From Leptolyngbya boryana PCC 6306 (GTDB lineage: Bacteria > Cyanobacteriota > Cyanobacteriia > Leptolyngbyales > Leptolyngbyaceae): DNA of 64,000 bases. This document shows positions 1 to 64,000 of this stretch, one piece after another. The stretch covers positions 824,577 through 888,576 of the forward strand of contig NZ_KB731324.1 in NCBI RefSeq assembly GCF_000353285.1, in the 5' to 3' direction. Position numbers and translations under genes: made by a program. Below the pieces are notes generated by a model. The model saw only the letters and a list, made by a program, of their open reading frames with translations, had not been told where the DNA came from and ran no database searches. Every line of letters starts with the position of its first letter. The stretch's first letter is position 1.

Positions 1-361
1 CGACTCCAACATTTGGCTCATAGCGAAACAAATCTCGCAAGTCTTGAACTAAGTTTTGATCAATTTCCTGATTCGTAATCACATTCACCGTTGACGGAGA
101 GAGCCCTACAGAACGAGGGGTTCGGGTTCCTGTCACTGTAATCTCTTCTTCAGGGACTTCTGAAGAATTAGCTTCAAGCTCGATCGAGCTTTGAGAAAGT
201 TGCTGCGCTTCGGTAATTGGGCGATCGAACTCTGATAGCTGCGTCGGAATTTTTCCCTTCTCAAGAGCTTCCTGATGCTGATTCTCATCTAGAGCAAGTA
301 CAGGGGCAGCAAGAAGCGCACTCAGAAGCAGCCCGTTCAACCCGATTAGATTGAATTTCAT
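1..361 (-). CDS. TonB-dependent outer-membrane receptor, N-terminal part (cut by window edge)
   Basis: The minus strand reads from an ATG at 361 with no stop up to the window edge, giving about 120 residues. Residues 1-24 form a signal peptide (hydrophobic LLLSALLAAPVLA). A charged linker follows, then the TonB-box-like EEITVTGTRTPR near residues 72-83. The start of a plug domain comes next (TVNVITNQEIDQNLVQDLRDLF). This order is the hallmark of outer-membrane receptors for iron-siderophores, haem or cobalamin, which take up substrate using TonB/ExbBD energy. The missing part should be the rest of the plug and the 22-strand barrel. The substrate cannot be told from this piece. Confidence 0.85.
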   Translation of the reverse strand, partial: MKFNLIGLNGLLLSALLAAPVLALDENQHQEALEKGKIPTQLSEFDRPITEAQQLSQSSIELEANSSEVPEEEITVTGTRTPRSVGLSPSTVNVITNQEIDQNLVQDLRDLFRYEPNVGV

Positions 362-671
362 GGAGTAATTAAGTTCAGAAACGACTGTAAGACAAGCATC
401 TGAGGAAATTGAATAGCGCAGTGTGGAGAAGCACGATTCTTGCAGATCGGCTCCTCTTCCCTCCTTAATAAATGAGAAGAATTTTTATTAACTTAAACAC
501 AGAATTTCACAAATGAAACTAAATGTCAATAAGCTGTATCGTATTCGCTTCACTGACATGAATTATTCGAGTGTCCGATGGTCTGTATGCATATCCTCAT
601 CAGCTGTAAACGTAAACCTAACAAAGTTCTCTGCCCTACGATCATTACCCTAATCAAGGTTGAGTTATCCT
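362..671. other. Intergenic region between divergent genes
   Basis: About 300 bases separate the receptor gene (minus) from the small exported protein (plus), so both promoters should lie here. An AT-rich stretch at 469-497 carries the imperfect inverted repeat AATAAA...TTTATT. It could be a regulator site upstream of the receptor, for example Fur, but the match to a Fur box is weak. No other structure was seen. Confidence 0.3.
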
Positions 672-1172
672 ATGGTATTTAAAGTATTCGCGCCTGTACT
701 TTTAGCTGGATTGGTAGCAGGTGCAGTTTTGCCTGCAACGGCTCAAGTCTTACCCAAACCCATGACTTGCGAAGCCACGATTCTGCTCGATCAAGGCAGT
801 AGTTTAATCTATCGACTCAATGGCATCGTGCCAAATCCCACGTCTGATCGCCCTCAAAATCCGATCGGAACCTCGATCAATATGACGGTGCAGCGTCGTG
901 ATCGCGCAGGAAACCTCCAAACTCTCTTGAATCGCGTCCGAGTCAATAATCTGGAGGACATTGCTCCAGATGCGGACTATTCTAAGTTCCCCTTTACAGG
1001 TGTGTTTCGCGGTCAATCTAACAATGGGTTTCGGCTTTATTCTGTTAGCAGTTCTACACATGGACTCTACGCCAGCTTGCGTCCTACTCGTGGACAGCCC
1101 CAGCAAATGCAAATCGTTCACTATTTGAGCCGGGGAAATTTTGTACGATCGACTGCAGGCACTTGTCGTTGA
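672..1172 (+). CDS. Small exported protein of unknown function
   Basis: This is a 166-residue protein with a clear Sec signal peptide (MVFKVFAPVLLAGLVAG...ATA-Q, cleavage near residue 24). The mature part is about 140 residues with two cysteines, the first soon after cleavage (MTCEATILL) and one at the very C-terminus (TAGTCR), suggesting a disulfide that ties the ends together. I chose the ATG at 672 over the TTG at 660 because the signal peptide starts there and AAGG lies upstream at 655. I do not recognise the family. It precedes the oxidoreductase gene by 35 bases in the same direction, but no functional link is evident. Confidence 0.7.
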   Translation: MVFKVFAPVLLAGLVAGAVLPATAQVLPKPMTCEATILLDQGSSLIYRLNGIVPNPTSDRPQNPIGTSINMTVQRRDRAGNLQTLLNRVRVNNLEDIAPDADYSKFPFTGVFRGQSNNGFRLYSVSSSTHGLYASLRPTRGQPQQMQIVHYLSRGNFVRSTAGTCR

Positions 1173-1207
1173 TCAGATGTTGCGTAATCTATCACTGAGG
1201 TCAATTT

Positions 1208-2179
1208 ATGAAAGCGATCGTTCAGACCCAATATGGTTCATCCGATACCCTGAGCTTACAGGAGGTCGATTCACCGACGATGACGGATCAGAGTGTACTC
1301 GTTAGAGTTCATGCGACATCCGTCAATTCGGGCGATTGGCATCTGATGCGGGGTAGTCCTTTTCTAGTTCGTTTTATCTATGGATCGCTACTCAAGCCCA
1401 AGCTCAAGATTCTCGGTTTTGATGTTGCAGGACGCGTAGAAGCCGTAGGCAAAGCAGTTACTCAGTTCAATCCGGGAGATGAAGTGTTTGGGGATTTGTC
1501 GGAGTGTGGATTTGGGGCATTTGCTGAGTATGTCTGTTGTCCTGAAACGGCATTAGTGCATAAGCCGATCACGGCAAGCTTTGAAGAGGCTGCGACTGTG
1601 CCCGGAGCTGCGTTAACCGCTTTGCAAGGATTGCGGGATGTGGGACAGCTTCAGCTAGGGCAGCGAGTGTTAATTAATGGTGCGTCTGGTGGGGTTGGAT
1701 CGTTTGCGGTTCAGATTGCAAAAATTCTGGGGGCTGAAGTGACGGCGGTTTGCAATTCGCAGAAACTAGAAAAAGTGCGATCGCTTGGGGCTGATCACGT
1801 CATTGACTATACGCAAATCGACATTACTCAAGCGAGACAGCAATACGACTTGATGCTAGATGCTGCGGGTTTCCGCTCTGTTTTCGACTATTTACCAACA
1901 TTAGTTCCTCAAGGGACTTATGTAATGGTCGGTGGCTCAACAGTTCGACTGTTCCAGGTGCTATTGTTTGGATCTATCATTTCCAGCATCAGCCGTCGAA
2001 AAGTAAAAGGTTTTGCGGTCAAGCCAAATCAAACCGATCTACTCACTCTGAAGGCATGGATGGAAGCTGGAAAGCTCATGCCTCTGATTGATCAGTGTTA
2101 TCCATTGAGCGAACTTCCTACCGCGATTCGCCGTCTCGAACAGCGACAAGTAACCGGGAAAGTTGCGATTCGAGTTTGA
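1208..2179 (+). CDS. NAD(P)-dependent alcohol dehydrogenase / quinone oxidoreductase (MDR superfamily)
   Basis: The 323-residue protein has the medium-chain dehydrogenase layout: a GroES-like N-terminal half (VRVHATSVNSGDWHLMRG, LGFDVAGRVEAVG, FNPGDEVFGDL) and a Rossmann half with the nucleotide-binding motif GASGGVGSFAVQIAK near residue 158. The zinc ligands of classical alcohol dehydrogenases are absent, which places it with the zinc-free quinone oxidoreductase / enoyl reductase branch (NADPH-dependent reduction of quinones or enones). Length is normal. It probably acts in the cytoplasm; the substrate is unknown. The gene ends just before the relic at 2219. Confidence 0.88.
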   Translation: MKAIVQTQYGSSDTLSLQEVDSPTMTDQSVLVRVHATSVNSGDWHLMRGSPFLVRFIYGSLLKPKLKILGFDVAGRVEAVGKAVTQFNPGDEVFGDLSECGFGAFAEYVCCPETALVHKPITASFEEAATVPGAALTALQGLRDVGQLQLGQRVLINGASGGVGSFAVQIAKILGAEVTAVCNSQKLEKVRSLGADHVIDYTQIDITQARQQYDLMLDAAGFRSVFDYLPTLVPQGTYVMVGGSTVRLFQVLLFGSIISSISRRKVKGFAVKPNQTDLLTLKAWMEAGKLMPLIDQCYPLSELPTAIRRLEQRQVTGKVAIRV

Positions 2180-2218
2180 GCGAGAAGGGCATGGAACAAC
2201 CGAGTAATGAATCAAACC

Positions 2219-2655
2219 GACGCAATCAGGTCGATACTCGATTAGAAAAAGACGTTCAACAGTCCAAAACCCCAAAAGCCTACCAAAGAGAGCATTGATT
2301 CGCTGAATCGCTTTGTGCTTTTCTCAATCATGCAATGGAGGAAACTTCAGAACTAGAATGGTCTTTGCCCGCCATTCTAGAATCGATCCAAAAACCGACC
2401 TTGACCGCAAGCACACGTCTTATGATTCAATCAGATGGGACTAACTTAATTGAGGAAGAAGCCAAAGCACAATCGACTTATCTCATTGCTCAAGTCATTG
2501 GAGCTTGGAGCGAGACATTTACGTTAACACTCAAAAGCTTTGATCCTGAAAGTGGCATTCTATTAGATTCTCTAAGCCTGCCGCCCGTCGTGTTTCAACT
2601 GTGTTTCAACCTTACTCAGGTCTGTTGCGATGTTATTGAAAATCTGGCGTGTTGA
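2219..2655 (+). pseudogene. Relic of the sigma-like and DUF1822 genes fused by deletion (paralogue of 8123-10494)
   Basis: Bases 2219-2336 match the last ~120 bases of the sigma-like gene at 9302-9424 (shared QVD..LEKD.QQSKTPKAYQ, then a decayed FAEQLCALLNH) but are interrupted by a TGA at 2296-2298. From 2335 the reading continues straight into the last third of the DUF1822 gene. ELEWSLPAILESIQKPT matches AEWSLLAILESIQSPT, and EEEAKAQSTYLIAQ matches EEEAKARSAYLIAQ. Everything between, the 3' junction of one gene and the first ~270 codons of the other, is missing. An ORF of 106 codons remains from ATG 2335 and overlaps the CHAT gene start by 26 bases. It may still be translated and couple to that gene, but it is only a fragment. 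Confidence 0.85.
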
Positions 2656-4888
2656 GCAAACTTGTTTATTCGAGCTAGTCTGGAATGAGGCGCACACGCT
2701 CAGCGCAAAACTCATCTATCCAGAAACCCTGACGACGCTCTATCAAACCTGGAAAAACACTTACCTCCAGTTTTATCGCTCAACCTTACGTGCCCGTCCC
2801 GGTCTCGTGCTGAACTTAGAAGAACCTGAGATTGATTGGCGCACTCGCCTGGTTCAAGCAGAAGCCACGTTTTTAGCAGAATTTCACTACTGGGTAAATA
2901 GCGCAGAACTACTAGAAATTCGACGACAAATTACTCGTTCTAAAACTTCAACCCTCTATCTGCGTTGCGATTCTCCAGAGATTGTTAAACTTCCTTGGGA
3001 ATCTTGGCAGATTGGCTCAGAATTCGGCTCTGGTCAACCGATTCATGTGATCCGAACTTCAGTTGCTCTCTGTGCTGAACAAGCGAAACCCGTTCGTCGA
3101 ACTAGAAATCGGATCTTAGTCATTCTTGGCGATGAAACTGGCTTGAACTTTGAAGCTGAACGTGCTGCCTTACAGCAGTTAGATCATCGCACTGAAATTA
3201 GCTTAGTTGGGTGGCAACCAGCGATCCGAACACCTGAGTTATTGCAACAGATTAAGACTGCGATCGCTGATCCCGAAGGTTGGGACATTCTCTTTTTTGC
3301 AGGACATAGCAACGAAACCGCGCTCACGGGCGGAGAACTCGGTATTGCTCCAAACACTTCAATTCTCATGAGTGAAATTGCACCGCAGCTAAAAACGGCT
3401 CAAGAACGCGGATTGCAATTTGCGATTTTCAACTCCTGTAACGGTTTGAGCATTGCAGAATTGCTGATCAAGCTAGGGTTGAATCAAGTTGTTGTGATGC
3501 GTGAGCCAATTCGTGATGATGTTGCAAAAGACTTTCTGATTCACTTTTTAAGATATCTATCGAGTCATCAAGATGCTCAAGAGGCAACGATCTCAGCGTG
3601 TCAGTTCCTCAAACTAGAGAAGAATTTAACTTATCCTTCAGCCTATCTCATTCCATCTTTATTTTCTCATCCTCAAGCTCAACCTTTTCGGCTCTTCACA
3701 CCGAGTTGGAAGACACAGCTTAGACGATGGAAACCGAAGTGCCGAGAAGCGATCGTACTCAGCTTATTCGCAATTCTAAGTAGTTGGCTCCCGATCCAAA
3801 GTGCCCTGATTGATCAACGTCAACTCGCACAAGCCTTGTATCGCCAGATTACTCGCCAAGGAATTCAGGCAACCGCCCCTTCAACTTTGCTCATTCAAAT
3901 CAATGAAGAATCCCTACAAAAAGATGGCATCAAATTAATTGAGCAGAATCTCGATCGCCGATATCTTGCGAAAGTTATCGATCGCATTTCGCAATCAGAG
4001 AGTTCTGTCATTGGCATTAACTATCTATTGTTTCGGCATCAACCGAGTAGCGATCGCATCTTCGCAAAATCTCTTCAATCAGCGACTAAATCCGGTAAGC
4101 AAATCGTTTTCTCAGCCACTCAAGATGTTCAATCCTATCAAGCTTGGGTGACAGCTTTACCAGAGTTCACGAAATTTGGTAGCAGTGGAGATATGGACTT
4201 GCTAGGCGATCCAGCCTTTTATGCACGATTGATTGGTGACACTTCAGCCCAAACTGAGATGCTCCCTTTCGCTTACCAAGTCGTGCGATCGTGTAATCCA
4301 AAAGCACTCAATCGACAAAATGAACACCTCTATTTTCATCCAATCACTCAATTCTCTGCTTTATTTGGGCAAACCTGGCTTCACCCTTTAGTCGATTTCT
4401 CAATTCCGCCCAAGCAAGTCTATGATGCAGTTCCAAGCTGGCAATACTTACAGAATCGAGATAATCCGAACAATGAAATTGTCTTGGTCGTTCCTGGTGG
4501 ACAACTCGATGCAGGAGTTCTGCCTGGGGAAGATTATTTTAGTACTCCACTTGCCTTCAAATTTTGGCAACCGAACGCAACTAGAAAGATGTCAGGAGGA
4601 ACAATTCATGCTTATTTGATTCATAGTTTAGTAGCTCACCGTATGATTCTTCCAATTCCTGATCTTTGGATTATCATCATTGCTGCGATCGCTGGTAAAA
4701 GCACAATCATTTTAATCACTCAGAAAAAACTCAACTGTAAATGGTTTTTCATTGTCCCAATTCTCTATGGCTTAGTTAGCTTACAGTTCTACATTTCTTC
4801 CCAAGTTCTGATCCCATTTCTACTACCCACGCTGACCTATCTTGCATTTCTAGCTCAACTCAATCTCAAACCTCAGTCAAATGATTAA
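2630..4888 (+). CDS. CHAT-domain (caspase-fold) protein with CHASE2 sensor and membrane segments
   Basis: The 752-residue protein has an N-terminal region of about 160 residues. A CHAT peptidase domain follows, with the caspase-type dyad visible as FFAGHS (His226) and FNSCNG (Cys270). One membrane segment lies near 376-396, then a CHASE2 extracytoplasmic sensor domain at about 400-650. Up to three hydrophobic segments end the chain (about 665-745). The layout puts the protease domain in the cytoplasm and CHASE2 outside, suggesting a receptor-like protease triggered by an external signal. That is inference. The start overlaps the relic ORF before it, and the end overlaps the next gene by 8 bases. 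A homologous N-terminal fragment of this gene survives at 10498-10580. Confidence 0.88.
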   Translation: MLLKIWRVEQTCLFELVWNEAHTLSAKLIYPETLTTLYQTWKNTYLQFYRSTLRARPGLVLNLEEPEIDWRTRLVQAEATFLAEFHYWVNSAELLEIRRQITRSKTSTLYLRCDSPEIVKLPWESWQIGSEFGSGQPIHVIRTSVALCAEQAKPVRRTRNRILVILGDETGLNFEAERAALQQLDHRTEISLVGWQPAIRTPELLQQIKTAIADPEGWDILFFAGHSNETALTGGELGIAPNTSILMSEIAPQLKTAQERGLQFAIFNSCNGLSIAELLIKLGLNQVVVMREPIRDDVAKDFLIHFLRYLSSHQDAQEATISACQFLKLEKNLTYPSAYLIPSLFSHPQAQPFRLFTPSWKTQLRRWKPKCREAIVLSLFAILSSWLPIQSALIDQRQLAQALYRQITRQGIQATAPSTLLIQINEESLQKDGIKLIEQNLDRRYLAKVIDRISQSESSVIGINYLLFRHQPSSDRIFAKSLQSATKSGKQIVFSATQDVQSYQAWVTALPEFTKFGSSGDMDLLGDPAFYARLIGDTSAQTEMLPFAYQVVRSCNPKALNRQNEHLYFHPITQFSALFGQTWLHPLVDFSIPPKQVYDAVPSWQYLQNRDNPNNEIVLVVPGGQLDAGVLPGEDYFSTPLAFKFWQPNATRKMSGGTIHAYLIHSLVAHRMILPIPDLWIIIIAAIAGKSTIILITQKKLNCKWFFIVPILYGLVSLQFYISSQVLIPFLLPTLTYLAFLAQLNLKPQSND

Positions 4889-5573
4889 ACAAACTCTAGT
4901 TCTGATGAGCTTTCTGGTCGCATCTCCGGTTGTTGTGCTAGCGGATGCTCCTGTTCATGCACAACAGCGCTCAAATTGGCAAGAATTCTTTCAGCGAATT
5001 GTCTCCCGTTCTCCGCTTCCTCGCAAAAGAGGCGGCGGTCGTGAAGGTCTTTTGGGTTGGCAAGTGCTGACTCCTGGCAGTTTGTCACAACAACTATGGA
5101 CATTGCAACCGATTTTAGTTTGGCGATCGCAGCCTAATGGAAAATTAGTTCCCGATCGTGCTGAAATTCTTCCGGCAGGTTCAGGCTCTCCCATTTGGAG
5201 CCAACGAATCCAGCCAAGTCGGACAACACCGATCATAGCTAAACTGGAGCCTGGTAAAACTTATGTCTTGCGATTCTCAAAGTGGAATGCTGACCTGAAG
5301 AAAGATGAGGTGATCATCGGGTGGGACATTGAAGTGATGCCAACTGCACAACGGCAGAAAGTCGCCGCAGCGCTCAATCGCCTCAACAAAAATCTCAAGC
5401 CTGTAGAACGATTGCAGCGAAGAATTGAGGTGCTCGCATCCTTCGGATTATGGTCTGATGTCGTTCAAGAGATTGAACAATCAAAGGTGTCTGCCCGCGA
5501 TCGTCAGACCGCAATCAATGATCTACTCACACAGCTAGAAGATTCGGCGGGTTCAACCCGTATCAGAAAGTAA
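4881..5573 (+). CDS. Exported protein at the DUF928-like position of the CHAT operon
   Basis: The 230-residue protein has a signal peptide (MIKQTLVLMSFLVASPVVVLADAPVHA). Its central domain is compact and rich in beta strands (GWQVLTPG, QLWTLQPILVWR, LEPGKTYVLRFS, IIGWDIEVM), and its helical C-terminal tail is charged (KVAAALNRLNK...ERLQRRIEVLA). Small exported proteins such as DUF928 commonly follow CHAT/CHASE2 genes in cyanobacteria. The fold impression is similar but I cannot confirm membership. The gene overlaps the CHAT gene by 8 bases, so the two are translationally coupled and probably act together, this one in the periplasm. Confidence 0.72.
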   Translation: MIKQTLVLMSFLVASPVVVLADAPVHAQQRSNWQEFFQRIVSRSPLPRKRGGGREGLLGWQVLTPGSLSQQLWTLQPILVWRSQPNGKLVPDRAEILPAGSGSPIWSQRIQPSRTTPIIAKLEPGKTYVLRFSKWNADLKKDEVIIGWDIEVMPTAQRQKVAAALNRLNKNLKPVERLQRRIEVLASFGLWSDVVQEIEQSKVSARDRQTAINDLLTQLEDSAGSTRIRK

Positions 5574-5806
5574 GTTCGCTGGCGGTTTTGAAAAGAATGA
5601 TCTAATGTCCATATTGTCAATCGAACCAAATCGTCAAACACGGACACTGCACGGGAAAAAAGCGGTAGAATTGCATGAATTTCGGATTCATGATCCCGAA
5701 GATGGGTGAGAATTGGGCGCTGAAGTTGCGAAAATACGCACTATGCTCAAAGAAACGTTTTGTACCCATCACTGAAGCGCCCTTGCAGTCGCTTCGTTTT
5801 GATGTC

Positions 5807-7873
5807 TCAAATGATCTCAAATGAGAGAGAAAGAACTGCAACATCATCACTACTTACTTTGTAGAAAGAGCTTTCTGGCTGTCGATCGAGATCCGAAAGA
5901 AGATTGTCAATGGCATCAATTCCTCGCTGATCTGCAATCGTAACTGGAGTACGATGTGATTCTTCTGCTAGCGTTCTCATTTGCTGATAGGTTCTCGTCA
6001 ATGGATTACGACTTGCAACGATTAAAGCTTCACCCCGTCCAGCAGCCGGAGGTGCGATTCGGAACGATTCGCTTGGGTCAGGGATCAGTCGATTCGCTTG
6101 GGCAGAAACTTCACCACTTAAGCTTTCACGAATGTAGTCATTGGGGAAAATGATCGAGAAGCGACCATTTGGACTGATCAGGGCAATGAGTAAATAGAGC
6201 GGTACACGATCGCGGTTCGTAATTTGAAGTTGGCAAGGCGTTCTTGCACGAATTGGCTGACTTGGTGTTGGCAAATTTCTGTAAGTACTTGCTTTTGCAA
6301 TAATCTGCCCTGGTTGACTTTGAGGATAAAGTGAAACTTCGAGCTTCAATTTAGAACTGTTAGGGTTGAGGGTTTGGCGAATTAGATGTGCGGCGAAGAG
6401 TCCCTGGAATTTTGGGGTAAGACGGACAATCGCCTTTGAAAGCGATTCTCCAGGTTGCTCGAAAGAATCAGGGAGAAGTTCTAAGCTTGGTGAAAACAGC
6501 GCAATACTATTGCGAGGTACAGAGGTCGTTTGAGCAGTGACTCGACTGAGAATGTAATGTACCGATTGAGGATAGGAACCATCAGGGCGAGCAGGAATAA
6601 ATTCAATTCGGGAATCTTGACCTTGAGGAGCCTGATTGCCTAGCGATGAATCTAGACCAATTCGGAGTTTTATCGTCTTCGAGATCACTCTTGACGTTTC
6701 TTTGAGTAATGCACCCGGAACAAGATTTCCGGTCAGCGTTGCAGTTGCGATTAAGCCTTTTCGCTGAGTAATCGTAACTGTTGCTGTTCCTTCTAAAGTT
6801 GAAAACTGAGACTCACTACCAAATGCTTCGAGCGTTTTTTTATCTAACCCTCCAAGCCAGAGGGTTGCTTGATTGCGTTGAATCGATCGAACAACTGCTT
6901 GAGCCGCTTGGTTTACAGGAGAAGTGAAGTAGATGGGCTGTGTTTTCACTTCTGGCTTAGAATCGAAAACAGGCTCTTGAAAGCCTGTAGCAGTGAGTAG
7001 AGATCGCGTAATCATTGCCTCTGCATCGGTTAAACTGCTCGTCGTTTCCCAAAGATATTGAGTCAGACAGTAAGTAAATAAGCCTGAAGAAACATCCGCT
7101 ACATCGCTTTCTTTAGCAATTTGATTTGCAGTTGCAGCCGCTAAGACAATGCCTTTTGCTGTTCCTGCTTTTCTACGATCGCGCAATTCCTGTGATGAAA
7201 TGCCTAATTTTCTCATCCAGTTTTTCTGATAAGCAATTTCATCAGCACTCGGTTGATAGAAAGCATGACTTGCATCGGCTCGAACTCTCTCACTGCCACG
7301 AGTTCCGCCACCTGAGTAGCAGCAATCCAGTACTGCGGTAACATTCTCTGTTTTTAGGGCTGACATGAGTAAGAACAATGTCTTACCCATGATGTCATCG
7401 ACGCTCTGATCGGCATTGCGATAATCGGCTCTAGCAGGGACGAAAGCGCTATTTGCTTGATCTGAAGTGATCGCATCCGAATCAAAGAGTCGAGAACCGT
7501 GCCCTGAGAAATGAAAGACAACAATATCGCCAGGTCTTGCTTGCTGGATGAGGTGCGCTTCAAAGGTTTGGAGAATATTGCTGCGGGTTGCATCTTGGTT
7601 GATTAAAATTTTGATATCTGAAGGCTTGAAGCCGAATCGATGGATCAGCAGTTCGCGTTGAAGTTGGACATCGGTTTCGCAACCTGTTAGGGGGGAAAGT
7701 CCGCGATGATTATCCTGCCTAACTCCGAAGGAATTACTCGTTTCCAAATAGCTATTAATTCCAACTAAGAACGCGAGTTTGCGAGAACTTGATTGTGCCA
7801 AAACTTGACCATATCGGCTTGCCTGAGCAAGATATAGCGCACCTGCTGCTTGAAGAAAATGACGACGTTTCAT
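5807..7873 (-). CDS. Tat-exported caspase-family (peptidase C14 / metacaspase-like) protein with C-terminal DUF4384-like domain
   Basis: The 688-residue protein starts with a twin-arginine signal (MKRRHFLQAAGALYLAQ), so it should be exported folded. The caspase domain runs from about residue 31 (RKLAFLVGINSYL) to 320. The catalytic dyad is in HFSGHGS (His125) and LDCCYSG (Cys185). A substrate-pocket-like AFVPARADYR lies between them. Residues about 420-650 form a second domain with a surface-protein, DUF4384-like character (YLLIALISPNGRFSIIFPND). Bacterial metacaspase-like enzymes cleave after Arg/Lys; the target here is unknown. The gene is divergent from the sigma-like gene at 8123, and the shared 250-base gap contains the CGGAATTCCG palindrome. 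Confidence 0.9.
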   Translation of the reverse strand: MKRRHFLQAAGALYLAQASRYGQVLAQSSSRKLAFLVGINSYLETSNSFGVRQDNHRGLSPLTGCETDVQLQRELLIHRFGFKPSDIKILINQDATRSNILQTFEAHLIQQARPGDIVVFHFSGHGSRLFDSDAITSDQANSAFVPARADYRNADQSVDDIMGKTLFLLMSALKTENVTAVLDCCYSGGGTRGSERVRADASHAFYQPSADEIAYQKNWMRKLGISSQELRDRRKAGTAKGIVLAAATANQIAKESDVADVSSGLFTYCLTQYLWETTSSLTDAEAMITRSLLTATGFQEPVFDSKPEVKTQPIYFTSPVNQAAQAVVRSIQRNQATLWLGGLDKKTLEAFGSESQFSTLEGTATVTITQRKGLIATATLTGNLVPGALLKETSRVISKTIKLRIGLDSSLGNQAPQGQDSRIEFIPARPDGSYPQSVHYILSRVTAQTTSVPRNSIALFSPSLELLPDSFEQPGESLSKAIVRLTPKFQGLFAAHLIRQTLNPNSSKLKLEVSLYPQSQPGQIIAKASTYRNLPTPSQPIRARTPCQLQITNRDRVPLYLLIALISPNGRFSIIFPNDYIRESLSGEVSAQANRLIPDPSESFRIAPPAAGRGEALIVASRNPLTRTYQQMRTLAEESHRTPVTIADQRGIDAIDNLLSDLDRQPESSFYKVSSDDVAVLSLSFEII

Positions 7874-8022
7874 AGTCTTTCTCTACTCAACGTTAAGAAG
7901 AGTGCGGTGGTGAGTGGATTGATTCGACTCAAGCATGTCAGAAAACGGCACATCGTCAGATATTCCTTAATCGGTTAGACAGGTTAGTATCAAGATTTTA
8001 TTTTCCTTTCTTCTCACTTGAA

Positions 8023-8038
8023 TTACGGAATTCCGAAA
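8023..8038. promoter_or_regulatory. Palindromic site TTACGGAATTCCGAAA in the divergent promoter region
   Basis: The core CGGAATTCCG (8026-8035) is a perfect dyad in the gap between the caspase gene (minus) and the sigma-like gene (plus), 87 nt before the ATG at 8123. The same 13 bases TTACGGAATTCCG occur 83 nt before the TPR-CHAT start codon at 24407. I infer an operator for a shared regulator of these caspase-fold genes; the binding protein is unknown. Confidence 0.45.
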
Positions 8039-8122
8039 AGTTGTCGAGAATCCTTGCAATATGCATAACTTCCTCCGGGAAGTATAATTTGATTTCTCTG
8101 ATTGCTAGGAATTGAGGTGAGT

Positions 8123-9424
8123 ATGGATGATCTCGTCAAATACTGGACACTAATCTGCATCAACCCGGCAGGCGGTTACCGAACAGAGAAAAGCGCGATC
8201 GCACACCGCTATATTACTCAGAACTATTCGCACATTTCCGAATCGCAACACTTACAGCAGCAGTTGGTTTACGCCTATCAACAGGGCTTCACAGAAGCAG
8301 AACTTTGTCTTCGCTGCTTTATCTCACATTGCACACTGGAAGAATGTAGCTCTATCGCACGCCAGTTTGGTGAGTACTATCAATTTCATCAATTCGATCT
8401 GCTGACCTATGTGCTAGATGATGATGGTTCACTCTCGACTGAATACAGCCCATTGTCCAAAAGAATTCTAGCAAGCTACAATCCAGCGATCGCAACATTG
8501 AATACTTGGGCAACTCGATTGGTTCGACAACATCCAGAACTGAATCAATTTTTTAAGCAACAGGGTTTATTCTTAAAAAGCGATTGGGCAATTCTCAACA
8601 GTACAACCTCAAAACAATTGCAGCGCATCTTAAAAGAACGATTTTACTGGTCAGCAGAAACGATTCAAACTGCCATTCTGTATCTTGAAAGCTATCATGC
8701 GGTGTATTTGAACGATCGCATTGCTGCAGGAAGTCAAGGCAGATGTAAAGAGCCAACTTCTGAGCAGTTGCAGCGAATGGTAGAGTATTTGCAGCCGAAG
8801 ATCGTTTCTCCCAATCAAATTTTGAATCAGTTACTTGCGATCGCGCATTGTCTTCGACAACATCGTCTCAATCGGTACCAGACTGAATCGATCGAGGATA
8901 AAGCAATTCAAGCGAAGGCAGAACATCCGAGTCATTCGGAGGCTGATCCCGCAGAAGAATTTTTAAATTACTATCGCGCTCAATTCTTAAAATGTTTGAA
9001 TGCGTCTTTAGAAATTGTGATTCACGATTACACCAGTCGTTTAAAAGGTCAAAAAGTTGATCAATTCTTGACAGCATTGAAACTGCTTTATTGTCAGCGC
9101 GTAACCATGACCCAGATTGCTGATCAGCTTGATCTCAAGCGTCAAGACAACGTTGCACGACTTTTAAAATTAAAAACGCTGCGTGCTGATGTCGGGTTGC
9201 ATATGCTCAAAGGGCTGAAACAGGATATCCGAGAGACGGCCCAAACCTTCATCGATCCAGAGCGACTGACTCAGTTTGCAGAAGCGATCGATCTCGCATT
9301 GCGCGATCAAGTCGATGCTCTGCTAGAAAAGGATGCTCAACAATCCAAAACGCCAAAAGCCTATCAAAGCAATAATCTGTTTGCTGAACAACTTTGTGCC
9401 TTGCTTAATCATTCCGGAGCATGA
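8123..9424 (+). CDS. Sigma-70-like / HTH protein of the DUF1822-CHAT module
   Basis: The 433-residue protein shares the character of cyanobacterial proteins encoded before DUF1822 and CHAT genes. It has an N-terminal helical region (ISHCTLEECSSIARQFGEYYQFHQFDLLTYVLDD), then a sigma-region-2-like part (FNP-type YNPAIATLNTWATRLVRQHPELN). Near the C-terminus a helix-turn-helix resembling sigma region 4 is visible (VTMTQIADQLDLKRQDNVARL). It may direct RNA polymerase to the module or act as a diverged non-sigma regulator. I chose ATG 8123 because GAGG stands 5 bases upstream; a TTG at 8102 is weaker. The stop overlaps the next start in an ATGA arrangement. A relic of its 3' end lies at 2219. Confidence 0.7.
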   Translation: MDDLVKYWTLICINPAGGYRTEKSAIAHRYITQNYSHISESQHLQQQLVYAYQQGFTEAELCLRCFISHCTLEECSSIARQFGEYYQFHQFDLLTYVLDDDGSLSTEYSPLSKRILASYNPAIATLNTWATRLVRQHPELNQFFKQQGLFLKSDWAILNSTTSKQLQRILKERFYWSAETIQTAILYLESYHAVYLNDRIAAGSQGRCKEPTSEQLQRMVEYLQPKIVSPNQILNQLLAIAHCLRQHRLNRYQTESIEDKAIQAKAEHPSHSEADPAEEFLNYYRAQFLKCLNASLEIVIHDYTSRLKGQKVDQFLTALKLLYCQRVTMTQIADQLDLKRQDNVARLLKLKTLRADVGLHMLKGLKQDIRETAQTFIDPERLTQFAEAIDLALRDQVDALLEKDAQQSKTPKAYQSNNLFAEQLCALLNHSGA

Positions 9425-10494
9425 TCATGATTCCGTTAAACGCTGCTTCTACCCCACTTGACCTCACATCAGACCGAATTAATCGAGCGATCGCATTTAG
9501 CCAGACGCTCCCGAATTCTCTCACTCGCTGGCAATCTCATCTTGCTTTACTCGCTCTAGAAGGTCTGGCGCAATATTTTAGTGAGCGATCGACTCCGATT
9601 CAGTTCGATCGAACTCAGGCAAGATTACTTGAGCCTTCAGAATTTGGCATACCCGCTGCGATCAATTCGATTTATGCCGATCAATTTCACCTTGCTTTAT
9701 TTGTCGTAGACAACGAAATTGAGTTTCCGATGAGTTTAATGCAAAATCCAGCTCACTTCTATATTGCTGCTAGTGTGAATGAGGAAGCGAATCAAATTGA
9801 ATTTTATGGTTTTTTAAGAGGAGATCGACTGAATCTAAGTTCTACTTCTGATGCAACTTGTCTCATTCCGGTTTCTCAGCTTGAAACAAATTTTGAGCAC
9901 TTGTTTTGGTACTTAGCAAGTTTGGAATTGAGTGCGATTCCGTTACCATCGTCAAGTTTAGCCATTTCTGCTCAATGGCTGATTCAACCGCTTGTCAATG
10001 CGGCTCAATGGGTTCAGACTCAAATTGATGAATTGTCTTGGACACTGTTTTCGTTGGAGCTAGCGCCTGCCGGAATGAGAGCTTCAGCAAATGCGTTTAG
10101 CGCAGACTTAAGTTCTGTGTTTACTGAGATCGAGCGGTCTGGACTTCAAATTCCTTCAACAGCACAATCGGGTTATCGATCGATTAAACTCAACCAGCAT
10201 ACATTCCGACTTTACATCACGACTTGGGCAGTAGAAGAGGCAGAATGGTCTTTACTGGCAATCTTAGAATCAATTCAGTCTCCCACTTTGCCAACTGGGA
10301 CACAACTGGTGATTCAAGCAGGCGAAACGGTGTTGGTCGAGGAAGAAGCAAAAGCGCGATCGGCGTATCTGATTGCTCAGATCATCGGAGATTGGAATGA
10401 ACAATTTACATTAACGCTCAAGAGTGTTGATCCTGGCGATCGCATGACTATCGACTCTCTGAGCTTACCTCCGATCGTTTTCCAACCGGATTAA
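9421..10494 (+). CDS. DUF1822-family protein
   Basis: The 357-residue protein has no signal peptide or membrane segment. Its first two thirds show the DUF1822 pattern: LTRWQSHLALLALEGLAQYFSER near residue 36, YIAASVNEEANQIEFYGFLRGD near 115, and CLIPVSQLE.NFEHLFWYLASLELSAIPLP near 145. The last 90 residues (WSLLAILESIQ...VEEEAKARSAYLIAQIIG) also occur in the relic at 2335. The start overlaps the sigma-like gene by four bases, so the pair is translationally coupled. In many cyanobacteria this pair precedes a CHAT gene; here only the first bases of that gene remain downstream (10498-10580). Function unknown, probably an adaptor in the cytoplasm. Confidence 0.8.
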   Translation: MIMIPLNAASTPLDLTSDRINRAIAFSQTLPNSLTRWQSHLALLALEGLAQYFSERSTPIQFDRTQARLLEPSEFGIPAAINSIYADQFHLALFVVDNEIEFPMSLMQNPAHFYIAASVNEEANQIEFYGFLRGDRLNLSSTSDATCLIPVSQLETNFEHLFWYLASLELSAIPLPSSSLAISAQWLIQPLVNAAQWVQTQIDELSWTLFSLELAPAGMRASANAFSADLSSVFTEIERSGLQIPSTAQSGYRSIKLNQHTFRLYITTWAVEEAEWSLLAILESIQSPTLPTGTQLVIQAGETVLVEEEAKARSAYLIAQIIGDWNEQFTLTLKSVDPGDRMTIDSLSLPPIVFQPD

Positions 10495-10620
10495 TGCCCT
10501 ACTGCTCAGAATCTAGCGCGTCGAAAAACTTATCGATTCGAGCTAGTCTGGAATAGCTCACAAACTCTCAATGCATCAGAACTGCATAACCTGCAAAGCT
10601 GTGAAACCTAAACCGTCCCA
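10495..10620 (+). pseudogene. Remnant of the 5' end of a CHAT-CHASE2 gene (paralogue of 2630-2720)
   Basis: Bases 10509-10578 align with 2637-2706 of the intact CHAT gene. Both share the run ATTCGAGCTAGTCTGGAAT, and the flanks match at most positions (AATCTAGCGCGTCGAAAAAC against AATCTGGCGTGTTGAGCAAAC). In the copy here TAG codons interrupt the frame and the start codon is lost. After about 10620 the similarity ends. It marks where the CHAT gene of this module was deleted. The rest of the gap to 10856 holds no gene that I can support. Confidence 0.75.
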
Positions 10621-10856
10621 GAGGCAAAAATAAACTTTCTGCCTCTGCATCGCAAATCTCGTGACTTTTATCCGACAGACCAGGTATAACAGCAATGTGC
10701 ATCTCGGAGTCCTTCACAGAGTGCAGCAATGTTCTAAGCAGAAGCTGTACATGCACGTCCGAAAGTGGCGATATCGAGATCGTCGCACTGCCGAACTCAT
10801 CTGCATCCTGATGAACTTGGCAAACCTAACAATTACAGCAATAAAGTATTATTGAA

Positions 10857-11681
10857 ATGTCATTGAAGCCATTGAATTTCTTTTTCATGCTGGCGGCTAT
10901 CTCTGTCGCTTCACTTGTCCCTTCGCAAGTTCGTGCCGAGGGAAACTGCCCACCGGGTTTTTACCCGATCGGGGGTGGCAGCGGTGGTTGGGTCGGCTGT
11001 GCTCCGATGGATGGCGGTGTAGGCAGCGGACAAGCACAACCAGCTAATAATCCACCGCCCATGATTAACAATGGTGTCAGGCTGCCCGGGCTTTCTACCT
11101 ATGATCCTCAAAAGTGGGCGGATTTCTTTGAACACCTGCGCCAGTCATCACTCAGAGACCAGAGAGAATTGATCGTTAAGCGCAATGGTGAGGCTGCTGG
11201 TAAAACTTTTGACGAGCTTGCTGAAGGAGTGTGGACGGTGGGTCGCTCTCCTGCGGGGCAGAGTACACTTGCTTGTGCGGCAACATTTTGGACGCTGAAC
11301 GGTGGGGTTGTTTTGATGGACTGGAAAGGAGAGCAATCCGGCACAGCGATGATGTTCTTTGCCAGGTCTATGCCGCCTGAGAAAAAAGCGAAGCGGATGC
11401 GGGTCAGTCTCGTGCAATCCGGGGAGACACAAACTGTCGAGGTCTTGGCATCACATTTCCCGCTGGCTCCCAAGATGGGCATGATTTTCTTCAAGGTTCC
11501 ATCAAGCGAAGCACTGCTCGGATCGATCGAAGACACCCAGGACTTTGCCGTTCATCTGGAGAGCCGTAAACTTTTGAGCGGTGAATGGCACAGTGCCGCT
11601 CCAATGCGTAAGGATCTAGCCGAATGCGTGGCTCAGATTACGCGGGAAACCTCTCAGCCCAGAGGTAAGAGCGAACGATAG
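10857..11681 (+). CDS. Exported protein with NCPPGFYPIGG motif, unknown function
   Basis: The 274-residue protein has a signal peptide (LNFFFMLAAISVASLVPSQVRA-EG). It is followed at once by NCPPGFYPIGGGSGGWVGCAPM and a Gly/Pro/Gln-rich linker. The rest (about 85-260) is a globular domain with TLACAATFWTLNGGVVLMDWKG in the middle. The N-terminal cysteine motif resembles exported proteins of Xanthomonas/Lysobacter-type proteobacteria that carry DUF4189-like domains; I could not find the DUF4189 signature itself. The base usage looks GC-richer than its neighbours, so transfer is possible. No RBS is obvious before the ATG at 10857. The gene stands just behind the CHAT remnant. Confidence 0.65.
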   Translation: MSLKPLNFFFMLAAISVASLVPSQVRAEGNCPPGFYPIGGGSGGWVGCAPMDGGVGSGQAQPANNPPPMINNGVRLPGLSTYDPQKWADFFEHLRQSSLRDQRELIVKRNGEAAGKTFDELAEGVWTVGRSPAGQSTLACAATFWTLNGGVVLMDWKGEQSGTAMMFFARSMPPEKKAKRMRVSLVQSGETQTVEVLASHFPLAPKMGMIFFKVPSSEALLGSIEDTQDFAVHLESRKLLSGEWHSAAPMRKDLAECVAQITRETSQPRGKSER

Positions 11682-11719
11682 CACAGACATGATTCAGTAA
11701 TTCAAGAGTTGACTTTACG

Positions 11720-13138
11720 ATGCGTTTAATAGTTTCTCAATCTTGGTTGTTCGTATTGACAGCGATTTGGTTTGTTCCTTCTAGTATTCGTCCTGCATAC
11801 TCAGCAGAAATTCAGCTTCCGATGATTCGGACAAGTTGCACAACCGATTCTCATCGACTGCTCGCGCCCATGCCTTTGAGGCTACCACCAACAGCTGTTT
11901 ACGTTAGATCTGAGCAAGTGGCTCAGGCTAGAAAGCTTAAGACATTAATTGCAGCGAGACAATGGGAGCAGGCGCTGCAAGAGTTTCAGAAAGGATCGAG
12001 TTGGGTACAAGATGAGACAGCGCGATCGCTCTTTGTTGGACTGGTTCGAGCCAATGAAACGGCTCGTGCATCTCGGTTTGTGATTGAGCAGTTTCCGCCA
12101 CAGTCTCGACAACGAGCGCGGGGAATCGGCGCGATCGCGGCTGAACTAACGGGTCGCAATCAATTGAATGATGCGATCGCACTCCTCAAAAAATTGCCTC
12201 AGACTTCCGAATATCTCAGTGATGCTGTGATTCCAGTTGTGGATACGCTTGCTGCAACCCATCAGATTCAAACCATTCCGCAAGTCATGACGTTGTTTCC
12301 TGTAACTGAGAAATGGACAATTTGGACAGATGTTGCGAATGCAGTACTATTTGAGCCAGCGCAAGCGAAAGCAGTTGCAGGCATGATCGAAGGGGAATAT
12401 CTACGATCGCTCACCCTAAAAAATATGGCAACAAAATGGTTATCTGAAAACCGCCGTGAGGTTGTCAAAGCTTGGACAATTGCAAACGACATAGAAGATT
12501 GCTCAATCCGTATAGAAGTTTTAGTAAACGCCTTTGAACAACTGAATGCTTCAAACTTGAATGTGTCAAATCCTCAGAAAGCGAAAGCACTCGATCAGAT
12601 AGAAGCTTTGATTGCAGTACTGCATGATCCGAACTTAAACTATCAAAGTGATCTGATCAACTACCAAGTTTCGCTAGCAGGTCTAAATATCCGAAGCGGA
12701 CGTAAAGCACATGGTTTGAAGTTACTCGAAAACGTTCAGAAAGGCTTGAAACAATTTGATTCGGATACCTACCGAGCAGAGACTTTGATCAAACTTGCGA
12801 CTCAGTATCAGTCGATCGGAGATAACCGAACTGCAATTCAAATGCTAGATAATGCCGCGATCGCAGTTCGAGATGCATATAATCCAAAACCTCGAACGAG
12901 TGGTCAATTTATCTTACCTCCGTTAGTTCCGACTCCTTACTGGCGCGAGGAGAAGCTATATAAAATTGCTGAACGCTATCGATCGCTCAACCAAATCCGA
13001 AAAGCAGAGGCAATTGAGCGAACGTTGCCGCAGCGCGCAAAAATTACGCTTCCCAGTCATTTCAAGCAACGCGCTAATCCCGTTCGCAGGGTTCAGCCTT
13101 CTCAAGTTCCATCCTTAAAAGTTCCAGAGAGTCGCTAG
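11720..13138 (+). CDS. Exported TPR-like repeat protein
   Basis: The 472-residue protein has a signal peptide (LIVSQSWLFVLTAIWFVPSSIRPAYSA). The mature chain is nearly all helix in pairs spaced by 33-36 residues (AARQWEQALQEF, NQLNDAIALLKKL, GDNRTAIQMLDNAAIAV, LNQIRKAEAIERTLP), the look of degenerate tetratricopeptide repeats. Such proteins are scaffolds for protein contacts in the periplasm. Three similar proteins lie at 15265, 18574 and 21294. The SGNH-hydrolase gene follows after a single base, so the two form an operon. No specific role is known. Confidence 0.75.
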   Translation: MRLIVSQSWLFVLTAIWFVPSSIRPAYSAEIQLPMIRTSCTTDSHRLLAPMPLRLPPTAVYVRSEQVAQARKLKTLIAARQWEQALQEFQKGSSWVQDETARSLFVGLVRANETARASRFVIEQFPPQSRQRARGIGAIAAELTGRNQLNDAIALLKKLPQTSEYLSDAVIPVVDTLAATHQIQTIPQVMTLFPVTEKWTIWTDVANAVLFEPAQAKAVAGMIEGEYLRSLTLKNMATKWLSENRREVVKAWTIANDIEDCSIRIEVLVNAFEQLNASNLNVSNPQKAKALDQIEALIAVLHDPNLNYQSDLINYQVSLAGLNIRSGRKAHGLKLLENVQKGLKQFDSDTYRAETLIKLATQYQSIGDNRTAIQMLDNAAIAVRDAYNPKPRTSGQFILPPLVPTPYWREEKLYKIAERYRSLNQIRKAEAIERTLPQRAKITLPSHFKQRANPVRRVQPSQVPSLKVPESR

Positions 13139-13139
13139 G

Positions 13140-13874
13140 ATGCGATTCACTGTGTTAATGGGCGCGATCGCAGTTTTGGGAGCTTCGATCGCGCTGAACG
13201 TTATCCTATTTAGTCAGGCAAAAAAGTACTATCTCGAACTGAATGAAACGCGACTTGATCCGGTTGGATTGAGCACTTATTCTACTTCTCCTAGTCCCAG
13301 TCAGAATCGACCTCGCGTCGTCTTTTTTGGAGACTCTAGGGCTGAGAATTGGACATTTCCAGAGATGAGTCAGTATGAATTCATCGATCGTGGAATTAGC
13401 TCACAAACCTCAGTGCAAGCCATTCAACGATTTCAACAGCATGTCCGACCCTTACAGCCTAGAGTCATCATTGTTCAGGTTGGAATTAATGATCTCAAGA
13501 CGATCGCATTATTTCCAGAACGAAAAGCTGAGATCATCGAAAATTGTCGATCGAATATTGAGCGAATTGTTCAAGAATCGAAAGCTTTGGGCGCGATCGT
13601 GATTCTGACTACGATTTTTCCAGTCGGAGATGTGCCCCTTCAGCGTCAGCTCTTTTGGTCAGATGAAATTGGTCAAGCTGTGCAAGAGATGAATCGTGAG
13701 CTAGCAGCACTAGCTAGCGATCGAGTGATGATTTTTGATGCGTTTTCAATTCTCGCTGACTCACAAGGCAAGCTACGCTCAGACTATCGAATGGATGAAT
13801 TGCACCTGAATCAACAGGGATACTCAAGGTTAAATCAAGCGCTGATTGAACCGCTTGAAATGCTCAAACTTTAG
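13140..13874 (+). CDS. SGNH/GDSL-family hydrolase with N-terminal membrane anchor
   Basis: The 244-residue protein starts with an uncleaved-looking hydrophobic segment (FTVLMGAIAVLGASIALNVILF). The SGNH hydrolase blocks follow: FFGDSRAENW (block I, catalytic Ser near residue 62), a Gly in FIDRGISSQT (block II), VGINDL (block III, Asn) and DELHLNQQGY (block V, Asp and His). This is an esterase/acyl-hydrolase fold acting on ester or acetyl groups, probably outside the cytoplasmic membrane on cell-surface glycan or lipid. It starts two bases after the stop of the TPR-like gene, so the two are probably coexpressed. Length is normal for the family. Confidence 0.85.
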   Translation: MRFTVLMGAIAVLGASIALNVILFSQAKKYYLELNETRLDPVGLSTYSTSPSPSQNRPRVVFFGDSRAENWTFPEMSQYEFIDRGISSQTSVQAIQRFQQHVRPLQPRVIIVQVGINDLKTIALFPERKAEIIENCRSNIERIVQESKALGAIVILTTIFPVGDVPLQRQLFWSDEIGQAVQEMNRELAALASDRVMIFDAFSILADSQGKLRSDYRMDELHLNQQGYSRLNQALIEPLEMLKL

Positions 13875-14159
13875 ATTTTTGTTCTACTTTTGAAGCTGAA
13901 TTGATTCAATTTGATGTTACGCAATCCTTTGAGGAGCAAGTTCTCAGCTTTTTACCTTGAGTTTATCTTTAGAGATTTTTGCGATCGTTTTTCATAGCAC
14001 TTTTACAGGTTCTTCAATCGTGCGTAATAGTCTACGGTTTTAAGTCTGAGAGGTTATGCAAGAGCCTGTTCAGTTGCATATGCTCAAAATCACAAACGCT
14101 ACAAACTAATGTCTTCAGCAAGGATTGCTCAGGCACACGCTTCTCAATTCACAATAACC

Positions 14160-14834
14160 ATGACGAAAACAACAGAGAACAAGTTACCCGGTTCTAAAGG
14201 TGAACACTTAGCCCAAGCAAAATATGACACAACTCGACGAGCCTTAGCATTTTACAACAAGCAAATGCTAACCTATCTCAATCCATTAATGTGTGAGTTT
14301 ATTGGGCAGCAAGAACTGCTATTCATCGCGACATCTGATGCACAAGGAGAATGTGATTGCTCGCTTAGAGCAGGTCATCCTGGCTTTGTTAAAGTGCTAG
14401 ATGAGAAAACCCTCGTATATCCAGAATACCGAGGAAATGGAGTCATGGCGAGCGTCGGCAACATTCTAGAAAATCCCCATATCGGCATGATTTTCATTGA
14501 TTTTTTCCAACATACAGTTGGCTTACATGTCAATGGAAAAGCTTGTGTTGTTGAGAACGACGAGCTAGCTCATCTTCCGAATGTATCTTCGGAGGTTATT
14601 GAAGAAAGCAAAATTTGTGGCGGTCGTAGCCCTGAACGTTGGATCTTAGTTGAAGTAGAAGAAGCCTACATTCACTGTTCTAAACACATTCCATTGCTGC
14701 AAAAGCTCGATAAAAAGATTCATTGGGGCACAGATGATATGAAGCACAAAGGGGGAGACGCTTTCAAAGCAAAAGATTGTTCGCGTCCCTGGAATCAAAA
14801 GGTCGTAGAATCTGATGTTGATCAGTGTTGTTGA
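14160..14834 (+). CDS. Pyridoxamine 5'-phosphate oxidase-like FMN-binding protein
   Basis: The protein of about 224 residues shows the split-barrel pattern of the PNPOx-like flavin proteins: FIGQQELLFIATSDAQGECDCSLRAGHPGFVKVLDEKTLVYPEYRGNG, with GNILENPHIGMIFID and GLHVNGKACVV later. Family members bind FMN or F420 and reduce varied small molecules, so the assignment to true PNPOx is not made. Cys-rich ends (DVDQCC) are noted. I chose ATG 14160 (MTKTTENK) because relatives start near there; an ATG at 14109 would add 17 residues. Neither has a good RBS. The gene appears to be a single transcription unit. Confidence 0.82.
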   Translation: MTKTTENKLPGSKGEHLAQAKYDTTRRALAFYNKQMLTYLNPLMCEFIGQQELLFIATSDAQGECDCSLRAGHPGFVKVLDEKTLVYPEYRGNGVMASVGNILENPHIGMIFIDFFQHTVGLHVNGKACVVENDELAHLPNVSSEVIEESKICGGRSPERWILVEVEEAYIHCSKHIPLLQKLDKKIHWGTDDMKHKGGDAFKAKDCSRPWNQKVVESDVDQCC

Positions 14835-14965
14835 CCGTTTTCTCGGTGTGGACATTCTGAAGCGTAATCAATGTTTGAATGCTCTTTAAATAGATTTCAT
14901 ACTCAAACGTAAGAGTATTCAACAGCTAGAGTGCTTTAGCTTTCTACTCATTGAACGCTTCAGCT

Positions 14966-15268
14966 TTAGTCTTGAGGTCTACTATGATTGATTGTCAGAT
15001 CGTGATCTTTTTTGTTTGGGTAGAATCGCTTCTTTTCAGAGAGTTGATAAAAGAGCGTGCCATGAATGCCGTGAACTTCCGACTTTTTTACACGCCTCTT
15101 CCACAGTCGAGCTAAAATTTGCCGCACTTCTTCATCGTCTTCAATGTCTTCGTTAAATTGAATATCTTGCCCTGGATTTGGGAAAATCTTGAGAAATTCC
15201 TCATCGGTTGCACTGTAGATATCATAAGCGCAGTTGATTGCTCGATCGATGATTTGAATGTTTTTCAT
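14966..15268 (-). CDS. Small conserved-looking hypothetical protein
   Basis: The 100-residue protein is hydrophilic with no signal peptide. It has an acidic middle (QFNEDIEDDEEVRQILARLWKRRV) and a basic, aromatic C-terminal part (VHGIHGTLFYQLSEKKRFYPNKKD). Its ATG at 15268 overlaps the stop of the preceding TPR-like gene (ATGA), so translation is coupled. I do not recognise the family. Cytoplasmic location is expected, although its operon partner is exported. Confidence 0.7.
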   Translation of the reverse strand: MKNIQIIDRAINCAYDIYSATDEEFLKIFPNPGQDIQFNEDIEDDEEVRQILARLWKRRVKKSEVHGIHGTLFYQLSEKKRFYPNKKDHDLTINHSRPQD

Positions 15269-17214
15269 AGAGTGTCCTGCAAACGTACAAGTGCTGATTC
15301 TAGGAGCAGAAGAGCTTCTTGAGGCTGATTTGCTTGAGAATACAGTTTTGCGATCGCAATCAGGTTAGATCGAACAAACTCAGAATTTTTCAGATTTGCT
15401 CGTTTTGATAAGCGATCGCTGTTTTGCAAGGCATCGACTGCCAGTGCCAAGCGTCCCGCCTTCATTGCTTCTGTGAGCAAGTGATTCCAAGCCCTAATCT
15501 TGTGAGTGCAATTGGCATCTGGAATCTCAGCCATCAAAGCATAGGCTGTCGTGAAATCACGTGCAGAAGCGTAGGAATTGGCAAATGCTGCTAGTACAGC
15601 AATTCGATCGGATTGCCTGTTAGCTTGAGAAGGCGAAATCGGAGAAATCTTGAGTGGAGCTTTCCGCGTCTGTTTTGTACGGAGAGGTGGATCTTTTGTT
15701 ACAGGAATATATTGGGCAGCAGAAAAGAATTCTTCGAGCGGAGAGCGGGGGACAGATCGTGGAACTGGTGTTGGAAACGGATTGATGTTTAGGCGAGTAA
15801 GATTATATTGATTCTTCTGAACTTCGTATTCTGCATTGAGCAAGCGTCTTGCAGTCGCAAAATCCTCAATTTTGATGTATTTACTAGCAAGGTTGAATCG
15901 ATTTTGATTTGAATTCAGTGATTTGAGCAGTGCTTGAGCAAGTGTGCGATCGCCGACTTCAATCAGCGCATCAATGACTTGAATAATATTGTTATCAGGC
16001 AAATCAGAAGAACGAATTTGACTGATTTCCTGAATGATTTGCTGGCTCACAGCCGATTGATTAGCTTGAGAGGCAATATGCGCGATCGCGGCAAGTGCTT
16101 GTAATTTATCAAGTCCATAAGTTGCTGAATTGGCAATGTGTCGAGCAGCTTCAAATTTTCTAGCCTTTGCAAAAATCTCTGCGACTTGGCTGACGCTATC
16201 CCGAACGTTCCAGGCTTCTCGAATTAAGCTGAGAGATTGTTGGGCAAACTTTTCATCACCCAGTTCAGCCGCTTGTTTTGCTAATTCAAAATATCCAAGC
16301 GATGCGTCATATTTCCTGAGGGTTCCAACGAGTTGCAATCCTTTGGATGATTGTCCTGCTGCGGCATAAGCTAGAGCCAGAGAGCGAGTGAACTCTTGCG
16401 AATTTAGCCGACTTTTGTGCCTCTGAAAAAGATGTTCAGCTTGAGCAATGTAAACAAGACCTTGCTGAACTTGTCCTGATCGTGCAAGCTGATGACCCAG
16501 ATCTAACCAATCTCTAGTACCCCGATCGATTTGCGCTTGAGATGAGGCTGTGATGCGATCGGGCACAGAGGCTAGCAGCGATCGAGCAATTTCAGGTTGA
16601 CCTGCTCTGCGGTAAGCGGTAGCAACATTGATCCAAGCTCTTGCAGGTGCTTTGTCTAAGTGCGATCGCGCTTTTTTGAGAAGATTTAATGTTTCAGTTT
16701 GATTGTTAGCTTGTTGATAGCTATCCGCAAGGTCTAGTATCCAGTTGATTGTTTGAATTTGAAAAGCTGGATCACGGTCTGACCATTGCTCTACTGCTGC
16801 GAGAATCCATTCTTTTCGAGTTTGCAGTGGGAGCCGCTGAAGCTGGAGAGAGAATGAATTCGCATAGAGCGAAGGATTTGTGATGAACGGAAGTAGGGAA
16901 TTCGCATTTTTGCCAGCTTCTAAGTTCTGAATCGTTTCAAGTACAGCTTTATCAGCGGGTGAAAGCTTTAATCGGGATTGAATCTGCCGATTCAGTTCAC
17001 TGCTGCGATCAGGACGATTTGCACGGAGAAATTCGATCGCGATCTCAGCCTGCCGAGTTGCCCAAGTTCTTTCACGATCGATAGGATGAGTCGGTAGCGC
17101 GATCGAGTTGATGCTGTCAACATCCTTGCAGGCAGGTTGTTCTGCGCTTGCTGGAATGCCGATTGAAGTCACGAGATATAAGCTCAGGAAACCGATCGTA
17201 ACGCTCTTAGTCAT
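15265..17214 (-). CDS. Large exported TPR-like repeat protein
   Basis: The 649-residue protein has a signal peptide (MTKSVTIGFLSLYLVTSIGIPASA-E). About 600 residues of helical repeats follow, with TPR-like helices such as QANNQTETLNLLKKARSHL, GQPEIARSLLASV, GDEKFAQQSLSLIREA, RKFEAARHIANSA and GRLALAVDALQ. It belongs to the same loosely similar group as 11720, 18574 and 21294. Its probable role is a periplasmic protein-binding scaffold; nothing more specific can be said. It is followed by the overlapping small gene at 14966. The 180-bp repeat (17232) lies immediately upstream of its start, so promoter elements may sit within or next to that repeat. Confidence 0.75.
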   Translation of the reverse strand: MTKSVTIGFLSLYLVTSIGIPASAEQPACKDVDSINSIALPTHPIDRERTWATRQAEIAIEFLRANRPDRSSELNRQIQSRLKLSPADKAVLETIQNLEAGKNANSLLPFITNPSLYANSFSLQLQRLPLQTRKEWILAAVEQWSDRDPAFQIQTINWILDLADSYQQANNQTETLNLLKKARSHLDKAPARAWINVATAYRRAGQPEIARSLLASVPDRITASSQAQIDRGTRDWLDLGHQLARSGQVQQGLVYIAQAEHLFQRHKSRLNSQEFTRSLALAYAAAGQSSKGLQLVGTLRKYDASLGYFELAKQAAELGDEKFAQQSLSLIREAWNVRDSVSQVAEIFAKARKFEAARHIANSATYGLDKLQALAAIAHIASQANQSAVSQQIIQEISQIRSSDLPDNNIIQVIDALIEVGDRTLAQALLKSLNSNQNRFNLASKYIKIEDFATARRLLNAEYEVQKNQYNLTRLNINPFPTPVPRSVPRSPLEEFFSAAQYIPVTKDPPLRTKQTRKAPLKISPISPSQANRQSDRIAVLAAFANSYASARDFTTAYALMAEIPDANCTHKIRAWNHLLTEAMKAGRLALAVDALQNSDRLSKRANLKNSEFVRSNLIAIAKLYSQANQPQEALLLLESALVRLQDTL

Positions 17215-17231
17215 TATAAATTTGCCTTCGG

Positions 17232-17411
17232 GTTGATTTGTTGATCACGTGCTCCCGCACAGGGTTTAAAACCCTGTGCTAACTGCGCGAAGTCCCTAAA
17301 GGGACTGAATCGCTGTATTCTGTTAGTCCCTTTAGGGACTTCGCACGGTTAGACCGTGATTTTCAATCACGGGCGGGCAAGCGCAATCAACGATCAACCG
17401 AAAATTTAGAG
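17232..17411. repeat. Dispersed hairpin-rich repeat, copy 1 (180 bp)
   Basis: It is nearly identical to 20949-21129. It contains three nested inverted repeats: CAGGGTTTAAAACCCTG, the pair GTCCCTAAAGGGAC / GTCCCTTTAGGGAC flanking a short spacer, and CCGTGATTTTCAATCACGG. It ends in a conserved tail (GGGCAAGCGCAATCAACGATC, slightly over 20 bases) and AAAATTTAGAG. It has no coding capacity, so it resembles a non-autonomous MITE or REP-like element. It lies directly upstream of the TPR-like gene at 15265-17214. Confidence 0.85.
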
Positions 17412-17467
17412 ATGATAAATCTGATCGAGGCAACGTTGTACATTCCAAGATTTAACGGGAGTGATAA

Positions 17468-17995
17468 CTACTGTTTTTGGTCAGGTTCGGATTGTGAAGG
17501 TTCGGATTGTGAAGGTGCTTGTTGAGTGACCCAACCTTCTTTAGAACAGATCGCTATCCCTGTTTTCGGCTGCATTGTTGATAAGCACCAATAATCGTTG
17601 CCATCATAGACAACACCAGGTTTGATAGCTTGAAGTGAGGAAAGCGATCGCCATTCTTGCACACCTCCCTCAGTTTCATAACGGAAGCGAGCAGGTCTAC
17701 CTGTGCCGGAGGCATCGCCTTGGACTTCTAGTGCCTGATCAGTTCCGCCGATCCAATATCGCCCTTCTACAATCTCTTCTACAATCTGAGGTGCTTCAGA
17801 TTTGGTAGACTCTTTTACTTGGGCATTGATTTGAACATCGGGTTGAGTCGCTGCTTGAGTTGGAGTGACTTTGGCATCGAGTTGAAGATTAGGTTGAGTT
17901 GCTGCTTGGGTCGGAGTGACTTTGGCATCAATTTGAGCGTTACACCCTACGATCGCAAAACAACTCAGAAGCAAAACAAAACTGAAGTGACGCAT
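17468..17995 (-). CDS. Lipoprotein with tandem repeats
   Basis: The protein of about 175 residues starts at ATG 17995, chosen because a lipoprotein signal follows directly (FSFVLLLSCFAIVGC-N, lipobox VGC). A longer reading from 18067 would bury it. After the lipid-bearing Cys come two near-identical 18-residue repeats (LDAKVTPTQAATQPN) and a third partial one (QINAQV). A globular domain of about 100 residues is next (VEGRYWIGGTDQALEVQG...GVVYDGNDYWCLST). The C-terminal tail repeats SQSEP. It is membrane-anchored in the periplasm. Family not recognised. Confidence 0.72.
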   Translation of the reverse strand: MRHFSFVLLLSCFAIVGCNAQIDAKVTPTQAATQPNLQLDAKVTPTQAATQPDVQINAQVKESTKSEAPQIVEEIVEGRYWIGGTDQALEVQGDASGTGRPARFRYETEGGVQEWRSLSSLQAIKPGVVYDGNDYWCLSTMQPKTGIAICSKEGWVTQQAPSQSEPSQSEPDQKQ

Positions 17996-18024
17996 TGGAA
18001 TAAACCTTAGAAAGTCATGTGCTT

Positions 18025-18507
18025 TTAGCAATAGGCAACAGACATGGAATTTTTGATCTTGACCCATTCTCGCATTGCAGCACGTTCATTTGGGCGAATC
18101 GGTGCGCCTCTTCTTCCAGGGTAGCGACTGTGAAAGACGGCATCTGCAAGACGCTCTTTTAGTGCCTCATCTTTATTAGGAAACGTCCAATCTGGCTCAC
18201 CACATGCGCCTCCATTTGGACCGACTTTGGAGTAGCGCAAGCCACCTTGGTCAATCACACGGCGGATCGCATTCCATTCTCGAATATAGCCATGCTCATA
18301 ATGCTGCAATCGGCGGCGATTTAGCCCAGGATTCAAATTCCCAAACAACCAATCTGTGACGCTATCCACTGATTGCTGGCGGGTTTCAGCATGGACACTG
18401 CTTGGACTACTCAGAATCAAAGGAATGCTTCCAGTACAAGCGATCGTCATTGCAAGAGTACTTAACGTAAAGAATTTCGAGATTGATTGCAAGTGTTGAT
18501 TTTGCAT
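18025..18507 (-). CDS. Small exported protein of unknown function
   Basis: The 160-residue protein has a long N-terminal signal region (FFTLSTLAMTIACTGSIPLILSSPSSVHA-E). The mature part is about 120 residues, basic and aromatic (TDWLFGNLNPGLNRRRLQHYEHGYIREWNAIRRVI...WTFPNKDEALKERLADAVF), with two or three cysteines including the penultimate residue. It lies between other exported-protein genes on the same strand (lipoprotein 30 bases downstream). Family not recognised. Confidence 0.7.
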   Translation of the reverse strand: MQNQHLQSISKFFTLSTLAMTIACTGSIPLILSSPSSVHAETRQQSVDSVTDWLFGNLNPGLNRRRLQHYEHGYIREWNAIRRVIDQGGLRYSKVGPNGGACGEPDWTFPNKDEALKERLADAVFHSRYPGRRGAPIRPNERAAMREWVKIKNSMSVAYC

Positions 18508-18573
18508 GAGAAAAGCTCCAATTTAGTTAGCTACAAGGTTTTTCTATGATAGGAGAGTGGGGAATTCGACTGA

Positions 18574-19194
18574 TCACTTTGAAGGATAAAATTGCTGGCG
18601 GAGGGTGTTGAGCCGTTGAGTAAATTGTTGTGCTTTACTCGAATGACCTTGAGCCGTGTAGATTGCAATGAGTTTTTCCAAAGGGGCAATCTCACTCAGA
18701 TAGGTTTTTGCAGATGTCTTTTCGAGTAGACTCAACGCACGCAGATAGACAGTTTCTGCTTTATCGTATTGTCCTTGCTCAAAGTAGAGATCTCCTAGAT
18801 CATGCAGTGCCGGAATTAAGTTTCGACTCTCTTGGCTGAACTTTGCCTCAGTTGCTTGAATCAGTTTTAAGAGCGTTGCTTCTGCTTTATCGTATTGTTT
18901 CGAGCCGCGATAAGCTTGAGACAAATGATGATAGCTTGTGACGATCGAGGGATGAGTGATCCCGAGAACAGATTCACCCGTTGCGATCGCAAATTGTGCT
19001 GTCAATACAGCCGCCTCATATTCTTTTCGCGTCAGCAGTTCCACAACTTGCTGATTGTGATCATTGACCAGATTCTCGGTAACGACCTCATACCTGGGTA
19101 GAATGCACTCCTTCGCGTGAATCGGAATTTGATGAGCTAAACCAATGACGATGCCTACGGCGATCGCAATTGTGCTTTGAATGGGATGCGTCAT
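18574..19194 (-). CDS. Exported TPR protein
   Basis: The 206-residue protein has a signal peptide (STIAIAVGIVIGLAHQIPIHA). At least three well-formed tetratricopeptide repeats follow at 42-residue spacing, in the kinesin-light-chain style: HPSIVTSYHHLSQAYRGSKQYDKAEATLLKLI, then LIPALHDLGDLYFEQGQYDKAETVYLRALSLLE. The repeats are much more regular than in the other TPR-like genes of the cluster. Its likely role is protein-protein contact outside the cytoplasm. It lies about 70 bases upstream of the small exported gene on the same strand. Confidence 0.82.
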   Translation of the reverse strand: MTHPIQSTIAIAVGIVIGLAHQIPIHAKECILPRYEVVTENLVNDHNQQVVELLTRKEYEAAVLTAQFAIATGESVLGITHPSIVTSYHHLSQAYRGSKQYDKAEATLLKLIQATEAKFSQESRNLIPALHDLGDLYFEQGQYDKAETVYLRALSLLEKTSAKTYLSEIAPLEKLIAIYTAQGHSSKAQQFTQRLNTLRQQFYPSK

Positions 19195-19327
19195 GACTGA
19201 TCACTCAACGTCTCATATAGGTTTAGGATTAACCACGATCGAGGTTATGCAATCTGCAAGAACTCAATCGTCACCCTAAACGAGAGATCGACATGTGATC
19301 AATCTCTCGATCTCTGAACGTTGAGCA

Positions 19328-20290
19328 TTATCGCCATCTTCTCTGGTGGTAGTCATTTGAACGCGAGTAATCCTCTAAACGAATGGTTCGAGTTTCGCCA
19401 TTCTTCGTTGAAGTAAAACGATAGCGTTTGCCAGGAGTCAAGCTGCTAGATGAACTGAAACGAGAACAGTCCTTGCAGGTCGTATTAAAGTAAAGCGATT
19501 GAGAGGAATCGGATTCATAGGTTCTAATGACTGCATATTCTCCTGGAGCGAGTCGATATTCTCGATGCTCAAATCGGAAGTTGAGCGTTTCTCCAGTGTC
19601 GTTGTAAACGCGGCTGACAATTTCAGGGTCATCAGGAGTCAATTCAGATTGCAAAATTCGCCCATCTTGGCATTGTCGAGCACGACGATCGCGAATATCA
19701 GCACAGACATCGAGTGAGACGGATCGATTGGCGCACACTTTGTCTCGAACCCAGGTTGCCGTCCGTTCGTCTGTGCGTACATTCGTTGTAATGTCGGAAG
19801 TAAAAGTTCCCGTTTCTAGAACTTTGTCCCGTTGCTGAATTGTGTACTCAAAGGTATTACTGCCTTCGAGTACTCCAAATTTCCGCATCTGATGTCGATT
19901 TGAGAAGATCATTTTGGCAACTTCAGAAGTCGGGCGACGTTCGTCGTATTCACGATTAGTGTAGGGATGGGGGTTAGTCGAAACGCCTGAAGTCACATTT
20001 TTGATCAAGATGCGAGTATGAGGGGCAGGCGGAGTCTTTGCAGAGATAAAGGTGCCTGTAAGGTCTGGGAAGAATGGCCCTGCAGCACATTCTCCTGTGT
20101 ACTTCACACCACTGAGCGTAATCTGATTGGGTGTGGTTTGTCCGTTAAACAGCCAACCTGTCGCGACGGGTTGAGCGATCGCAAAACTACCCGTTAAGAT
20201 CATTCCTGTTGTTAAACAAGCAATGACAGCAGGATGCAGGCGAAATGAGTGGAAAAGTTGCTGAATGCGGGATAGATTGAGCCGTTTCAT
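19328..20290 (-). CDS. Exported protein of unknown function
   Basis: The 320-residue protein has a signal peptide preceded by a basic stretch (FRLHPAVIACLTTGMILTGSFAIA-Q). The mature part looks like two beta-rich domains. The first (about 40-190) has TGTFISAKTPPAPHTRILIKN and GSNTFEYTIQQRDKVLETGTFTSD. The second (about 220-310) has VSRVYNDTGETLNFRFEHREYRLAPGEYAVI and KRYRFTSTKNGETRTIRLED. There are six or more cysteines, including CKDC, suggesting disulfides in an extracytoplasmic setting. The C-terminus is Arg/His-rich. No family was recognised. An inverted repeat at 19283-19315 just after the stop could be a weak terminator. Confidence 0.7.
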   Translation of the reverse strand: MKRLNLSRIQQLFHSFRLHPAVIACLTTGMILTGSFAIAQPVATGWLFNGQTTPNQITLSGVKYTGECAAGPFFPDLTGTFISAKTPPAPHTRILIKNVTSGVSTNPHPYTNREYDERRPTSEVAKMIFSNRHQMRKFGVLEGSNTFEYTIQQRDKVLETGTFTSDITTNVRTDERTATWVRDKVCANRSVSLDVCADIRDRRARQCQDGRILQSELTPDDPEIVSRVYNDTGETLNFRFEHREYRLAPGEYAVIRTYESDSSQSLYFNTTCKDCSRFSSSSSLTPGKRYRFTSTKNGETRTIRLEDYSRSNDYHQRRWR

Positions 20291-20333
20291 AAAGGTTCAA
20301 GAACAATGTCAAAGTTACGAAGGATGCTGAGGG

Positions 20334-20864
20334 TTACTCGATTCTGATGAACAAGTCACCTCGAACCCATCCAGAGACTTGATTGGGGAAAGTTACGCGG
20401 TACCAGAAGTAATTGCCTTCTCTAGTCATGCTTCTGTCATCGATTTCGATCACATCTCCGCCAATACCATAGTGTGCAATGCTTGATGAAATGCTAGGAG
20501 CCGATCGGACATTGATCCGGTTTTCTCGATCGCCCCGTAGCACTGCATGTCTCCAGTTACTTGGTGTGAAGCGAATCAAATCACTCCGCACCCAACCTTC
20601 TTCAGTCCCTTCGATTTCTGAGCGGACATAGTACCATTTCCAGCCATCCTTACCTTGGACAATGTTGAGGACTTCAACTGTGCCATTGGGTGCAAGAAGT
20701 TCTCGCACTGGAGCATTGAGAGATGCACCCGATCGAACATTAGCATGTGTCGTAACGATTCCAGGACGCGCCATTGCAGGCAGGGAAGTCATCAGAAGTG
20801 TGCCAAAACTGATCAGACCGAGAAGTTTTGAAACAGAAGAGAGTTTTGCGACGGGTTTCATCAT
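20334..20864 (-). CDS. Exported double SH3b-domain protein
   Basis: The 176-residue protein starts at ATG 20864, where a signal peptide begins (KLLGLISFGTLLMTSLPAMA-R). Starting at 21014 would add 50 residues that read through repeat sequence. Two bacterial SH3 domains follow: VTTHANVRSGASLNAPVRELLAPNGTVEVL...GWKWYYVRSEIEGTEEGWVRSDLI and RINVRSAPSISSSIAHYGIGGDVIEI...NYFWYRVTFPNQVSGWVRGDLF. SH3b domains bind peptidoglycan or other wall components, so it probably acts at the cell wall. There is no catalytic domain. It is separated from the next exported gene by 43 bases. Confidence 0.85.
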   Translation of the reverse strand: MMKPVAKLSSVSKLLGLISFGTLLMTSLPAMARPGIVTTHANVRSGASLNAPVRELLAPNGTVEVLNIVQGKDGWKWYYVRSEIEGTEEGWVRSDLIRFTPSNWRHAVLRGDRENRINVRSAPSISSSIAHYGIGGDVIEIDDRSMTREGNYFWYRVTFPNQVSGWVRGDLFIRIE

Positions 20865-20948
20865 TGAATTCAGAAGCTTGATGAGGGTTGATTCAGTGCT
20901 AAGTGGTATGTAAATCACCCTGAAAATTAGACCACCTGTAAATTTCGA

Positions 20949-21129
20949 GTTGATTTGTCGATCTCGCTTTCCCGCACAGGGTTTAAAACCCCGTGCTAGC
21001 TGTGCGAAGTTCACTGAAGAGACTGAATCGCCATATTCTGCTAGTCCCTTTAGGGACTTCGCACGGTTAGACCGTGATTTTCAATCACGGGCGGGCAAGC
21101 GCAATCAACGATCAACCGAAAATTTAGAG
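20949..21129. repeat. Dispersed hairpin-rich repeat, copy 2 (181 bp)
   Basis: This is the second copy of the element at 17232-17411 in the same orientation. From about 21040 to 21129 it is virtually identical (TAGTCCCTTTAGGGACTTC, then CCGTGATTTTCAATCACGG and the conserved tail). The first half has drifted, so the left CCCTAAAGGG arm is broken here. It lies upstream of the SH3b gene, as copy 1 lies upstream of a TPR-like gene. Confidence 0.85.
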
Positions 21130-21293
21130 GTGGAAATTAGATACAACTACAGCAGCAATTTCGGATTTTCGGAATTTTTTCTCAGTAGAGAGGTGAAGTG
21201 TAGTTGGAAGATAGTTGCTCTCGTTTGCGTCCTGCCCTAAATTGATTCCGGGGCAGGTGAGCAACGAAGCGAGAGAACTCGCCGAACTGATGT

Positions 21294-23087
21294 TTAATTT
21301 TTTTGTGCCTGCTGCTTTTGAATTGCAAGCTCTGAGATGACAGCAACTTTCGCGAGATCCTCAGAAATCTCTTCTGCGGCTTGACGTGCTTTCACCGACT
21401 GTCCTGACCGAGCAAACCCATAAGCAATGCTAGTCAAAAGACGATCTCGCTGAGGAGGCAAATCCCAAAGGCTGCTTTTTTTTAGGAATAATGCTACTTC
21501 TAGCGATCGATCAAGTTGTCCAAGTTTGACCTGTTGCGCAGCGATCGCTAACAGAAGAGGATGTCGATTTCTATCCTCTTTCAGTTTAAGAGAGAGTTGT
21601 AGAGCTGGCTCAACTTGTTTCAGCTCCACAAATTGCATCGCAGTCTCAACTAAAATTTGTGTCTGTGCATCTGATTGTTCGTCTAGTTTAGCAATCAAAT
21701 TGAGGGCACGATCGCGTTGTCCAATTGCGACTAGCTCAGGTGCAGATTCAGGAGTCAACGCGGGGATCAATTTCTCAAACAAGGCATCTGCTTGAGCCGT
21801 GAGTCCAATTTTTTGCAAACGCTCAACGATCGCGAGTTTCGTTCTCGTTTTCATGGTGGCATCCGAAACAGAGCTTGCGACTTGCAGAGCTTTGTCGAGT
21901 TGTCTCGTGTGAGCTAATTGAGCCGCAATTTCTTTACGAGCAATATCTTGCCGAGCAGGAGCACCTGCGAGTAACTGTGTCACTTGCAAAGCTGCTTCAA
22001 ATTGTCGATTTTTAGCCAGTTTAAGGGCAATTTTTTGCAAGTTCTCCTGCCCCATTTCGACTAACAATTGTGGATAGATGGACATTCGAGTGTCATCTTT
22101 GATCCTGGAGAGTGTCGAGAGTTCAGTTGTGATCGATAAAGCAAGTGGGATTTCTCCTAAATCAATCAGTTTCTCGGCAAGCTCATGCCAAGTCATTAAT
22201 CGCTCGACTGGATCGCCTGAAACATTCGGTGCTTGGGGCATTCGTTTAGCACTATTCCAAGTTTGTTGAAGTTGCCCAACCGTTCTAAGGTTGCTCAGAA
22301 TCCCCAAGTAAGCCCAAGCTTGATAATACTGGGCTGAATCTCCTGATGCTGAGTTACAGCCCCATATCGTTTCAGCAACTTGTAATGCTTGATCTAACTC
22401 TGAGACTAAGCTCAAGCTTTTGGCAATGTCTGAGAAAACTGCAAACTTCTCATTTCCACAACTGCCATTCGATTCATAGGCATAGTCTTCTGTGTCGCCT
22501 TTTACTGATCGCACAGCTTCACTCAATAGTTCTCTAGCTTGTTGAGTTTTGCCTTGATGCGCGATCGCGACTGCAATTTTGTTGAGCGCTTGCCCTTTCC
22601 GCAGTTTTAAAGAAATCTTAGTTCTGACAAACTGGAGGGCACGCTCAACCTGCCCGGCTTCTGCAAGTTGAGCGCTGATGATGGCTAAATCTTCCTGTTG
22701 TCGCTCTTTGCCATATTCATCTGTGGCTCGCTCTGAAGCGTGAGCAAGTGCAAGTTGAATCACACGTTCAATCAACTGCTGGGATCTTGAAGTTTGGTTG
22801 GCTTCGCGAAGCTTACGAGCAATGGTGAGCAAAGCTTGACTCCGCTCTGTGAGCGGTTGTATCGTTTCTGCGATCTGAAGTGCTCTCTCAAATAGTGCTT
22901 CAGCAGGTTGAGGATTTGGACTTGCAGCGACTTGAGTTCCAAGCGCTGCTAATGATTCAGATAGAGCCTGTGAGGAGAGATCAGGATTAACCTGAACTGC
23001 GAGAGTGCCTTGAGCAGGCTGACTAAATCTAAACAGCAAAAGTAGGGCAAGTGGAAAATGGATGGCTGATTTTGAGAAAGCTAACAT
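21294..23087 (-). CDS. Large exported TPR-like repeat protein
   Basis: The protein of about 597 residues has a signal peptide (AIHFPLALLLLFRFSQPAQG). Helical repeats follow along the whole length: PAEALFERALQIAETIQPL, AGQVERALQFVRTKI, LVSELDQALQVAETIWG, NRQFEAALQVTQLLAG, TRQLDKALQVASSV, LGQLDRSLEVALFLKKS. The recurring QAL(Q/E)VA helix at 33-40 residue spacing marks it as a diverged TPR protein. It is the largest of this type after 15265. I chose ATG 23087; a GTG at 23096 adds three residues. No enzymatic domain is seen. Its probable role is a periplasmic scaffold. Confidence 0.75.
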   Translation of the reverse strand: MLAFSKSAIHFPLALLLLFRFSQPAQGTLAVQVNPDLSSQALSESLAALGTQVAASPNPQPAEALFERALQIAETIQPLTERSQALLTIARKLREANQTSRSQQLIERVIQLALAHASERATDEYGKERQQEDLAIISAQLAEAGQVERALQFVRTKISLKLRKGQALNKIAVAIAHQGKTQQARELLSEAVRSVKGDTEDYAYESNGSCGNEKFAVFSDIAKSLSLVSELDQALQVAETIWGCNSASGDSAQYYQAWAYLGILSNLRTVGQLQQTWNSAKRMPQAPNVSGDPVERLMTWHELAEKLIDLGEIPLALSITTELSTLSRIKDDTRMSIYPQLLVEMGQENLQKIALKLAKNRQFEAALQVTQLLAGAPARQDIARKEIAAQLAHTRQLDKALQVASSVSDATMKTRTKLAIVERLQKIGLTAQADALFEKLIPALTPESAPELVAIGQRDRALNLIAKLDEQSDAQTQILVETAMQFVELKQVEPALQLSLKLKEDRNRHPLLLAIAAQQVKLGQLDRSLEVALFLKKSSLWDLPPQRDRLLTSIAYGFARSGQSVKARQAAEEISEDLAKVAVISELAIQKQQAQKN

Positions 23088-23161
23088 CGTTATCACTTTT
23101 AGTGTGTAAATTTAAGTCTGACATCAATGATCTTCTAATCTTTAATCAAATCGCAGAGAAC

Positions 23162-24085
23162 TCAAAACCGCACAGCTTCCGAGCCAGAACCGCATTCAAT
23201 CGCCGGAAAGGCTCTGTTAATATGATGAATGACAGGTGTCGCAGGTGCGATCGTAGAAGGGCGAAACGATTGGCAAAGATTTGCAATCGCAAGGGTTTGT
23301 GTTGTCTTGTCTTCCCGAAAAGTTTGAGTAATTGTAATTCCAATGTAACTTCTCAAGCCTGCTTTTTTCGGACGAGCAATGAGAGTTAATCGGTCATTTT
23401 TCACAGTCATCTCAAAGCGATAGTTCTGTGTAGCAGTATGACCTAACCCAAGTTGGGTCAACGTTATTGGAAACTGACCTGTTTCAAGTCGATAGATTGA
23501 GGCAGACCGAACTAAAGTAGTCATGACAAACTTTCCTTCACCCTCGTTGGATTGTTCTGCTTGGATCAATTGAGTGGCAACGGCTCCTTCACCTTGAAAC
23601 GCAGCAACCATATGGTCTGAAACTCTGCTCAAATTCAACTCATCTAAAAACTCTTTTGGACGATCGCCGTTTAGACGAGTACCAGAGAGTTGAATTTTCA
23701 AATTTTGCGGTGTTGTGAATTGTGCGATCGTCGGCACAGTCGTATTCGCCCCCATTGGCTTAAAGTCTAGGTCTAGGTATATTGGTTTCGGTTGTGGATT
23801 CAAGCTGTAATCAAATGTGAATCCTTGCAAGCCCTCTGAAGGAGCAGTGAGAATGATTGCTTTCCCCATAGGTGTGAAGCGAAGCGTCACCGGAGTCGCT
23901 TCGCCAGTCCTTCCCAATATTCCTGTGCTGTCAATCCCCTCCCAGCGTCCGATGATTTGTTGACTATTCAAAGATTGTCCACGAGTTTCGGCACTCCTAC
24001 CTTTTATCCCTCCAAATACCGAGATTGCTGTACAAACGCTCATGATGAGAAGCATTGCAATCGGTTTGTTCCTTTGATGCGGCAT
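23162..24085 (-). CDS. Type IV pilin-like G/H family protein
   Basis: The 307-residue protein has a signal-peptide-like N-terminus (IAMLLIMSVCTAISVFGGIKG). The N-terminal domain is a lipocalin-like 'IIGRWEG...VTLRFTPMGKAIIL' module common in these cyanobacterial proteins. The C-terminal part matches the pilin-like G/H pattern: IYRLETGQFPITLTQLGLG, YRFEMTVKND, LRSYIGITITQTF and NLCQS near residues 195-285. Proteins of this family lack the prepilin cleavage motif at the start and are not structural pilins; their role is unclear. The gene is divergent from TPR-CHAT with about 320 bases between the two start codons. Confidence 0.75.
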   Translation of the reverse strand: MPHQRNKPIAMLLIMSVCTAISVFGGIKGRSAETRGQSLNSQQIIGRWEGIDSTGILGRTGEATPVTLRFTPMGKAIILTAPSEGLQGFTFDYSLNPQPKPIYLDLDFKPMGANTTVPTIAQFTTPQNLKIQLSGTRLNGDRPKEFLDELNLSRVSDHMVAAFQGEGAVATQLIQAEQSNEGEGKFVMTTLVRSASIYRLETGQFPITLTQLGLGHTATQNYRFEMTVKNDRLTLIARPKKAGLRSYIGITITQTFREDKTTQTLAIANLCQSFRPSTIAPATPVIHHINRAFPAIECGSGSEAVRF

Positions 24086-24306
24086 AGTAAAGGCTCTCCA
24101 AATAAAAATTGCGATGTAATTGATTCAATGTGTTTGCAGGCAACTCCTTTTGCACGATCGTGTTTCTTGAATTTGAGCCAGTTGTCTACTCGCTTGCTGA
24201 AATCTATGCAGTTTTTTAGAGTCCCATCTTTGCGAGGATATGCAACTGTAAGCGGAATATATTGAGTACACAGTTGATGTGCTGAAACAGACAGAAGCAT
24301 TTTGGC

Positions 24307-24330
24307 AAATTTACGGAATTCCGCAAATTT
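24307..24330. promoter_or_regulatory. 24-bp near-perfect palindrome upstream of the TPR-CHAT gene
   Basis: The sequence is AAATTT-A-CGGAATTCCG-C-AAATTT; 22 of 24 positions obey dyad symmetry. The core (24314-24323) is identical to that at 8026-8035, and the common stretch is TTACGGAATTCCG. The distance to the start codon (83 nt) also matches the other site (87 nt). It is a likely operator, inferred from symmetry and recurrence. Confidence 0.5.
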
Positions 24331-24406
24331 AGCGAGAAGAATGAAAAATAAAAAACCGCAAATAGATTCTCTTTTAAGATGGACTCCGGACGATCAAGGA
24401 CTCATG

Positions 24407-27151
24407 ATGCAACGCTCTCTCAAACTTCTCGCGATCGCGCTTCTCTGTATCGGCACAAATCCATCATTCGCGCTGGCTCAAACGATTGCTCAAGTACAAC
24501 CGAGTCAGCGCAAATTAGCAGCCGATCGCTTAGCAAAACAAGGACATCAGCAGTACAAATCTGAGCAGCATGAAGCTGCGATTGCCTCTTGGGAAGCAGC
24601 ACTCAAAATTTATCGAGAAATTGGCGATCGACAAAATGAAGCAGAGCTTTTGAATGATCAAGGACGCTCTTATACACTGCTATCTCGTTATGCAGAAGGA
24701 ATTCGTGCCTTTGATCAAGCACTCTCGATTTTTCAACAACTCAATCGGCGCAAGGATGCCGCAGTCGTTCTCATGAATCGAGGAAGTGCCTACTCTATGA
24801 TCTCTCGTCATGAAGATTCGCTGCGATCGTTTGATGAAGCACTACCCATTGCTCGTGAAACGAACGATCGCGATCTTGAAGCAAAAATCCTGCTGAATCG
24901 CAGTATCACTTATGCTTACCTTTCTCGCAATGACGAGGCGATCGCAGGTTTCGGTGCTGCCTTCGCAGTTTTCCAAGCGCTCAAGGACTGGGATAATGCA
25001 GCTTCAGCGTTGATGAATCGAGGAATTGTCTATCGTTTTCTCTCTCGTTACGATGACGCGATCGCAGCTTTCAATCAAGCCTTACCGATCTTTCGAGAAC
25101 TTAAAAATCGTCGTGCTGAAGCTTCAGCATTATCTAGCTTGGGAGATACGTACCGTTTTCTCTCCCGATTTGAGGAAGCTTTAACCGTCTTCGATCAAGC
25201 TTTACCGATCTTGATCGCCATCAAAGACCGAAAAGGAGAAGCAGGGGTCTTGATGAATCGGGGAGTGGTCTATGATTTGCTCGATCGCAATGATGAAGCG
25301 ATCGCAGCTTATACGGAAGCTTTGTCGATTTTTCGATCAATTCAAAATCCTCAAGGTGAAGCAGAAGCACTGAGTAACTTAGGAATTATTTATGGTGCAA
25401 TGTCTCGGCACGCTGCTTCAATTCAGGCACATACAGAAGCTCTCAAAATCTATCGAGCGATCAGAAGTCCTGATGGAGAAGCGCTAGCATTGATGAATCG
25501 TGGAATTTCCTATGTTGCAGTCTCACGCTATGAGGATGCAATTCGAGCTTACACAGAAGCTTTACCCCTTTACCGAGCACTCAAAAACCGCAACGGGGAA
25601 GCGCAAGTTTTATTAAATCAAGGCAATGCTTATCAAGCTGTGCAACGCTACGAAGATGCGATTCGCTCATACAATGAAGCATTGCCGATTTATCGATCGG
25701 TCAAAGATCGATCTGGGGAAGCACGAGCCTTATACAATCTAGGCGCTCTTTACCTCAACATTCGTCAGTTTGCTTCAGCAGAAAAATCCCTGAAAAGCGC
25801 GATCGCAGTGTTTGAATCGATTCGATTGGATCGACTGTCTGAAGCAAACAAAATCTCATTCTTTGAAACTCAAGCTGTGAGCTATCGCATCTTACAAGAG
25901 GTGATGATTGCCCAGAAGAAATTTGAAGCAGCACTAACAATCTCAGAATGGGGACGAACGAAAGCGTTAGTCGAACGGTTAAGCCAACAGTTACAGCCGA
26001 CTGCTTCACCCCCTTCAGAAGCACCGAGTGTGGATCAACTTCGACGAATTGCGCGATCGCAAAATGCCACCCTGGTTGAATATTCGCTCAATGAACGTAA
26101 GCAAGAACTTTACATTTGGGTCATTCAGCCGACGGGCACAATCGACTTTCGACAGGTGAAGCTTACAGATGTTTTACCGCAACAATGCGCTTCTATCACA
26201 CAATTGATTGGGAATAGTCGGCAATCGATCGGGGTTCGGAGTGCCCAATCAGATTGGTTAATTGTAGAAGAAACAACCCAGAAAAATCCTTGTGCTCAGT
26301 CTGATCAAGACGCAAATTTTAGAACCCTTCACCGATTGCTGATTGAACCGATCGCATCTCTACTCCCGACTGATCCAAACCAACACATTGTTTTTATTCC
26401 GGATGGAACTCTCTTCCTCGTTCCTTTCCCTGCTCTCAAAGCTGCAAACGGTCAATTCTTGATTGAACAGCATCCCATTCGGACTGCTTCTTCAATTCAA
26501 TTGCTAGATAAAACTCGTGCGCTGAACTCTCGCTCTCAAGGCAATGGTACTTTAATCGTTGGCAATCCATTGATGCCGATCGATCCAAATTCTGCACAAG
26601 CAAAACGACTCTCGAATTTACCAAATGCAGAGCAAGAAGCTATTGCAATTGCGTCTTTATTTAACACCCAAGCACTGACTGGTCAGCAAGGAACTAAAAA
26701 AACAATTCTTCAGAAAATCTCTGATGCCAAAGTCATTCATTTCGCAACTCATGGATCATTCTCCGATCGCAATGGTTTCAAAAGTTGGCTGGCCTTTGCC
26801 CCCTCTGAAAATGATAGTGGCATCTTAACTGCTGAAGAAGTCTCACACCTAAAGCTAAATGCTGATTTAGTCGTCTTAAGCGCATGTGATACTGGTCGGG
26901 GGCGCGTGACAGGAGATGGTGTGGTGGGATTATCTCGATCGTTTATTGCCGCAGGAGTGCCGAGCGTAATTGTCTCTCTCTGGGCTGTGCCTGATGCTCC
27001 GACTGCTGAACTTATGCAGGCATTCTATCAACAGCTCAACCGCAATCCTGACAAAGCACAAGCTCTGCGTCAAGCGATGTTAGCTACGCTCAAGACGCAT
27101 CCCAATCCCAAAAACTGGGCAGCCTTCACTCTCATTGGAGAAGCATGGTGA
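24407..27151 (+). CDS. Exported TPR-CHAT (caspase-fold) protein
   Basis: I chose ATG 24407 because AAGGA lies six bases before it and a signal peptide follows at once (LKLLAIALLCIGTNPSFALA-Q); the protein is then 914 residues. About eleven TPR units of 40 residues run from about 40 to 480, each with the signature EALPIYR..K.R.GEA..L.NRG. The CHAT domain occupies about 600-910. The catalytic pair is intact in HFATHGSF (His782) and LSACDTGRG (Cys827). The signal peptide means this caspase-like protease probably acts outside the cytoplasm, unlike the CHAT-CHASE2 protein at 2630. TPR-CHAT proteins elsewhere are peptidases controlled by partner proteins; the partner here is unknown. Confidence 0.9.
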   Translation: MQRSLKLLAIALLCIGTNPSFALAQTIAQVQPSQRKLAADRLAKQGHQQYKSEQHEAAIASWEAALKIYREIGDRQNEAELLNDQGRSYTLLSRYAEGIRAFDQALSIFQQLNRRKDAAVVLMNRGSAYSMISRHEDSLRSFDEALPIARETNDRDLEAKILLNRSITYAYLSRNDEAIAGFGAAFAVFQALKDWDNAASALMNRGIVYRFLSRYDDAIAAFNQALPIFRELKNRRAEASALSSLGDTYRFLSRFEEALTVFDQALPILIAIKDRKGEAGVLMNRGVVYDLLDRNDEAIAAYTEALSIFRSIQNPQGEAEALSNLGIIYGAMSRHAASIQAHTEALKIYRAIRSPDGEALALMNRGISYVAVSRYEDAIRAYTEALPLYRALKNRNGEAQVLLNQGNAYQAVQRYEDAIRSYNEALPIYRSVKDRSGEARALYNLGALYLNIRQFASAEKSLKSAIAVFESIRLDRLSEANKISFFETQAVSYRILQEVMIAQKKFEAALTISEWGRTKALVERLSQQLQPTASPPSEAPSVDQLRRIARSQNATLVEYSLNERKQELYIWVIQPTGTIDFRQVKLTDVLPQQCASITQLIGNSRQSIGVRSAQSDWLIVEETTQKNPCAQSDQDANFRTLHRLLIEPIASLLPTDPNQHIVFIPDGTLFLVPFPALKAANGQFLIEQHPIRTASSIQLLDKTRALNSRSQGNGTLIVGNPLMPIDPNSAQAKRLSNLPNAEQEAIAIASLFNTQALTGQQGTKKTILQKISDAKVIHFATHGSFSDRNGFKSWLAFAPSENDSGILTAEEVSHLKLNADLVVLSACDTGRGRVTGDGVVGLSRSFIAAGVPSVIVSLWAVPDAPTAELMQAFYQQLNRNPDKAQALRQAMLATLKTHPNPKNWAAFTLIGEAW

Positions 27152-27233
27152 AATACCTGAATCATGAATCGCTAACTTCGAGATATTGGCTAGATTTCCA
27201 AATCCTGAAGATTGTTTTGCGTTACACCAGTAG

Positions 27234-28715
27234 GTGGTGTTTGAATGTTGGCTGAAGCCTGTGAAATTAAACTATAAACGCTTAGCACTCCTGGTACTCG
27301 CGATTCTGCTGATTGTTTCGTCCTGGTTGGGAATCGCATTCGCCCGATCCGGGCTGGACGTGCGATCGTTCCAAAAAGAAGGAGTTCCTCTGCTATATCT
27401 CGCTCCTCAAGGGGCAAAGACAATTCCAGGAGTCCTTGTGGCACACGGGTTTGCAGGTTCTAAACAGTTGATGCTCGGCTATGGGCACGTCTTGGCTCAT
27501 GCGGGTTATGCGGTCATGCTCTGGGATTTTGACGGGCATGGCGCAAATGGAACGCGCTTAGAGCGGTATGAGCTGCAGCAGAATCTGGAGAGGGCGTTGC
27601 AAGCTCTCCTGGAACAACCCCAGGTTGACCCAGGTCGTCTGGCACTGCTAGGGCACTCGATGGGCAGCGGGATTGTGATGAATGCTGGGATTCGCGATCG
27701 AGAACGCTTTGCTGCAACGGTTGCAGTTTCTCCAACGGGAGCGAATGTCACTCCCCAATCTCCGCGAAATCTGCAACTACAGGCAGGGAGTGGAGAGGGG
27801 CGATTTGTGGGGAATGCCGAACGATTGCTGGCACAAGCTGGGGGAGAAAACACGAATCTGGCAACAGGGCAGGGGCGGGAATTAGTTGTGATTCCGGGTG
27901 TGGAACATATCACCATCTTGTTTAGTGATGGGAGTCATCAGTCAGCCCTCCGTTGGCTGGATGCAGCATTTGGCAGAACCAGTGATAGCCAGTATCGCGA
28001 TCGCCGCATGGCATGGTACGGACTACACCTGTTAGGTTGGTTAATCGGATTAGCCGCAATCTCACCTCTTCTAACTCACCCTCCATTCATCCCCACAAAA
28101 ATAGCTCCTATCCGACAATGGACAGGCTTGATCGCTGCACCACTGGCGGCAACGGCAGGGTTAGTACTGCTGAGTCAGCGGTTTGACCTCCAGAACTTGG
28201 GTGGCGTTCAAGTTGGTGGAGCGGTTGGGGTCTGGTTTTTGATTGCCGGGTTAACCTGGCTGGGAATACTGGCGCGTCTACCTCGCCCTACCCTGCGTGC
28301 CGTTGGGCTAGGAATTATGCTGTTTGTCATTCTCTGGATTGCCTTTGGTGCAATGGCGCAGGTGGTTTGGCTTCAATGGTGGCTGATCCCAATTCGGCTA
28401 AGAGTGTGGTTGCCCGTGGCGATCGCCTGTTTCCCCTGGTTTCTGGCCGCGGGAATCGTGCAAGAAAATATTGGGGTCGGCAAACGCTTTCTCTGGTGGC
28501 TGGGGCAGAGCGTCGTTTTGATTGGCGGCTTCGTGTTGACGCTCAATTTCCTACCTCAATTGGGATTTATGTTTTTGCTGTTGCCACTATTTCCACTACT
28601 GATGGGGATCTTATCTCTGATTGCTGGTCTGTTCAACCAAGCATGGGTCTACGCGATCGGCTCTGCTTTATTCTTCGGTTGGTTATTGGCAGCGGGTTTT
28701 CCTCTTTCTGCCTGA
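27234..28715 (+). CDS. Alpha/beta hydrolase fused to a polytopic membrane domain
   Basis: The 493-residue protein starts with one membrane segment (LALLVLAILLIVSSWLGIAFA). An alpha/beta hydrolase domain follows at about 50-250, with VLVAHGFAGSKQ (oxyanion region), the nucleophile elbow LLGHSMGSG (Ser142) and a late His in PGVEHITI. The C-terminal half has about six hydrophobic segments (ISPLL..., LIAAPLAATAGLVLLSQ, VWFLIAGLTWLGILA, IMLFVILWIAFGAMAQV, FVLTLNFLPQLGFMFLLLPLFPLLMGIL). The hydrolase probably faces the periplasm. The substrate is unknown. The start is GTG at 27234; a second GTG at 27261 is possible. The sequence is GC-richer than the genes before it. Confidence 0.8.
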   Translation: MVFECWLKPVKLNYKRLALLVLAILLIVSSWLGIAFARSGLDVRSFQKEGVPLLYLAPQGAKTIPGVLVAHGFAGSKQLMLGYGHVLAHAGYAVMLWDFDGHGANGTRLERYELQQNLERALQALLEQPQVDPGRLALLGHSMGSGIVMNAGIRDRERFAATVAVSPTGANVTPQSPRNLQLQAGSGEGRFVGNAERLLAQAGGENTNLATGQGRELVVIPGVEHITILFSDGSHQSALRWLDAAFGRTSDSQYRDRRMAWYGLHLLGWLIGLAAISPLLTHPPFIPTKIAPIRQWTGLIAAPLAATAGLVLLSQRFDLQNLGGVQVGGAVGVWFLIAGLTWLGILARLPRPTLRAVGLGIMLFVILWIAFGAMAQVVWLQWWLIPIRLRVWLPVAIACFPWFLAAGIVQENIGVGKRFLWWLGQSVVLIGGFVLTLNFLPQLGFMFLLLPLFPLLMGILSLIAGLFNQAWVYAIGSALFFGWLLAAGFPLSA

Positions 28716-28800
28716 CCTGTATACTTTCAAATTCTCCCTTGAGAGCCAGTCTCTTTTGCAACGATTTGGTTACAGTAAGTAAAGTTATTCTCGTACTCCA

Positions 28801-29334
28801 ATGCAGTCTTTAACTGGGCTTGTCGTTCTTTTGTCCCTGCTACAGAGCTGTGCTTCCGCCCAGCCTTTCATTGTTATGAGTGATTTGCCAAACCCTTCTC
28901 ATGCTCAGTCACTAAAGACAGCCAATGTTGCAGCAAACCCCGATCGTTCCCAAAGAATTGAATTTAAGCTGAGCGACTATCAATGGCAAAACCGCATCTT
29001 GCTGGTCTTTGCCCCCTCAACCGATTCATCTCAGTATCGCCAACAAATGCAGGTATGGCAGGCGGATGAAGCAGGGACAGGCAATCGCGATCTGAAACTG
29101 GTGCAAATTTTGGGAACTGGAGAGAGCCAAGTTGATGGGCGATCGCTCAATTCAGCATCGGTGGAAAAACTAAGACAACAGTTTGGGATTACCTCTGAGG
29201 AGTTTGCAGTGATTCTGGTGGGTAAGGATGGTACGGAGAAGCAACGGAGCCAAGCTCCACTTGATTTAGCAGCGTTGTTTCGCACGATCGATGCGATGCC
29301 CATGCGTCAGCAAGAAATGCGTTCTCGACAATAG
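28801..29334 (+). CDS. Exported DUF4174-like protein
   Basis: The 177-residue protein has a signal peptide (LTGLVVLLSLLQSCASA-Q). From about residue 55 the DUF4174 pattern is visible: LSDYQWQNRILLVFAPSTDSSQYRQQMQVW, then NRDLKLVQILGTGES, EKLRQQFGITSEEFAVILVGKDGTEK and a short helical end. The domain has a thioredoxin-like shape without redox cysteines; the function is unknown. It follows the membrane hydrolase by 85 bases in the same direction, and its end overlaps the convergent small gene at 29307. Confidence 0.78.
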   Translation: MQSLTGLVVLLSLLQSCASAQPFIVMSDLPNPSHAQSLKTANVAANPDRSQRIEFKLSDYQWQNRILLVFAPSTDSSQYRQQMQVWQADEAGTGNRDLKLVQILGTGESQVDGRSLNSASVEKLRQQFGITSEEFAVILVGKDGTEKQRSQAPLDLAALFRTIDAMPMRQQEMRSRQ

Positions 29335-29534
29335 CCATTGGCAGGAATGCTGTTGCGATGTCTGATCAGTCTTCTGCCCGTCCCTAGGATGTTGTCCTTT
29401 ACAATGTCAGTGGCTTTGTCGGCTTCCATCAATGATCCCTGCGACAATACTAACCCTTTGTTTTCCTGTTCAATGCGTTGTTCTAAGATGGCTTCAATTT
29501 CGCTATCTGCCGGAAAAGATTGAGTCGTCGTCAT
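29307..29534 (-). CDS. Small protein coupled to the NACHT gene
   Basis: The 75-residue protein is acidic and helical in its first half (SEIEAILEQRIEQENKGLVLSQ) and basic in its second (RRLIRHRNSIPANGYCRERIS). ATG 29534 stands only four bases after the NACHT stop, and GAGG precedes it closely, so the two are likely co-translated. The C-terminal 28 bases overlap the convergent DUF4174 gene, and the last residues may not be ancestral. I do not recognise it. A small regulator or partner of the NACHT protein is one possibility. Confidence 0.5.
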   Translation of the reverse strand: MTTTQSFPADSEIEAILEQRIEQENKGLVLSQGSLMEADKATDIVKDNILGTGRRLIRHRNSIPANGYCRERISC

Positions 29535-29538
29535 ATCC

Positions 29539-32418
29539 TCAAGCTCCCTTCCGCCAGGCATTTGAGAATTCGGCATAAGACATCTGCTGAGCGCAGTATG
29601 ACAATAATTTGTGGCACTCATGCAGTTGTACTGTAGATTGCTTGAAAGATTGATTGAAAATTGAAAGATCTATGTCTGTAAACAACAAGCTTAATTGATA
29701 GACGACATGGCTTAACTGGTTTTCCAACATGACTTCTTTCAAATCTTCGACAACTCGTTTATGGTGAGTTGGAATCTTCTCGTTCAAAAGAATTTGCAAC
29801 AAGCAGTCGATCGCTCCAGGATGTCCAGGTTGGAGCGTTGCCAGTCGATAGGCAATTCGCCGTTGATTCGCCCAGTCTTTTGCTGTTAATAATCGTTGTT
29901 CTAATGTACTAATGAGGTGTTTTAGATCTTGCTGATTGGTTGTTTTATTTTGATGTTTTTGACTTGTTTTCTCAGACCTTCTCATTGGCTGAAGTACAGC
30001 ATTTGCAACACTGTTTTTTGGGTCAAGGATGATTAAGTTCTCTGCGGTTCGCAGTCGCAATGTGGCATTTTCGGTTGAGTGAATGATCTGCTTCAGGGTA
30101 GCGATCGCTTTCTCATGACCAGGATTGATTTTTCCCAGACTATAAGCGGCTCTCCGGCGAATATTGTCCTCCTGGGTTGATTCCAGAATCTCCTCCAGAG
30201 CAGTAAGCACAATCGGATGACTTGGCTCGATTCTGCCCAGGCTTTCGATTACTTGTAATTTCAGAGCTTCACTCTGTAGAGTGTCAATGAGTTGACGCAG
30301 GGCAGCGATCGCCATTGAATTACCTGGATCAAGCGTTTTACCCAGGGTGTAAGCTGCCTGCCAACGAGCAAAGGGATTTTCGGCAATCTGGACAAACTCC
30401 TCTAAAACCGAAGTTGCAAGCTGGCGATCGGTTCGCAGCAACGCGATTCTGGCTCCTTCACAGAGGGAAGCAGGAAATACCCCAAATCGCCATTGGAGAA
30501 GTTGAGCCAGGATTTTTGAGGCATGACCAGATTGGGGAAACTCTGCCAACCCTGCCGCCGCCAAGCAGTAAGCTCGATGGGAATAAAAACCGCCACAGCG
30601 ATCGTCAAAATTCATGAGGGCTGTGATCAACGCCTCTTTCTCAGCAACAGCAATATCCGTTCTCCCCAACCAGAGTAGAATCACCTCTCGCCAGGACGCA
30701 TGAAAGACTGGAAAATCGTGAGCCGGATCAAAGAAAAACTGCCAATCTGAAATGGCTTGTGCGGCGAAATATTCCTGGAACGTGGGGTGGTAAAAGGCGT
30801 AAATCTTCTCGCCTGTGGTCACTGAAATTCCAACCTGGTTAAGCCAACCCAGTTGTAATGCCAAAGTCATTAAGTCTAATGACCCTGCAAATGCAATTTG
30901 AGCGAAGGAATGGGACAGTCGAAAGCGCGTTTCCCTTTGCAACAGTGCCCGCAGCGCAACCTGCCCTAATGCCTCATTGAGTTGCTGCCGCTGGGCGATC
31001 GTAGTGGGAAAGCGATCCTGCTTCCATTCATAGAGTGTTTCGACAAATTGCCGATAGAGCAGGGATTTCGTTTGCGGTAATGCTCCTTGAGCTAGTGACC
31101 AGGAGCGGCAAAGCAAGGCTAATCGGAGAGGATTTTTGACCGCATCCCTGACTCGCTTTCGCTGAGGGTTGTTCAATTCTTGTTGCAGGCGATCGCCCAA
31201 CTCCAGATGATCCTGAAACCAGCGATCGATGAACTGACCCACCTGATCCCCATCAGTTCCACGTCCATAACTAAAACTGCGGTTGCAGTAAACTGTAAAC
31301 CCATCGAGGGCATTTTTACCACTGTCCCAAACATTCGAGCGGCAGGTCAGCATGATACGAGCATTGGCAATCCATCCTCGCAGATGACAGGCAAGGCTCG
31401 ACAGTGCGGTTGCCCCATCCATCGCCATCTCATCGATCGCATCCAGCAATAGCCACACTCGCCCCTGCTCAAACTGTTGGGCAAATGCTTCTTGAAGCTC
31501 TAGAGAAACACTAATTTTCCCAGTTGCCTGCTTCAGCCAGTCCTGTAAGAGGTAGCTCTCCAATGTCGCTCCCTGCAAATCTGCCAGGGAAATCCAGATA
31601 GGCAGTACCCCCTGCTCTAGCAGCCAGACGGCGATTTTTTGAAGTAGCGTCGTTTTACCTGCACCCGGTTCACCTACGATCGCGATTCGTTGTTTTTCGA
31701 GCGATCGCAGACGGTCAAAAAATTCCTCTAAAGAGAGGGTGTCTTCTGGCTCGTCTCCGTCCTCAACAGGTGAACCGACTGATGAGCGATCAGCTTTGCG
31801 ATGCCGCTGCTTGCGTTCGATCAAGCCTAGGGGAAGATAGAGTTCATCCAGGTTGAAGGTCATACCATCGCTGACCGTCAATGGATTAATCGTCAACCGT
31901 TCGTATTGCTGTAATTCCAGACTGTTACGGCAAAGTTGCCACCAGGAATCTTGCCTATCCGCTCCCGAATCTTCTGGTTCTACAGGTTCCTTGCCTGTCA
32001 CCTGCTTCGATTTCTGGGGGCGGCGTTTTTCCCATTCCTGCTCGAATTGACGCAGATTGGCTGGGCGATCGCTCCGCTTGTGCCAGAGGTTAAGGGTGAA
32101 GTGCCAAACTTCAGATCCACCCCTGTTGGGGCGATTGTCGTCTAGGATCTCTAGAAAATCCTCAAATCGCCGCAATGCCTCCTTGATCTGTTCGCCATTC
32201 AGCGGAGATTTCGCCAGGTTAGTCAAAGCCTCTAAGAACCGAACCTTTGTTCGCACCACTAACCGTTGCTCGGTCTGCCAGTGGGTCTGAATCTGCGATC
32301 GCAGCCCATCCAAAGCCACCTCATCACAGTCCACCTCGTCGTTTGCGTAGTCGAGCAGGGTTGTGAACAGGTGGAGCGATCGCTTTTTGGCTTCAGGTCC
32401 GTAACTGGGGCGTGCCAT
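29539..32418 (-). CDS. NACHT-domain STAND NTPase with HEAT-like repeats
   Basis: The 959-residue protein has an N-terminal helical domain of about 140 residues (YGPEAKKRSLHLFTTLLDYAND, the probable effector or adaptor part) and a linker. A NACHT NTPase follows: Walker A GEPGAGKTT near residue 247, Walker B VWLLLDAIDEM near 325, LTCRSN sensor near 357, and FYHPTFQEYFAA near 560. Helical pairs spaced by about 30-37 residues run from about 640 to 860 (ALRQLIDTLQSEALKLQVIESLGRIEP, ALEEILESTQEDNIRRRAAYSLGKI), as in HEAT-repeat sensors. Bacterial NACHT proteins of this design are often anti-phage defence ATPases. The gene is divergent from the tandem Y RNAs and rsr. No toxin domain is recognisable. 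Confidence 0.88.
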   Translation of the reverse strand: MARPSYGPEAKKRSLHLFTTLLDYANDEVDCDEVALDGLRSQIQTHWQTEQRLVVRTKVRFLEALTNLAKSPLNGEQIKEALRRFEDFLEILDDNRPNRGGSEVWHFTLNLWHKRSDRPANLRQFEQEWEKRRPQKSKQVTGKEPVEPEDSGADRQDSWWQLCRNSLELQQYERLTINPLTVSDGMTFNLDELYLPLGLIERKQRHRKADRSSVGSPVEDGDEPEDTLSLEEFFDRLRSLEKQRIAIVGEPGAGKTTLLQKIAVWLLEQGVLPIWISLADLQGATLESYLLQDWLKQATGKISVSLELQEAFAQQFEQGRVWLLLDAIDEMAMDGATALSSLACHLRGWIANARIMLTCRSNVWDSGKNALDGFTVYCNRSFSYGRGTDGDQVGQFIDRWFQDHLELGDRLQQELNNPQRKRVRDAVKNPLRLALLCRSWSLAQGALPQTKSLLYRQFVETLYEWKQDRFPTTIAQRQQLNEALGQVALRALLQRETRFRLSHSFAQIAFAGSLDLMTLALQLGWLNQVGISVTTGEKIYAFYHPTFQEYFAAQAISDWQFFFDPAHDFPVFHASWREVILLWLGRTDIAVAEKEALITALMNFDDRCGGFYSHRAYCLAAAGLAEFPQSGHASKILAQLLQWRFGVFPASLCEGARIALLRTDRQLATSVLEEFVQIAENPFARWQAAYTLGKTLDPGNSMAIAALRQLIDTLQSEALKLQVIESLGRIEPSHPIVLTALEEILESTQEDNIRRRAAYSLGKINPGHEKAIATLKQIIHSTENATLRLRTAENLIILDPKNSVANAVLQPMRRSEKTSQKHQNKTTNQQDLKHLISTLEQRLLTAKDWANQRRIAYRLATLQPGHPGAIDCLLQILLNEKIPTHHKRVVEDLKEVMLENQLSHVVYQLSLLFTDIDLSIFNQSFKQSTVQLHECHKLLSYCAQQMSYAEFSNAWRKGA

Positions 32419-32668
32419 TGTTAGGAGAATCGGAATTTGGAGACAACTTGAGAATATCTCACGGTTCTAACTCACATTTTCCCCCAGAAGCCAGGGGAAT
32501 TCCTTCGGTTCCACCATTCCCCTAACTTCAAGTCTGTTGTGGAGGAAGCCTTTCAGCCGTTTTTATGCCAATTCGCCTAGGGGAAGATGGACTGCCTATT
32601 CTGGATTCATCAAAGGGAAGGAGACGAGAGAAGGCTTCTCACCTCCTACCCCCCGACTTTCAACCCTG

Positions 32669-32790
32669 TGGCGGCTAGCTCAATCGTAGAGCGCCAACGA
32701 TTGCCCGAAAGGGACGCAGATTGAGGGTTATCGCTTTGGACGACTTCCCCCTTAATCGCCGGAGATGCGGGTGCAACCCCCGCGCCGCTA
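32669..32790 (+). ncRNA. Y-RNA-like gene 1 with tRNA-like module
   Basis: This is a 122-nt unit closed by a 7-bp acceptor-like stem (TGGCGGC 32669-32675 with GCCGCTA 32784-32790). T-A at positions 8-9 is followed by a D-arm (GCTC-AATCGTA-GAGC, 32678-32692). A T-arm abuts the acceptor strand (GCGGG-TGCAACC-CCCGC, 32767-32783). In place of an anticodon arm there is a 74-nt insert. It contains the hairpin CCC-GAAA-GGG and the element GAGGGTTATCGC, then the strand CCCTTAATC that pairs with GATTGAGGG. Bacterial Y RNAs of the YrlA type have exactly such tRNA mimicry plus a Ro-binding stem, and animal Y RNAs share CCGAAGG...GAGUUAUC. The Ro60 gene follows. ACCA is encoded at 32792-32795. Confidence 0.8.
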
Positions 32791-32800
32791 CACCAAACAC

Positions 32801-32922
32801 TGGCAGGTAGTTTAACAGTAGAACGCCTAAAACATCCTTGTTCATACCTTGCCCGAAAGGGACGACGAATGAGGGTTATCGCCTTCCAAGCGGGTGATAT
32901 GGGTGCAACTCCCATCCTGCCA
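32801..32922 (+). ncRNA. Y-RNA-like gene 2 with tRNA-like module
   Basis: The second 122-nt unit starts 10 bases after the first. Its acceptor stem is a perfect 7 bp (TGGCAGG 32801-32807 with CCTGCCA 32916-32922). T-A follows, then a D-arm (GTTT-AACAGTA-GAAC, 32810-32824) and a T-arm directly joined to the acceptor (ATGGG-TGCAACT-CCCAT, 32899-32915). The inserted part again has TTGCCCGAAAGGGACG and GAGGGTTATCGC. Stems differ in sequence from unit 1 but keep pairing, so compensatory changes support the structure. No CCA is encoded. It ends 39 bases before the Ro60 start codon. Confidence 0.8.
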
Positions 32923-32961
32923 ATTTCCAAACATTGCCCTGACGGGCTGAAGGAGGTTGTG

Positions 32962-34566
32962 ATGACTTACAAGTTTTTTGTCCAGAACAAAACGCAAACA
33001 CCGCAAAGCCAGCCGATTCCGGGTCGGGAAGCAGACATGATTCAGGGACGTTCCGGTGGTTGGATGTTCAAAGCCGACTTCTGGAGTGTGCTGCGTCGCT
33101 GCCTGTTGATTGGAACGGCTCAAGGAGCTTATTACGCAGGCAAGCAGGAGTTGACGGGTGAATTTGTCGAAGTCTTGAAACAGGCGATCGCTCTCAACCC
33201 CGATCGCGTTGCCTCAGAGATCCTGTATGCCAGCGATGGACGGGCAATCAATAACAGTGCGCCTCTGTTGGCACTGGTGTTGCTATCAATGGGTGAGACA
33301 GTTGAAGCAAAGCACGCTTTTCAATCGATCTTTCCCCAGGTGGTAAGAACGGGAAGCCACTTCTACGAATGGTTGAGCTACACCAAAGCAATGCGCGGGT
33401 TTGGAAAGATTGTCCGAGAAGCGGGTAAGTCCTGGTTATCAAACCCTGATGCAAAAGGGTTAGCATATCAACTGTTGAAATATCAGCAGCGCCAAGGCTT
33501 TTCTCACCGGGATGCGCTGCGGCTGTTTCACGTTAAACCGCCCACGGAAGACCACGACCAGCTATTTCAGTGGGTCATTCAAGGTTGGGAGAACCTACCG
33601 CAAGAAATTCCCTCGGATGCTCTGGCGCAAATCTGGTGGTACGAGTGGCTGAAGCGCAATCCAGAGAGAACTCAGGAGGCGATCGCCAAAGGTCGGTTAA
33701 CGCATGAAATGGCAGCCCCCGTGGGCAAAATGGACAAGCGGGCATGGCAACTCCTGTTCAACGATATGCCGATCGGAGCAATGCTACGAAATCTGGGATC
33801 TTTAACCGAACTGGATGTGTTGACGGCTGACAACCGCGACAACCTGAAGCGAGTGGCAAAAGTCCTCAACAGTGCGGAACATTTGCGAAAAGGACGTATT
33901 CACCCGATCGATGTCTTGAAAGCCCTCAAGACTTATCAATCCGGTGGACAGTTAGGACGCAGCCAGAAAACCTGGCAACCTGTTCCCCGCATTGTGGATA
34001 TTCTGGAGCAAGCTCTGGAACTTTCCTTTGAGGTGATGCAGCCAACGGGCAAGGTGTTTCTACATGCGATCGATGTTTCTGGTTCCATGTCTTACTACAG
34101 CGTGAGTTCGATCGGACTGACCTGCTGTGAGATTGCAACCACGATGGCACTGGCAACAGCAAAAGCTGAACCGCACTATGTCATTCGCGGATTTGCCACC
34201 GATTTCCGTGACCTGAAAATTACAGCACGGGATTCGTTTAGCGATGCGATCGCCAAAGCGAGCAACCAAAACTTTGGTGGAACGGATGCGGCAGTCGCGT
34301 ATGAGTGGGCAATCAAACACAAGTTCAAGGCAGACGTGTTCTGCTTCTGGACGGACTGTGAAAGCTGGGCAGGACGCAAGCATCCGAGCCAGGCATTAGC
34401 CGAGTATCGCCGTAAGGTGAATCCTGGGGCAAAAGCTGTTTACGTCACCCTGGCTCCCTACAATATCTCGCTGGTTGATCCAAAAGATTCAATGTCGTGG
34501 GATATTGCCGGATTTGATCCAGGAACACCTCGATTAATTCAAATGATTGCAGCAGGAGAGCTTTGA
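32962..34566 (+). CDS. rsr: Ro60/Rsr-type TROVE RNA-binding protein
   Basis: The 534-residue protein starts at ATG 32962, fixed by a perfect AGGAGG five bases upstream; any longer reading runs into the Y RNA gene. The TROVE HEAT-like ring occupies about 10-340 (FKADFWSVLRRCLLIGTAQGAYYAGKQEL, SHFYEWLSYTKAMRGFGKIVREA, VLNSAEHLRKGRIHPIDVLKALKTYQSG). A von Willebrand A domain follows with the MIDAS motif DVSGSM near residue 371 and GGTDAAVAYEWA. Ro60 rings bind Y RNA on the outside and misfolded RNA ends in the central hole. Bacterial Rsr works with PNPase in RNA decay or rRNA maturation under stress. The two Y RNA genes directly upstream complete the set. Confidence 0.95.
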   Translation: MTYKFFVQNKTQTPQSQPIPGREADMIQGRSGGWMFKADFWSVLRRCLLIGTAQGAYYAGKQELTGEFVEVLKQAIALNPDRVASEILYASDGRAINNSAPLLALVLLSMGETVEAKHAFQSIFPQVVRTGSHFYEWLSYTKAMRGFGKIVREAGKSWLSNPDAKGLAYQLLKYQQRQGFSHRDALRLFHVKPPTEDHDQLFQWVIQGWENLPQEIPSDALAQIWWYEWLKRNPERTQEAIAKGRLTHEMAAPVGKMDKRAWQLLFNDMPIGAMLRNLGSLTELDVLTADNRDNLKRVAKVLNSAEHLRKGRIHPIDVLKALKTYQSGGQLGRSQKTWQPVPRIVDILEQALELSFEVMQPTGKVFLHAIDVSGSMSYYSVSSIGLTCCEIATTMALATAKAEPHYVIRGFATDFRDLKITARDSFSDAIAKASNQNFGGTDAAVAYEWAIKHKFKADVFCFWTDCESWAGRKHPSQALAEYRRKVNPGAKAVYVTLAPYNISLVDPKDSMSWDIAGFDPGTPRLIQMIAAGEL

Positions 34567-34577
34567 CTTGCTTAAAG

Positions 34578-34611
34578 TTGGGAGTATTTTTTCAAGTGAA
34601 AGTACTCCCAA
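34578..34611 (+). terminator. Terminator after rsr
   Basis: The inverted repeat TTGGGAGTA / TACTCCCAA (9 bp, loop of 16) starts 12 bases after the rsr stop and is followed by TTTA. It is a plausible rho-independent terminator for the Y RNA-rsr unit. The T-run is short. Confidence 0.6.
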
Positions 34612-34643
34612 TTTATGGTTCAAAATGATGAGAAATAGGGAAG

Positions 34644-35429
34644 CTAAGCAGATGCTAGATTTTTAGTAATCTGCTCGAAAATTGACTCAAACTTATGCTT
34701 CGCGTTATCAAACTCTAGCACCTGCCAATCCGGGACAGAATCGCAATCCAGTTGTTTCGCATTCAGGTAAACCGGGTAGCGAACTTCAATTTGTAACGCT
34801 TCAACTTGCGGCATCTGACCGTAATGCCGTGTGATATGTCCACCACTAAACGCCTTATTGCGAACAACCTGATACCTCTGTGAGCAAAAAGCAGTGTCAA
34901 CGACAGAAATGAAGTGTTCAGAACAGGTTGCCCCATTTCCGTTCCCCAAACAGACTTCATCCTCAATTAATCCAAGGAAACTGTGTAAATCCAGCAAATA
35001 TACCTTGCCAAATTGCTCAATCTGTTCGTTCAGCAAAGTTTGAAGCTGTTGGTGATAGGGGCGATAGTATTGCTCCACTCGCTGTTCAACCTCTTCTCTT
35101 GAAGGCGGAGTTCGATAAATTGCGGTGTTGAACGCAGTCTTTTCAGCAACGACCGATTGCCAAAAGCTACCAAAGAGCGGTTCGTGGAGCGATCGATTGA
35201 GGTCAACTACGTAACGGCTATAGACAGCTTGCAGGACAGTAATGCCTAAACGGGGCAGAAAATCATAGAGTTTGTCGAGATGCCAATCTTGATTGGGTAA
35301 ATAGTGCTGGTGAGAAGCTTCTAATGTGTTAGTAATCTCCTTCGGTATGAGCAATCCACTGTGAGGCAGACTGGCGATAACCGGAATGGTGTGAGCAGTA
35401 GGTAAGTGCAGGAGGAAAGGGTCTGGCAT
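34644..35429 (-). CDS. N-formylglutamate amidohydrolase-family protein
   Basis: The protein of about 261 residues starts at ATG 35429 (MPDPFLLHLP); a start at 35498 would add 23 odd residues. Family motifs are visible: VIASLPHSGLLIP near residue 14, VVDLNRSLHEPLFG, YLLDLHSFLGL near 143, and FSGGHITRHYGQMPQVEALQIEVR near 190. The enzyme hydrolyses formylglutamate-like amides in histidine and related breakdown. Homologues in cyanobacteria without the Hut pathway have unproven substrates. It lies upstream of nothing obvious and just downstream of the THI5-like gene on the same strand. Confidence 0.82.
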   Translation of the reverse strand: MPDPFLLHLPTAHTIPVIASLPHSGLLIPKEITNTLEASHQHYLPNQDWHLDKLYDFLPRLGITVLQAVYSRYVVDLNRSLHEPLFGSFWQSVVAEKTAFNTAIYRTPPSREEVEQRVEQYYRPYHQQLQTLLNEQIEQFGKVYLLDLHSFLGLIEDEVCLGNGNGATCSEHFISVVDTAFCSQRYQVVRNKAFSGGHITRHYGQMPQVEALQIEVRYPVYLNAKQLDCDSVPDWQVLEFDNAKHKFESIFEQITKNLASA

Positions 35430-35546
35430 TGGTGGCTTAGTCAGTAGATAAATTGCTCGATCCTTAAATATGGGAAAACAGAGGGAGACCCAGAGCATTC
35501 CTCCGTATTTGCCACTATCAAGGTTGGAAGCACGCCTCGATGCCGC

Positions 35547-36443
35547 TTAAAGGGCGAGTGAGTTAGTCCAATAGGCGGTGGCAGATAAGCGATCGCTAAT
35601 CTGTCCGGTGTTGTGCATCCAGGTCTGTAGTTGGTCGTAGTAGTCAGTGGTCATTGTAAAGTCGTAAGTGAAACAGGGAACGGTTGCCTGATAGATGGCT
35701 TGCCCGATCGCATCGTCAGCATAGGCTCCAGTGTGCTGGTTATAGATTGCCTGTGCAGCTTCGGGTTGCTGATGAATGAAGTCAATCCCGCGTCGGAATA
35801 CCTTCAGGAAAGCCTGAAGTTCTTGCCGTCGCTGTTGCAGTAACTCTGGAGTCGTGATGAAAATGAGTTGACAGAAATCTGGAATGCCCCAATCCTTGAG
35901 GGCAAAAAACTGAGCATCGTAGCCCCGCAGCCGAGCTTCAATGACTTCAAAATTGTAGAAAACTAGCGTTGCACAGTCTGCTTTGTTTTCAACGAGTGCG
36001 TTCGTGTGGAAAAAGCCATTATCGACAGAGGTAATGGCATCGTCGGTAAACTGACCGCCATCCGCCTCGATCATCGTTTGAGCGATCGCCTTTCCTAAAG
36101 CCGAGGGTGCGCCGGGGTATTGCAGTCGCTTACCCAGCATATCTTTAGGGCGCTCAATCCCTTGCCCTGCAAAGTACATAACCCCACCATTGGTATGTAA
36201 AAACCGTGCCCAACCAATGACCGGATGACCATTACTGCGGTCTTCAACCAGATGTACTGGCTCCGTAATGGCAATATCGAGCGTTCCGTCCTGGATCTGG
36301 GCGATCGCATCAATGTGTTCAGATGGTTCAACCAGTTCCAAATCGATATTTACATCTGCAAACCATCCCTGCTTCAGTCCCACCAGCAGAGGCACATGAT
36401 CTGGATTCAAAAACCATTCCAATCCCAAGCGTAACTTAGCCAT
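35547..36443 (-). CDS. NMT1/THI5-like periplasmic-binding-fold protein without signal peptide
   Basis: The 298-residue protein has the type 2 binding-protein fold of the NMT1/THI5 family: LRLGLEWFLNPDHVPLLVGLKQGWFADVNIDLELVEP at the start, DGTLDIAITEPVHLVEDR and NALVENKADCATLVFYNFEVIEARLRG. It begins at MAKLRLG with no signal peptide or lipobox, and no permease or ATPase gene adjoins it. It could therefore be a cytoplasmic enzyme or sensor rather than a transport component. The cysteine-rich CCCFC motif of yeast Thi5 (pyrimidine synthase) is not present. Ligand unknown; thiamin-precursor binding is typical of relatives. Confidence 0.78.
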   Translation of the reverse strand: MAKLRLGLEWFLNPDHVPLLVGLKQGWFADVNIDLELVEPSEHIDAIAQIQDGTLDIAITEPVHLVEDRSNGHPVIGWARFLHTNGGVMYFAGQGIERPKDMLGKRLQYPGAPSALGKAIAQTMIEADGGQFTDDAITSVDNGFFHTNALVENKADCATLVFYNFEVIEARLRGYDAQFFALKDWGIPDFCQLIFITTPELLQQRRQELQAFLKVFRRGIDFIHQQPEAAQAIYNQHTGAYADDAIGQAIYQATVPCFTYDFTMTTDYYDQLQTWMHNTGQISDRLSATAYWTNSLAL

Positions 36444-36524
36444 TATCCGCCAACTTAAATTTATAAGATCGAAATTGTATTTCTAAAGCTTACCGTCTTC
36501 CAAACCCCTGATACCGTAGAACCT

Positions 36525-36998
36525 GTGACCGAGCCATCAACTCGTCATCCATCCAGCAGCAAGTTAACGGGCGATGTGTTGATGTATGCCCTAGAACTCG
36601 GGATGCCTGTGCATTATCTGTCTGGATTTGGCAAGCACTTGGGATCGGCGTTGCCTGCTTACTCGCGCAATGAGCAACTTCGATTGGCGCAGTATCGGCG
36701 GTATGAGGATCAGGCGCAGAAGTTGGAATTGGTGAAAGCGATCGTCACGACTAAAATCTACAATCAAGCGACGATTTTCTATCGGCATGGAGTGAAAGAG
36801 CATCCGTTAAAGCAGCGAAAAGCGAGTGTGGCTGCTCAAAAGATCGATCAAGTGAGGGGATGGAAGGGTTGGCAGCGCGGGAGTATTTTGGTTATTGGTC
36901 GCAGATGTTGAAAGGGAATTGGCAGTTTTCAGGTCGAAATCGTCGTCCGCCGACTGATCCGGTGAATGCGTTGCTGAGTTTTGCTTATGGATTGTGAT
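36525..36998 (+). pseudogene. cas1: cas1 relic (CRISPR integrase), truncated and frameshifted
   Basis: The plus strand reads LTGDVLMYALELGMPVHYLSGFG, then SALPAYSRNEQLRLAQYRRYED and [21 protein letters not shown], which are Cas1 core motifs. Around 36850 the frame shifts by one. The reading continues as [17 protein letters not shown] and [23 protein letters not shown], ending with TGA at 36996-36998. The first ~60 residues and everything after the first metal-binding Glu region (second and third metal ligands) are missing, so it cannot be active. No CRISPR repeats or other cas genes were seen in the window. It overlaps the end of the HNH gene on the other strand by 14 bases. Confidence 0.85.
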
Positions 36999-37242
36999 TA
37001 AAAATCGGCACAACTTCCTGAGTTTCGGCATCAATCCCAGCCACAAAGTTATATCGCCGCTCATTGCAACGCCGACAAGCCAAAGCTAAATTGCGGAGAT
37101 CATCCGAACCGTTTAACGATCTCGGAATCACATGGTCAACTGTAAAACGAGTTGCACTCAAGCGTTCCGGTGAATAGCAATACTCACACAAAAAAATTGC
37201 TCTCTCTCGAACAGCCTGCCGAACATCATTACTGATTGACAT
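36985..37242 (-). CDS. HNH endonuclease-like protein
   Basis: The 85-residue protein is a minimal HNH nuclease fold: CEYC (zinc pair) near residue 19, [31 protein letters not shown] (catalytic His, Asn, then CxxCN) at 32-62, then a short tail ([15 protein letters not shown]). All expected zinc and catalytic positions are present. Such small HNH proteins are common next to toxin-antitoxin genes in cyanobacteria; their targets are unknown. Its start lies inside the end of the gene before it (overlap in the ancestral frame). A truncated second copy lies at 40654-40713. Confidence 0.82.
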
Positions 37243-37520
37243 TCTGAGCCGCCATCATCGCATTGATATGAGTGAAAATTCGATCGAGTTCTGCGGACAC
37301 GCTTCACGTGAGCCGAAGGCAACGCGTCCAATTCACCAATTTCCTCCACTGCTAGTTGGTCAGATTTCTGCTTCTCTAGCAATTTTTTCATCCGGAGCTG
37401 TAAAGCGTCGCTAAATTTGAACAAATTCCATTCCCCCTTTTTCTCAAGTCGGATCTCGTGCAGAAACGAGGATAGCTTAATAGAAAATAAGTCCGTATGC
37501 GCGTCATCTGAGTTATTCAT
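37158..37520 (-). CDS. Partner protein of the HNH gene, frameshifted by a 34-nt insert
   Basis: The N-terminal 70 residues are helical and charged (LFSIKLSSFLHEIRLEKKGEWNLFKFSDALQLRMKKLLEKQKSDQLAVEEIGELDAL). At this point 34 bases (37292-37325) are inserted, after which the frame is wrong (PSAHVKRVRRTRSNFHSYQC...). Removing them restores the end [24 protein letters not shown] with a stop overlapping the HNH start by 14 bases. The present 120-residue reading is therefore an altered protein. A sister copy with the same insert lies at 40659-40967. Function unknown; it might be a regulator of the HNH protein. Confidence 0.7.
   Translation of the reverse strand: MNNSDDAHTDLFSIKLSSFLHEIRLEKKGEWNLFKFSDALQLRMKKLLEKQKSDQLAVEEIGELDALPSAHVKRVRRTRSNFHSYQCDDGGSECQSVMMFGRLFEREQFFCVSIAIHRNA
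37292..37325. repeat. 34-nt palindromic mini-insert, copy 1
   Basis: The insert contains CACGTG and the hairpin GCCGAAGGC and is identical to 40762-40795. It is not a multiple of three and breaks the frame of the gene it lies in. It resembles short mobile repeats spread in some cyanobacterial genomes. Confidence 0.7.
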
Positions 37521-37776
37521 AATGCGTCCACATCCGCAAAATTTTCACCGTATTCTCAGACTCGATGACTTCATATACTAATCGATGCTGAATATTGATT
37601 CGTCGAGAATATGCACCTTCCAAATCTCCGATTAGTTTCTCGTAAGGAGGCGGATTTTGCCACAGGTTTTCTTACAAGATCTCAAGTAATTCCTGTGCCT
37701 TTTCTCGTAAGTTCCTAGAAGCAAGTTTTTTAACGTCTTTCTGTGCCTGTTTCGTGTATACCAGTTTCCAGTTCAC
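37513..37776 (-). pseudogene. Txe/YoeB-family toxin with one in-frame stop
   Basis: The GTG start at 37776 overlaps the antitoxin TGA. The frame reads NWKLVYTKQAQKDVKKLASRN...KAQELLEIL, then TAA (37672-37674), then NPPPYEKLIGDLEGAYSRRI and QHRLVYEVIESEN, ending LRMWTHYE. Apart from that codon the family pattern is complete at about 87 residues, including the C-terminal His-Tyr used in mRNA cleavage. The shortened product of 34 residues lacks the catalytic half. This looks like recent loss of the toxin by one mutation, or a sequencing error. Confidence 0.85.
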
Positions 37777-38009
37777 CACTCTAACTCCCGATCGCACTCT
37801 TCGATCGGGGTTGCTAATCCTTCTCGGATCGACTCTCGCATTCCTGGAACAGAGAGCAGATAGAGAGTCTCCTGCACCGATGCCCAATCTGCTTCAGAGA
37901 GCAACACAGCATTGTTGTTTTGCCCTGCGATTACGATCGGTTGATGGGACTTGCTGACGGTATCAATCAAATCTTGCAACTGCTGTCGAGCATCATCGAC
38001 TGGAATCAT
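37773..38009 (-). CDS. Phd/YefM-family antitoxin
   Basis: The 78-residue protein has the N-terminal DNA-binding fold of the family (IPVDDARQQLQDLIDTVSKSHQPIVIAGQNNNAVLLSEADWASVQET). The toxin-binding tail is acidic (PIEECDRELEW). It forms an operon with the YoeB-like toxin; the TGA stop shares bases with the toxin GTG. It is expected to repress its own promoter. It remains intact although the toxin is broken. Confidence 0.9.
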   Translation of the reverse strand: MIPVDDARQQLQDLIDTVSKSHQPIVIAGQNNNAVLLSEADWASVQETLYLLSVPGMRESIREGLATPIEECDRELEW

Positions 38010-38050
38010 AAGCTATTCTCTCGATCTGCCACAATGATATCTAATCCATC

Positions 38051-38221
38051 TTAAGTGCAGGTATTCGATTTCTTCGTCCGGTTGCTCGGATTCAGATTCT
38101 TGTCGAATTCAGATTCTTCTGGTACGCGATCGCCTTCCTGTGAAAGAATCCGCTCAATTTCTTGAAATTCTTCTACAGGAATGTGAATCACATTGCCTTC
38201 GGCACAGCGAAAAGCGATCAT
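38051..38221 (-). pseudogene. Decayed antitoxin-like ORF (paralogue of the VapB-like gene at 39378)
   Basis: The minus strand from ATG 38221 reads NVIHIPVEEFQEIERILSQ, parallel to AVQIPLEQFRQIEQLLSN in the gene at 39378. After about 40 codons it leaves the frame. The next frame continues SEQPDEEIEYLHL, parallel to SDQPEAELEYVNG. One frameshift and loss of the C-terminal end are evident. No PIN toxin gene adjoins it. Confidence 0.55.
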
Positions 38222-38249
38222 GTCTACCAAAAAATATTGAATTAGACAA

Positions 38250-38277
38250 ATATCTAATCGATCGATCGATTAGATAT
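38250..38277. promoter_or_regulatory. 28-bp perfect palindrome, probable TA operator
   Basis: The left half is ATATCTAATCGATC and the right half its exact reverse complement, centred at 38263/38264. A further half-site TAGATATCG occurs at 38293-38301. It lies 34 bases before the addiction-module antitoxin at 38312, where a TA autorepressor would bind. Confidence 0.6.
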
Positions 38278-38311
38278 CGCTTATCTTGGGAGTAGATATC
38301 GAGGCAATGGC

Positions 38312-38536
38312 ATGGACATCAACAATACCTTGAATCAGATTAATGAGTTGAGTATTGACGATCGTATTCGCCTGGTTCAAGCGATTTGGGATGGAATTGC
38401 AGCGGAGCAGGGTTTTCCTGAATTAACACTGGAACAGGAGCAGGAACTCGATCGTAGAAGTGCGGCTTATGATGCAAATCCAGATGATGTCATGACTTGG
38501 GAAGAGGTCAAAGCCTCGATTAAGAAAAAGTCATGA
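38312..38536 (+). CDS. Addiction-module antitoxin (CHP02574-like)
   Basis: The 74-residue protein shows the addiction-module component pattern: LNQINELSIDDRIRLVQAIWDGIA at the start and an acidic end with DRRSAAYDANPDDVMTWEEVKASI. This C-terminal WEEVK tail wraps the ParE/RelE toxin in known pairs. The stop overlaps the toxin start in an ATGA arrangement. The perfect palindrome upstream supports autoregulation. Confidence 0.88.
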   Translation: MDINNTLNQINELSIDDRIRLVQAIWDGIAAEQGFPELTLEQEQELDRRSAAYDANPDDVMTWEEVKASIKKKS

Positions 38537-38829
38537 GTTTTGTTTTAATTGTTCGACCAGAAGCGCGGCAAGAATTGGACGAAGCTTATCAGTGGTATGA
38601 GGCACAACAAGAGGATCTTGGAGATGATTTTCTAGATTGTGTGGATGAGAGGCTGAATCAGATTTGTCAGATGCCAGAGTTGTATGAAGTGATTCGCAGA
38701 GATATCCGACGGGCTGTTGTACGGCGGTTTCCTTATGTAATCTATTATCGCGTTGTTGTCGATCGCGTGATTGTATTAGCAATTATTCATGGTCGAGCGA
38801 ATCCAAAGAAATGGCGATCGAGAAATTGA
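38533..38829 (+). CDS. ParE/RelE-superfamily toxin
   Basis: The 98-residue protein has the compact toxin fold: VRPEARQELDEAYQWYEAQQEDLGDDFLDCVDERLNQI, then YEVIRRDIRRAVVRRFPYVIYYRVVVDRVIVLAIIHGRANPKKW. The end of the last strand (HGRANPKKW) is typical of this toxin branch, which inhibits gyrase or cleaves mRNA. It overlaps the antitoxin by four bases and appears intact. Confidence 0.9.
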   Translation: MSFVLIVRPEARQELDEAYQWYEAQQEDLGDDFLDCVDERLNQICQMPELYEVIRRDIRRAVVRRFPYVIYYRVVVDRVIVLAIIHGRANPKKWRSRN

Positions 38830-38943
38830 ACCGAGATCGAAGCATTCCGTGAGAGAAGCGATCGTATTAGCCCGAAGCTATCGCGCATCAGATTACCCTG
38901 AACTTGAGCCATTTTCCCTGCTTGGTTACACTGTTCCTAAACG

Positions 38944-39384
38944 TCAATCAGGAAGCTGAACGAGTTGTGCAACTTCTTCTCCCAATCTGACAAAGTGCTT
39001 AACATTAAATGTTAAAAGCATATCTACATTTGCTTTGAGAGCAGCATAGGCAATGAGAGTATCGTAAATTCCACCACCTGAGATATTCATCTGAACTACT
39101 TTTCTGAGTACTGCTTGATAATCCTCAGCCGTTAAACTGATTCTAGTAAACTGAGTCAAATCTTCTGATAAAAGGCGTTCGGCGTTTGCCGGACTGATTC
39201 GATAAGGCGGTGGCAGTCTTGTCAGAAGAGAATACGATTCTGCAAAGCTATGGGTTGAGATGCAACCTTCAATCGTTCGATCGATTTGTACTTGTTCTAA
39301 CCAAGGTCTAGCGCGATCGTGCATTTCGTGAGCTTCAGACAGAGCAGCGACGATAATATTGGTGTCGAACAGAACTTTTACCAT
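38944..39384 (-). CDS. PIN-domain (VapC-like) ribonuclease toxin
   Basis: The 146-residue protein shows PIN residues: VLFDTNIIVAAL (first Asp near residue 7), HSFAESYSLLTRLP (Glu), GGGIYDTLIAYAALKANVDMLLTFNVKHF (Asp, Asp/Asn). It should be a Mg-dependent RNase. It overlaps its antitoxin gene by seven bases. Length is typical. Confidence 0.9.
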   Translation of the reverse strand: MVKVLFDTNIIVAALSEAHEMHDRARPWLEQVQIDRTIEGCISTHSFAESYSLLTRLPPPYRISPANAERLLSEDLTQFTRISLTAEDYQAVLRKVVQMNISGGGIYDTLIAYAALKANVDMLLTFNVKHFVRLGEEVAQLVQLPD

Positions 39385-39641
39385 CCACCAAGTTCCCGAA
39401 TCCGTTCTTCGCGCATATCGTCCACTATGAAAGCAGGAATCTTCGTGCCCTGAGATTTGATGACCAAAATCCCGTTCACGTATTCTAGTTCTGCTTCCGG
39501 TTGATCGGACTCATCTGGTGAAATGGGTTGCGGGACGTTGCTAAGAAGTTGCTCAATCTGTCGAAATTGTTCAAGTGGAATTTGAACCGCGATAGCTTCT
39601 CCTTGCTCGTTGTAAACGTATTGCTTATCGACATCTAGCAT
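39378..39641 (-). CDS. VapB-like antitoxin
   Basis: The 87-residue protein comes before the PIN toxin and overlaps it. The N-terminal part (QYVYNEQGEAIAVQIPLEQFRQIEQLL) resembles antitoxin DNA-binding starts. An acidic middle (DESDQPEAELEYVNG) and a basic/hydrophobic tail (AFIVDDMREERIRELGGW) probably bind the toxin. It is annotated from position and character more than from a strong family match. Confidence 0.75.
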   Translation of the reverse strand: MLDVDKQYVYNEQGEAIAVQIPLEQFRQIEQLLSNVPQPISPDESDQPEAELEYVNGILVIKSQGTKIPAFIVDDMREERIRELGGW

Positions 39642-39829
39642 TTCTGCAACCTCCAGACGATCGTGTGTTGATCATATCTTGCGATCGAATAAACTGCACA
39701 GAAGTACGATCGCTCAATTAGGTGGAGAGATGCGATCATGTCAGCCCGAAGCGATCTCATCAGATAAACAGAGCTACAGCTAAAAGCATCAATTTTATAA
39801 GAGCCTGAATTCGTTGTCGCCTTGGTAGG

Positions 39830-40552
39830 GTGATAGTAGCCGTAGCAGATTGGGATAAATGTGAATCAGGCAAAGTGGCTTCAATCATTAATCTGGAGGA
39901 TAGGTCAGTGGATGCTCAGCTTAGATTAATCGCAAGACCAACATATAGTAGGAGAGCAATTGTCTTCATACATGGGGGATGGTGTCAAGATTGGGGGAAA
40001 GACAAAGAGGATCTTAAAGATCTAACCAATTCATTGAGAAGGGCAGGATGGGAAGATTCGATTTATCAATTGTGGTGGGATTCATCGGAAAACCCTTGGT
40101 CTAATTTCTACAAGATCGGAAAGATTATGGATCGAGCTAAACAAGTTGGCAGCAATTCCTTCTCTAGCTTAGTGTCGTCAGGAATTACTGAACAAGAAGT
40201 TTCAATTCTTGCTTACTCGTTTGGCGCACGTGTTGCTTACTATGCTCTTGAGTCATGGGCAGGACAGCGTAATTTGGGAGATGTAATTTTGTTAGGTGGT
40301 GCAATCAAACGGGATAAAAGTAAGAATTGGGGATACGCTGCTTCAAAATTGAATGGGCATCTTTTTAATATCCATAACAAACGTGATCCAATGCTTCAGA
40401 TATTTCATCAATGTCAAGGTGGAATAAGCCCTTGTGGGCGAAAACCAATAAAGGAGAAACACTCTAGGATTGAGAATATTGATGCATCTGATATCGGGAT
40501 GCATCATAGTTTGAGAAGATACCTGGAGTATTTACCTAGTTTTACACGTTGA
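39830..40552 (+). CDS. Alpha/beta-hydrolase-fold protein (DUF726/TMCO4-like)
   Basis: The 240-residue protein has AIVFIHGGWCQDWGKDK near residue 43, the nucleophile elbow ILAYSFGARVAYYALESW near 125, and DVILLGGAI, which suit hydrolases of the DUF726/TMCO4 type. A late His in DIGMHHSLRRYLEYL would complete the triad. There is no signal peptide. It starts at GTG 39830; a 77-base region upstream carries no clear RBS. It lies between TA genes and the duplicated HNH partner. The substrate is unknown. Confidence 0.72.
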   Translation: MIVAVADWDKCESGKVASIINLEDRSVDAQLRLIARPTYSRRAIVFIHGGWCQDWGKDKEDLKDLTNSLRRAGWEDSIYQLWWDSSENPWSNFYKIGKIMDRAKQVGSNSFSSLVSSGITEQEVSILAYSFGARVAYYALESWAGQRNLGDVILLGGAIKRDKSKNWGYAASKLNGHLFNIHNKRDPMLQIFHQCQGGISPCGRKPIKEKHSRIENIDASDIGMHHSLRRYLEYLPSFTR

Positions 40553-40570
40553 AATGAGGAAAAGTTAAGA

Positions 40571-40601
40571 AGACCTACAAAAAACAGTGCAGGTCTTTTT
40601 A
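40571..40601 (+). terminator. Terminator after the hydrolase gene
   Basis: The stem AAGACCT / AGGTCTT with a loop of 14 is followed by a T-run, 19 bases after the stop of the hydrolase gene at 39830. Confidence 0.65.
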
Positions 40602-40653
40602 ACTGATTAATTGACTGATTTTAGAACTTAGTGAATGGCAATACTCACACAAA

Positions 40654-40713
40654 CTAATTTACAATCCCTTCCCTCTCTCGAACAGCCTGCCAAACATCAT
40701 TACTGATTGACAT
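40654..40713 (-). pseudogene. Truncated second copy of the HNH gene
   Basis: The minus strand from 40713 reads MSISNDVWQAVREREGIVN and then TAG. Beyond the stop the DNA still matches the HNH gene up to the zinc motif region (about 40630), where the match ends. It follows the second copy of the partner gene, as in the intact pair at 36985-37520. Confidence 0.75.
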
Positions 40714-40967
40714 TCTGATCCGCCACCATCGCATTGATATGAGTGAAAATTCGATCGAGTTCTGCGGACACGCTTCACGTGAGCCGAAGGCAACGCGTCC
40801 AATTCCCCAATCTCTTCAAGTGCCAGTTGATCCGCTTTCTTCTTCTCTAGCAACTCTTCCATCCGAAGCTGTAGCGAGTCGCTAAACTTAAGCAAATTCC
40901 ATTCACCAACTTTTTCGATTTGGATTTGATGTAGAAGCGAGGATGGTTTGTTAAGAACTGCGCTCAT
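40659..40967 (-). CDS. Second copy of the HNH partner protein, same 34-nt frameshift
   Basis: The first 60 residues (SSLLHQIQIEKVGEWNLLKFSDSLQLRMEELLEKKKADQLALEEIGELDAL) are clearly homologous to 37320-37520. The same 34-base insert at 40762-40795 puts the rest out of frame. Without it the end would read GELDELDRIFTHINAMVADQ. The duplication therefore happened after the insertion. Whether the 102-residue product is functional is uncertain. Confidence 0.65.
   Translation of the reverse strand: MSAVLNKPSSLLHQIQIEKVGEWNLLKFSDSLQLRMEELLEKKKADQLALEEIGELDALPSAHVKRVRRTRSNFHSYQCDGGGSECQSVMMFGRLFERGKGL
40762..40795. repeat. 34-nt palindromic mini-insert, copy 2
   Basis: It is identical to 37292-37325 and lies at the same codon of the paralogous gene. 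Confidence 0.7.
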
Positions 40968-41013
40968 TGCAACCTCTTAATGCTTTATCCCTATTCTATC
41001 CAGTCGCTCAACC

Positions 41014-41045
41014 AAAAAGACCCGCACCGAATAGTGCAGGTCTTT
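41014..41045 (-). terminator. Terminator of the ribosomal protein operon
   Basis: The hairpin AAAGACC-c-GCAC / GTGC-a-GGTCTTT (loop CGAATA) starts 16 bases after the rplO stop, with a T-run on the minus strand. It ends the operon here, without secY. Confidence 0.8.
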
Positions 41046-41061
41046 CAACAAACTTCAGAAC

Positions 41062-41505
41062 TTAAACGACTTCGCAAGTTCCGCCAGCGGCTTCGATTTT
41101 CGACTTAGCGCCCTCAGTAAATGCTGCTGCTTTCACAGTCAGCTTCACCGACAAGTCACCATCACCCAAAATCTTCAACGGACCATCATCCTGAGTCACA
41201 ATCCCCGCATCCATCAGCGAAGACAACGTCACTTCAGTTCCAGCCGCCAAGTCAGCCAAATCACCGACATTGATCACCGTAAAGTGCTTACGATTGATCA
41301 CCGTAAAGTACTTCAACTTCGGCAAGCGGCGATACAAAGGAGTTTGACCCCCTTCAAACCCCGGACGAGTCGGACGACCCGATCGAGATTTTTGACCCCG
41401 CATTCCAAAACCACCACTCGCACCTTGACCCGCAGAAATTCCACGGCAAATGCGACGCTTGCGCTTGGTTGAGCCTTTTTGAGGCACAGCATCTTCTAAT
41501 CTCAT
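41062..41505 (-). CDS. rplO: 50S ribosomal protein L15
   Basis: The 147-residue protein is typical of cyanobacterial L15: [42 protein letters not shown], and a C-terminal [16 protein letters not shown]. It is an assembly protein of the large subunit core. ATG 41505 has GGAGG five bases upstream and is preferred to the TTG at 41508. HFTVIN occurs twice nearly in tandem (about residues 80-92) as a short internal repeat. It is the last gene of the operon here; secY normally follows. Confidence 0.95.
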
Positions 41506-41514
41506 CAATGCCTC

Positions 41515-42042
41515 CTAAACGCCGTAAAGTTTTTCAACTGGAATGTCACGCTCTTGTGCAACATCCGACAGCGTACGTAGCCCGCTTAAAGCAGACACAG
41601 CCGCACGCGCATTGTTCAGAGGATTGCCCGAACCGAGTTGCTTAGCGAGAATGTTCTTCACACCCGCAAGCTCAAGCACAGTCCGAACCGCGCCCCCAGC
41701 AATTACCCCAGTCCCTGGAGCTGCCGGACGCATCATCACCTTCGCGCCACCACCAGAAGCAGTAGAAGGATGAGGAATCGAGTTCGCCTTGGTCAAAGGA
41801 ACTTCGATCAGATGTTTTTTACCATCTGCTACGCCCTTCTTCACCGCGCCGATTACGTCACTTGCCTTGCCGACACCGACACCGACTTGACCTTTTTCGT
41901 TGCCGACAACCACGATCGCTCTAAAGCTGAGTTTTTTACCACCCTTTACTACTTTAGTCACACGACGGATTTGGACAACGCGCTCCTGGAAATCAGATTC
42001 CTTTTCACGGGATTTCTTTTCTTTACCTTTCGCCTTAGCCAT
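41515..42042 (-). CDS. rpsE: 30S ribosomal protein S5
   Basis: The 175-residue protein has the double-stranded-RNA-binding N-domain ([35 protein letters not shown]) and the C-domain ([33 protein letters not shown]). S5 contributes to decoding accuracy and mRNA unwinding. Nine bases separate it from rplO. Confidence 0.98.
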
Positions 42043-42053
42043 ATGTTTTGCTC

Positions 42054-42419
42054 CTAGAAGTTAAGACCAGCTTCACGGGCAGCATCCGCTAAGGTCTGGA
42101 CGCGACCATGATACAAATTACCACCGCGATCGAACACAACTTGCTCGATGCCTTTTGCTTTCGCACGTTGGGCAATCAACTTGCCCACTTCAGATGCGGC
42201 CGCACAGTTTGCGCCCGATTCGATCTTGCCTTTCACTTCTGGATCAACAGTTGATGCAGAAGCAATGGTCGCTTGAGCGACATCATCGATTAACTGAGCA
42301 TAAATATGCTGGTTCGATCGATAAACGGCTAACCGAGGACGCTCTGGAGTGCCAGAAACCCGGCGACGAATTCGCTGGTGGCGCTGGCGTGTAGATTCTC
42401 GACGACTTACTTTGCTCAT
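42054..42419 (-). CDS. rplR: 50S ribosomal protein L18
   Basis: The 121-residue protein has a basic N-terminus ([19 protein letters not shown]), then [20 protein letters not shown] and the C-terminal [28 protein letters not shown]18 binds 5S rRNA with L5. Three bases separate it from rplF. Confidence 0.98.
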
Positions 42420-42422
42420 GGT

Positions 42423-42971
42423 TTATTTCTTCCCTTTACCGCCAGTCTTACCAACCTTGCGACGAACCTTCTCGCCTGCATAGCGAATCCCTTTACCTTT
42501 GTAAGGCTCAGGCGGACGGACTGCCCGAATCTTCGCGGCTGTGTTTCCAACGATCTCTTTATCGATGCCCGTAACCGTAACGTTGACGTTGTTTTCAACC
42601 TGGAATTGAATCCCGTCCGGTGGTTCGATCAGTACAGGGTGGCTATAACCCATGTTCATGTTCAAGTTTTTGCCTTGAACCGCAGCCCGATAACCGACCC
42701 CTTGAATTTCGAGGCGGCGGCTAAAGCCTGTCGAAACTCCTTCAACCATGTTCGCAACAAGTGTACGGCACAATCCATGCCGCTCTCTTGCCATCCGAGA
42801 ATCATTCACGCGATCGACGTTTACCGTATCGCCTTCAGTTCTGATGGTGACTCCCGCAGGCAGAACTCTTGTGAGTTCACCTTTGGGTCCCTTTACCACG
42901 ACTTCTTGACCGTTGATCGTGATCGTCACCTTAGCGGGAAGCGTAATAGGACGTTTTCCAATCCGAGACAT
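42423..42971 (-). CDS. rplF: 50S ribosomal protein L6
   Basis: The 182-residue protein has [44 protein letters not shown] and the signature [20 protein letters not shown]. It sits near the factor-binding centre of the large subunit. Length is normal. Confidence 0.98.
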
Positions 42972-43043
42972 AGCTAATTTCCTCTATCGTACAGATGCGT
43001 TAAATTCACATCTCTAACGTTGGGCAACCCAATCGACCAACAA

Positions 43044-43445
43044 TTACCAGACGTAGCAAAGGACTTCTCCGCCAACTCCCGTTTTCCGGGCATCGCGATC
43101 GGTCATAATGCCGCTTGAGGTGGACACGATCGCAATTCCGATCCCGCCTAAAACGCGAGGAAGGTCTTTACGGTTCGAGTACACGCGCAAACCGGGGCGG
43201 CTCACCCGCTTCAGCGCGGTGATGATCGGTTTGCGGTTCTTGCCTTTGTATTTCAAGCCAAGAACTAGGTTCTTTTTCGGAGCTTCGCCGACTTCTTCCA
43301 CTGAAGAAATAAAGCCTTCAGAGACCAGTACCTCAGCGATACTGCGAGTCATACGAGTCGATGGAACTTCGGTGGTTTGGTGACGCGCTAAGCTTGCATT
43401 CCGAATGCGCGTCAGCATATCTGAAATAGTGTCATTCGCTGCCAT
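43044..43445 (-). CDS. rpsH: 30S ribosomal protein S8
   Basis: The 133-residue protein has [18 protein letters not shown] and the C-terminal [50 protein letters not shown]8 binds the central domain of 16S rRNA and is the classical spc autoregulator in E. coli. S14 is absent between this gene and rplE, as usual in cyanobacteria. Confidence 0.98.
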
Positions 43446-43470
43446 AGTTGCCTCTGTGATTTGACTGCAT

Positions 43471-44016
43471 TTACTGATCGCGGAAGGGCATACCCATTTC
43501 TTTCAGCAGGGCGCGTCCCTCTTCGTCGGTGTTTGCAGTCGTGATGATTGAAATGTCCATCCCCCGAATTTGATCGACACTGTCGTATTCGATTTCGGGG
43601 AAGATCAATTGCTCTCTCAGACCGAGGGTATAGTTTCCTCGTCCGTCAAAACTTTTCGGGCTAATACCGCGAAAGTCCCGAATCCGAGGCAGCGCGAGGT
43701 TCATCAAACGGTCCAAAAAGTTATACATGCGGTCAGCTCTGAGCGTCACCATCACCCCAACTGGCATTCCTTGACGAATTTTGAAACCTGCGATCGCTTT
43801 TTTAGCGCGAGTTACAACAGGTTTTTGACCAGTGATGATTGCGAGTTCGTTGACAGATGCTTCAAGCGCTTTCGCATTCTGTGACGCTTCGCCCAGACCC
43901 CGATTCACGGTGATCTTGACGACTTTGGGAACTTGGTGGACGTTGGTGTAACCAAACTGCTCTCTGAGTTTGGGAACGACTTTTTCTTCGTACGAGGTTT
44001 TCAGTCTGTTGGACAT
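43471..44016 (-). CDS. rplE: 50S ribosomal protein L5
   Basis: The 181-residue protein has [24 protein letters not shown] and the signature for 5S rRNA and tRNA contact ([19 protein letters not shown]), ending [13 protein letters not shown]. Length is normal. It is preceded by rplX with about 50 bases between. Confidence 0.98.
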
Positions 44017-44065
44017 TGTTTTAGTTCCTCCCTGGGCTTGGTCAGGGCTAAGTTAAGTTCAAGGG

Positions 44066-44416
44066 CTAATCAATGATTTCGCCAGTTTTGATCAGTTTGC
44101 GAACCTTGCGACCATCTTCGGTGAAGGTGTAGCAAACTCTGGATGCAACTTTTTGCTTTTCGGAATACAACATGACATTCGAGCTATGGATCGGAAATTC
44201 ATAGGTCTCGATACTGCCCGATTCGCCTTCGCCTTTTGGCTTAACATGCTTGGTTTTGATGTTTACGCCTTTGACGATGACTTTGCTGAGTCTAGGGAAA
44301 GTGCGAACAACCTCGCCCACTTTACCCTTGTCGTTTCCAGAAATCACTTGTACAGTGTCACCCGTTTTAACGTGCATTTTCAGTGCAACGGGGGACTTTT
44401 TCTTCTTAAGTGCCAT
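44066..44416 (-). CDS. rplX: 50S ribosomal protein L24
   Basis: The 116-residue protein carries the KOW motif ([28 protein letters not shown]) and [13 protein letters not shown]. It starts 23S rRNA assembly at the 5' end. It is directly adjacent to rplN without a gap. Confidence 0.98.
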
Positions 44417-44782
44417 CTACAGCACCTCCGGAGCTAGAGATACGATTTTGGTGAAGTTCTTCTCACGAAGTTCACGAGCGACGGGTCCAAACACACGCGT
44501 GCCTCTGGGATTTCCGTCTGCGTTGATGATGACCGCTGCGTTGTCGTCGAACCGGATGCTCATGCCGCTGTCACGACGTAAAGTTTTCCGGGTGCGAACG
44601 ATCACGGCTTTCACCACGTCCGACTTTTTCACTGCCATGTTCGGGGTTGCATCCTTCACGACAGCAACAATGACATCACCAATGCCGGCATAGCGACGAT
44701 TGCCGCCCAACACGCGAATGCACATCAGTTTCCGTGCGCCGCTGTTGTCTGCCACATTGAGATAGGTTTCCTGCTGAATCAT
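44417..44782 (-). CDS. rplN: 50S ribosomal protein L14
   Basis: The 121-residue protein has [27 protein letters not shown] and [26 protein letters not shown]14 lies at the subunit interface. Motifs and length are complete. Confidence 0.98.
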
Positions 44783-44800
44783 GTCCGTCTCCTAGTAGGG

Positions 44801-45046
44801 TTAGGCTTTGGTACTCAGGATCTCAAGCACAGCCCAGCGTTTGGTGCGGCTTAAGGGGCGAGTTTCTTGAATCCGAACGCGATCGCCTTCTTTGCACTTG
44901 TTTTCTTCGTCATGTGCTTTGTAGCGCTTGGTTCGGACTACGATTTTTCCGTATTTGGGATGCGCGGTACGGCTTTCGACCGCAACCACTACCGTTTTGT
45001 CCATTTTGTCGCTGACAATTACGCCAACTCTTTCTTTGACTGCCAT
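44801..45046 (-). CDS. rpsQ: 30S ribosomal protein S17
   Basis: The 81-residue protein has [42 protein letters not shown] and [19 protein letters not shown], the OB-fold rRNA binder. It is six bases after rpmC. Confidence 0.98.
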
Positions 45047-45052
45047 TTGGGA

Positions 45053-45259
45053 TTACTCACCTTTCAACTGTCGTTCACGTTCTACGGTCAAAAGCTGCGC
45101 GAGGCGGTGCTTAAGATGTTTGAACTGATGGGGTTTATCGAGTTGACGAGTCCCTTGCTGCATTCGGAGTTGAAATAGCTCTTTCTTGACAGCCAGAATT
45201 TGATCTGAGAGTTCCTCGTCTTTGAGTTCGCGTGCGTCCGCAATTTTTGGAAGTGCCAT
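45053..45259 (-). CDS. rpmC: 50S ribosomal protein L29
   Basis: The 68-residue protein is a two-helix hairpin (LKDEELSDQILAVKKELFQLRMQQGTRQ and HRLAQLLTVERERQ). L29 sits at the tunnel exit. It is three bases after rplP. Confidence 0.97.
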   Translation of the reverse strand: MALPKIADARELKDEELSDQILAVKKELFQLRMQQGTRQLDKPHQFKHLKHRLAQLLTVERERQLKGE

Positions 45260-45262
45260 GAT

Positions 45263-45691
45263 TTATGATTCCTCCTCGACGACTTGCTGACGGGTGATGA
45301 ATTTAGTTTTGATCGGGAGTTTGTACTGGGCGAGTCGCATTGCTTCTCTTGCAGTTTCTTCGGGCACTCCTGCGATCTCGAACATGATCCGACCCGGTTT
45401 AACGACTGCAACCCAGTATTCAGGCGCACCTTTACCAGAACCCATCCGGGTTTCTGCGGCACGTGCAGTGACGGGTTTGTCAGGGAAAATCCGAATCCAG
45501 ATTTGTCCACCCCGGCGGATGTAGCGCGTCATCGCTCGACGGCTAGCTTCAATTTGGCGCGATGTGATCCAGGTTGGCTCTAGGGCTTGTAAGCCGAAGT
45601 CACCGAAGTTGAGTTGACTTCCGCGTGTCGCCAATCCTCGCATCCGACCGCGCTGCTGCTTACGGAATTTTGTTCTTCTTGGGCTTAACAT
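45263..45691 (-). CDS. rplP: 50S ribosomal protein L16
   Basis: The 142-residue protein has [49 protein letters not shown] and [17 protein letters not shown]. It helps place the acceptor arm of tRNA. The gap to rpsC upstream (110 bases) holds the GGGGAGT repeats. Confidence 0.98.
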
Positions 45692-45715
45692 TGGTCGATA
45701 CCTGTAAGGTCTGTG

Positions 45716-45748
45716 GGTGGGGAGTGGGGAGTGGGGAGTGGGGAGAGC
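45716..45748. repeat. GGGGAGT heptamer tandem repeat inside the ribosomal operon
   Basis: About four units of GGGGAGT in a row lie between rpsC and rplP. On the minus (transcribed) strand they are C-rich in the message; the plus strand is G-rich with quadruplex potential. Heptameric STRR repeats are known in cyanobacteria. The same unit occurs at 61846-61874 and, reversed, at 60020-60035. Confidence 0.75.
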
Positions 45749-45800
45749 AAGATTCCGCTTTGACAGTCTTTTTCTCCCTATTCCCTACTACCCGCTGTTT

Positions 45801-46553
45801 CTACCCTTCATTCGATCGGTCTTCAAAACGCTGACGACGCTGCTGGCGACGACGGGGCTGTTGGTTTGGCGCGACGACTTCTGCTTCGCGCTCTTGTCCG
45901 GGTAGGATTTCTCCCTTAAATACCCAGATTTTGATCCCCAACGTTCCGTAGATCGTTTGTGCAGTGGTGTAAGCGTAGTCAATATCTGCTCTCAAGGTGT
46001 GCAGGGGAACTCGACCTTCGCGAGTCCACTCTGGACGAGCAATTTCAGCTCCGTTCAGACGACCACTCACTTGGATCTTGATTCCTTCAATGCCAGCCCG
46101 CTGAGCGCGTTGGATTGCTTGGCGAACGACACGGCGGAACGAAACCCGACGCTCAAGTTGTTCAGCAATGTACTCTCCAATCAACATTGCATCGGCATCG
46201 ACTCTCGCTACTTCCACCACGTTGATGCGGATTTGACGATCGCTGTTGCCCAATACTTGCTGAAGGTTTGTTCTCAACACTTCAATTCCAGCACCACCGC
46301 GTCCAACAACAACGCCGGGGCGAGAGGTACGGATTTCTAAATCAATCTGGTCAGCTTTCCGCTCGACTCGGATTTCGGAGATCCCGGGCTTCTTCAAGTT
46401 GTCCAGATTCTTCGGATTCTTCATGAAGAAATTCCGAATCTTGTGGTCTTCTTGCAGCAGTTCGGGATAGCGATCGGCTTCTGCAAACCAGCGCGATCGG
46501 TGTTCTTTAATCACACCCAGCCGAAATCCATTGGGGTTAATCTTTTGTCCCAT
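45801..46553 (-). CDS. rpsC: 30S ribosomal protein S3
   Basis: The 250-residue protein has [24 protein letters not shown], the KH-domain [18 protein letters not shown] and [20 protein letters not shown]. The C-terminal tail is Arg/Gln-rich ([15 protein letters not shown]), as in other cyanobacteria. S3 forms the mRNA entry gate. Confidence 0.98.
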
Positions 46554-46568
46554 TTTGGTTGTTCTCCC

Positions 46569-46928
46569 TTATGAATCTGCGCCTGGAGCAACACCGATCG
46601 TGATGTGACACGTCGGTTTGCGGATTTGATATGCCCGCCCTTGTGCTCTCGGTCTAAACCGCTTTAGCACAGGTCCTTGGTCAGCATAAGCCTGACTGAC
46701 AACCAAGCTTCCCCGGTTTAATCCTTCGTTATGCTCAGCGTTGGCTGCCGCCGATCGTAAAACCTTCAAGACAGGCTCACACGCGCGATACGGCATGAAT
46801 TCTAGGATAATCAGCGCTTCCCGATAGGAACGACCGCGAATTTGATCCAGAACTCGACGCACCTTAAAAGGTGACATCCGAATGTACTTGGCTACTGCCT
46901 TAACTTCTCCTTGGATTTGTGTCGCCAT
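46569..46928 (-). CDS. rplV: 50S ribosomal protein L22
   Basis: The 119-residue protein has [29 protein letters not shown] and [22 protein letters not shown]. It is part of the exit tunnel and a macrolide resistance site. Five bases separate it from rpsS. Confidence 0.98.
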
Positions 46929-46933
46929 TGTTT

Positions 46934-47212
46934 CTATCTCCGCGATTTCTTATCGCCGCCGCCATGTCCCCGGTAAGTCCGAGTCGGCGCAAATTCACCT
47001 AGCTTATGTCCAACCATTTGTTCGCTCACATAGACTGGGACATGGGTTTTGCCGTTGTGTACGCCAAAGGTCATGCCAATCATTTGCGGCAAAATGGTGG
47101 ACGCTCTCGACCAAGTTTTGATCACTTGGTTGTCTCCTTTTGCCCGTGCTGCTTCCACTTTTTTCATCAAGTGGTCTGCAATAAAGGGACCTTTTTTCAA
47201 TGAACGTGCCAT
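46934..47212 (-). CDS. rpsS: 30S ribosomal protein S19
   Basis: The 92-residue protein has [45 protein letters not shown] and [19 protein letters not shown]. It lies in the head of the small subunit. Complete. Confidence 0.98.
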
Positions 47213-47230
47213 CGTTTATCGTCTCCTTAA

Positions 47231-48094
47231 CTACGATTCGCGTCCGCCACGTCCGCGCTTAGAAGTCTTACGACGACGACGCACGATCAAGGCGCTGCTG
47301 AGTTTCTTCTTGTTGCGAGTCTTCGCACCCAAAGCGGGTTTACCCCAAGGTGTAACAGGACCAGAACGTCCAATGGGCGCGCGTCCTTCACCACCACCAT
47401 GTGGGTGATCCACTGGGTTCATTACACTACCACGAACTTCAGGACGACGACCTAAATGACGTTTCCGACCTGCTTTTCCTAAGCTCTGGTTGCGGTGCTC
47501 GGTGTTGCCCACCTGTCCAATCGTGGCGTAACACTCTTTGCGAACTTTGCGAACTTCAGTCGAAGGCAGTTTTAAGGTGACATAGTCGCCTTCTTTCGCG
47601 AACACTTGAGCCGCAGCACCTGCAGCACGAACAATCTGTCCGCCTTTACCCGGTTGAAGCTCAACGTTGTGAACGATCGTACCGAGAGGAATATTCTCTA
47701 AAGGCAACGCGTTTCCAACTTCGATCGGTGCATCTGCACCCGCTTGTACTTTCGTTCCAACTTGCAATCCGACTGGATGTAAGATGTAACGCTTTTCGCC
47801 GTCCGTGTAGTACAGCAATGCGATGCGAGCGTTGCGGTTCGGATCGTATTCGATCGCAGCAACATTCGCGACGACTCCACGCTTGTCGCGTTTGAAGTCG
47901 ATGATTCGATAGAGTTTTTTGTGACCGCCGCCCCGGTGACGACAGGTGATCACGCCTCGGTTGTTCCGTCCTTTCTTGCGGTGCTTGTATGTCACCAAAG
48001 ACTTTTCGGGTTCCGATTTCGTGACTTCCGCGAAGTCAGTCACGCTGCGTTGGCGAGTGCCGGGGGTATAGGGTCGATAATTTCGGATGCCCAT
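47231..48094 (-). CDS. rplB: 50S ribosomal protein L2
   Basis: The 287-residue protein has [39 protein letters not shown] and the peptidyl-transferase-region motif [19 protein letters not shown] with the essential His. It is central for subunit joining. Confidence 0.98.
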
Positions 48095-48112
48095 AACTTG
48101 CTCTCTTGGTGG

Positions 48113-48415
48113 TTATACTTGTTCGGGGAACAGCGTGATCGAGTCGCCTTCTGCAAGGGTGACGATCGCTTTTTTGTAGGTGGGTTTGTACCCGATGTAC
48201 TTGCCGACCCGTTTCTTCTTGCGAGGAAGATTCATGGTGCTGATTCCAGTCACCTTGACATCGAATAAGTATTCGATCGCGGCTCTGATTTCAGGCTTGG
48301 ATGCTTTGGGCATCACTTCAAACGTGTATTGATTCAGTTCTAGTAACCGAGTCGCCTTTTCCGTAATCAGCGGACGGCGAATCAGATCGGCTAGGTTGCG
48401 GGGATCAGTCTTCAC
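48113..48415 (-). CDS. rplW: 50S ribosomal protein L23
   Basis: The 100-residue protein has [48 protein letters not shown], ending [11 protein letters not shown]. It is the tunnel-exit docking site for SRP and trigger factor. It overlaps rplD by 11 bases. Confidence 0.98.
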
Positions 48416-49040
48416 CGTACACCTCCTGGATTTTTTCTAATGCGGCAGATGTCGCAACAATATGATCTGCGTGCAGCAAGTCATACACATTGAGGTTGTT
48501 TGCTGAGATCAGCCTCAGTCTTTCAACGTTGCGAGCCGAGAGATAAACATTATCATCGCGTTCAGCCACGATCATCAAGACTTTCGATCCCGCTTCAACA
48601 CCCCAACGAGACAGCGCTGCAACTAATTCTTTCGTTTTCGGGCGCGGCAGCTTTGCTGCAAAGTCCTGCACGACGATCAAATCTTCTGCGCGTCCTTGGA
48701 ATGCCGTTCTCAGCGCTAAGCGACGCTCTTTCCGGTTCATTTTGATCGAGTAATCTCTGGGTTTCGGTCCAAAGATCACACCGCCCCCTCTCCACAGCGG
48801 AGAACGGCTCGAACCTGCACGGGCACGACCAGTTCCTTTCTGTCTCCAAGGCTTGCGTCCACCACCGCGCACTTCCGATCGCGTTTTGGTTGAAGCATTA
48901 CCTTGACGTACATTCGCCAACTGACGAACCACAGCACGGTGCAGAATGCCAGCTGCACTTTCGGGTCTTGCGGTTTTTAATTCGATTGCGGCAGTTCCCG
49001 ACTCTTTGCCGTCCCAATCTTTTACTTTAAAGTCTGCCAT
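48405..49040 (-). CDS. rplD: 50S ribosomal protein L4
   Basis: The 211-residue protein has the loop [51 protein letters not shown] and the C-terminal [26 protein letters not shown]. In E. coli L4 autoregulates the S10 operon; that leader is not evident here. Confidence 0.98.
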
Positions 49041-49043
49041 TGT

Positions 49044-49682
49044 CTATTTGCTCCCGACGATCGTAGCGGGCACGATTTCTACCAGCGCACCGGGTTTTCC
49101 AGGAACTGCACCTTTGATCAAGATCAAGTTGCGTTCTGCATCGACGCGCACGATGGTCAACTTCCGAACTGTGGTACGAGTTCCACCTAAGCGACCTGCC
49201 ATGCGCTTCCCAGGATAAACCCGTCCAGGAGTTGTACCTGCTCCAGTCGAACCTGGTTCACGGTGGTTTTTAGAACCGTGCGACATTGGACCTCTGGCAA
49301 AATTGTGACGTTTCTGATAACCGGCGAACCCACGTCCGATGCTAGTTCCAACCACGTCTACAATTTGACCTGCCTCAAACAAATCAGCTTTCAATTGCTG
49401 ACCGAGGCTGTAGTCTCCTGCGTTATCGACTCGATATTCCATCAAGTGGCGCAGAGGCGGAGATTCTGATTTTTTCAGATGACCAAGCGCGGGCTTGTTC
49501 AATGCTTTCTCGGTACATTCGCCATATCCGATTTGGATTGCAGAATATCCGTCTGTTTCTTTAGTTTTTACCTGCGTCACGGGGCAAGGACCTGCCTGAA
49601 TGATGGTAACGGGGATTGCTCTCCGCTGTTCATCAAACACTTGTGTCATGCCCAGCTTCGTGCCGACAATTCCGACAGCCAC
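49044..49682 (-). CDS. rplC: 50S ribosomal protein L3
   Basis: The 212-residue protein has [77 protein letters not shown] and [18 protein letters not shown]. It is the first gene of this operon, as in other cyanobacteria, where S10 lies elsewhere. Confidence 0.98.
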
Positions 49683-50302
49683 TGTTTTTCTCCTGTTTTA
49701 CACGTTATGCAGAATCAGCGAACCCAACGATCGCCGCTCTGCGTCTCAAGTCACTCCAACGGATCCACGGTCGGACAACCAGAAGAATCTTGCCCCAAGG
49801 AGATTGGAGGCAGCGGATTCCGCGTTTTTAAGTTGGTTTCTTCAAGCATTTATCGAAAAGCTGATAGTGCATCTGCTCTGAAAATGCGATTTCCGATCGG
49901 ACTTAAGTAGGGTTGCTACTCAGTTTCCAGGAGTCGGAATCTACTCGCGAAGAAAGACTGATTTGGCTCAGCTTCTTGCTCGAAGGGTTGCAAGTTCTGG
50001 GAGGCTTTACTGTGCGCTCAAGCACACATAAAAATGCTCTCGGAGTTTTATCCAGAGAGATTTCCCGGAAATTGCCCAACTGAATTTTAGCGACAATTAA
50101 ACACTATAGGACACAATTGGTAAAACTGTCTAGAAATTTTTCAGCGTGTGGACAGGAGGAAAACTGAGCGAGCGGGAATCTACCACTTTTAGAATGGGTA
50201 ATGATGCTAAGGCGGCTAGTCTACTATGAGGTGAAAATACAATCTCTTATCCGAATAAAATGTTAGGCTGAGGTTGTAGTAATTGTGAAGCCTGCGGAGG
50301 CA
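49683..50302. other. Long intergenic region upstream of rplC
   Basis: About 620 bases without a gene I can support. It should contain the ribosomal operon promoter and leader on the minus strand. The last 200 bases are AT-rich (around 50100-50260) with promoter-like TATAGGAC and TTTTAGAAT stretches on the plus strand. I saw no known regulatory RNA. Confidence 0.3.
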
Positions 50303-50732
50303 ATGGAACTGTTGAACAAGGAGTTGTTTGTCAAAGCCTTTTTCGCTAACCCTTCAACCTTAGGCTTACATGATTCGACTCGAATTCATAGTATTAAGTT
50401 TGGCTGTCATCCCAAGTATTAGCGGCTCTCGTGCTGCTAGATGCTGCCCAACTTCACGATATAACCGATACTATTGTCTGGATGACTTTAACGAACAAGG
50501 CAGAATCCTCTTTGACTTGCTGTGTAATGAACTTGGATGTTATGGGCTTAAAAAGCCACTTGAGGTTGACCTAAAATCAGAGATTTCTGAATTCTCTGCT
50601 ACCATCAAGTCGCAGGCTATGTCAATTACTTTCCAAAAACTGAAAGCTCCTAATCAGAATGAAGCTCTCCACCAATTTTGGTCTCACATACATTCAGGCC
50701 TCATTCAGGTCTTAGGTCTCAAGTCTTCATAA
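50303..50732 (+). pseudogene. Possible degraded gene in several frames
   Basis: ATG 50303 has GGAGG just before it and reads MELLNKELFVKAFFANPSTL, ending at TAG 50422. A second frame from there reads LAALVLLDAAQLHDITDTI. A third gives NEQGRILFDLLCNELGCYGL, ending with FWSHIHSGLIQVLGLKSS at 50732. These look like pieces of one protein with two frameshifts. I do not recognise it. A genuine ORF of 120 codons from 50370 is the alternative. Confidence 0.3.
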
Positions 50733-50890
50733 ATTCACCTTTGGTAAGGCGAAATCACTACCCTAAATTGCCGAGGTTCAGGGGTTAGGAGTTCGATATT
50801 GATTTGGGAGAAGTCTACTCCGTCAAACTTTCCAACACTAGCCATTTTGTTGATCTTTGCGACGACGTGCAGAGATTCGCTTTGCTAGAG

Positions 50891-51886
50891 CTAGACTACG
50901 ATCGTTGTTGACGATCGCAATGTACCGTAAGTTACTCCCAGTTGTTTGAGCCATTTGCGGTAGGCGAGAGAAGCGCGATCGCTCGGCAAGTGAAATTCTG
51001 TCTGACCATCCAGCGGCAATCGTTTTGGACGATGGGATTCTAAATTTCCGACATCTTGCAGCATGACCTCATCCTGAAACGCCTCCATCTCTGCTTCGGA
51101 TAGGTGATGAGCATAGTTCAATGCTCCCCATACCCATCCAAGACATTCTTCTTCAGAAACAGGGGTCATGTAAGTTAAAAGCACCATCGTTTGACCGTCT
51201 TCCCGTTTCTTCATCAGGGCAGCAGTTAAGGGACGGAGCGTCCAATATTCGTAAGTAGCAATACCTCCCTGTCCAGTTCCATCGGGATCGGGCTGCCAGA
51301 CTTGGATATTCTTCATGTAAATGCCTGTATCGATCGAATGTACCTCATAGTCTTCGATCACAGGTTGACTAGGTTCTCCTAAAATTCCGGCATGGACAAA
51401 CGGAAAATGAGCTACATCGAGAAAATTCTCAATGGCTCGCAATCCACTACAGCGACAGTAATGCCCACCGCTGAGGTAGGTCTGAAATGTCGGATCATTC
51501 CATTCAGGAAACGGAGCAACTGATGTAGGCGGGTTGCCGAGCGCAACGAAAACGACCCCATACTGTTCTTGCACCGCAAACGATTTCACACAGGCTTGTT
51601 TTGGTGGGACATAGTTAGGATGAGCCGGGACTTTAACACATTGTCCTGCTGAGTTGTAAGCTAAGCCATGATAAGGACAGACCAGCGTGTTATTTACTAC
51701 AGTGCCATTGGAAAGTTGCACGCTTCGATGTGGGCAGCGATCTTCCCAAGCTATTGCGCCTGTATTCTGCCCGCGCCAAAGGACTAAATCGGTGCCGAGT
51801 AGCCGCGATCGCAGAATGGTTCCAGGTTTGAGATCAGCTGACCGAGCAACAGGATGCCAGTCATTCCACAGAATCGGATCAATCAT
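50891..51886 (-). CDS. Rieske (2Fe-2S) ring-hydroxylating oxygenase
   Basis: The 331-residue protein has the Rieske cluster ligands CPHR (Cys51, His53) and CPYHGL (Cys70, His73). The mononuclear iron motif is NFLDVAHFPFVHAG (Asn154, Asp157, His160, His165). This is the phthalate/vanillate-type single-component alpha subunit family; related cyanobacterial and plant enzymes act on chlorophyll derivatives or aromatic rings, taking electrons from ferredoxin. There is no membrane segment, so it is not a PAO-type enzyme. It is probably a monocistronic gene. The substrate is not predictable. Confidence 0.88.
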   Translation of the reverse strand: MIDPILWNDWHPVARSADLKPGTILRSRLLGTDLVLWRGQNTGAIAWEDRCPHRSVQLSNGTVVNNTLVCPYHGLAYNSAGQCVKVPAHPNYVPPKQACVKSFAVQEQYGVVFVALGNPPTSVAPFPEWNDPTFQTYLSGGHYCRCSGLRAIENFLDVAHFPFVHAGILGEPSQPVIEDYEVHSIDTGIYMKNIQVWQPDPDGTGQGGIATYEYWTLRPLTAALMKKREDGQTMVLLTYMTPVSEEECLGWVWGALNYAHHLSEAEMEAFQDEVMLQDVGNLESHRPKRLPLDGQTEFHLPSDRASLAYRKWLKQLGVTYGTLRSSTTIVV

Positions 51887-52189
51887 AGGATTCGCTTCAC
51901 TAATATGGTTCTTTGAGATGAGGAAATCCTGAATGCTATCAGTGTCTGACTAGCACCTTATCCACGACGGGTAGATTCGAGAGCCTTGGAATTGCTTTCA
52001 TTGAGCACCGGGAATTTATGCAGGATGAAGTTACTAAAAGCAAATTTACTCTTTCCTCTGATTCTCTGTCTGTAAAGAAAGTAACGGGGGTCAGGCTTTG
52101 TTCTTGTTGGACAATCGTGCCTCTCGATAACTAATAGCACCCATTTGGAGGCTATCAGAGCAGCATAAATCCGCGCTAAAAAGTAAATT
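51887..52189. other. Intergenic region between kinase and oxygenase genes
   Basis: About 300 bases with no gene, terminator or repeat that I can support. Both flanking genes are on the minus strand, so the oxygenase promoter should lie at its upper end, near 51890-51960. Confidence 0.3.
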
Positions 52190-54652
52190 TCAGACTTCTG
52201 GTGGTGCTTCAGTGGGGGGTAGCTCCTCTTCACCAAAGGTTTCGGGCCAGGGGCGAGTTGTTGTCACATCTTCTTCGATCTCCATTGCAGCCGCAACAAA
52301 GAATTCTGGAGGGAGCGTTAATGTTGAAAGATTCGTCAGTTGAGCCAGATCCTCGATCGCGCTTTTTGCAGATTGATATCTTGATCGATAGTCACGATGG
52401 ACTAACTTCGACAGAATAGCAGCGAGGGAACCACTGACAATTGCGCGATCGCGCCAAGCAATTTCTCCTGTCTCTGGATCTTCTTGCAATTGGCTAGGAG
52501 GTAATCCAGTCAGTGCCTGAATGCCGATCATTCCGACCGCATACAAATCACTGTTTAATCGAGGGTTTCCTGCACATTGCTCGGGTGGCATATACCCTTG
52601 AGTCCCAATCCCGATCGTCGCTGTTGCAATATCGCCTTCAGCCAGTTGTTGATGAAGTTCTTTAACGGCTCCAAAGTCGATGAGGACGAGCTTTTTATCG
52701 CGCGATCGCACAATGATATTACTGGGTTTAATATCCCGGTGAATCACATTTCGACTGTGAACGAAATCGAGGATTTGTAAGAGATCTTGCAGCAAAGGAA
52801 CAATGCGAGATTCCGGCAGATGTCGCCCGATTGTGAGATCTTCACTCAGCATCGAACCTGCAATGAATTCTTGAATGAGATAAAACTCTCCATCCTCCTC
52901 AAAGTAAGCCAGCAATCGAGGGATCTGATCGTGTTCGCCTAATCGCTCTAAGCTCTGGGCTTCAGATCTAAACAAGCGACGAGCAAGCTGTAAATGTCGA
53001 GGATTGTTACTCGCTGGACGCAAATGTTTGACTACACAAGCTGGATTGCCAGGACGTTGACTATCTTCTGCAATGTAGGTTTCACCAAAGCCACCTGAAC
53101 CGAGAACTTTAGTAATCTTGTAGCGTCCGCCAAGCTGTTTCCCTAAAATTTCTTGCTCGTGCTCTTGGAGTAGAGTCTGAAACTCTTCTTGATCTCGAAT
53201 CAGTTCTTGCACTAAGGGTGCTCTGGCAAATTGTTTGAGCGTCTTGCGGAAAGCTAATTTGTTGCGGTACTCATGCGCTAGACCCGTCCCCAAGAAGGAA
53301 ACTCCGGTGAGGAGCATAGCCGCGATCGGCACAGCGATCGGTAAAATCATCAAGCCCTGCGTGAATGTCGCATATCCGATTCCTGCCCAAAAGAGCGCAA
53401 TTGCTCCTGCCCAACCGAGTCTTCCTGTTGGACGTTTGGTTTGCATTTGCAAAAATCCAGCACTCAGGACTAATCCCGCGATCGCGAGTCCAGCAAGACT
53501 GGAATTCGGAAATGCATTGCGAATCGATTTATTCTCGAGCAGAGTTGCGATCGCATTGGCATTCAGTTCAATTCCAGGCATCATGCCAACGGCAGTATTC
53601 AAACTAGGGCTGATATTGGAAGCGGTAACCCCAATTAGCACAATTTTGTCTTTGAAAACCTGTCCTCGTTTGAGAAAATCGCTATTCCAATTCTCTTCTG
53701 ATAAAACATTCCAAAATGGAATCGTCGTCCGACTGAATGTGCCATCACCGCCATGCAAAAAGAGATTTTCTCCTCGTGCAGTTGAAGGCGGTAGGTTCGC
53801 CGATCGCAAAACCGCATCTGCAAACGGCAAAATCTTTTCCTCATCAAACAATGCCGCCATTTCAGGAGACGATCGCACCTTCTGCACTGCCGCACTGCCT
53901 AAGCGATGAATCTTCTCGTTAGCCTCTCTTGGATACTCAATCAATCCATAGGAAATATTCGCGGCTCGGAACGGACAAAATGGCAGCGATAGCCGCATTT
54001 GTTCACCTTGGCGATTATCTAGACGGCTGGTTTCGACCGCTAACGTAATTCGCCCACCATAGCGTTGTAAAACTTGCTGGAGTTGGCGATCGTCTTCTGC
54101 AAGTTTCTGATTCGGTTGAGTACAATCTGTCGAAACCTCAGTTTCCCCAAAGCTCGGCAAATCCAGAATTAAGTCCACCCCAACAGCTTTTGCTCCAGAT
54201 TGCATGACTCGATCAATCGCTTTTGCATAGGCAGAGCGTCGAGGTAAGCGACCTGATCCTGAAAGTTGCAGCAGCGTTTCATCATCGATCGCCAAAATCA
54301 CAATCTTATCCGGAGTCGCAACTGCTCCTCGGATACGCAACATAGCACTCTGAATCTGGCGCTCCCAGTATTGAGCAGATTCGGGTTCGATCGCAGTGAC
54401 CAGACCTGCAACCAATGCCCACAAAACCAGACAGCCCTGCCCCAATCGAATAAATTTGGTGTCCTTCTTAGTCGGCGATTCTGTTGGGGCGATTGCGCGA
54501 TCGATTGAATCGTCCTCTAGCGGCATGGTCTCAGTCGTCAAGTCTCCTGGCTGCTTCACCGTCGTCTGCTGAAACAAACCAGACCGTAACCCTGATTTTA
54601 GGGTGAGCGTCAACGCCTGAAATAATCCAGCAGGAGAAACTTTCTTTGACAT
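52190..54652 (-). CDS. CHASE2-domain serine/threonine protein kinase
   Basis: The protein of about 820 residues starts at ATG 54652 (MSKKVSPAGLF); a start 14 codons upstream is possible. A membrane segment lies near 90-110. The CHASE2 extracytoplasmic sensor follows (RGAVATPDKIVILAIDDETL, AKAIDRVMQSGAKAVGVDLIL), and three membrane segments lie near 365-450. The kinase domain has LGSGGFGETYIAED near 517, VVKHLRP (catalytic Lys), VIHRDIKPSNIIV near 637, and IDFGAVKEL (DFG). All catalytic residues are present. It signals from an external stimulus to cytoplasmic phosphorylation; target unknown. It shares CHASE2 with the CHAT protein at 2630. Confidence 0.93.
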   Translation of the reverse strand: MSKKVSPAGLFQALTLTLKSGLRSGLFQQTTVKQPGDLTTETMPLEDDSIDRAIAPTESPTKKDTKFIRLGQGCLVLWALVAGLVTAIEPESAQYWERQIQSAMLRIRGAVATPDKIVILAIDDETLLQLSGSGRLPRRSAYAKAIDRVMQSGAKAVGVDLILDLPSFGETEVSTDCTQPNQKLAEDDRQLQQVLQRYGGRITLAVETSRLDNRQGEQMRLSLPFCPFRAANISYGLIEYPREANEKIHRLGSAAVQKVRSSPEMAALFDEEKILPFADAVLRSANLPPSTARGENLFLHGGDGTFSRTTIPFWNVLSEENWNSDFLKRGQVFKDKIVLIGVTASNISPSLNTAVGMMPGIELNANAIATLLENKSIRNAFPNSSLAGLAIAGLVLSAGFLQMQTKRPTGRLGWAGAIALFWAGIGYATFTQGLMILPIAVPIAAMLLTGVSFLGTGLAHEYRNKLAFRKTLKQFARAPLVQELIRDQEEFQTLLQEHEQEILGKQLGGRYKITKVLGSGGFGETYIAEDSQRPGNPACVVKHLRPASNNPRHLQLARRLFRSEAQSLERLGEHDQIPRLLAYFEEDGEFYLIQEFIAGSMLSEDLTIGRHLPESRIVPLLQDLLQILDFVHSRNVIHRDIKPSNIIVRSRDKKLVLIDFGAVKELHQQLAEGDIATATIGIGTQGYMPPEQCAGNPRLNSDLYAVGMIGIQALTGLPPSQLQEDPETGEIAWRDRAIVSGSLAAILSKLVHRDYRSRYQSAKSAIEDLAQLTNLSTLTLPPEFFVAAAMEIEEDVTTTRPWPETFGEEELPPTEAPPEV

Positions 54653-55208
54653 CTTAGATACAGTCGCACTCAACAAACCGGGACGTTTGATCAATCACAC
54701 AAAATCGCTTAAGTCAGGACGGTTTTCGATCGAACTTGTTCTATCCCTAATCATACGAGTAGAAGCTGACGCCTCGTCGAATGCAATACTGATAATCTGA
54801 CTGTTAAGATCTATCTAATTGCCGAGGAACTGCCGCGATCGCTCACGTTCACTAAAGTAAAGGTCTATTCCCTATTGCTGTATAAATCTAATTTAAAATG
54901 TTAGGAAAACTCCGCCACATCCAGATGAATCGTGTCAGCTGTCCCTCACTTTGGTTTTATCTGTTACTAAAACAAAGTGGATTTATTCAAGGACAACTGA
55001 CGATTGAAGCCGATTAGAAGCTGCGACCTATCGCACTTGTAACGGAGAAATGTCAGTATTTATCCATAAATCGAGTCGCGCACTAAATCTGAATTCCGTG
55101 GAATTCTAAGTTTTTTTAGTCCGCTCTCAGTTTTCCGTTGCTAGAATTAATTATTCACATATCTTGCTTATACAAGTTCTACGTTCTCTAGCTTCTATGC
55201 ATTACTCA
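54653..55208. other. Intergenic region between kinase and NYN genes
   Basis: About 550 bases with divergent promoters for the kinase (minus) and the NYN gene (plus). An inverted repeat GAATTCC-GT-GGAATTC lies at 55091-55106, with TAGAAT (possible -10) at 55142. No gene or known RNA was seen. Confidence 0.35.
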
Positions 55209-55715
55209 ATGAACCGTCTCTCTATTTTTGTAGACGGAAACAATATGTTCTATGCCCAACAAAAAAACGGCTGGTTCTTTGATCCAAAACGTGTTTTAGA
55301 GTATTTTACTTCTGAAAAGAACGTTGAGCTAATTAATGCTTATTGGTACACCGGATTGAAAGATCCCCAAGACCAGCGGGGCTTCCGAGATGCTTTGATC
55401 AGTTTGGGCTATACGGTTCGGACAAAGATTCTCAAGGAGTATTATGACGATACTTCGGGTCGATATTCGCAGAAAGCGAATCTTGATATCGAGATCGTTG
55501 TGGATATGTTTAACACGGTCGAGCAATACGATCGCGTGATTTTATTCAGCGGCGATGGCGATTTTGAGCGCGCGATCGAACAACTCCGCTCGAAAAACAC
55601 CCACATTACGGTGGTTTCGACAGAAGGAATGATTGCGCGTGAGCTTCGGAATGTCACCGATCGATATATTGATCTCAACGACATTCGTGATCGCATCGAA
55701 AAGGCTGAATATTAG
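55209..55715 (+). CDS. NYN-domain protein, LabA/DUF88-like
   Basis: The 168-residue protein starts at ATG 55209 (MNRLSIFVDGNNMFYAQ); a start at 55164 would add 15 residues. Family residues of the PIN-like nuclease fold are clear: FVDGNNMFYA (Asp), YTGLKDPQDQRGFRDAL, ANLDIEIVVDMFNTV (Asp), FSGDGDFERAIEQLR (Asp, Asp). NYN proteins are predicted RNases. The cyanobacterial relative LabA influences circadian output, but I infer no such role here. The leuA gene follows in the same direction. Confidence 0.88.
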   Translation: MNRLSIFVDGNNMFYAQQKNGWFFDPKRVLEYFTSEKNVELINAYWYTGLKDPQDQRGFRDALISLGYTVRTKILKEYYDDTSGRYSQKANLDIEIVVDMFNTVEQYDRVILFSGDGDFERAIEQLRSKNTHITVVSTEGMIARELRNVTDRYIDLNDIRDRIEKAEY

Positions 55716-55882
55716 TCAACATTTCATCACGCGATTCATCGGCGTACTACAAAAAGCGCTACAATCACTACAGAAATTCTGACAGGATCTATGCCCGAAG
55801 GCTGAAATGCTATTCGGGCATCGGTTTTAGCAGAATTTGATTGTTTCTCTACAAAAAATACACTCCAAAAAACAGTCGAGCT

Positions 55883-57496
55883 ATGAACGCATCTAAATCT
55901 GACGATCGCATTCTGATTTTCGATACCACCTTGCGCGATGGCGAGCAGTGCCCCGGCGCAACCCTTAACGTGGATGAAAAACTTACGATCGCGCGTCAGC
56001 TTGCTCGACTCGGAGTTGACATTATTGAAGCTGGATTTGCTTTTGCTAGCCCTGGAGACTTCGAGGCGGTTCAGAAAATTGCCCAAGCCGTAGGTACACC
56101 GGAAGGGCCGACGATTTGTAGCTTGGCTCGTGCGATTCCCGCAGATATCAAAGCGGCAGCCGAAGCGCTCAAACCCGCTGCAAAACCTAGAATTCACACC
56201 TTTATCTCGACCTCTGATATCCACTTGGAATATCAGCTCAAGAAATCCCGCGCGGAAGTTTTAGCGATCGCTGAAGAAATGGTCGCCTACGCGAAATCGT
56301 TTGTCGATGATGTGGAATTTTCGCCGATGGATGCAGCCCGTTCCGACCCTGAGTATCTGTATCAGGTGTTAGAACGCGCGATCGCAGCAGGCGCAAAAAC
56401 CATCAACATTCCTGATACGGTTGGGTACATGACTCCGAGCGAATTTGGGGACATGATTCGCGGCATCAAAGAAAACGTTCCCAATGTCGATCAAGCGATT
56501 ATTTCTGTGCATGGTCACAATGATTTGGGCTTAGCGGTCGCCTGCTTCCTCGAAGCGGTGAAAAATGGAGCACGTCAGCTTGAATGTACGATCAACGGCA
56601 TTGGCGAACGGGCTGGAAATGCCTCGCTCGAAGAACTGGTGATGGCGCTGCACGTGCGGCGATCGTATTTCAATCCTTATCTCGGTCGTCCGGTTGAATC
56701 GGAAACGCCTTTGACTGGAATTCATACGCAAGAGATTTACAAAACCTCGCGTTTGGTTTCGAGTTTGACAGGAATGTTGGTTCAGCCCAACAAAGCGATC
56801 GTCGGAGCGAATGCGTTCGCGCATGAGTCGGGCATTCACCAAGATGGAATGCTGAAAAATCGGCAGACCTACGAGATCATGGATGCGAAAACGATCGGGC
56901 TAAACGATACTCTACTCGTCTTGGGCAAACACTCGGGACGGAATGCGTTCCGCTCTCGCTTGGGCGAACTAGGATTTGAACTGACCGACCAAGAACTGAA
57001 CAAAGCATTTGTCCGGTTCAAAGAATTGGCAGATAAAAAGAAAGAAGTCACCGATCGCGATTTGGAATCGATCGTCAATGACGAAGTTCAGCATGTGCCG
57101 GAGTTGTTCCGTTTAGAACTCGTTCAGGTTTCTTGCGGCGATTCAGCTTGTCCGACCGCAACCGTGCGCTTAATTACTCCGGATGGAGATGAGCTAACGG
57201 ATGCAGCTACCGGAACAGGGCCAGTCGATGCAGTTTACAAAGCGATCAATCGAGTCGTAAATGTGCCGAATCAATTGATCGAGTTCTCGGTGCAGTCCGT
57301 CACCGCAGGCATTGATGCGATCGGGGAAGTTACGATTCGATTGAAATATGGCGATCGTGTTTTCTCAGGTCGTGCTGCGAACACGGATATTATCGTGGCA
57401 TCGGCTCAAGCTTATGTAAACGCCCTGAATCGTCTGTATGCTTCCTTGCAAACTGCGGATAGTCAGCAGGTGATTGCATCTCAAACGACGGTCTAA
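55883..57496 (+). CDS. leuA: 2-isopropylmalate synthase
   Basis: The 537-residue protein condenses 2-oxoisovalerate and acetyl-CoA in leucine synthesis. The catalytic TIM barrel has [15 protein letters not shown] near residue 12 and the metal-binding His pair in [11 protein letters not shown] near 205. [19 protein letters not shown] and [11 protein letters not shown] follow. The C-terminal dimer/leucine-feedback domain starts about 390. I chose ATG 55883 ([11 protein letters not shown]) since relatives start there; ATG 55841 adds 14 residues. Length fits. A terminator follows. Confidence 0.96.
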
Positions 57497-57513
57497 ACAG
57501 ACAATTGATCTTT

Positions 57514-57562
57514 GAATCCCCTCAAGTTCTCTTTGAATCAGGAGACTTCAGGGGATTCTTTT
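57514..57562 (+). terminator. Terminator after leuA
   Basis: The stem GAATCCCCT (57514-57522) pairs with AGGGGATTC (57550-57558), followed by TTTT, 18 bases after the leuA stop. Confidence 0.75.
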
Positions 57563-57596
57563 CAAGTTTGGGTCAGCCAAATCCTTGAATTGGGTA

Positions 57597-58415
57597 TCAA
57601 TCGCCATACCCTGATTCTTTCAAAAACTTCCGCAAGTTCACGAAATACTCTTCACGATCGCTTTCCTGATAAACCTGCCGTAACCGCTTCCAGCCGTCCT
57701 CTTGCTGACCAAGCAAATACTTATCTGCCAAGTAAGCTGCCAAAATCCCCCGCACATCGGCATCGTTCCCCTTCACTTCCTGATACGCTTGCCAGAGCCG
57801 ATAGGCATGACTATGAATGAGCTTGGGATATGTGCGAGTCACATCGATCATCTTGCCATTCTCAAACCGCCAAATCTGAATCGGAAACGCTGAGGCTGCA
57901 TAGCTCGTAAACGCATAGGCAAAGCTATCATTCGCGCTCATAAATTCGACTTTTCCATCTCCCTCCAAATCTTGCAGTTGATAGCCCAAATTCCCCCAAA
58001 ATGCCCGTGACTCAACATATTGCTGCTGCTTCGCATCGTAGTGATAAATCAGCGAATACGTGCAGCAATGCGCGCCACCTGTAAAGAAATCGAGAATCAC
58101 TTCAGGCTCTTGGTCGCCGTTGAGGTCACGCACCAGGAAACTATCTTGATCTTCTGCATTCCAATCCAGCAGGGGTCGATCGTATTCTTCAGAGCCAGGA
58201 GCCTTGTCAAAAACAGTTTGATTGGAGCGCTGAATTTTCAAGCGCAGATTTTGAACTTGCGGAAATTCGTCAGGCTTGCGATCGCGCTCATACGACAATT
58301 CTGCTTTCACATTGCCTTGCTGAACGGTCTTAGTGACCGTTTCTGCCCGAACCGAAGCCACCGCCATCCCAAACACACCAATTCCCGCCAACACGATCGC
58401 CCGGATAGTCATCAT
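57597..58415 (-). CDS. Exported protein of unknown function with FG-GAP-like motif
   Basis: The protein of about 272 residues has a signal peptide (IRAIVLAGIGVFGMAVASVRA). The middle contains VRDLNGDQEPEVILDFFTGGAHCCTYSLIYHYD and LQDLEGDGKVEFM, Asp-rich loops like those in FG-GAP/integrin-type calcium-binding repeats. The C-terminal part is helical (VRGILAAYLADKYLLGQQEDGWKRLRQVYQ). The start is ATG 58415. Probably periplasmic. A conserved-looking protein whose role I cannot name. Confidence 0.75.
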   Translation of the reverse strand: MMTIRAIVLAGIGVFGMAVASVRAETVTKTVQQGNVKAELSYERDRKPDEFPQVQNLRLKIQRSNQTVFDKAPGSEEYDRPLLDWNAEDQDSFLVRDLNGDQEPEVILDFFTGGAHCCTYSLIYHYDAKQQQYVESRAFWGNLGYQLQDLEGDGKVEFMSANDSFAYAFTSYAASAFPIQIWRFENGKMIDVTRTYPKLIHSHAYRLWQAYQEVKGNDADVRGILAAYLADKYLLGQQEDGWKRLRQVYQESDREEYFVNLRKFLKESGYGD

Positions 58416-58453
58416 AAAAAAATGCAGTCTCAGAAACTGCATTTAACTACCAT

Positions 58454-59143
58454 TCACGAGTTCGGAATTACGAATTGCGATCGTTCGGGTTGCGGACGAT
58501 ATTTCCAGTAGTGTGACATCGCAAAATGCAGCGGTTTTACCAGCGCATACAGCAGAGTCAAAATGATGAACGTAATGACAATCGTGATCATCGGTTGTCG
58601 ATCAAACACATCTCCAACCAGGCTAGCTGCCACATCGTTCCAATGCGTCAAAATATTCCAGCTATTGAAGCGTAAAAAGCGCCCGAGAAAAATCCCGATC
58701 GCGCTCAGTGCATGTAAAGTTAATTCCATCGGGAAAACATAGTGTCTTAACCCGCGCTGTTTCAAATAATATCCAGCATTCATTAATGACATCACATACG
58801 CTTCAAATCCCGCTGTCAGGAATACAACAAACAACGGAACATAAATGAGGGTAACAACCCAAATCGAAGCACCTGCACGCACCCAGTTCACAAAATGAAT
58901 AATATCAGTGAGAATATAGGGCGCATTGGGAAGAAATGCGACAAAGACTGCAACTCCAAGCCACCAGAATAAGGAGCGGTGACGATATTCGATCGCCGTT
59001 TTCACGATAGGTGTTCGTCGAAACAGAAACACGCTCAAAACCAAAGGGATAAATGCTAGGAAAAGGTTCCAGCCTATCCAATCTGCATGATTCACGACTG
59101 TCCGGATCGCTTCTGAAACCAACAACTTGATCGAAAAGTCCAT
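58454..59143 (-). CDS. DUF1361 membrane protein
   Basis: The 229-residue protein has about six membrane segments (WNLFLAFIPLVLSVFLF, LFWWLGVAVFVAFLPNAPYILTDIIHF, IWVVTLIYVPLFVVFLTAGFEAY, ELTLHALSAIGIFLGRFLRFNSW, ITIVITFIILTLLYALV). The DUF1361 signature FLPNAPYILTDIIHF and GRFLRFNSW...W is clear. Function unknown. It lies about 40 bases before the exported protein gene on the same strand. Confidence 0.88.
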   Translation of the reverse strand: MDFSIKLLVSEAIRTVVNHADWIGWNLFLAFIPLVLSVFLFRRTPIVKTAIEYRHRSLFWWLGVAVFVAFLPNAPYILTDIIHFVNWVRAGASIWVVTLIYVPLFVVFLTAGFEAYVMSLMNAGYYLKQRGLRHYVFPMELTLHALSAIGIFLGRFLRFNSWNILTHWNDVAASLVGDVFDRQPMITIVITFIILTLLYALVKPLHFAMSHYWKYRPQPERSQFVIPNS

Positions 59144-59213
59144 AATTCAGTATTGAGAAATTACTTTTGATGCAAATTTAACGGCTCGATTTGTCGATCG
59201 TATGACAACCCCA

Positions 59214-59242
59214 TAAAAAAACCCCGGAGATTTTCCGGGGTT
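59214..59242 (-). terminator. Terminator after petG
   Basis: The hairpin AACCCCGGA / TCCGGGGTT has a T-run on the minus strand (AAAAAA at 59215-59220), 12 bases beyond the petG stop. Confidence 0.85.
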
Positions 59243-59253
59243 CCTCTGAATGA

Positions 59254-59367
59254 TTAGAGATTGAGTTGGTTTCCGCGACGATATTGGGTGTAAGCGGCAA
59301 CAAACAAACCTGCTAACGTGACAGGCACTAATCCCAGCACGATGCCAAGCAAAATTGGCTCAACCAT
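59254..59367 (-). CDS. petG: Cytochrome b6f complex subunit PetG
   Basis: The minus strand encodes a 37-residue single-span protein, [20 protein letters not shown] followed by [17 protein letters not shown], matching PetG over its full length. It is an essential small subunit of the thylakoid b6f complex. GGAG precedes the ATG by about nine bases. It is divergent from the cytochrome cM gene, as in several cyanobacteria. Confidence 0.96.
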
Positions 59368-59590
59368 GTCTGAACTCTCCTCAGTTTGTAAGATTTTGAA
59401 ACTTAAATCATGAAGGTTTCTTTATTCCTATCTTAGCCCCTCTTGTAGCTCCAACGCTGAAACACCTTTTATTCTCCAGAACTTTTGCAAGATTACAGAT
59501 TTCGGTGCAGCAGGGGTTCCCGAAAGTTGTTAAAATCTGTTTAGTAAATGAGTGAATATTTTTTACAGTCCTTTTCCTTGATATCCTCTT

Positions 59591-59965
59591 TTGAACGAGC
59601 AACTTGTCAAATCTGAAGGGTTATCCCAAAGAATTATTACGATCGTGCTAGTGGTTTGTTTTGCGATCGTAGTGGCGCTTTTGGGTGCAACCCGATTGCA
59701 CCGACCTGACCCCTATGTCCAGGAGGTGTTATCGCTGCATGGGGATTCAGTTCAAGGTCATGCGATTTTTCAGATTAACTGTGCTGGATGTCATGGAATC
59801 ATGGCAGATGGCAAAGTTGGTCCTAGTCTGAAAAATGTTTCCGATCGAAAATCTCCTCCCCGGCTGATCAAGCAGGTGATCAGCGGACAGACTCCTCCAA
59901 TGCCCAAATTTCAGCCTAGCCCGCAAGAGATGGCGGATTTGCTGAGCTATTTAGAGAGTCTCTAG
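59591..59965 (+). CDS. cytM: Cytochrome cM (c-type, membrane-anchored)
   Basis: The 124-residue protein has an N-terminal hydrophobic anchor (ITIVLVVCFAIVVALLGA). A c-type haem domain follows: INCAGCHGI (CxxCH near residue 61) and the axial Met in QTPPMPKFQPSPQEMADLLSYLESL. This end matches cyanobacterial CytM, which modulates respiratory and photosynthetic electron flow under stress. The start is TTG 59591; no ATG is in frame upstream, and the RBS is poor. Confidence 0.92.
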   Translation: MNEQLVKSEGLSQRIITIVLVVCFAIVVALLGATRLHRPDPYVQEVLSLHGDSVQGHAIFQINCAGCHGIMADGKVGPSLKNVSDRKSPPRLIKQVISGQTPPMPKFQPSPQEMADLLSYLESL

Positions 59966-60050
59966 CAAGCTCCACAATCAATTGGATAGGGAGATAGAGA
60001 GAAATCTAAAATCATGGTTCTCCCCACTCCCTACTCTATAAAGTTCCGGA

Positions 60051-61760
60051 TCAGAATAAAAAGTACCGCTGCGCCATCGGTAACACCGTTGCAGGCTCAC
60101 ACGTGAGCAATTCTCCATCTGCACGCACCTGATAAGTTTCAGGATCAACCTCCATCTGCGGCATTGCATCATTTAATTTCATATCCCGCTTCGTCAAGCT
60201 CCGAATTCCCGACACCGGAACTAACTGTCTTTGCAGATTCAGCGAACCCAATCCGCCTTTCTTGAGCGAAGCTTGTGAAACAAAGGTGAGGGAAATCGGC
60301 GCGATCGCACCTCCAAAACTGCCAAACATCGGACGCATATGCACAGGCTGTGGAGTCGGAATACTTGCATTCGCATCTCCCATCTGTGCCCATGCAATCA
60401 TGCCACCTTTGATCACCAGTTCTGGCTTCACGCCAAACATTGCAGGTCGCCATAGACACAAATCAGCCAATTTCCCAACTTCGACTGATCCCACATGGTC
60501 TGCAATGCCATGAGTGATCGCAGGATTGATCGTGTACTTGGCGACGTAGCGTTTTGCGCGGAAATTGTCATTGCGATCGCTATCTTCTGACAAAGCGCCG
60601 CGCTGAACTTTCATCTTGTGACCAGTCTGCCAAGTCCGAATGATTACTTCTCCAATCCGCCCCATCGCTTGCGAATCCGAAGACAACATACTGAAAGCAC
60701 CGATATCATGCAGGATATCTTCAGCCGCGATCGTTTCTCGACGAATCCGAGATTCTGCAAACGCCACATCCTCTGGAATACTGGGATCAAGATGATGACA
60801 GACCATCAACATATCCAGATGCTCATCCAGCGTATTCAGTGTGTAAGGTCGGGTCGGATTTGTCGAAGAAGGCAGAACGTTTGCCTCACCACAGACTTTG
60901 ATAATGTCTGGAGCATGTCCACCTCCTGCACCTTCGGTGTGATAGGTGTGAATGACTCGATTTTTGAACGCTGCGATCGTATCTTCGACAAAGCCCGCTT
61001 CATTGAGTGTATCCGTGTGAATCGCAACCTGCACATCATACTCATCTGCAACACTGAGGCAGGTATCGATCGCGGCGGGCGTTGTTCCCCAGTCTTCATG
61101 GAGCTTTAACCCCATCGCGCCTGCTTTAATTTGTTCTTCAAGCGCATCCGGTTGACTTGCATTTCCTTTCCCCAAAAAGCCTAAATTCATCGGAAATGCT
61201 TCAGCCGCTTGCAGCATCCGATGAATGTACCAAGGACCAGGAGTACAAGTCGTCGCATTCGTTCCCGCAGCAGGTCCAGTTCCACCTCCAATCATGGTCG
61301 TAATGCCAGATGCGATCGCGACTTCAATCTGTTGGGGACAAATGAAGTGAATATGGGTATCAATTCCACCTGCCGTAAGAATCATGCCTTCTCCCGCGAT
61401 CGCTTCGGTTCCTGGTCCAATGATGATAGTCACATTGTCTTGGATGTAGGGGTTACCCGCTTTTCCGATCGCATGAATTTTGCCGTCTTTGATGCCGATA
61501 TCCGCTTTGACGATTCCCCACCAGTCGAGAATCAGCGCATTCGTAATCACTGCATCGACTGCACCCTCTGCATTCGTAATCGGAGACTGCCCCATGCCAT
61601 CCCGAATGACTTTTCCACCGCCAAATTTCACTTCATCCCCGTAAGTCGTCAAGTCTTGTTCGACTTCGATGATCAATTCAGTGTCAGCTAAGCGAACGCG
61701 ATCGCCCACAGTTGGACCAAAAGTTTCAGCATAGGCGCGGCGATTCATGCGATAGCTCAT
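60051..61760 (-). CDS. ureC: Urease alpha subunit
   Basis: The 569-residue protein hydrolyses urea with two nickel ions. Nickel and active-site residues are visible: [10 protein letters not shown] (His pair), [10 protein letters not shown] (Lys to be carbamylated), [29 protein letters not shown] (His) and PTRPYTLNT. Length is normal. The beta and gamma subunit genes (ureB, ureA) are not adjacent; upstream is a LuxR gene and downstream cytM. GGGGAGT heptamers lie on both sides. Confidence 0.97.
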
Positions 61761-61845
61761 AGGGCAACCTCAGACAAATTCTCGGTTGTTTATTATCAGG
61801 GTAATTTTTCTAAGTTCTGGATGCCTTTAGGATTTTGACGGATTT

Positions 61846-61874
61846 TGGGGGAGTGGGGAGTGGGGAGTAGGGAG
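61846..61874. repeat. GGGGAGT heptamer repeat between ureC and the LuxR gene
   Basis: About three to four units of GGGGAGT, the last one TAGGGAG. It is the same unit as at 45716-45748; a reverse-oriented short run lies at 60020-60035 on the other side of ureC. Confidence 0.7.
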
Positions 61875-61886
61875 CATGACTTGTGG

Positions 61887-63002
61887 CTAGATCCAGCCTA
61901 ATGAGAGTGCTTGATAAATCGCTTGATATCGGGTTTTTGCTTGCAACTTGCTCAGTACGTTGTTGATGTGAAACTTCACTGTGCTCTCACTAATAATTAA
62001 ATGTTCAGCCACATCGCGATCGCGGTGTCCTTGCGTGAGCAGCGTGAGAATCTCGACCTCTCGTTCCGACAAAATCGAGGGTGACACAATCGAAGTATAA
62101 GGAACACTCAGAACAATCTGAAGCAGTTTTTGGTCAGAACTTAATTGGGTTTGAATGTCGCGATGTTTAGAAGTGGGAAAAATGCGATCGAAAGATGCCG
62201 CTAACCATCGAACAGCATCTGGTTCAGCAATTTTTGCTGTGGGAACGGTTGCTTCGAGTGAAACTGCACTCTCACTGTAGATCAAGCGACCATAAGAGCA
62301 GTCCACAGTGCTGAGAACTTCGGCTGCTTTGAGAAACCCATAGACAATCGACGGTGCTAAACTTCGCTCTGTCCCTACTAGCGTCAATCGTGCTGTTTTC
62401 AACACAGTTACAAGTTGCTCAGACAGCATGAGTTCACTAGCTTGGTTAGTAGAAATCAACTGACTATGCTGTGTTTGCTGATACTGAATTGCAGTATCTA
62501 AAGAAATGGTGACAATCGTGCAGAGCGTTTGTAAAACCTCCAAAAATTCGGGAGCTAGCACATGGCGGCTAAACATCGCGAGTACGCCAATCACGCGATC
62601 GTGGGCAACTAACGGATAGCCTGCAAAGCCTTGAATTCGATTGTCGATTGCCCAGTCTCGATCGCCCACCCAAGACTCAGCAGGCAGATTGTTACTCAAA
62701 AAAGCAATGCGATTTTGCGCGATTTTGCCAACTTTGTAAGCGCCGAGCGGAACTCTAGCAAATCTGCCATCCGTGCGAGTATGTAGCCCTGCGGATGCAA
62801 CGAGTCGCAGCATCGCTTGATCAGTGTCGAGGAGCCACAATCGAGCCATTGCAAAGTCGAACCGATCAATTAATCCGGTGGTGACTGTTCGCGCAATTTC
62901 TTCCGGAATCAGACAGCCTGAAAGCGTTTGAGCAATCTCATTGATCTGTTGCAAATCGAGCAGAATCCTTGCCGAATCAGCGATGCTTGGCAGTTGGGGC
63001 AT
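61887..63002 (-). CDS. GAF-domain LuxR-family regulator
   Basis: The 371-residue protein has an N-terminal GAF sensor (about 20-175, with LIDRFDFAMARLWLLDTDQAMLRLVASAGL and VIGVLAMFSRHVL). A helical middle follows. The C-terminal LuxR helix-turn-helix is SPSILSEREVEILTLLTQGHRDRDVAEHLIISESTVKFHINNVLSKLQAKTRYQAI. There is no phospho-acceptor domain. It may sense a small molecule or a redox/light signal. It lies 56 bases beyond the efflux gene in the same direction; the relation to that gene is unknown. Confidence 0.9.
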   Translation of the reverse strand: MPQLPSIADSARILLDLQQINEIAQTLSGCLIPEEIARTVTTGLIDRFDFAMARLWLLDTDQAMLRLVASAGLHTRTDGRFARVPLGAYKVGKIAQNRIAFLSNNLPAESWVGDRDWAIDNRIQGFAGYPLVAHDRVIGVLAMFSRHVLAPEFLEVLQTLCTIVTISLDTAIQYQQTQHSQLISTNQASELMLSEQLVTVLKTARLTLVGTERSLAPSIVYGFLKAAEVLSTVDCSYGRLIYSESAVSLEATVPTAKIAEPDAVRWLAASFDRIFPTSKHRDIQTQLSSDQKLLQIVLSVPYTSIVSPSILSEREVEILTLLTQGHRDRDVAEHLIISESTVKFHINNVLSKLQAKTRYQAIYQALSLGWI

Positions 63003-63058
63003 TAGAAATCTCGATCGAAGAATCTAGTGACTCGATTATACTGCCGGAAACTAATCTA

Positions 63059-64000
63059 CTAAGGTTCAGTCACACTCAAATCATTGGAATTTGCCATTGC
63101 ACCATGCTCGACAGGAATCACGATCGATTTCTGCCCGAAGCAATCTCTCAACAATCCCATCAATGCTGGCACGACCGTCGGAGTTAATATCGTTGAGAAT
63201 GCTAATCCTCCCGTCAGGACAATCCCCAACCCTTGATACAGTTCTGAGCCTTGTCCAGGTAAAACAGCAAGCGGCAACATTCCCAAAACACTGGTTCCTG
63301 CCGACATAAAGATTGCTCTCAATCGATCCTTCGTCGCACTTAAGAGTGAGAAATCGTAATCTTCTCCTTCCTGCTGAAGTTGCAAAGCATGATCGACAAG
63401 TAAAATCGCATTGTTCACGACAATTCCAGTCAAAATCACAAATCCCAACGCAGTAATCATATCCAATGGAACTGACATCCCTGGAATTTGATTGACTAAC
63501 ACTAAGCTCAATAACGCACCACTCATTCCCATCGGAATCGTCGCCATAATCACAACTGGATAGAGAAACGAGCGATATAAGGCGATCAGCAATAGATATG
63601 TAATCAGAATCGCAAATACAAAGGCAGAGGATAATTGCGAAACGGTTCTGGCGAGTTGATCCGCCGTTCCAGCGAGTTCAATGCGATAGCTTGCAGGCAA
63701 GTTTGCGCGGGCTGGAGCTAATATCTCACGATTGACTTGATCGACGATGGCTCCTAAGGATGCCGTGTCATTAAGAGATGCTGTGAGCGTAATCGATCGC
63801 TCTAAATCCGTGTGATTAATCACATCGGCTCCGGTAGTTTCTCTGACTTCCGCTACATCACTCAACTGAATCTGTCTCCCTCGTGCAAACAGGGGCAATT
63901 CTCGTAGCTGTTGAGACGTTTGTACGAACGCATTTTGCAGTTCAACGGTGACATCGAGTTCTTTTTTCCCATCGACAAACTTAGAAGCTAGTCTTCCTCC
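63059..64000 (-). CDS. RND efflux pump inner-membrane protein, C-terminal part (cut by window edge)
   Basis: The minus strand reads from the window edge to a stop at 63059, giving about 313 residues. The frame starts GGRLASKFVDGKKELDVTVEL, then LPLFARGRQIQLSDVAEVRETTGADVINHTDLERSITLTASL (periplasmic pore part). Membrane segments follow: FVFAILITYLLLIALYRSFLYPVVIMATIPMGMSGALLSLVL and ALGFVILTGIVVNNAILLVDHAL, the classical signature with the TM-loop motif. The C-terminus is PTVVPALMGLLRDCFG. It belongs to the AcrB/HAE1-type proton-driven exporters. The substrate cannot be told. Confidence 0.95.
   Translation of the reverse strand, partial: GGRLASKFVDGKKELDVTVELQNAFVQTSQQLRELPLFARGRQIQLSDVAEVRETTGADVINHTDLERSITLTASLNDTASLGAIVDQVNREILAPARANLPASYRIELAGTADQLARTVSQLSSAFVFAILITYLLLIALYRSFLYPVVIMATIPMGMSGALLSLVLVNQIPGMSVPLDMITALGFVILTGIVVNNAILLVDHALQLQQEGEDYDFSLLSATKDRLRAIFMSAGTSVLGMLPLAVLPGQGSELYQGLGIVLTGGLAFSTILTPTVVPALMGLLRDCFGQKSIVIPVEHGAMANSNDLSVTEP

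Follow-up and report, generated by a model that had tools for sequence, protein, structure and literature searches.

The window, a stretch of 64,000 nucleotides from Leptolyngbya boryana PCC 6306, contains an rsr gene and, about 40 nt 5' of it, two tandem tRNA-ordered units (Table 1). The rsr product matches the Pfam families vWA_Ro60 (134.6 bits) and TROVE (59.8 bits) and the PDB entries 2nvo (Rsr, E 4e-75) and 1yvp (Ro60, E 2.2e-73). A STAND/NACHT gene lies divergent to the array, encoding a kind of protein often linked with defence, and an amidohydrolase-like gene is convergent with rsr.

Table 1. Features of the array, the rsr leader and the flanking genes, with positions in the window
Feature	Position	Strand	Basis
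Gene for 959-aa STAND/NACHT protein with EAD4, HEAT repeats and NCC-H	29539-32418	-	
Unit 1, candidate tRNA-order Y RNA of type A	32668..32795	+	sequence, model R2, covariation in A2
Unit 1 acceptor, 8 bp	32668-32675/32784-32791	+	sequence
Unit 1 U8A9	32676-32677	+	sequence
Unit 1 D arm	32678-32692	+	sequence
Unit 1 lower Ro hairpin	32701-32717	+	sequence
Unit 1 upper Ro stem, partner downstream	GATTGAGGG 32719-32727 / CCCTTAATC 32749-32757	+	
Unit 1 T arm	32767-32783	+	sequence
Unit 1 encoded ACCA	32792-32795	+	sequence
Unit 2, candidate tRNA-order Y RNA of type B	32801..32923	+	sequence, model R1, covariation in A1
Unit 2 acceptor, 7 bp	32801-32807/32916-32922	+	sequence
Unit 2 D arm	32810-32824	+	
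Unit 2 anticodon-position stem, 3 bp	32826-32828/32892-32894	+	
Unit 2 upper Ro stem, GAGGG partner upstream	32834-32843/32867-32876	+	
Unit 2 lower Ro helix (A32862 bulged)	32849-32854/32859-32865	+	
Unit 2 tetraloop	32855-32858	+	
Unit 2 T arm	32899-32915	+	
Unit 2 discriminator-position A	32923	+	
Ro-site-like leader hairpin UUG-CCC-UGAC-GGG-C-UGA	32934..32950	+	sequence, leader comparison
Shine-Dalgarno-like AGGAGG	32951-32956		
rsr, Ro60/Rsr-like TROVE + vWA protein, 534 aa	32962..34566	+	Pfam, PDB matches
N-formylglutamate amidohydrolase-like gene	34644-35498	-	

Measured over 7-bp acceptors, unit 1 spans 32669-32790 and unit 2 32801-32922, and direct reading of the sequence thus confirms the initial annotation, which had given 122 nt to each unit and 10 nt to the gap. 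It had also placed acceptor, D and T arms in tRNA order, with T8-A9 and an insert at the anticodon arm; the sequence bears this out, each unit running 5' to 3' from an open acceptor strand through U8-A9, the D arm, the insert of about 74 nt and the T arm to the other acceptor strand. The insert contains the hairpin UUG-CCC-GAAA-GGG-A-CG and the motif GAGGGUUAUCG, and CCCGAAAGGG and GAGGGTTATCGC can be read directly in each unit. The anticodon position of both is predicted to hold a Y-RNA-type Ro-binding hairpin in place of the anticodon arm. The stems had been said to differ between the units yet to remain paired, and they do: GAGGG pairs downstream in unit 1 and upstream in unit 2, giving two different sub-architectures. 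The ACCA reported after unit 1 is indeed encoded, and its place can be refined, as it comes after an eighth acceptor pair (32668:32791); unit 2 has neither an encoded CCA nor an eighth pair. Unit 1 has a C facing the first U of UUG, and this pair is therefore not formed. Model R2 scores unit 1 with 121.9 bits at 32668-32794 and model R1 scores unit 2 with 124.3 bits at 32800-32926, each unit being itself in the respective training set. The exact core pattern occurs twice in the genome, both times in these units.

The window by itself gave little. Folding of single sequences yielded z values of -1.54 and -2.56 for the two units, which is weak by itself, and was dropped as proof of structure. 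At minimum energy unit 1 folds without its D arm; unit 2 does form this arm, but its UAUCGCCU pairs with GGGUGAUA in place of the short anticodon-position stem. ARAGORN found no tRNA in the window, and Rfam models matched positions 30000-36000 at E<=10 only at chance level, with neither a tRNA nor a YrlA match. The best match of the YrlA model (RF02553) in the whole genome reaches 23.1 bits, against a gathering cut-off of 69, and lies away from the units. A scan for sigma70-like promoters and terminators found none.

For comparison we took relatives from 118 locus records (L003-L120), some regions being present twice, using at most the 1500 nt that precede rsr. Our script kept only stretches with GGTTATC in which no fewer than 6 of the 7 acceptor pairs and 4 of the 5 T-stem pairs form, and it scored the D stem, U8, residue 9, U54, residues 56-57 and A58. 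From 338 seeds, 44 fell below the score cut, and dropping 30 identical units from the remaining 294 left 264 non-identical but related units. These were assigned to 105 records, an identical unit being counted with the earlier one; two units were found in 46 records, three in 33, four in 13, one in 11 and five in 2. In type B (191/264), GAAUGAGGGU pairs with AUCCUUGUUC upstream of the tetraloop hairpin; in type A (65/264), GAUYGAGGG pairs with CCCUURAUC downstream; the type of 8 units is unclear. Type A stands most upstream in 54 of the 61 records with both types and type B adjoins rsr in 98 of 105, an order that the window follows with unit 1 of type A and unit 2 of type B. An eighth acceptor pair is possible in 233/264 units and is G:C in 200, and CCA is encoded one base after the acceptor in 119/264 (87 after 8 bp, 32 after 7 bp). 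A subtype of units has an extra hairpin between the D arm and the Ro hairpin (e.g., L066, L018, L025, L106, L120). We rejected this hairpin as a real anticodon arm, its loop varying in length and letters among the rows listed; it is possibly the remnant of one. Several units carry a palindrome-like repeat (TACCCTTCGGG...GTCTAC type) at the same place within the T loop (upstream of rsr at -542 in L018, -242 in L043, -243 in L049, -498 in L065, and -422 and -84 in L106), the 21-nt core of which occurs in 3 of 221 loci only (L018, L022, L106).

We next consider covariation. Alignment A1 (plain MAFFT) holds 42 type-B units, namely 40 of 52 de-replicated ones and two moved from the type-A list (L091, L079); 12 were left out by eye, one of them type-A-like (L080) and 11 divergent in length or letters. 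Alignment A2 holds 31 of 37 type-A units, two having been moved to A1 and four left out. Two-sided changes were found in 25 of 36 pairs of type B and in 17 of 32 pairs of type A, with 94.3% and 94.4% of cells paired, percentages that may be raised because rows were left out by eye. None of 500 shuffles reached the covariation score of either type, and sliding the partners of type B by 1-3 columns leaves 44-51% of cells paired. The weakest parts of type B are one upper-stem position (25/42 unpaired) and pair 3 of the short stem at the anticodon position; those of type A are two UUG pairs (10/31 and 7/31 unpaired), the pair of the first U failing in 10 of the 31 units, and one pair at an upper-stem end (15/31 unpaired). 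Loss of pairing in relatives had been named beforehand as a possible refutation of the units, and in both alignments the helices instead covary.

The tRNA-like core extends to tertiary contacts. Pairing of the acceptor, D and T stems and conservation of U8, U54 and A58 are inflated because they were partly used to select units; residues 15, 48 and 55 played no part in selection. The Levitt pair 15-48 is G:C in 141, A:U in 113 and otherwise in 10 of the 264 units (Fisher p 1.5e-67 for the 2x2 part). The 18-55 pair, counted in 256 units after leaving out 8 with other D-loop ends, is G:U in 188, A:G in 40 and C:G in 4; among the 24 others, 15 are G:A, all of type A. The window units have lost the elbow letters GG/TTC and show C18 with G55 and A18 with G55. 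In this comparison of sequences, the tRNA tertiary pairs thus covary, as do the helices.

With tRNA (RF00005) the units have in common the cloverleaf body, U8, A14, covarying 15-48 and 18-55 and, in part, NCCA, but the anticodon arm with its 7-nt loop is replaced by the Ro hairpin, and an eighth acceptor pair is possible. Acceptors of 8 bp with T stems of 5 bp are known from tRNA-Sec and tRNA-His; the units share this combination but are without an anticodon arm and linked to rsr. Nine units from five cyanobacterial loci (L018, L091, L104, L120, L129) pass the RF00005 gathering cut-off of 29 bits and a tenth (L129) scores 28.7 bits, whereas the window units are absent at E<=10; in three alignments inspected, 45-72 nt are inserted in or at the anticodon loop. 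The units might accordingly be read as tRNA genes whose anticodon arm contains an intron or insertion and whose spliced product still serves in translation. ARAGORN, when allowed introns of up to 150 nt, does call many of them intron-bearing tRNAs, in addition to the nine above the RF00005 cut-off. It calls none for the window units (L003), however, and among the calls listed the rsr-adjacent anticodons are inconsistent between species (Gly tcc, Arg acg, stop tta, Val gac, Pro agg, Asp atc). Since the insert itself is conserved and covaries and the co-occurrence with rsr is tight, we consider spliced tRNAs exceedingly improbable. The insert is too short for a group I intron, which we ruled out by size and by the absence of a consistent anticodon. 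In the order, model R1, built from type-B units only, also gives tRNA-sized matches (about 76-78 nt) that reach about 58 bits, and all 42 genomes have some R1 match at E<=0.01.

We investigated how tightly the units are linked to rsr. Among the 42 genomes of the order, units above 100 bits occur in 8, all with an Rsr match (partial in G020), and a genome with an 89-residue Rsr remnant with a stop (G023) has no units. At E<=1e-11, R1 finds matches in 31 of the 386 phylum genomes scanned, all within the 38 with an Rsr match, and 62 of 62 of these matches lie on the contig and strand of rsr, 31-1587 nt upstream. The remaining seven Rsr-match genomes comprise two with fragments, four with distant Rsr (34-40% identity) and one (G118) with a type-A unit instead. 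R1 thus matches in 31 of 32 genomes with full-length close Rsr versus 0 of 354 others (p 6e-45, relatedness ignored). These whole-genome scans used filters able to lose weak matches, and absence of units elsewhere holds at this sensitivity only, because the 1e-11 cut-off missed a divergent unpermuted unit (52.4 bits) beside the distant rsr of one of the 354 (G085, locus L135). The units are more than chance because their helices covary, their core pattern is unique to them in their own genome and they are linked to rsr. From these comparisons we conclude that the two units are real tRNA-shaped Y-RNA-like elements, and the comparative data support what the initial annotation had seen as tandem genes of this kind 5' of rsr.

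The Ro site of animal Y RNAs is composed of a lower helix, one bulged base, CGR/UUG, an upper stem and UUAUC. All these parts are present in the units, the helices covarying in part, and canonical Y RNAs and units have in common the bulged base before CGR paired to UUG, the upper stem and a GGGUUAUC-type motif. The Ro stem of canonical Y RNAs is terminal and a tRNA body was not noticed in them, whereas that of the units is internal and closed by a tetraloop. Two of the loci compared (L136, L137) contain canonical-looking Y RNAs with terminal Ro stems, judged by eye.

The consensus of the bacterial Y RNA YrlA (RF02553) runs in the order Ro stem, T arm, closed acceptor hairpin, UA, D arm, Ro stem, the acceptor being closed by 3 nt. 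The window units instead run acceptor, D arm, Ro hairpin, T arm, acceptor, with open acceptor ends; units of this type carry CCA in part and have a Ro site closed by a tetraloop. Common to both are the place beside rsr, the D and T arms of the tRNA core, a Ro-binding site and similar letters once rotated. The units had been likened to YrlA as tRNA mimics: the tRNA shape stands, but the YrlA type does not, the tRNA order being kept. A solved bacterial Y RNA is reported to superpose on tRNAs with circular permutation (PMC11472068). We rotated 40 random units of 117-128 nt and the two window units at the Ro tetraloop. The rotated form scored better for 40/40 units against the YrlA of Gordonia phage Sixama and for 39, 38, 38, 35, 35 and 26 of 40 against six others; the test fails against Streptomyces phage Phredrick (15/40). 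Unit 1 fits better when rotated against 7 of 8 YrlA-type RNAs and unit 2 against 6 of 8 (one tie, one worse), and mean scores are high for cuts near the tetraloop and lower for cuts 50 nt off. Because the match extends to the letters of the Ro site and to those that precede the T arm, we read the likeness as homology, and by their sequences units and YrlA look like circular permutants of each other. Convergence on the tRNA arms retains some small probability as the source of the likeness.

A tandem array raises the question of phase. The array could consist of ordinary YrlA whose phase has been misread, with each functional RNA starting at a Ro site, continuing through the T arm of that unit and the intervening spacer, and ending with the D arm of the following unit. 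In 117 of 159 cases neighboring acceptors could form 6 or more of 7 pairs between them, and because this is so frequent, pairing alone leaves the phase unfixed; the window gap is only 10 nt, and in L091 the YrlA model spans two neighboring units with 40.5 bits (below its cut-off of 69), as expected from a phase shift in a tandem array. The gaps, however, range from 8 to 686 nt with a median of 61 (<=15 nt in 17/159), long and variable compared with the 3 nt of RF02553, and CCA follows the acceptor in the 119 units counted above. It is because of these gap lengths and the encoded CCA that we favor the phase with acceptor ends. In addition, RF02553 matches no stretch of the window array, and our script saw no YrlA-order arrangement in 14 of 15 viral loci with unpermuted units. 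YrlA in the wrong phase is thus very unlikely, and we continue with units that begin and end at the acceptor.

Both orders of arms occur in viruses, of which we took the best 80 of 409 rsr loci. Unpermuted units were found in 15 of the 80 (13 by script; L160 and L192 by R1 and eye), YrlA-order units in 18 (by script) and neither form in 48; L201 has both forms by script, its YrlA-order call being by script only. The cyanobacterial core motif has 0 matches in the viral contigs, so the viral units stem from R1 and the script, and L157 and L158 gave one identical unit. NCCA follows a 7-bp acceptor in a unit of each of L148, L156, L157/L158, L164 and L186. The L148 unit has short matches in 10 records of sequenced phages, seven of them under annotated tRNAs and three, all from Mycobacterium phages, without a feature at the match. 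At 2600-2790 of L148 the unit is flanked by letters resembling canonical Y RNA ends (CCTTGCCC before, GTGGGCCGAAG after). In Gordonia phage Sixama (L132, 3489-3910) a tmRNA match of 88.1 bits lies between rsr, tRNAs and a YrlA-type match. L135, from a distant member of the phylum, has a YrlA-type match of 38.4 bits, under the cut-off, and the unpermuted unit mentioned above, whose minimum-energy fold is near the expected cloverleaf and has a T arm with a 3-nt loop (z -1.52); one genome (L135) and one viral contig (L201) thus carry both forms. The distant rsr genes of L135 and L138 lie in or beside dense tRNA arrays (12 and 17 tRNAs by ARAGORN), with Y RNA candidates among the arrayed tRNAs. 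The 8 cyanobacterial sequences sampled group together (100/100) in a tree of 63 Rsr proteins, the deep part of which is weakly supported. On this tree the unpermuted state needs at least 9 changes, 1 of them forced by well-supported branches, and the permuted state 14, 4 of them forced. tmRNA is likewise known permuted and unpermuted; permuted tmRNA (RF04321) resembles the Y RNA here in having both forms but has no known relation to Rsr.

In the literature that we searched, a selection that the main Y RNA studies lay outside, tRNA-order Y RNAs are not described. Chen reportedly noted in 2014 that more than 250 species have tRNA-like Y RNAs near rsr, which might include some of these.

A further Ro-site-like element lies between unit 2 and the start codon of rsr, where the Shine-Dalgarno-like sequence directly follows the leader hairpin on its 3' side. 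A loose rule finds the motif in 84/103 distinct 60-nt leaders, a stricter rule in 66/85 distinct 35-nt leaders, compared with a mean of 0.5 and a maximum of 2 in 200 shuffles and with 0/104 control stretches. This amounts to conservation and not to independent recurrence, because the leaders are related. The stem letters co-vary in part (CCC/GGG and CCU/AGG, and also CCU/GGG), and the Pseudanabaena-type leaders inspected are without UUG. Judged from these leaders, rsr may control itself: excess Rsr may bind the look-alike hairpin and so block the ribosome-binding site.

Taken together, the architecture, the covariation of helices and tertiary pairs, the co-occurrence and synteny with rsr and the likeness to YrlA after rotation indicate that each unit is very probably a Y RNA in non-permuted tRNA layout for the Rsr encoded downstream. 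Such an RNA would keep the tRNA body, with acceptor, D arm, T arm and L-shaped core, and carry a Ro60-binding hairpin for the anticodon arm. The array transcript would be cut into single Y RNAs by tRNA end-processing enzymes, with RNase P acting at the 5' end and an encoded or added CCA at the 3' end; the CCA encoded in 119/264 units is suggestive only of this maturation. Rsr is predicted to bind the hairpin and, because this hairpin holds the anticodon position, the Rsr ring would come to sit at the place of a tRNA anticodon, leaving the tRNA body as a possible handle for tRNA-binding factors.

The RNA ligase RtcB is present in 38/38 Rsr-match genomes versus 90/348 others (p 8.7e-21, relatedness ignored). 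Transcripts of a cyanobacterial TROVE gene rise dramatically after erythromycin (PMC6424891), and one coculture gave log2 changes of +4.5 for TROVE and +3.5 for RtcB (PMC11423583). For the rsr-yrlBA-rtcBA genes of Salmonella a stress-induced role in RNA repair or decay is discussed (PMC7790460). The co-occurrence of RtcB and the published induction fit such a role, and the Y RNAs would probably serve, with RtcB, to repair or degrade damaged tRNAs. The tRNA bodies might instead serve as decoys, the RNAs binding Rsr yet sequestering anticodon nucleases or tRNA-binding factors rather than acting as an exonuclease tether. That the bodies are varied, with class-II-like D arms in 13/264 units, and that RtcB co-occurs with rsr would both agree with decoys, and a competitive-inhibitor role has been raised for YrlA (PMC7790460); but such nucleases target the anticodon loop, which the units lack, and we judge decoys rather unlikely.

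Returning to Y RNAs that would act with Rsr in repair or decay, we put forward only tentatively the joint reading, possible at best in all its parts, that the units form an unpermuted counterpart to YrlA, that RNase P and the addition of CCA mature them, leaving a free tRNA 3' end with Rsr at the place of the anticodon arm, that phase shifts interconvert the tRNA-order and YrlA forms, and that Rsr limits itself via a mimic of its Ro site. tRNA-like Y RNAs would thereby gain a form with free tRNA ends, and such ends could give tRNA maturation enzymes and tRNA-binding factors access to a partner RNA of Ro60. Re-phasing of a tandem array would offer a concrete route between tRNA and YrlA, and a re-ordered bacterial Y RNA suggests how tRNAs may relate to Y RNAs. 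The purpose of the tRNA-like part of bacterial Y RNAs becomes testable in a cyanobacterium, the laboratory strain Picosynechococcus sp. PCC 7002. On its plasmid pAQ7 (L129, 2041-2447), R1 and R2 give three tandem matches beside rsr, two of them full-length and one shorter.
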